A stretch of DNA of 9,925 nucleotides, taken from NCBI GenBank assembly GCA_003557545.1, contig PWOD01000158.1, positions 1 to 9,925 on the forward strand, written 5' to 3'. The translations under genes and the position numbers were made by a program. Below are positions 1 through 9,925 of this stretch, piece after piece. The first letter of the stretch is position 1. Each line of letters begins with the position of its first letter. Below the pieces are notes generated by a model. That model had not been told where the DNA came from and ran no database searches. It worked only from the letters and a program-made list of their open reading frames with translations. The stretch comes from a bacterium. GTDB lineage: Bacteria; T1Sed10-126.

Positions 1-195
1 CCGGTCTTTTCACGGGATGCCGTGGAAAAATTAACCAATTCTGCCCTGAATAAAATCTATGTTTGTGATACAATACCACTTAACGGCTCAGCGGCCGCCA
101 GTTCAAAGATTGAAATTCTTGGAACTGCCGATCTGCTTGCTGCAGCCGTCCGCTGTATTCATGAGGAACAGAGCATCAAGAATCTTTTTGTTTAA
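1..195 (+). CDS. prs: Ribose-phosphate pyrophosphokinase, C-terminal fragment (5' end outside window)
   Basis: The frame is open from base 1 and ends at TAA 193-195, giving the last 64 residues. The enzyme makes PRPP from ribose 5-phosphate and ATP for nucleotide, histidine and tryptophan synthesis in the cytoplasm. The fragment shows the usual Prs C-terminus: YVCDTIPL, then KIEILGTADLLAAAVRCIHEEQ split by normal spacing, and a final SIKNLFV resembling the family ending S(V/I)S-LF. The PRPP-binding and catalytic loops lie upstream of the window. It is the first gene seen of the plus-strand operon; rplY starts 41 nt downstream with no terminator between. The order prs-rplY-pth is common in bacteria, which supports the call. 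Confidence 0.93.
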   Translation, partial: PVFSRDAVEKLTNSALNKIYVCDTIPLNGSAAASSKIEILGTADLLAAAVRCIHEEQSIKNLFV

Positions 196-223
196 CTAAC
201 AAACTGAGATAACTAATTTTTTT

Positions 224-229
224 AGGAGG
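224..229 (+). promoter_or_regulatory. Strong ribosome binding site of rplY
   Basis: AGGAGG lies 7 nt before ATG 237. It is a near-perfect Shine-Dalgarno sequence and fixes the start of L25. Confidence 0.85.
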
Positions 230-236
230 CAACAAA

Positions 237-926
237 ATGCAACAAATTTTACAAGCTGAATTAAGAACTGAAACTGGAAATGGCTTCTGCAAACAACTAC
301 GTTCGGAGGGTAAGATACCGGCAGTTGTTTATGGCCGCGAAACCACCGCAATCAACCTGACTCTTGAAGAAAAAACTGTTCGGAATCTACTGAAAAAAGG
401 TGCTATGAACAACGTTCTCCTCAAACTTGAAATACCCGATAGTAAAGAGACACGGATGGTATTGATCAAAGATGCCGACATCCATCCTGTCAACAGTAGC
501 TTGCTGCATGTTGACCTTCACCAGGTCAGTCCTGAGGATCGCGTTCAGGTAAAAATACCGGTGGAACTCACCGGTACCTCTCCAGGAGTTATTGATGACG
601 GCGGTATCCTCGACCAACCTATCAGAACCTTGAAGGTGGAGTGTAAAGCAAGTGAGATTCCACCTCAAATTGAGGTTGATATCAGCAGCATGGAGATCGG
701 TGACGCCATCCAGGTAAAAGACTTAGATGTCCCCGCTGACCTGGAAATCCTCACCAACCCACAACGTGCTGTCGTCAGTGTCCAACCACCGGAAGAGTTT
801 GATCTTGAAGTCACTCCCACTGTTGGAATTGAAGATATCAAAGAAACCGTTGAAGAGGCCTTTGAAGAGGTTGAAGAGCTTTCGGGGGAAGAAGAGAGCG
901 AATCATCCCCTGCCGAAGATGAGTAA
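237..926 (+). CDS. rplY: 50S ribosomal protein L25 / general stress protein CTC
   Basis: This 229-residue protein is the long, CTC/TL5-type L25, which binds 5S rRNA in the large subunit. Residues 1 to about 95 form the RNA-binding L25 domain (for example the segment GKIPAVVYGRE near residue 26, and DADIHPVNSSLLHVDL around 80-95). Residues about 96-185 form the C-terminal CTC domain (VKIPVELTGTSPGVIDDGG, then a conserved segment ending VPADLEIL). The final 30 or so residues are a strongly acidic tail rich in Glu, Ser and Asp, as in many long L25 proteins. ATG 237 is chosen because AGGAGG precedes it by 7 nt. It lies between prs and pth, the usual order, and 22 nt separate it from pth. In Bacillus the CTC form is stress-induced; nothing seen here shows that regulation. 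Confidence 0.95.
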   Translation: MQQILQAELRTETGNGFCKQLRSEGKIPAVVYGRETTAINLTLEEKTVRNLLKKGAMNNVLLKLEIPDSKETRMVLIKDADIHPVNSSLLHVDLHQVSPEDRVQVKIPVELTGTSPGVIDDGGILDQPIRTLKVECKASEIPPQIEVDISSMEIGDAIQVKDLDVPADLEILTNPQRAVVSVQPPEEFDLEVTPTVGIEDIKETVEEAFEEVEELSGEEESESSPAEDE

Positions 927-948
927 TCTGAACCAGGAACTATATTAG

Positions 949-1548
949 ATGGGTTATGAGACGGATGAAGCTTCAGTATGGCCGATAGTTGTTGGTCTGG
1001 GAAACCCCGGACCACGGTACAGTCAGACCTATCACAACCTGGGGTTTATGGCGATCGACGAAATACTGACAGACTGGCCGGGAGAAAAAATAAAAACTCC
1101 CGGCGGTCAACTCTGGCAGCATTCTGTTCCAGCCCCCTTAGAATTTTCGGGGATTCCCAACAGCTTTGTTAACCGTTCCGGGGAGTCTATTAAGCTCTGG
1201 TTGAAAAAACTCAATCTAACAGCCAAACAGCTGCTTGTTATCTATGATGATTTGGCCCTTGATGTGGGACGAATCAGGCTGCGCCCGGGTGGAAGTTCCG
1301 GTGGTCATGGAGGAATCAAAAGTATTATTGGACGTCTGGGTACCGAGGATTTTCCCCGCCTTCGAATCGGTATCGGCCCAGTTCCAGGGGGAGTTGAAGG
1401 ACGGGATTATGTGCTCAGCAGAGTAACGGAAAAAGACCGGAATATCTACCAGAGATTACTGCCGGAAATTCCCAATCTGGTGAAAATGCTGGCCGAGGAC
1501 GGGTTAGACAGAACGATGAATCACTGGAACGGAGTTGATTTTTCTTGA
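949..1548 (+). CDS. pth: Peptidyl-tRNA hydrolase
   Basis: This 199-residue cytosolic esterase releases peptides from peptidyl-tRNAs that drop off the ribosome, recycling tRNA. Family motifs appear in order: VVGLGNPGPRYSQTYHNLGF at residues 14-33 with Asn19 and the catalytic His29, FVNRSGES with Asn75, YDDLALDVGRIRLRPGG with Asp101, then GGHGGIKSII and FPRLRIGIGP. One substitution stands out: the usual GGHNG reads GGHGG, so the Asn corresponding to E. coli Asn114, which helps hold the substrate, is Gly121. The core catalytic residues are intact, so I expect an active enzyme. ATG 949 is preceded by AGGA with a 10-nt spacer. The stop codon overlaps the start of the next gene by four bases (TTGA), which implies translational coupling. 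Confidence 0.96.
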   Translation: MGYETDEASVWPIVVGLGNPGPRYSQTYHNLGFMAIDEILTDWPGEKIKTPGGQLWQHSVPAPLEFSGIPNSFVNRSGESIKLWLKKLNLTAKQLLVIYDDLALDVGRIRLRPGGSSGGHGGIKSIIGRLGTEDFPRLRIGIGPVPGGVEGRDYVLSRVTEKDRNIYQRLLPEIPNLVKMLAEDGLDRTMNHWNGVDFS

Positions 1549-2258
1549 GTCTTATTTCTGAGCTTCTCGACCAACTGGCAGAAGATCCCGTAGCCACAAT
1601 TGATCAGGCGGTCGAACAGTTTGAAAAGGCCAACCTCACTCCAGAAGAAAAATCAAAACTCAGTTACGGACTGGCGACAGCCTGTTTCAAATTAGATCGT
1701 CATACCGAAGTAAAAAACTGGTTGAAACTAACAAATGATCGAAGAAAACACCAGTTGCTGGCTTTCAACCTGCTAAAAGAGAACCAGTTTGTTCAAGCTG
1801 CTGAAACCTTTTCTAAAGCTGCAAAAATAATCCCTGAAGAGGCGCTTGAATGTGAACTCCTTGAGGCTCAATCGCTGGCTCTGGCCGGACAGTTAGAAAC
1901 CAGTGGAGAGATTCTTGAGCGGCTCATAGAACAGTCGACCAATCCCGATTTCACCTCAGAATGCAGATTGAACAGAGGCACGGTTGAGATGGAGAAAAAA
2001 AATAATCAAGAAGCACGTCGCTGGTTTGATAAAATAATAAATGATCAAACCAGTGACAACTTTAAGAGTGAGGCAGCTCTGCACCTGCTACAGATTGCCC
2101 AGGCGGAAGACAAAATAGAAACTGCTATCAAATATGCTGACTGGTTAAAAGAAAATGGCAGCGAAGATTTCTGGCGGGAGGCCGGAATTGACTATCTTAA
2201 GCGATTTGAACGGGACAAACAAAAACGTAGATCGAAATTGCGCAATTATGAATATTAA
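1545..2258 (+). CDS. TPR-like helical-repeat protein of unknown function
   Basis: This 237-residue soluble protein has no signal peptide or membrane segment. It is almost entirely helical, with repeats of TPR character, for example residues 71-99 (LLAFNLLKENQFVQAAETFS and following) and 141-165 (RLNRGTVEMEKKNNQEARRW). The C-terminus is basic (ERDKQKRRSKLR). TPR arrays are protein-binding scaffolds; the partner cannot be read from the sequence. The start is TTG 1545, inside the pth stop region, with GGAG at 1531-1534 about 10 nt upstream. The 3' end overlaps lptE by 11 nt. Tight coupling to pth and to an outer-membrane assembly lipoprotein suggests a conserved operon member, but I assign no function. 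Confidence 0.85.
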   Translation: MSLISELLDQLAEDPVATIDQAVEQFEKANLTPEEKSKLSYGLATACFKLDRHTEVKNWLKLTNDRRKHQLLAFNLLKENQFVQAAETFSKAAKIIPEEALECELLEAQSLALAGQLETSGEILERLIEQSTNPDFTSECRLNRGTVEMEKKNNQEARRWFDKIINDQTSDNFKSEAALHLLQIAQAEDKIETAIKYADWLKENGSEDFWREAGIDYLKRFERDKQKRRSKLRNYEY

Positions 2259-2769
2259 ACTGCGGGCAACTGTTCTGCTGGCAGTTCTGCTCTGCGTTAA
2301 TCTGATAATTTCCTGCCAGATTACGGGACAGCATATCATCCCTGATATGAACAATGTAGCACTTATCCCCTTTGAGAACAACACGGCTGAACCGGGACTC
2401 GAAGGGTTGCTGATGAATGAGGTGGTCGACCAGTTTATTGCGGACGGTCGACTGCGGTTAGTTGAAGCTGACAGGTCCGATGTAATTGTCAGGGGTGCGA
2501 TCGATACCTACAAAAAAATTCCCCTGATCTTTGGGGAACAGGACATTGTCGAACAGTATCGAATGCGTATTGAACTATCAGTTTCCCTGATCGACAGTCA
2601 GACTGAACAACCTTTAAGACAGTTCAGTAAGATCTTCCGGGAAACCACTTACTCCTCTGTTATTCCACCCCGTGAAACAGAATTCCAGGCTCAACGCCGG
2701 GTATTAAGACAGCTGTCGAGAGATGTGCTTACCAGCACTGTTGACGGCTGGCCCTACCTCGACGATTAA
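2248..2769 (+). CDS. lptE: LptE-family outer-membrane LPS-assembly lipoprotein
   Basis: This 173-residue lipoprotein resembles LptE, the partner of the LptD translocon that places lipopolysaccharide in the outer leaflet of the outer membrane. Residues 1-23 form a lipoprotein signal peptide: MNIK, LR, a hydrophobic run, then lipobox LIISC with Cys23 as the lipidated residue. The mature part has the family pattern: VALIPFENNTAEPGLEGLL, then VVDQFIADGRLRLVEADRSD, VIVRGAIDTYKKIPL, and a terminal helix ending GWPYLDD. The frame is open back to 2155, but ATG 2248 is chosen because it starts the signal peptide. No clear Shine-Dalgarno is visible; an 11-nt overlap with the TPR gene suggests coupled translation. 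Identification as this family is good; whether the lipid substrate is true LPS is inference. Confidence 0.8.
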   Translation: MNIKLRATVLLAVLLCVNLIISCQITGQHIIPDMNNVALIPFENNTAEPGLEGLLMNEVVDQFIADGRLRLVEADRSDVIVRGAIDTYKKIPLIFGEQDIVEQYRMRIELSVSLIDSQTEQPLRQFSKIFRETTYSSVIPPRETEFQAQRRVLRQLSRDVLTSTVDGWPYLDD

Positions 2770-2771
2770 CA

Positions 2772-3815
2772 ATGGGATTAGGAACCCCCTACAACAGCTG
2801 GAAACGGAGCTGGAACGGCAAGCTTCCACCGGTAATTCTTGCCACTGGACCGGAGCAGCACCTTAAAGAGGAGTTTCTCAAAAATATCCAGGATAAACTG
2901 GGACCCAGTTCTGAAAAACTTCTGCTCTACGCCGATGAAACAGAACCGGACCGGCTGGCGGCGGAATTACATTCGCCAAGCCTTTTTGTCAAAAAAAGTT
3001 TAATAGTGCTAAAACAGCTGGGCCAAAAAAATGGGGGAAAAACAGGGCTGGCAAAACATTATGAAGTAATCTCCAACTATATAGAAAAACCAGAAAAAAA
3101 TATCCATCTCATTCTGGAAGACCATGACCATCCCTATAAAAAAGGACGCAAACTGGGCAGTTTGGCCCGCCATATCGAAAAATTTAACGGTACTGTAATA
3201 ATCTTCTGGGAACCCTTTGAAGACTCGATTAAGACACGGATATCAACTATTACAAAACAGGCCGGGAAAAAAATAAACCCGGCAGCTCTACAACTTCTAC
3301 TCAAAAAAACAGGTGGCAAACTGGCCCGGGCCGAGATGGAACTGACCAAACTACTGCAGCTTGAAAAAAAAGAACTGTCTGTGGAAGATGTAGAAGCAAT
3401 CTCCAGCACAGAGAGTTCGGCCGACCTGTATCAAGATCTTAAACAGCAGCTGGCCGGGGGGAATTTAGACCAGGTCATGGAGATGCTAGATAACCTGTTT
3501 TGCGAAGGTGAGAATCTCTATAAAATCTTTTCGATAATCTATTCCTACTTTACTACCATGAGACTGTTGAGCCGGAAGGTTAAATATGGCAAAAATCTAA
3601 AATCTGCCATGCAGGAGCTAAACATTCCTACCTCCCCCGGGATCGTAAAAACTCATCGTAATTATCTGAAACATTTTAGAGCAGAATTCCCTGACAACTT
3701 TTTCCGCATGGCCTATGAAACATCCAGGCGAATCAAATACTACCGGCCCCCATGCGACCGTCTGGCACTGGAAAAATTCCTTATTGATCAGTTACCACAA
3801 CTAACTAAATACTGA
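2772..3815 (+). CDS. holA: DNA polymerase III subunit delta
   Basis: This 347-residue protein matches the length and layout of HolA, the clamp-loader subunit that opens the beta sliding clamp during replication. The N-terminal AAA+-like domain begins at VILATGPEQHLKEEFL, where a classical Walker A is absent as expected for delta. SLFVKKSLIVLKQL follows, then VIIFWEPFEDSIKTRI and a helical segment with KTGGKLARAEMELTKLLQL. The C-terminal collar helices include FSIIYSYFTTMRLLSRKVKYG and end in LALEKFLIDQL. ATG 2772 is 2 nt after the lptE stop. I see no good Shine-Dalgarno in front and no better in-frame start, so translational coupling is likely. The gene order holA followed by rpsT, here convergent, is widespread. 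The stop codon sits inside the terminator hairpin. Confidence 0.92.
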   Translation: MGLGTPYNSWKRSWNGKLPPVILATGPEQHLKEEFLKNIQDKLGPSSEKLLLYADETEPDRLAAELHSPSLFVKKSLIVLKQLGQKNGGKTGLAKHYEVISNYIEKPEKNIHLILEDHDHPYKKGRKLGSLARHIEKFNGTVIIFWEPFEDSIKTRISTITKQAGKKINPAALQLLLKKTGGKLARAEMELTKLLQLEKKELSVEDVEAISSTESSADLYQDLKQQLAGGNLDQVMEMLDNLFCEGENLYKIFSIIYSYFTTMRLLSRKVKYGKNLKSAMQELNIPTSPGIVKTHRNYLKHFRAEFPDNFFRMAYETSRRIKYYRPPCDRLALEKFLIDQLPQLTKY

Positions 3816-3844
3816 AGTGAGGGGGTATTACCCCGTCACTTCAG
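3812..3844. terminator. Bidirectional hairpin terminator between holA and rpsT
   Basis: The arms CTGAAGTGA (3812-3820) and TCACTTCAG (3836-3844) pair perfectly. After one G-G mismatch, GGGG pairs with CCCC around a TATTA loop. The stem is nearly symmetrical, so it can work on both strands. The flanking T-tracts are weak (CTTTGATT on plus, TATTTAGTT on minus). The holA stop TGA (3813-3815) and the rpsT stop (complement of 3841-3843) both lie in the arms. Confidence 0.8.
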
Positions 3845-4104
3845 CTTTGATTGACCATGTTATCTAACTGAGATTTTATTCGAGCAGCCCGGTTTCGATG
3901 AAGCACATTCTTGTTTACAGCTCGATCAACACAGCCTTCGGCCTTCTGTTTGAGCTGTTCTATCTCCTCCGAACTTTCTTCCGCCTCGATCGCCTCTTCC
4001 AATGCGCGGCGAGCCAGTTTGATACTGGTTTTTAGTTTTTTATTACGACGCCGAGCCTTTTCGTTCTGACGAACTCTTTTTTTAGCAGAATCAGTTGTTG
4101 GCAT
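3841..4104 (-). CDS. rpsT: 30S ribosomal protein S20
   Basis: This 87-residue basic helical protein binds 16S rRNA in the small subunit. The family signature is clear: SAKKRVRQNEKARRRNKKLK near the N-terminus, then a long helical hairpin (SIKLARRALEEAIEAEESSE) and the C-terminal VNKNVLHRNRAARIKSQL. ATG at 4104-4102 is chosen over an upstream in-frame alternative start at 4122 because GGAGGT (complement of 4112-4117) lies 7 nt before it; the longer form would translate through that site. The gene lies 40 nt downstream of the CPBP protease gene, in the same direction. It converges on holA and shares its terminator. Confidence 0.95.
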   Translation of the reverse strand: MPTTDSAKKRVRQNEKARRRNKKLKTSIKLARRALEEAIEAEESSEEIEQLKQKAEGCVDRAVNKNVLHRNRAARIKSQLDNMVNQS

Positions 4105-4111
4105 ATCTCTC

Positions 4112-4117
4112 ACCTCC
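4112..4117 (-). promoter_or_regulatory. Ribosome binding site of rpsT
   Basis: GGAGGT on the minus strand, 7 nt before ATG 4104. It decides the start and rules out the six-residue longer form. Confidence 0.85.
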
Positions 4118-4144
4118 AGCAAATTAAATATCTACAATGCAATT

Positions 4145-4747
4145 TTATTCAACGGGCATCAACCCGTATTTCATAGACAGCATACTGAAAAAATTATTCA
4201 GCCCATGTGCCAGAATCGGAACCCAGATAATGTAACCACTATAAATAAATACAGCTCCCAGGATAAATCCCATGAAAGTAGCATAGATTCCATATCCGAT
4301 CGCTTCTTTACCCCAAATATGGACAATTCCAAATATAAGACTTGAAACCACCAGTCCCACCCAGCTATTTTCAAATGAAACAAGAATCCAACCCCGGAAA
4401 AAAAGCTCTTCTCCGATCCCGGACAGAACCGATAGAAACAAAACGTCCTCAAAAGTTAATAGTTTAAACGGTTCCAGTATTGACCGGGCAAAGGGGCGAT
4501 AAATCCAACGATAAAAAGGATTTCGCTCCTCATAGCTAAGCAAAATGATTACGTTAAATCCAAATATTGCTCCACCGGTCACCACGCCCAATAGAACTGC
4601 AGTCGAATCAATCCGAAACAAAAACGCCCAGTCAGTGCCGGCAAGCTGTCCTGCCAACAAACCAACCAGACCAATAATTAATTCAACAATTACAAAAACC
4701 ACAACCAGCCGGTTAGCAAAAAGACGTGGGGCCGGTTGTTTTTTCAA
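4145..4747 (-). CDS. CPBP-family (CAAX-type) intramembrane metalloprotease
   Basis: This 200-residue membrane protein belongs to the CPBP/Abi family (Rce1-like, PF02517). It has about six hydrophobic segments (for example residues 14-36, 49-70, 101-110, 129-143, 152-170, 172-180). The three catalytic motifs are intact: GEELFFRG with Glu113, Glu114 and Arg118; FGIVH with Phe139 and His143; and HGLNN with His181 and Asn185. Family members cleave within the membrane or at prenylated/peptide substrates; bacterial substrates are mostly unknown, and some confer bacteriocin immunity. The start is a TTG at 4747-4745, only 2 nt after the serC stop. A weak AGG precedes it, so coupling to serC is likely. 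A shorter start within the first helix cannot be excluded. The location between serC and rpsT gives no clear hint of substrate. Confidence 0.88.
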   Translation of the reverse strand: MKKQPAPRLFANRLVVVFVIVELIIGLVGLLAGQLAGTDWAFLFRIDSTAVLLGVVTGGAIFGFNVIILLSYEERNPFYRWIYRPFARSILEPFKLLTFEDVLFLSVLSGIGEELFFRGWILVSFENSWVGLVVSSLIFGIVHIWGKEAIGYGIYATFMGFILGAVFIYSGYIIWVPILAHGLNNFFSMLSMKYGLMPVE

Positions 4748-4749
4748 AC

Positions 4750-5853
4750 CTAACCGTTCTGTCGTTTAAACTCTCGCATGAATTCAGCCAGTCGAGCCGC
4801 CGCTTCTACCGGCAAACTATTGTACATTGAAGCCCGACATCCACCCACAGAACGATGTCCTTTCAACCCGAGCATCTTCCGCTCAGCCGCCTGCTCGACA
4901 AACTTTTTCCCAAGCTCATCATCAGGCAAGCGGAAGGTAATATTAACCGCCGACCGACTGTTTGGGACAGCAGCTCCCTGATAGTAATCATCTTCATCAA
5001 TAACCTCGTAAATCATCCCTGCTTTTTCGGAATTGCGCTTTTCCATCGCCTCAACGCCACCCTGTTCAATCACCCAGTCCATAACCATGTTAACCACCCA
5101 GATCGGAAATACCGGTGGTGTATTATGCATGGAATTCTTTTTTACATGGGTCTCATACCTCAACATAGTCGGCACATTATCCGGAACCCGGTTTACCAGG
5201 TCTTCTCGAATGATCACCAGCGTCACTCCCGATGGACCGATATTTTTCTGGGCTCCTGCATAGATCAATCCAAACTTTTCAACATCCAGAGGTCGACTCA
5301 TAATATCAGATGACATATCTGCAACCAGTGGTATATCACCGGTATCTGGATAGTCCGGCCACTGGATACCTCCAATAGTTTCATTTGAACATATATGAAA
5401 ATACTCAGCCTGAGGATTCAACTGGCTGCTATCAAACTGAGGAATTCTATCAAAATTTGTTTCCTCACTTGAACTAACAATATCATATTCAATTCCCTGA
5501 ATTTTTAGCTCGGCAAGTTTTTTCTTTGACCATACCCCGGTATGAACAAGCTGCACTGGTCCTCCGCCCGGGGCAATATTCATCGGAATCATTCCAAATT
5601 GGGTGCTGGCCCCTCCCTGCAAAAAGAGGATTTCATAGTTATCAGGCACTGAGAGAATCTTCCTGATTTTAGCTATACATTGATCAACTGTTTCTTCCCA
5701 CTGTTTAGAACGATGACTTATTTCTATGACAGATAAATCCATCCCTTTAAAATTCAATATCTCTTGCTGAACCCGATTCAACACAGGTTCCGGCAGAACA
5801 GCTGGGCCTGCAAAAAAATTGTCCGCACGCTCAAAATCTGTTCCTACACACAT
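4750..5853 (-). CDS. serC: Phosphoserine aminotransferase
   Basis: This 367-residue PLP enzyme converts 3-phosphohydroxypyruvate and glutamate to phosphoserine in serine synthesis; in some bacteria it also acts in pyridoxine synthesis. Family motifs run in order: NFFAGPAVLPEPVL at residues 12-25, ISHRSKQW near 45-52, FLQGGASTQFGMIPMN at 77-92, HTGVWSKKKL, CSNETIGGIQ at 155-164, VADMSSDIMSRP with Asp179 contacting the PLP ring, and YAGAQKNIGPSG with the Schiff-base Lys203. The C-terminal part has the segment MLGLKGHRSVGGCRASMYNS, typical of SerC. ATG 5853 is preferred to GTG 5862 because AAGGGTG (complement of 5860-5866) sits 6 nt upstream of the ATG and overlaps the GTG. No serA is adjacent; the next gene in the operon is the CPBP protease. 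Confidence 0.96.
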   Translation of the reverse strand: MCVGTDFERADNFFAGPAVLPEPVLNRVQQEILNFKGMDLSVIEISHRSKQWEETVDQCIAKIRKILSVPDNYEILFLQGGASTQFGMIPMNIAPGGGPVQLVHTGVWSKKKLAELKIQGIEYDIVSSSEETNFDRIPQFDSSQLNPQAEYFHICSNETIGGIQWPDYPDTGDIPLVADMSSDIMSRPLDVEKFGLIYAGAQKNIGPSGVTLVIIREDLVNRVPDNVPTMLRYETHVKKNSMHNTPPVFPIWVVNMVMDWVIEQGGVEAMEKRNSEKAGMIYEVIDEDDYYQGAAVPNSRSAVNITFRLPDDELGKKFVEQAAERKMLGLKGHRSVGGCRASMYNSLPVEAAARLAEFMREFKRQNG

Positions 5854-5905
5854 GCTGATCACCCTTTAAAAAATTTAAAACTTATCTACTAAAAAATGAT
5901 ACTTC

Positions 5906-5911
5906 ATTATA
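5906..5911 (-). promoter_or_regulatory. Putative -10 element of a serC promoter
   Basis: The minus strand carries a perfect TATAAT, in an AT-rich stretch about 50 nt before the serC ATG. No good -35 hexamer lies 16-18 nt upstream (AGTAAT at 17 nt). This is therefore a tentative housekeeping-sigma promoter. Confidence 0.35.
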
Positions 5912-6015
5912 TTGTAAATTTCGGGTTAATTACTTTAACTTGATGTCAGCTCAATTTAAAGTGTTTTGAAATACTATCCTGCGCTTACCCTGGATAGCAG
6001 TTGAAAAGTTCCCTG

Positions 6016-6390
6016 TTAAACAAAGATCCCCACTAGAAAAAGGCCCAGTATTACCGCTATGACTCCCGAAACCAACCAAAAATATGGATAGTAGAATTTT
6101 CTCATCCAGCGCCGTATGACCGGAAACGGTAAAAAACAATAAGCTGAACCCTCAATAACCATAGACCAGCCAATAACTGTTAATAACAACTCCCGACTCC
6201 AGGCCCACCGGTTATGAACAGAAACTATTACCAGACCGGCCAGGACCAGCATCATACATACCGTATAAAACAATGCTTTGAACTCTAATAATTCTTCAAT
6301 CAGGTTAGATACAACCCGATATTTAACCAAAATAAATATCCCCCAAAAAAATATCATATAACCAGTTATAACTCCAACCAGATCAGCCAT
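6016..6390 (-). CDS. Small four-helix membrane protein of unknown function
   Basis: This 124-residue protein has four hydrophobic segments at about residues 6-22, 38-57, 68-87 and 104-123, with short charged loops, so it is an integral inner-membrane protein. I do not recognise a named gene. The second half (a VIEG motif near residue 78, LPFPVIRRWMRKFYYP, then a glycine-containing final helix) resembles by eye the small DUF2065-type membrane proteins, but this is only a pattern resemblance. The start ATG at 6390 is well supported by AGGAGGG (complement of 6397-6403) 6 nt upstream. The gene is separated by more than 150 nt on both sides from serC and the flagellin gene, so it is probably transcribed alone. 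Confidence 0.8.
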   Translation of the reverse strand: MADLVGVITGYMIFFWGIFILVKYRVVSNLIEELLEFKALFYTVCMMLVLAGLVIVSVHNRWAWSRELLLTVIGWSMVIEGSAYCFLPFPVIRRWMRKFYYPYFWLVSGVIAVILGLFLVGIFV

Positions 6391-6428
6391 ATTTAGCCCT
6401 CCTATATTTTCAACTATTAACAGCCTAT

Positions 6429-6457
6429 ATTTTATCAGACAATCAACTTTAAATCAG
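6429..6457 (-). promoter_or_regulatory. Putative extended -10 promoter for the small membrane protein gene
   Basis: On the minus strand, TGATAAAAT (complement of 6429-6437) forms an extended -10 (TGn plus TAAAAT). A weak -35, CTGATT (complement of 6452-6457), lies 17 nt upstream. Transcription would start about 30 nt before the gene's ATG and include its strong Shine-Dalgarno. Confidence 0.4.
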
Positions 6458-6532
6458 CCTGTTATAGAGAATTTTTCTCTTTAATAAATTTGCACAGCTT
6501 TTTACCGATGGCAATTTTAGTCTTTTAAACCG

Positions 6533-6555
6533 GACTGCTAACTATTACAGCAGTC
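6533..6555 (-). terminator. Possible flagellin terminator hairpin spanning its stop codon
   Basis: GACTGCT (6533-6539) pairs with AGCAGTC (6549-6555) around a 9-nt loop; the flagellin stop codon (complement of 6545-6547) lies in the loop. On the minus strand it is followed by CGGTTTAAAAG, a poor U-tract. It could be a weak terminator or a 3'-end stabiliser. Confidence 0.4.
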
Positions 6556-8083
6556 GGAGAGCCATTTCTGCGTCGGTATTTGCCCGCCCCAGAACATTGA
6601 TCGCATTCTGTGATATTATCTGGGCACGGGTCCGATCTGTGATTTCCTTAGCCATATCTGCGTCACGTATACGACTTTCTGCCCGTTGCGAAGTTTCATT
6701 CTGACTGCGAGCAAAATCCAGGGCATTCTCCAGCCTTTTTTCAGAAGCGCCCATGCTGGACCGAATTTCTGACAGCCGGGCCGCGGCCCGCTCGATCCGC
6801 TCGATTGATCTATTGGCCCGCTCCCGGGTAGTTAAATTAACACACCATACTCCCAGCGAGCGAGAATCAACTCTCTCAAAATCAACCCGGATAATGTCAT
6901 CTCGATTTGCTCCCACGTGAAATATTGCTTCTCCAACCCCCTCTCCTACCGGAGTAATTCTCCCTGTATTAAAAAACTCCCTAATAGCAGCCTCTTCGGA
7001 GGACCCCGTGAAATCAGCCGCCTCAACTGCCTGGGTCCAATCAAGATCCATTATTGAATCAGGAATTGTTCCGGGGGGTAATTGGGGAAACCCCAGGGCA
7101 ACACCAACCGAATGAATTGCTCCCCAGCGGAAGCTATAGGTATCAGGATCGTCATCTTCGCCCCAGTTAAAATTGGGATTAAACTGGATATTTCCAGCCT
7201 TCAACATCCGCTCATTTATCCGATCTGGATCATCGGTTGTCCAGGTACGGGCCGCAGAAGGTTCATTGGGATCAGCCATAAAGCGAAACTGTCCAGCATT
7301 TCCTTCCGCAGTAAAATTATTCCGCGGACCACTATCCAAAGGTGTTCCATTGGAATCAGCAGTAGCCGGTGGAGCCTCATCAGTTTCATCCATCCAATCC
7401 ACATGGAATGAAACACCTGAGGCTGCTTCAAATCTGTCTGACCACCACTGAAAGGCCTTATCCAGATGTTCCCTGATATCCACAATATTGTCATCCAATT
7501 GATCAAGATCTGTGGCTGTACCGGCCGGTGTCTCAGTTCCCGGAGCCACAATGCTGGCCGAAATATTTATTACCCCGCCACCGGAGGCCATAGCATCCTC
7601 AATCTCCTGCCATGTATCGATATTACCCCATAATGACAGGTCTGCTTCCTGTATTCCGCCATGGAGCAACTTGATCCCATTGAATTCGGTGGCATCTCGC
7701 AACCGGTTTACCTCATGTACTATACTGCGCGCTTCATTATGAGCCAGTTCCCGATCAGCATCAGTTAATGTATCGGAAGCAGCCTGAACACTCAGTTCTT
7801 TTAATCGATTTAATTTGTTTTGTATCTCATCATAAGCGCTCTCTGCGGTTTGAATCATTGAAATACCATCCTGGGCATTCTTCTGCCCGCGATTCAATCC
7901 ACTCATTGTGCGGCGCAAAGTTTCTGAAATCGATAACCCTACAACATCTTCCTGAGCTCGATTAATTCTTAAACCACTGGAAAGCCGTCTTTCTGCCGTT
8001 TCTCGTATGGTTTCATTACGGTTTATATTTCTCCGGGCTAAGCCGGACATCACATTATGATTTATTCTGAACAGATCACTCAT
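6545..8083 (-). CDS. Flagellin with a degenerate matrixin-like metalloprotease domain in its variable region
   Basis: This 512-residue protein has the two conserved flagellin ends. Residues 1-140 are D0/D1 (RINHNVMSGLARRNINRN, then RLSSGLRINRAQEDVVGLSI, DGISMIQTAESAYDEI, TEFNGIKLL). Residues 380-512 are the C-terminal D1/D0 (GANRDDIIRV, SSMGASEKRLENAL, SRIRDADMAKE, ending ANTDAEMALRLL). Between them, residues about 195-375 follow the plan of a matrixin (M10-like) protease. The first helix is LDKAFQWWSDRF (207-218). Next come the strand GNIQFNPNFNWG (297-308), DPDTYSF, the active-site helix HSVGVALGFPQ (324-334), a Met-turn SIM (343-345), and a final helix ending FFNTG. The zinc motif HExxHxxGxxH keeps only His324 and Gly331; Glu, the second His and the third His are Ser325, Val328 and Gln334. 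Catalysis is therefore unlikely. ATG 8083 follows GGAGGT (complement of 8094-8099); an upstream TTG in frame overlaps that site. A single Cys414 is unusual for flagellin. Confidence 0.95.
   Translation of the reverse strand: MSDLFRINHNVMSGLARRNINRNETIRETAERRLSSGLRINRAQEDVVGLSISETLRRTMSGLNRGQKNAQDGISMIQTAESAYDEIQNKLNRLKELSVQAASDTLTDADRELAHNEARSIVHEVNRLRDATEFNGIKLLHGGIQEADLSLWGNIDTWQEIEDAMASGGGVINISASIVAPGTETPAGTATDLDQLDDNIVDIREHLDKAFQWWSDRFEAASGVSFHVDWMDETDEAPPATADSNGTPLDSGPRNNFTAEGNAGQFRFMADPNEPSAARTWTTDDPDRINERMLKAGNIQFNPNFNWGEDDDPDTYSFRWGAIHSVGVALGFPQLPPGTIPDSIMDLDWTQAVEAADFTGSSEEAAIREFFNTGRITPVGEGVGEAIFHVGANRDDIIRVDFERVDSRSLGVWCVNLTTRERANRSIERIERAAARLSEIRSSMGASEKRLENALDFARSQNETSQRAESRIRDADMAKEITDRTRAQIISQNAINVLGRANTDAEMALRLL
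6959..7501 (-). other. Matrixin-like pseudo-protease domain within flagellin
   Basis: This stretch encodes residues about 195-375 of the flagellin. The diagnostic block is 7082-7114 (residues 324-334, HSVGVALGFPQ), which aligns position by position with the metzincin HExxHxxGxxH. The preceding IQFNPNFNWG matches the matrixin pattern I-FD----W. SIM follows at the usual short distance, as a Met-turn should. The overall layout supports homology; the domain boundaries are approximate. Confidence 0.75.
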
Positions 8084-8093
8084 ACCAGCTTCT

Positions 8094-8099
8094 ACCTCC
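8094..8099 (-). promoter_or_regulatory. Ribosome binding site of the flagellin gene
   Basis: GGAGGT on the minus strand, 10 nt before ATG 8083. It selects this ATG over the in-frame TTG at 8104. Confidence 0.75.
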
Positions 8100-8163
8100 A
8101 GCAAACCCCGTAATTTTTAAAACTCTCCCTCCATAATTTTTTCGGACTTTCTACCAATATTCT

Positions 8164-8190
8164 TTATTAGTTTCCCCTAAAAAAACTTTA
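8164..8190 (-). promoter_or_regulatory. Sigma-28 (SigD/FliA) type promoter of the flagellin gene
   Basis: On the minus strand an exact TAAAGTTT -35 (complement of 8183-8190) is followed after exactly 11 nt by ACTAATAA (complement of 8164-8171). The latter matches the GCCGATAA -10 consensus at five of eight positions, including the whole ATAA end. Transcription would start near 8157, leaving a leader of about 75 nt. Flagellin genes are classic class III sigma-28 targets. Confidence 0.65.
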
Positions 8191-8381
8191 TTCAAGCCAA
8201 ACCAGGACGGGCTGATGGTCGACTTGTTAAGTTGTATTGGGGATTGTTTATAAAAATTTGGTTATAAAGGATGAGTTAGAAAGTTCTGAGGATGAGCCAC
8301 ACAACCAATAAATCTAGTTGTTAAAAAAACAGCCAATGAAATAAAAAATCGGTCACAGGAAGAAATGATCAATCAGATAGA
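8191..8381. other. Intergenic stretch without recognised genes
   Basis: This 191-nt AT-rich region lies between the flagellin promoter and the stop of the GLUG-repeat gene. I see no credible coding region, tRNA or insertion sequence. A five-base-pair ACAAC/GTTGT hairpin before an A-run near 8300-8328 is too weak to call a terminator. Confidence 0.5.
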
Positions 8382-9925
8382 TCAACGAATAATAGTTATT
8401 CGACCGGAACTGACTCTATTATTACCCTGAATTAAATAAATATAAGTACCTGATGCCAAATTCGGTTCCCAGTGAATAAATCCTCCTGGATTAACCGTCT
8501 GGCTGGCTGATTTTAACTGCCGACCGGCAAGATTATATATTTTCAACACAACGTCATTTCCATAGTTTGCCGGCAGAATAAAGTTAATGACATTATTTTT
8601 GTCCTGCCTGAAAGGATTGGGGTATGAATATACCTCTTTAATTCTCTCGGTTATCCCCAACATATCAAGCGAATCAGCATCTGTTATATGCCAGCGAGCG
8701 GGCCCAGAATCTATTTCCCAACTTAAAAATGGATAACCGTCATTGTGCTCTGTTCTAACCAGACTTATCGACCATCTATCATCCAGATAACGATGAATAT
8801 TTTGCATTTCAGCACTATTTTTTCCCTGACCACCAGCGCTATTCAACTGCTCTGAAGTTTCAACATCCCAGACTGATCGAGTTACAATGCCAGCTCCCGT
8901 TCCGATTAAGCCGCCATATTCACCGATTGCCTCAACCTGGCCTCGAGCATAAGAATAACTTACCGAACCGGAGTTTTTCCCGACCAGACCACCAACCTTT
9001 TCTACTCCCTCAACCCTACCTACCGCATAGGAGTTTTCCAGTTCACTCTGCTGATCATTATATCCCACAAGACCACCAATTTTTTCCTGGCCCTCTACAT
9101 CTCCCCGGGCATAACTCCAAATAACTTTTCCCTGCCGGTTCCAGCCAATTAAACCTCCTACATAATCAATCCCTGAACTATTACCCTCAGCATATGACAT
9201 TGTGATATTACCAAACCAGTTTCTCCCCACTAATCCTCCTACCTCATCTACCCCACTGACCTTTCCTGTCGCATAGGAGTTAGAAACAAGACTTTGAGAC
9301 CCCACCCTGCCAACTAAACCTCCTACCCTGTAATCCCCTTTAACCGTCCCGGTTGCGAAGGAACTTTCAACAGTAGAACCCGGATGATTATATCCAACTA
9401 ATCCCCCTACCTCACTCACCCCTTCAACTGAGGCTGAAGAATAATTATCTTTTACTTTACTAACCCGGTAGTTATAACCAACCAATCCACCTAGATTGAT
9501 TGTGCCCTCAACTGCCCCCCCTACAGAGCTACCGATAACCCGACTATTCCGATAATTATATCCAACTATCCCCCCTACCTGCTCTGCTCCAGATAGTTCA
9601 ACCTCTACCTGAGTATTAATTACCTGACTATTAACCCCGTTATAACCAGCCACACCACCCAGATTATTCTGTCCAGATATTTTACCTTTAAGAACTATAT
9701 TGGAAATTTTTTCACCATTATACCCAATCACTCCACCCACATAATTTCTCCCCGTAATATCCAGTTCAGACAACCGCAGATCAGTTACTGTACAACCAGC
9801 AGAGCTCACCCCGAACAGTCCGATGTAATCGCTGTCCGGCCGGTTGATATACAGACCGGCAATAGTCCTGCCGGCTCCATCAAACTGCCCGGCAAAGGGG
9901 TCGTCCTCGTCACCGACTGGCAGCC
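8382..9925 (-). CDS. GLUG-repeat surface/secreted protein with C-terminal sorting-like domain (N-terminus outside window)
   Basis: The frame is open from the right edge (9925) to the TGA at 8384-8382, giving about 514 residues; the true start lies beyond the window, and GTG 9809 is only an internal codon. The upstream part reads FAGQFDGAGRTIAGLYINRP then YIGLFG, a typical lead-in to GLUG repeats. Eleven repeats of 26-28 residues follow, with core GGLVGYN...SYATG.V.G. The last runs into SVWDVETSEQLNSAGGQGKN and AEMQ, the usual GLUG closing block. The final 84 residues (YSYPNPFRQDKN, VVLKIYNLAGRQLK, ASGTYIYLI, SSGRITIIR) match the C-terminal beta-sandwich of type IX secretion tails or FlgD Ig-like domains. 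GLUG proteins are secreted or surface-bound, some with adhesin- or peptidase-like roles. Which export route is used here is unknown. Confidence 0.88.
   Translation of the reverse strand, partial: LPVGDEDDPFAGQFDGAGRTIAGLYINRPDSDYIGLFGVSSAGCTVTDLRLSELDITGRNYVGGVIGYNGEKISNIVLKGKISGQNNLGGVAGYNGVNSQVINTQVEVELSGAEQVGGIVGYNYRNSRVIGSSVGGAVEGTINLGGLVGYNYRVSKVKDNYSSASVEGVSEVGGLVGYNHPGSTVESSFATGTVKGDYRVGGLVGRVGSQSLVSNSYATGKVSGVDEVGGLVGRNWFGNITMSYAEGNSSGIDYVGGLIGWNRQGKVIWSYARGDVEGQEKIGGLVGYNDQQSELENSYAVGRVEGVEKVGGLVGKNSGSVSYSYARGQVEAIGEYGGLIGTGAGIVTRSVWDVETSEQLNSAGGQGKNSAEMQNIHRYLDDRWSISLVRTEHNDGYPFLSWEIDSGPARWHITDADSLDMLGITERIKEVYSYPNPFRQDKNNVINFILPANYGNDVVLKIYNLAGRQLKSASQTVNPGGFIHWEPNLASGTYIYLIQGNNRVSSGRITIIR
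8385..8636 (-). other. C-terminal type IX-tail / FlgD-Ig-like domain of the GLUG protein
   Basis: The stretch encodes the last 84 residues. It opens with the hallmark YPNPF, then has beta strands with INFILP, VVLKIYNLAGR, SGTYIYLI and ITIIR. In Bacteroidetes such domains direct type IX secretion; similar sequences occur in other phyla as FlgD-like Ig folds. Confidence 0.7.
8871..9749 (-). repeat. Eleven tandem GLUG repeats (coding)
   Basis: Each unit spans about 26-28 codons with the core GG(L/I/V)(V/I/A)G(Y/R/W/K)N, followed by a serine/tyrosine-alanine segment and (V)xG. The units differ clearly in protein sequence, so the array is old rather than a recent DNA expansion. The last unit is degenerate (GGLIGTGAG). 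Confidence 0.85.

Follow-up and report, generated by a model that had tools for sequence, protein, structure and literature searches.

Flagellin variable regions accommodate a wide range of inserted domains, of which 61 kinds have been counted (PMC5595980), and the closest described counterpart of the gene considered here is flagellinolysin, a flagellin with an active, gluzincin/M9-like protease domain in which HExxH and the distal Glu are kept in all members (PMC5595980, PMC7643111). The survey of enzyme-domain flagellins stressed the conservation rather than the loss of catalytic motifs, and metzincins are not among its ten most frequent inserted domains (PMC5595980). Loss of catalytic residues from a metzincin is known elsewhere, in the pseudoprotease ADAMs such as QLLGLNVGLTYD (PMC11266112); in ADAM2, 11, 18, 22 and 23 (M12) the scaffold and Met-turn are kept, the zinc ligands and general base are lost, and the proteins act by binding (PMC11266112).

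The window analysed here (the whole stretch of DNA under study, 9925 nucleotides) comes from a draft assembly of 2.15 Mb in 239 contigs, 92 % complete, whose phylum is represented by two genomes in the set compared. It encodes a flagellin which, like flagellinolysin, has a metalloprotease-type domain in the variable region; flagellinolysin is displayed on the filament, as the window insert presumably would be. However, the window insert is metzincin-like, its zinc motif is lost and the flagellinolysin profile does not match it. With bacterial matrixins (PF00413) it shares the order of helix A, strands, an active-site helix with G and A-L-G, Met-turn and last helix, but the domain lies inside a flagellin, is without the Glu and two zinc His residues, has an extra loop of 33 residues and falls below Pfam detection. 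As in the pseudoprotease ADAMs, motif residues are lost and the Met-turn is kept, on what would be a metzincin scaffold; the ADAMs, however, are animal membrane proteins of another metzincin family, and the likeness is one of parallel loss, not kinship. The literature searches, by title or abstract, turned up no other flagellin bearing an insert of matrixin or metzincin type. We consider it probable that the window insert is a matrixin-derived pseudoprotease, inactivated before its gene was duplicated and displayed on the filament for binding or as part of an outer lattice, the fold, capture, display and binding being the inferred parts of this reading.

The flagellin gene and its insert

The gene at 6545-8083 on the minus strand encodes an intact flagellin, its reading frame open and undamaged, in which the Pfam models of the two halves of the conserved core score far above their cut-offs (PF00669, 116.8 bits against 26.6; PF00700, 60.1 bits against 23). 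The ATG at 8083 is the likely start, as read from the sequence, since it is preceded by GGAGG and the encoded MSDLFRIN matches the N-terminus of one of the genome's core flagellins; a search for a sigma-28 promoter gave no exact match. Export of the product and its assembly into a filament are predictions from the gene. A second flagellin, here called the paralogue (contig C94, 1146-2738, 530 aa), carries a homologous insert that is 52 % identical to that of the window. The features of the window gene are as follows.

6545..8083, minus strand: flagellin coding sequence, 512 aa from ATG
to 8104, minus strand: listed ORF for the same flagellin from a TTG start, 519 aa
7658..8065, minus strand: Flagellin_N, N-terminal half of D0/D1 (PF00669, E 1e-33)
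6548..6802, minus strand: Flagellin_C, C-terminal half of D1/D0 (PF00700, E 2.7e-16)
6932..7657, minus strand: insert at the D1 tip, ORF residues about 150-391, delimited against the 299-aa flagellin of contig C195, boundaries approximate
7550..7573, minus strand: candidate first strand (sI), VINISASI, aligned to ELTYHM/IKYYI of viral matrixins and a strand in a low-confidence model
7418..7474, minus strand: helix A, REHLDKAFQWWSDRFEAAS, containing AFQWW, 74 % identical in the paralogue
7394..7417, minus strand: strand sII, GVSFHVDW
7295..7393, minus strand: 33-residue loop, DET..APPAT..SNGTPL.SG..NN, 67 % identical in the paralogue
7256..7294, minus strand: strand sIII region, GQFRFMADPNEPS, aligned to matrixin GDIRI/GDFRV
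7124..7195, minus strand: strand sV and loop, GNIQFNPNFNWGEDDDPDTYSFRW, aligned to matrixin GDIHFDS..W
7082..7114, minus strand: degenerate zinc motif HSVGVALGFPQ, compared column by column with 33 matrixins; HTVGLALGWPQ in the paralogue
7037..7057, minus strand: Met-turn, SIMDLDW; TVMDLDF in the paralogue
6956..7003, minus strand: C-terminal helix, SSEEAAIREFFNTGRI, a helix in both low-confidence models and in a position that fits matrixin DD..GI..LY

Only about 20 residues separate the D1 halves in the genome's own core flagellins. At the same spot the window flagellin has about 240 extra residues; its customary outer region is thus replaced, in the normal position, by a large insert. The initial annotation had described this region as a catalytically dead, matrixin-like domain at ORF residues 202-382. 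The insert extends further in both directions (about 150-391), and VINISASI (7550-7573), a plausible first strand, falls outside the narrower interval. The elements it had named, an AF--W helix, IQFNPNFNWG (7160-7189, minus strand), HSVGVALGFPQ, SIM (7049-7057, minus strand) and a short C-terminal helix, are all present. The 33-residue loop is longer than in most of the aligned matrixins.

Set against the matrixin consensus HExGHxxGxxH, the motifs of the window insert and of the paralogue retain the first His, the two Gly and A-L-G, and both inserts keep the Met-turn, with the Met of SIM or TVM 11 residues past the end of the motif. The Glu is replaced by Ser or Thr, the second His by Val or Leu and the third by Gln; the catalytic Glu and two of the three zinc His residues are thus gone, as first reported for the window copy, and the paralogue has suffered the same losses. 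At the compared columns both inserts read H, S/T, G, V/L, G and the matrixins H, E, G, H, G (33 of 33, with the third-ligand His in 32 of 33), a uniformity that is no evidence in itself, the 33 having been collected partly by this very motif. HExxHxxGxxH is lacking from both inserts and the Met-turn is found in both; HExxH does not occur anywhere in the window flagellin or in the paralogue.

Duplication, constraint and possible role

In a tree of the core domains the window flagellin and the paralogue are sisters (support 100/99), and the pair stands apart from the core flagellins of its own genome and of the sister genus. As both copies are without the same residues and share the Gln, the simplest history of the sequences would place the loss of the catalytic residues, and hence the inactivation, before the gene duplication. 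Since the sister gene carries the same dead domain, the insert probably owes its retention to a binding or structural role and not to cutting. Between the two genes dN is 0.42 for the insert and 0.44-0.49 for D0/D1, a comparison that, with synonymous sites saturated, speaks to amino-acid constraint and not to dates. Flagellin variable regions usually diverge faster, whereas this insert has a dN like that of D0/D1, which argues that it is under constraint. The helix A, sII, 33-residue loop, sIII and sV segments are 62-75 % identical between the paralogues; identity drops to 0 % in the loop behind the zinc motif and to 25-27 % in two other stretches.

Decay of the insert as a pseudogene was considered and ruled out by the open frames, the two copies and a pN of 0.32 between the inserts, well below the pS of 0.83, the synonymous differences being saturated.

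We propose that in a single event a flagellin in this lineage captured the domain of a secreted matrixin (metzincin, M10-like), that the captured domain lost its catalytic Glu and two of its three zinc His residues, and that the gene was then duplicated and both copies kept. The insert would no longer cut. Once the subunit was exported and polymerized, many dead-protease folds would project from the filament, each rooted at the D1 tip, and the retained scaffold with its conserved extra loop would most likely bind something, be it a polymer, a surface or adjacent outer domains. By analogy with dead metzincins elsewhere, whose retained scaffold and Met-turn serve for binding, and with flagellin outer domains being displayed in many copies, the insert would most likely function as a multivalent surface for binding on the filament; a role in filament architecture comes a close second. 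The initial annotation had suggested a binding or adhesion surface, a decoy for protease inhibitors or a structural cap as possible roles. Taken in its strictest form, as a metzincin domain captured, inactivated once, duplicated and constrained as a filament-displayed binding domain, the first pseudoenzyme flagellin, the proposal seems to us evenly poised between right and wrong. If it is true, a constrained, duplicated, dead protease domain would mean that enzyme folds can be taken up by flagella to serve as binding or structural surfaces, and it would offer a natural support for the filament display of large domains. Enzyme-domain flagellins have so far been described as active (PMC5595980), and a dead protease insert would differ from them, being, if so, the first example of a pseudoenzyme flagellin.

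A possible rival on function only, to which we give limited credence, is that the matrixin-derived domain is kept for filament architecture, contacts between outer domains stiffening or sheathing the filament with no external ligand involved. In its favour, one report describes outer domains of other flagellins that dimerize and modulate motility in viscous media (PMC8931119), and the best-conserved parts of the insert are helix A, sII and the 33-residue loop (67-75 %). The data do not separate self-contact from ligand contact, however, and neither insert-bearing gene belongs to the main flagellin cluster, a location that points to special subunits of the filament more than to bulk ones.

The initial annotation had also envisaged active relatives in the same genome, for which the searches gave no support. 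The only insert-bearing paralogue proved to be dead as well, and no paralogous flagellin with an intact HExxHxxGxxH was found in the genome; at 92 % completeness, the genome gave no PF00413 match that would indicate an intact M10 protease, and its sole HExxHxxGxxH pattern match lies antisense to a glycine-rich repeat gene and represents no credible protein. An active relative could still lie in the roughly 8 % of the genome that may be missing. A scan of a genome-contig collection returned flagellins, with the degenerate motif in none of the ORFs found. Beyond the window genome, searches of viral contigs, plasmids and 386 genomes yielded no insert homologue; the search of the 386 gave four weak matches, two of which were inspected and were seemingly due to chance.

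Evidence for a probable matrixin ancestry

Matrixin profiles were built from bacterial matrixins of other genomes, with 23 and then 33 sequences. In profile-profile comparison the insert pair matched the 23-sequence profile over a stretch running from helix A to the Met-turn (P 5.9e-5), and the 33-sequence profile with P 4.9e-6 (Prob 86-88 and P 3-5e-6 across profiles); a matrixin subset from which the nearest-looking sequences had been left out gave P 3.4e-6 over 123 columns. The alignment is in register at the motif and the Met-turn, and with several profiles it spans 117-123 columns from helix A. Across a whole library, with no hypothesis formed beforehand, a P of about 4e-6 from one pairwise comparison would fall short of significance, and here it was the window sequence itself that prompted the hypothesis. 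We regard the profile evidence for matrixin kinship as good but not conclusive; it lends support to the initial reading of a flagellin with a matrixin-like, catalytically dead insert, and favours that reading over flagellinolysin (P 0.67).

An alternative that we think unlikely is that the insert is simply an outer domain of the usual flagellin kind, evolving fast and unrelated to metzincins by descent, its likeness to the active-site helix, the Met-turn and the IQFN strand a coincidence seen by a motif-seeking reader. Many unrelated domains, with 61 kinds counted, occur in flagellin variable regions (PMC5595980), and no curated library recognizes the insert: Pfam, NCBIfam, PHROGs and PDB sequence searches gave no match, and the Peptidase_M10 profile (PF00413), which the initial annotation had proposed for searches with this segment, gave none up to E 10. 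A two-sequence viral matrixin profile likewise gave no match (P 0.088), and the paralogue scored as a single sequence was weak (25.6, P 0.0011). Against coincidence, the insert pair scores 34-41 with the matrixin profiles, and the maximum in 600 column or block shuffles is 27; a reversed template gave no match. With the motif masked the signal persists, at a score of 25.5 against a maximum of 18.8 in 200 shuffles. Among 822 ORF queries the window flagellin ranks third with the matrixin profile, above every ORF without an HExxH motif and below only a HEVAH matrixin-like protein and a flagellin with a HELTH insert; the paralogue ranks just below a second flagellin with a HELTH insert. In the paralogue, moreover, the glycines of the helix, A-L-G and the Met-turn are conserved, whereas the intervening loops diverge (0 % to 27 %).

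AlphaFold models of the insert, a point for the ordinary-domain alternative, have a pLDDT below 40, too low to be usable (36.7 for the insert alone and 38.2 with three matrixin rows added). Fold searches with these low-pLDDT models gave no significant match: with the unseeded model there was no metzincin among the PDB matches, and with the matrixin-seeded model the eight best PDB matches were metzincins (MMP8, PAPP-A, MMP9), at E 0.29 or worse and biased by the seed.

The idea that the metzincin-like scaffold supports an active enzyme with other ligands, for example His331 with an Asp or Gln, strikes us as highly improbable: in its favour, both paralogues retain the motif's first His and its final Gln, but Ser or Thr stands in place of the general base, Val or Leu has replaced the second His, the post-motif loop has no identity between the copies, and no other conserved His/Glu set is visible, HRHAH of the paralogue being absent from the window copy. 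The insert as a degenerate flagellinolysin, a gluzincin-type protease flagellin minus HExxH, is close to refuted, for although the architecture is equal and the NCBIfam flagellinolysin model NF033876 matches weakly, its 43.7 and 49.6 bits are far below the cut-off of 205 and have their best stretch in the C-terminal portion of the flagellin (positions 323-384 and 308-384 of the 384 in the model), a flagellinolysin profile, shallow at 4 sequences, gives P 0.67, and the Gly-x-x-x-Gly spacing and Met-turn are of the metzincin type.

Other flagellins and neighbouring genes

A genome of the sister genus (G001, contig C100) encodes a solitary flagellin of 500 aa (L057:1459-2958). Its insert, about 200 residues long (NASFED...GNYAVRF), is a different one; it resembles a jelly-roll or carbohydrate-binding type domain and has no Pfam or PDB sequence match. 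As this solitary flagellin also carries a large insert, and a different one, decorated extra flagellins may be a habit of the lineage to which the window belongs.

Flagellins with HEMTH, HEMVH or HELTH inserts were found at L126, L127, L130, L043 and L051. Those at L126, L127 and L130 are far below the NCBIfam flagellinolysin cut-off, from which it appears that divergent proteolytic flagellins are probably under-annotated. One open frame, L125:1153-4200 (1016 aa in the locus), runs from a flagellinolysin-type flagellin into the in-frame start of a second flagellin and is a tandem flagellin fusion.

The window genome has FlgK-like, FlgL-like and FliW-like genes and several flagellin genes; at 92 % completeness it gave no match to FliD_N (filament cap), which may reflect missing sequence or a divergent cap. 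Just upstream of the window flagellin, on the same strand, 8382-9809 (minus) encodes a protein with 7 GLUG repeats passing and a weak Por_Secre_tail-like C-terminus (E 0.00066, under the cut-off), likely a secreted repeat protein.
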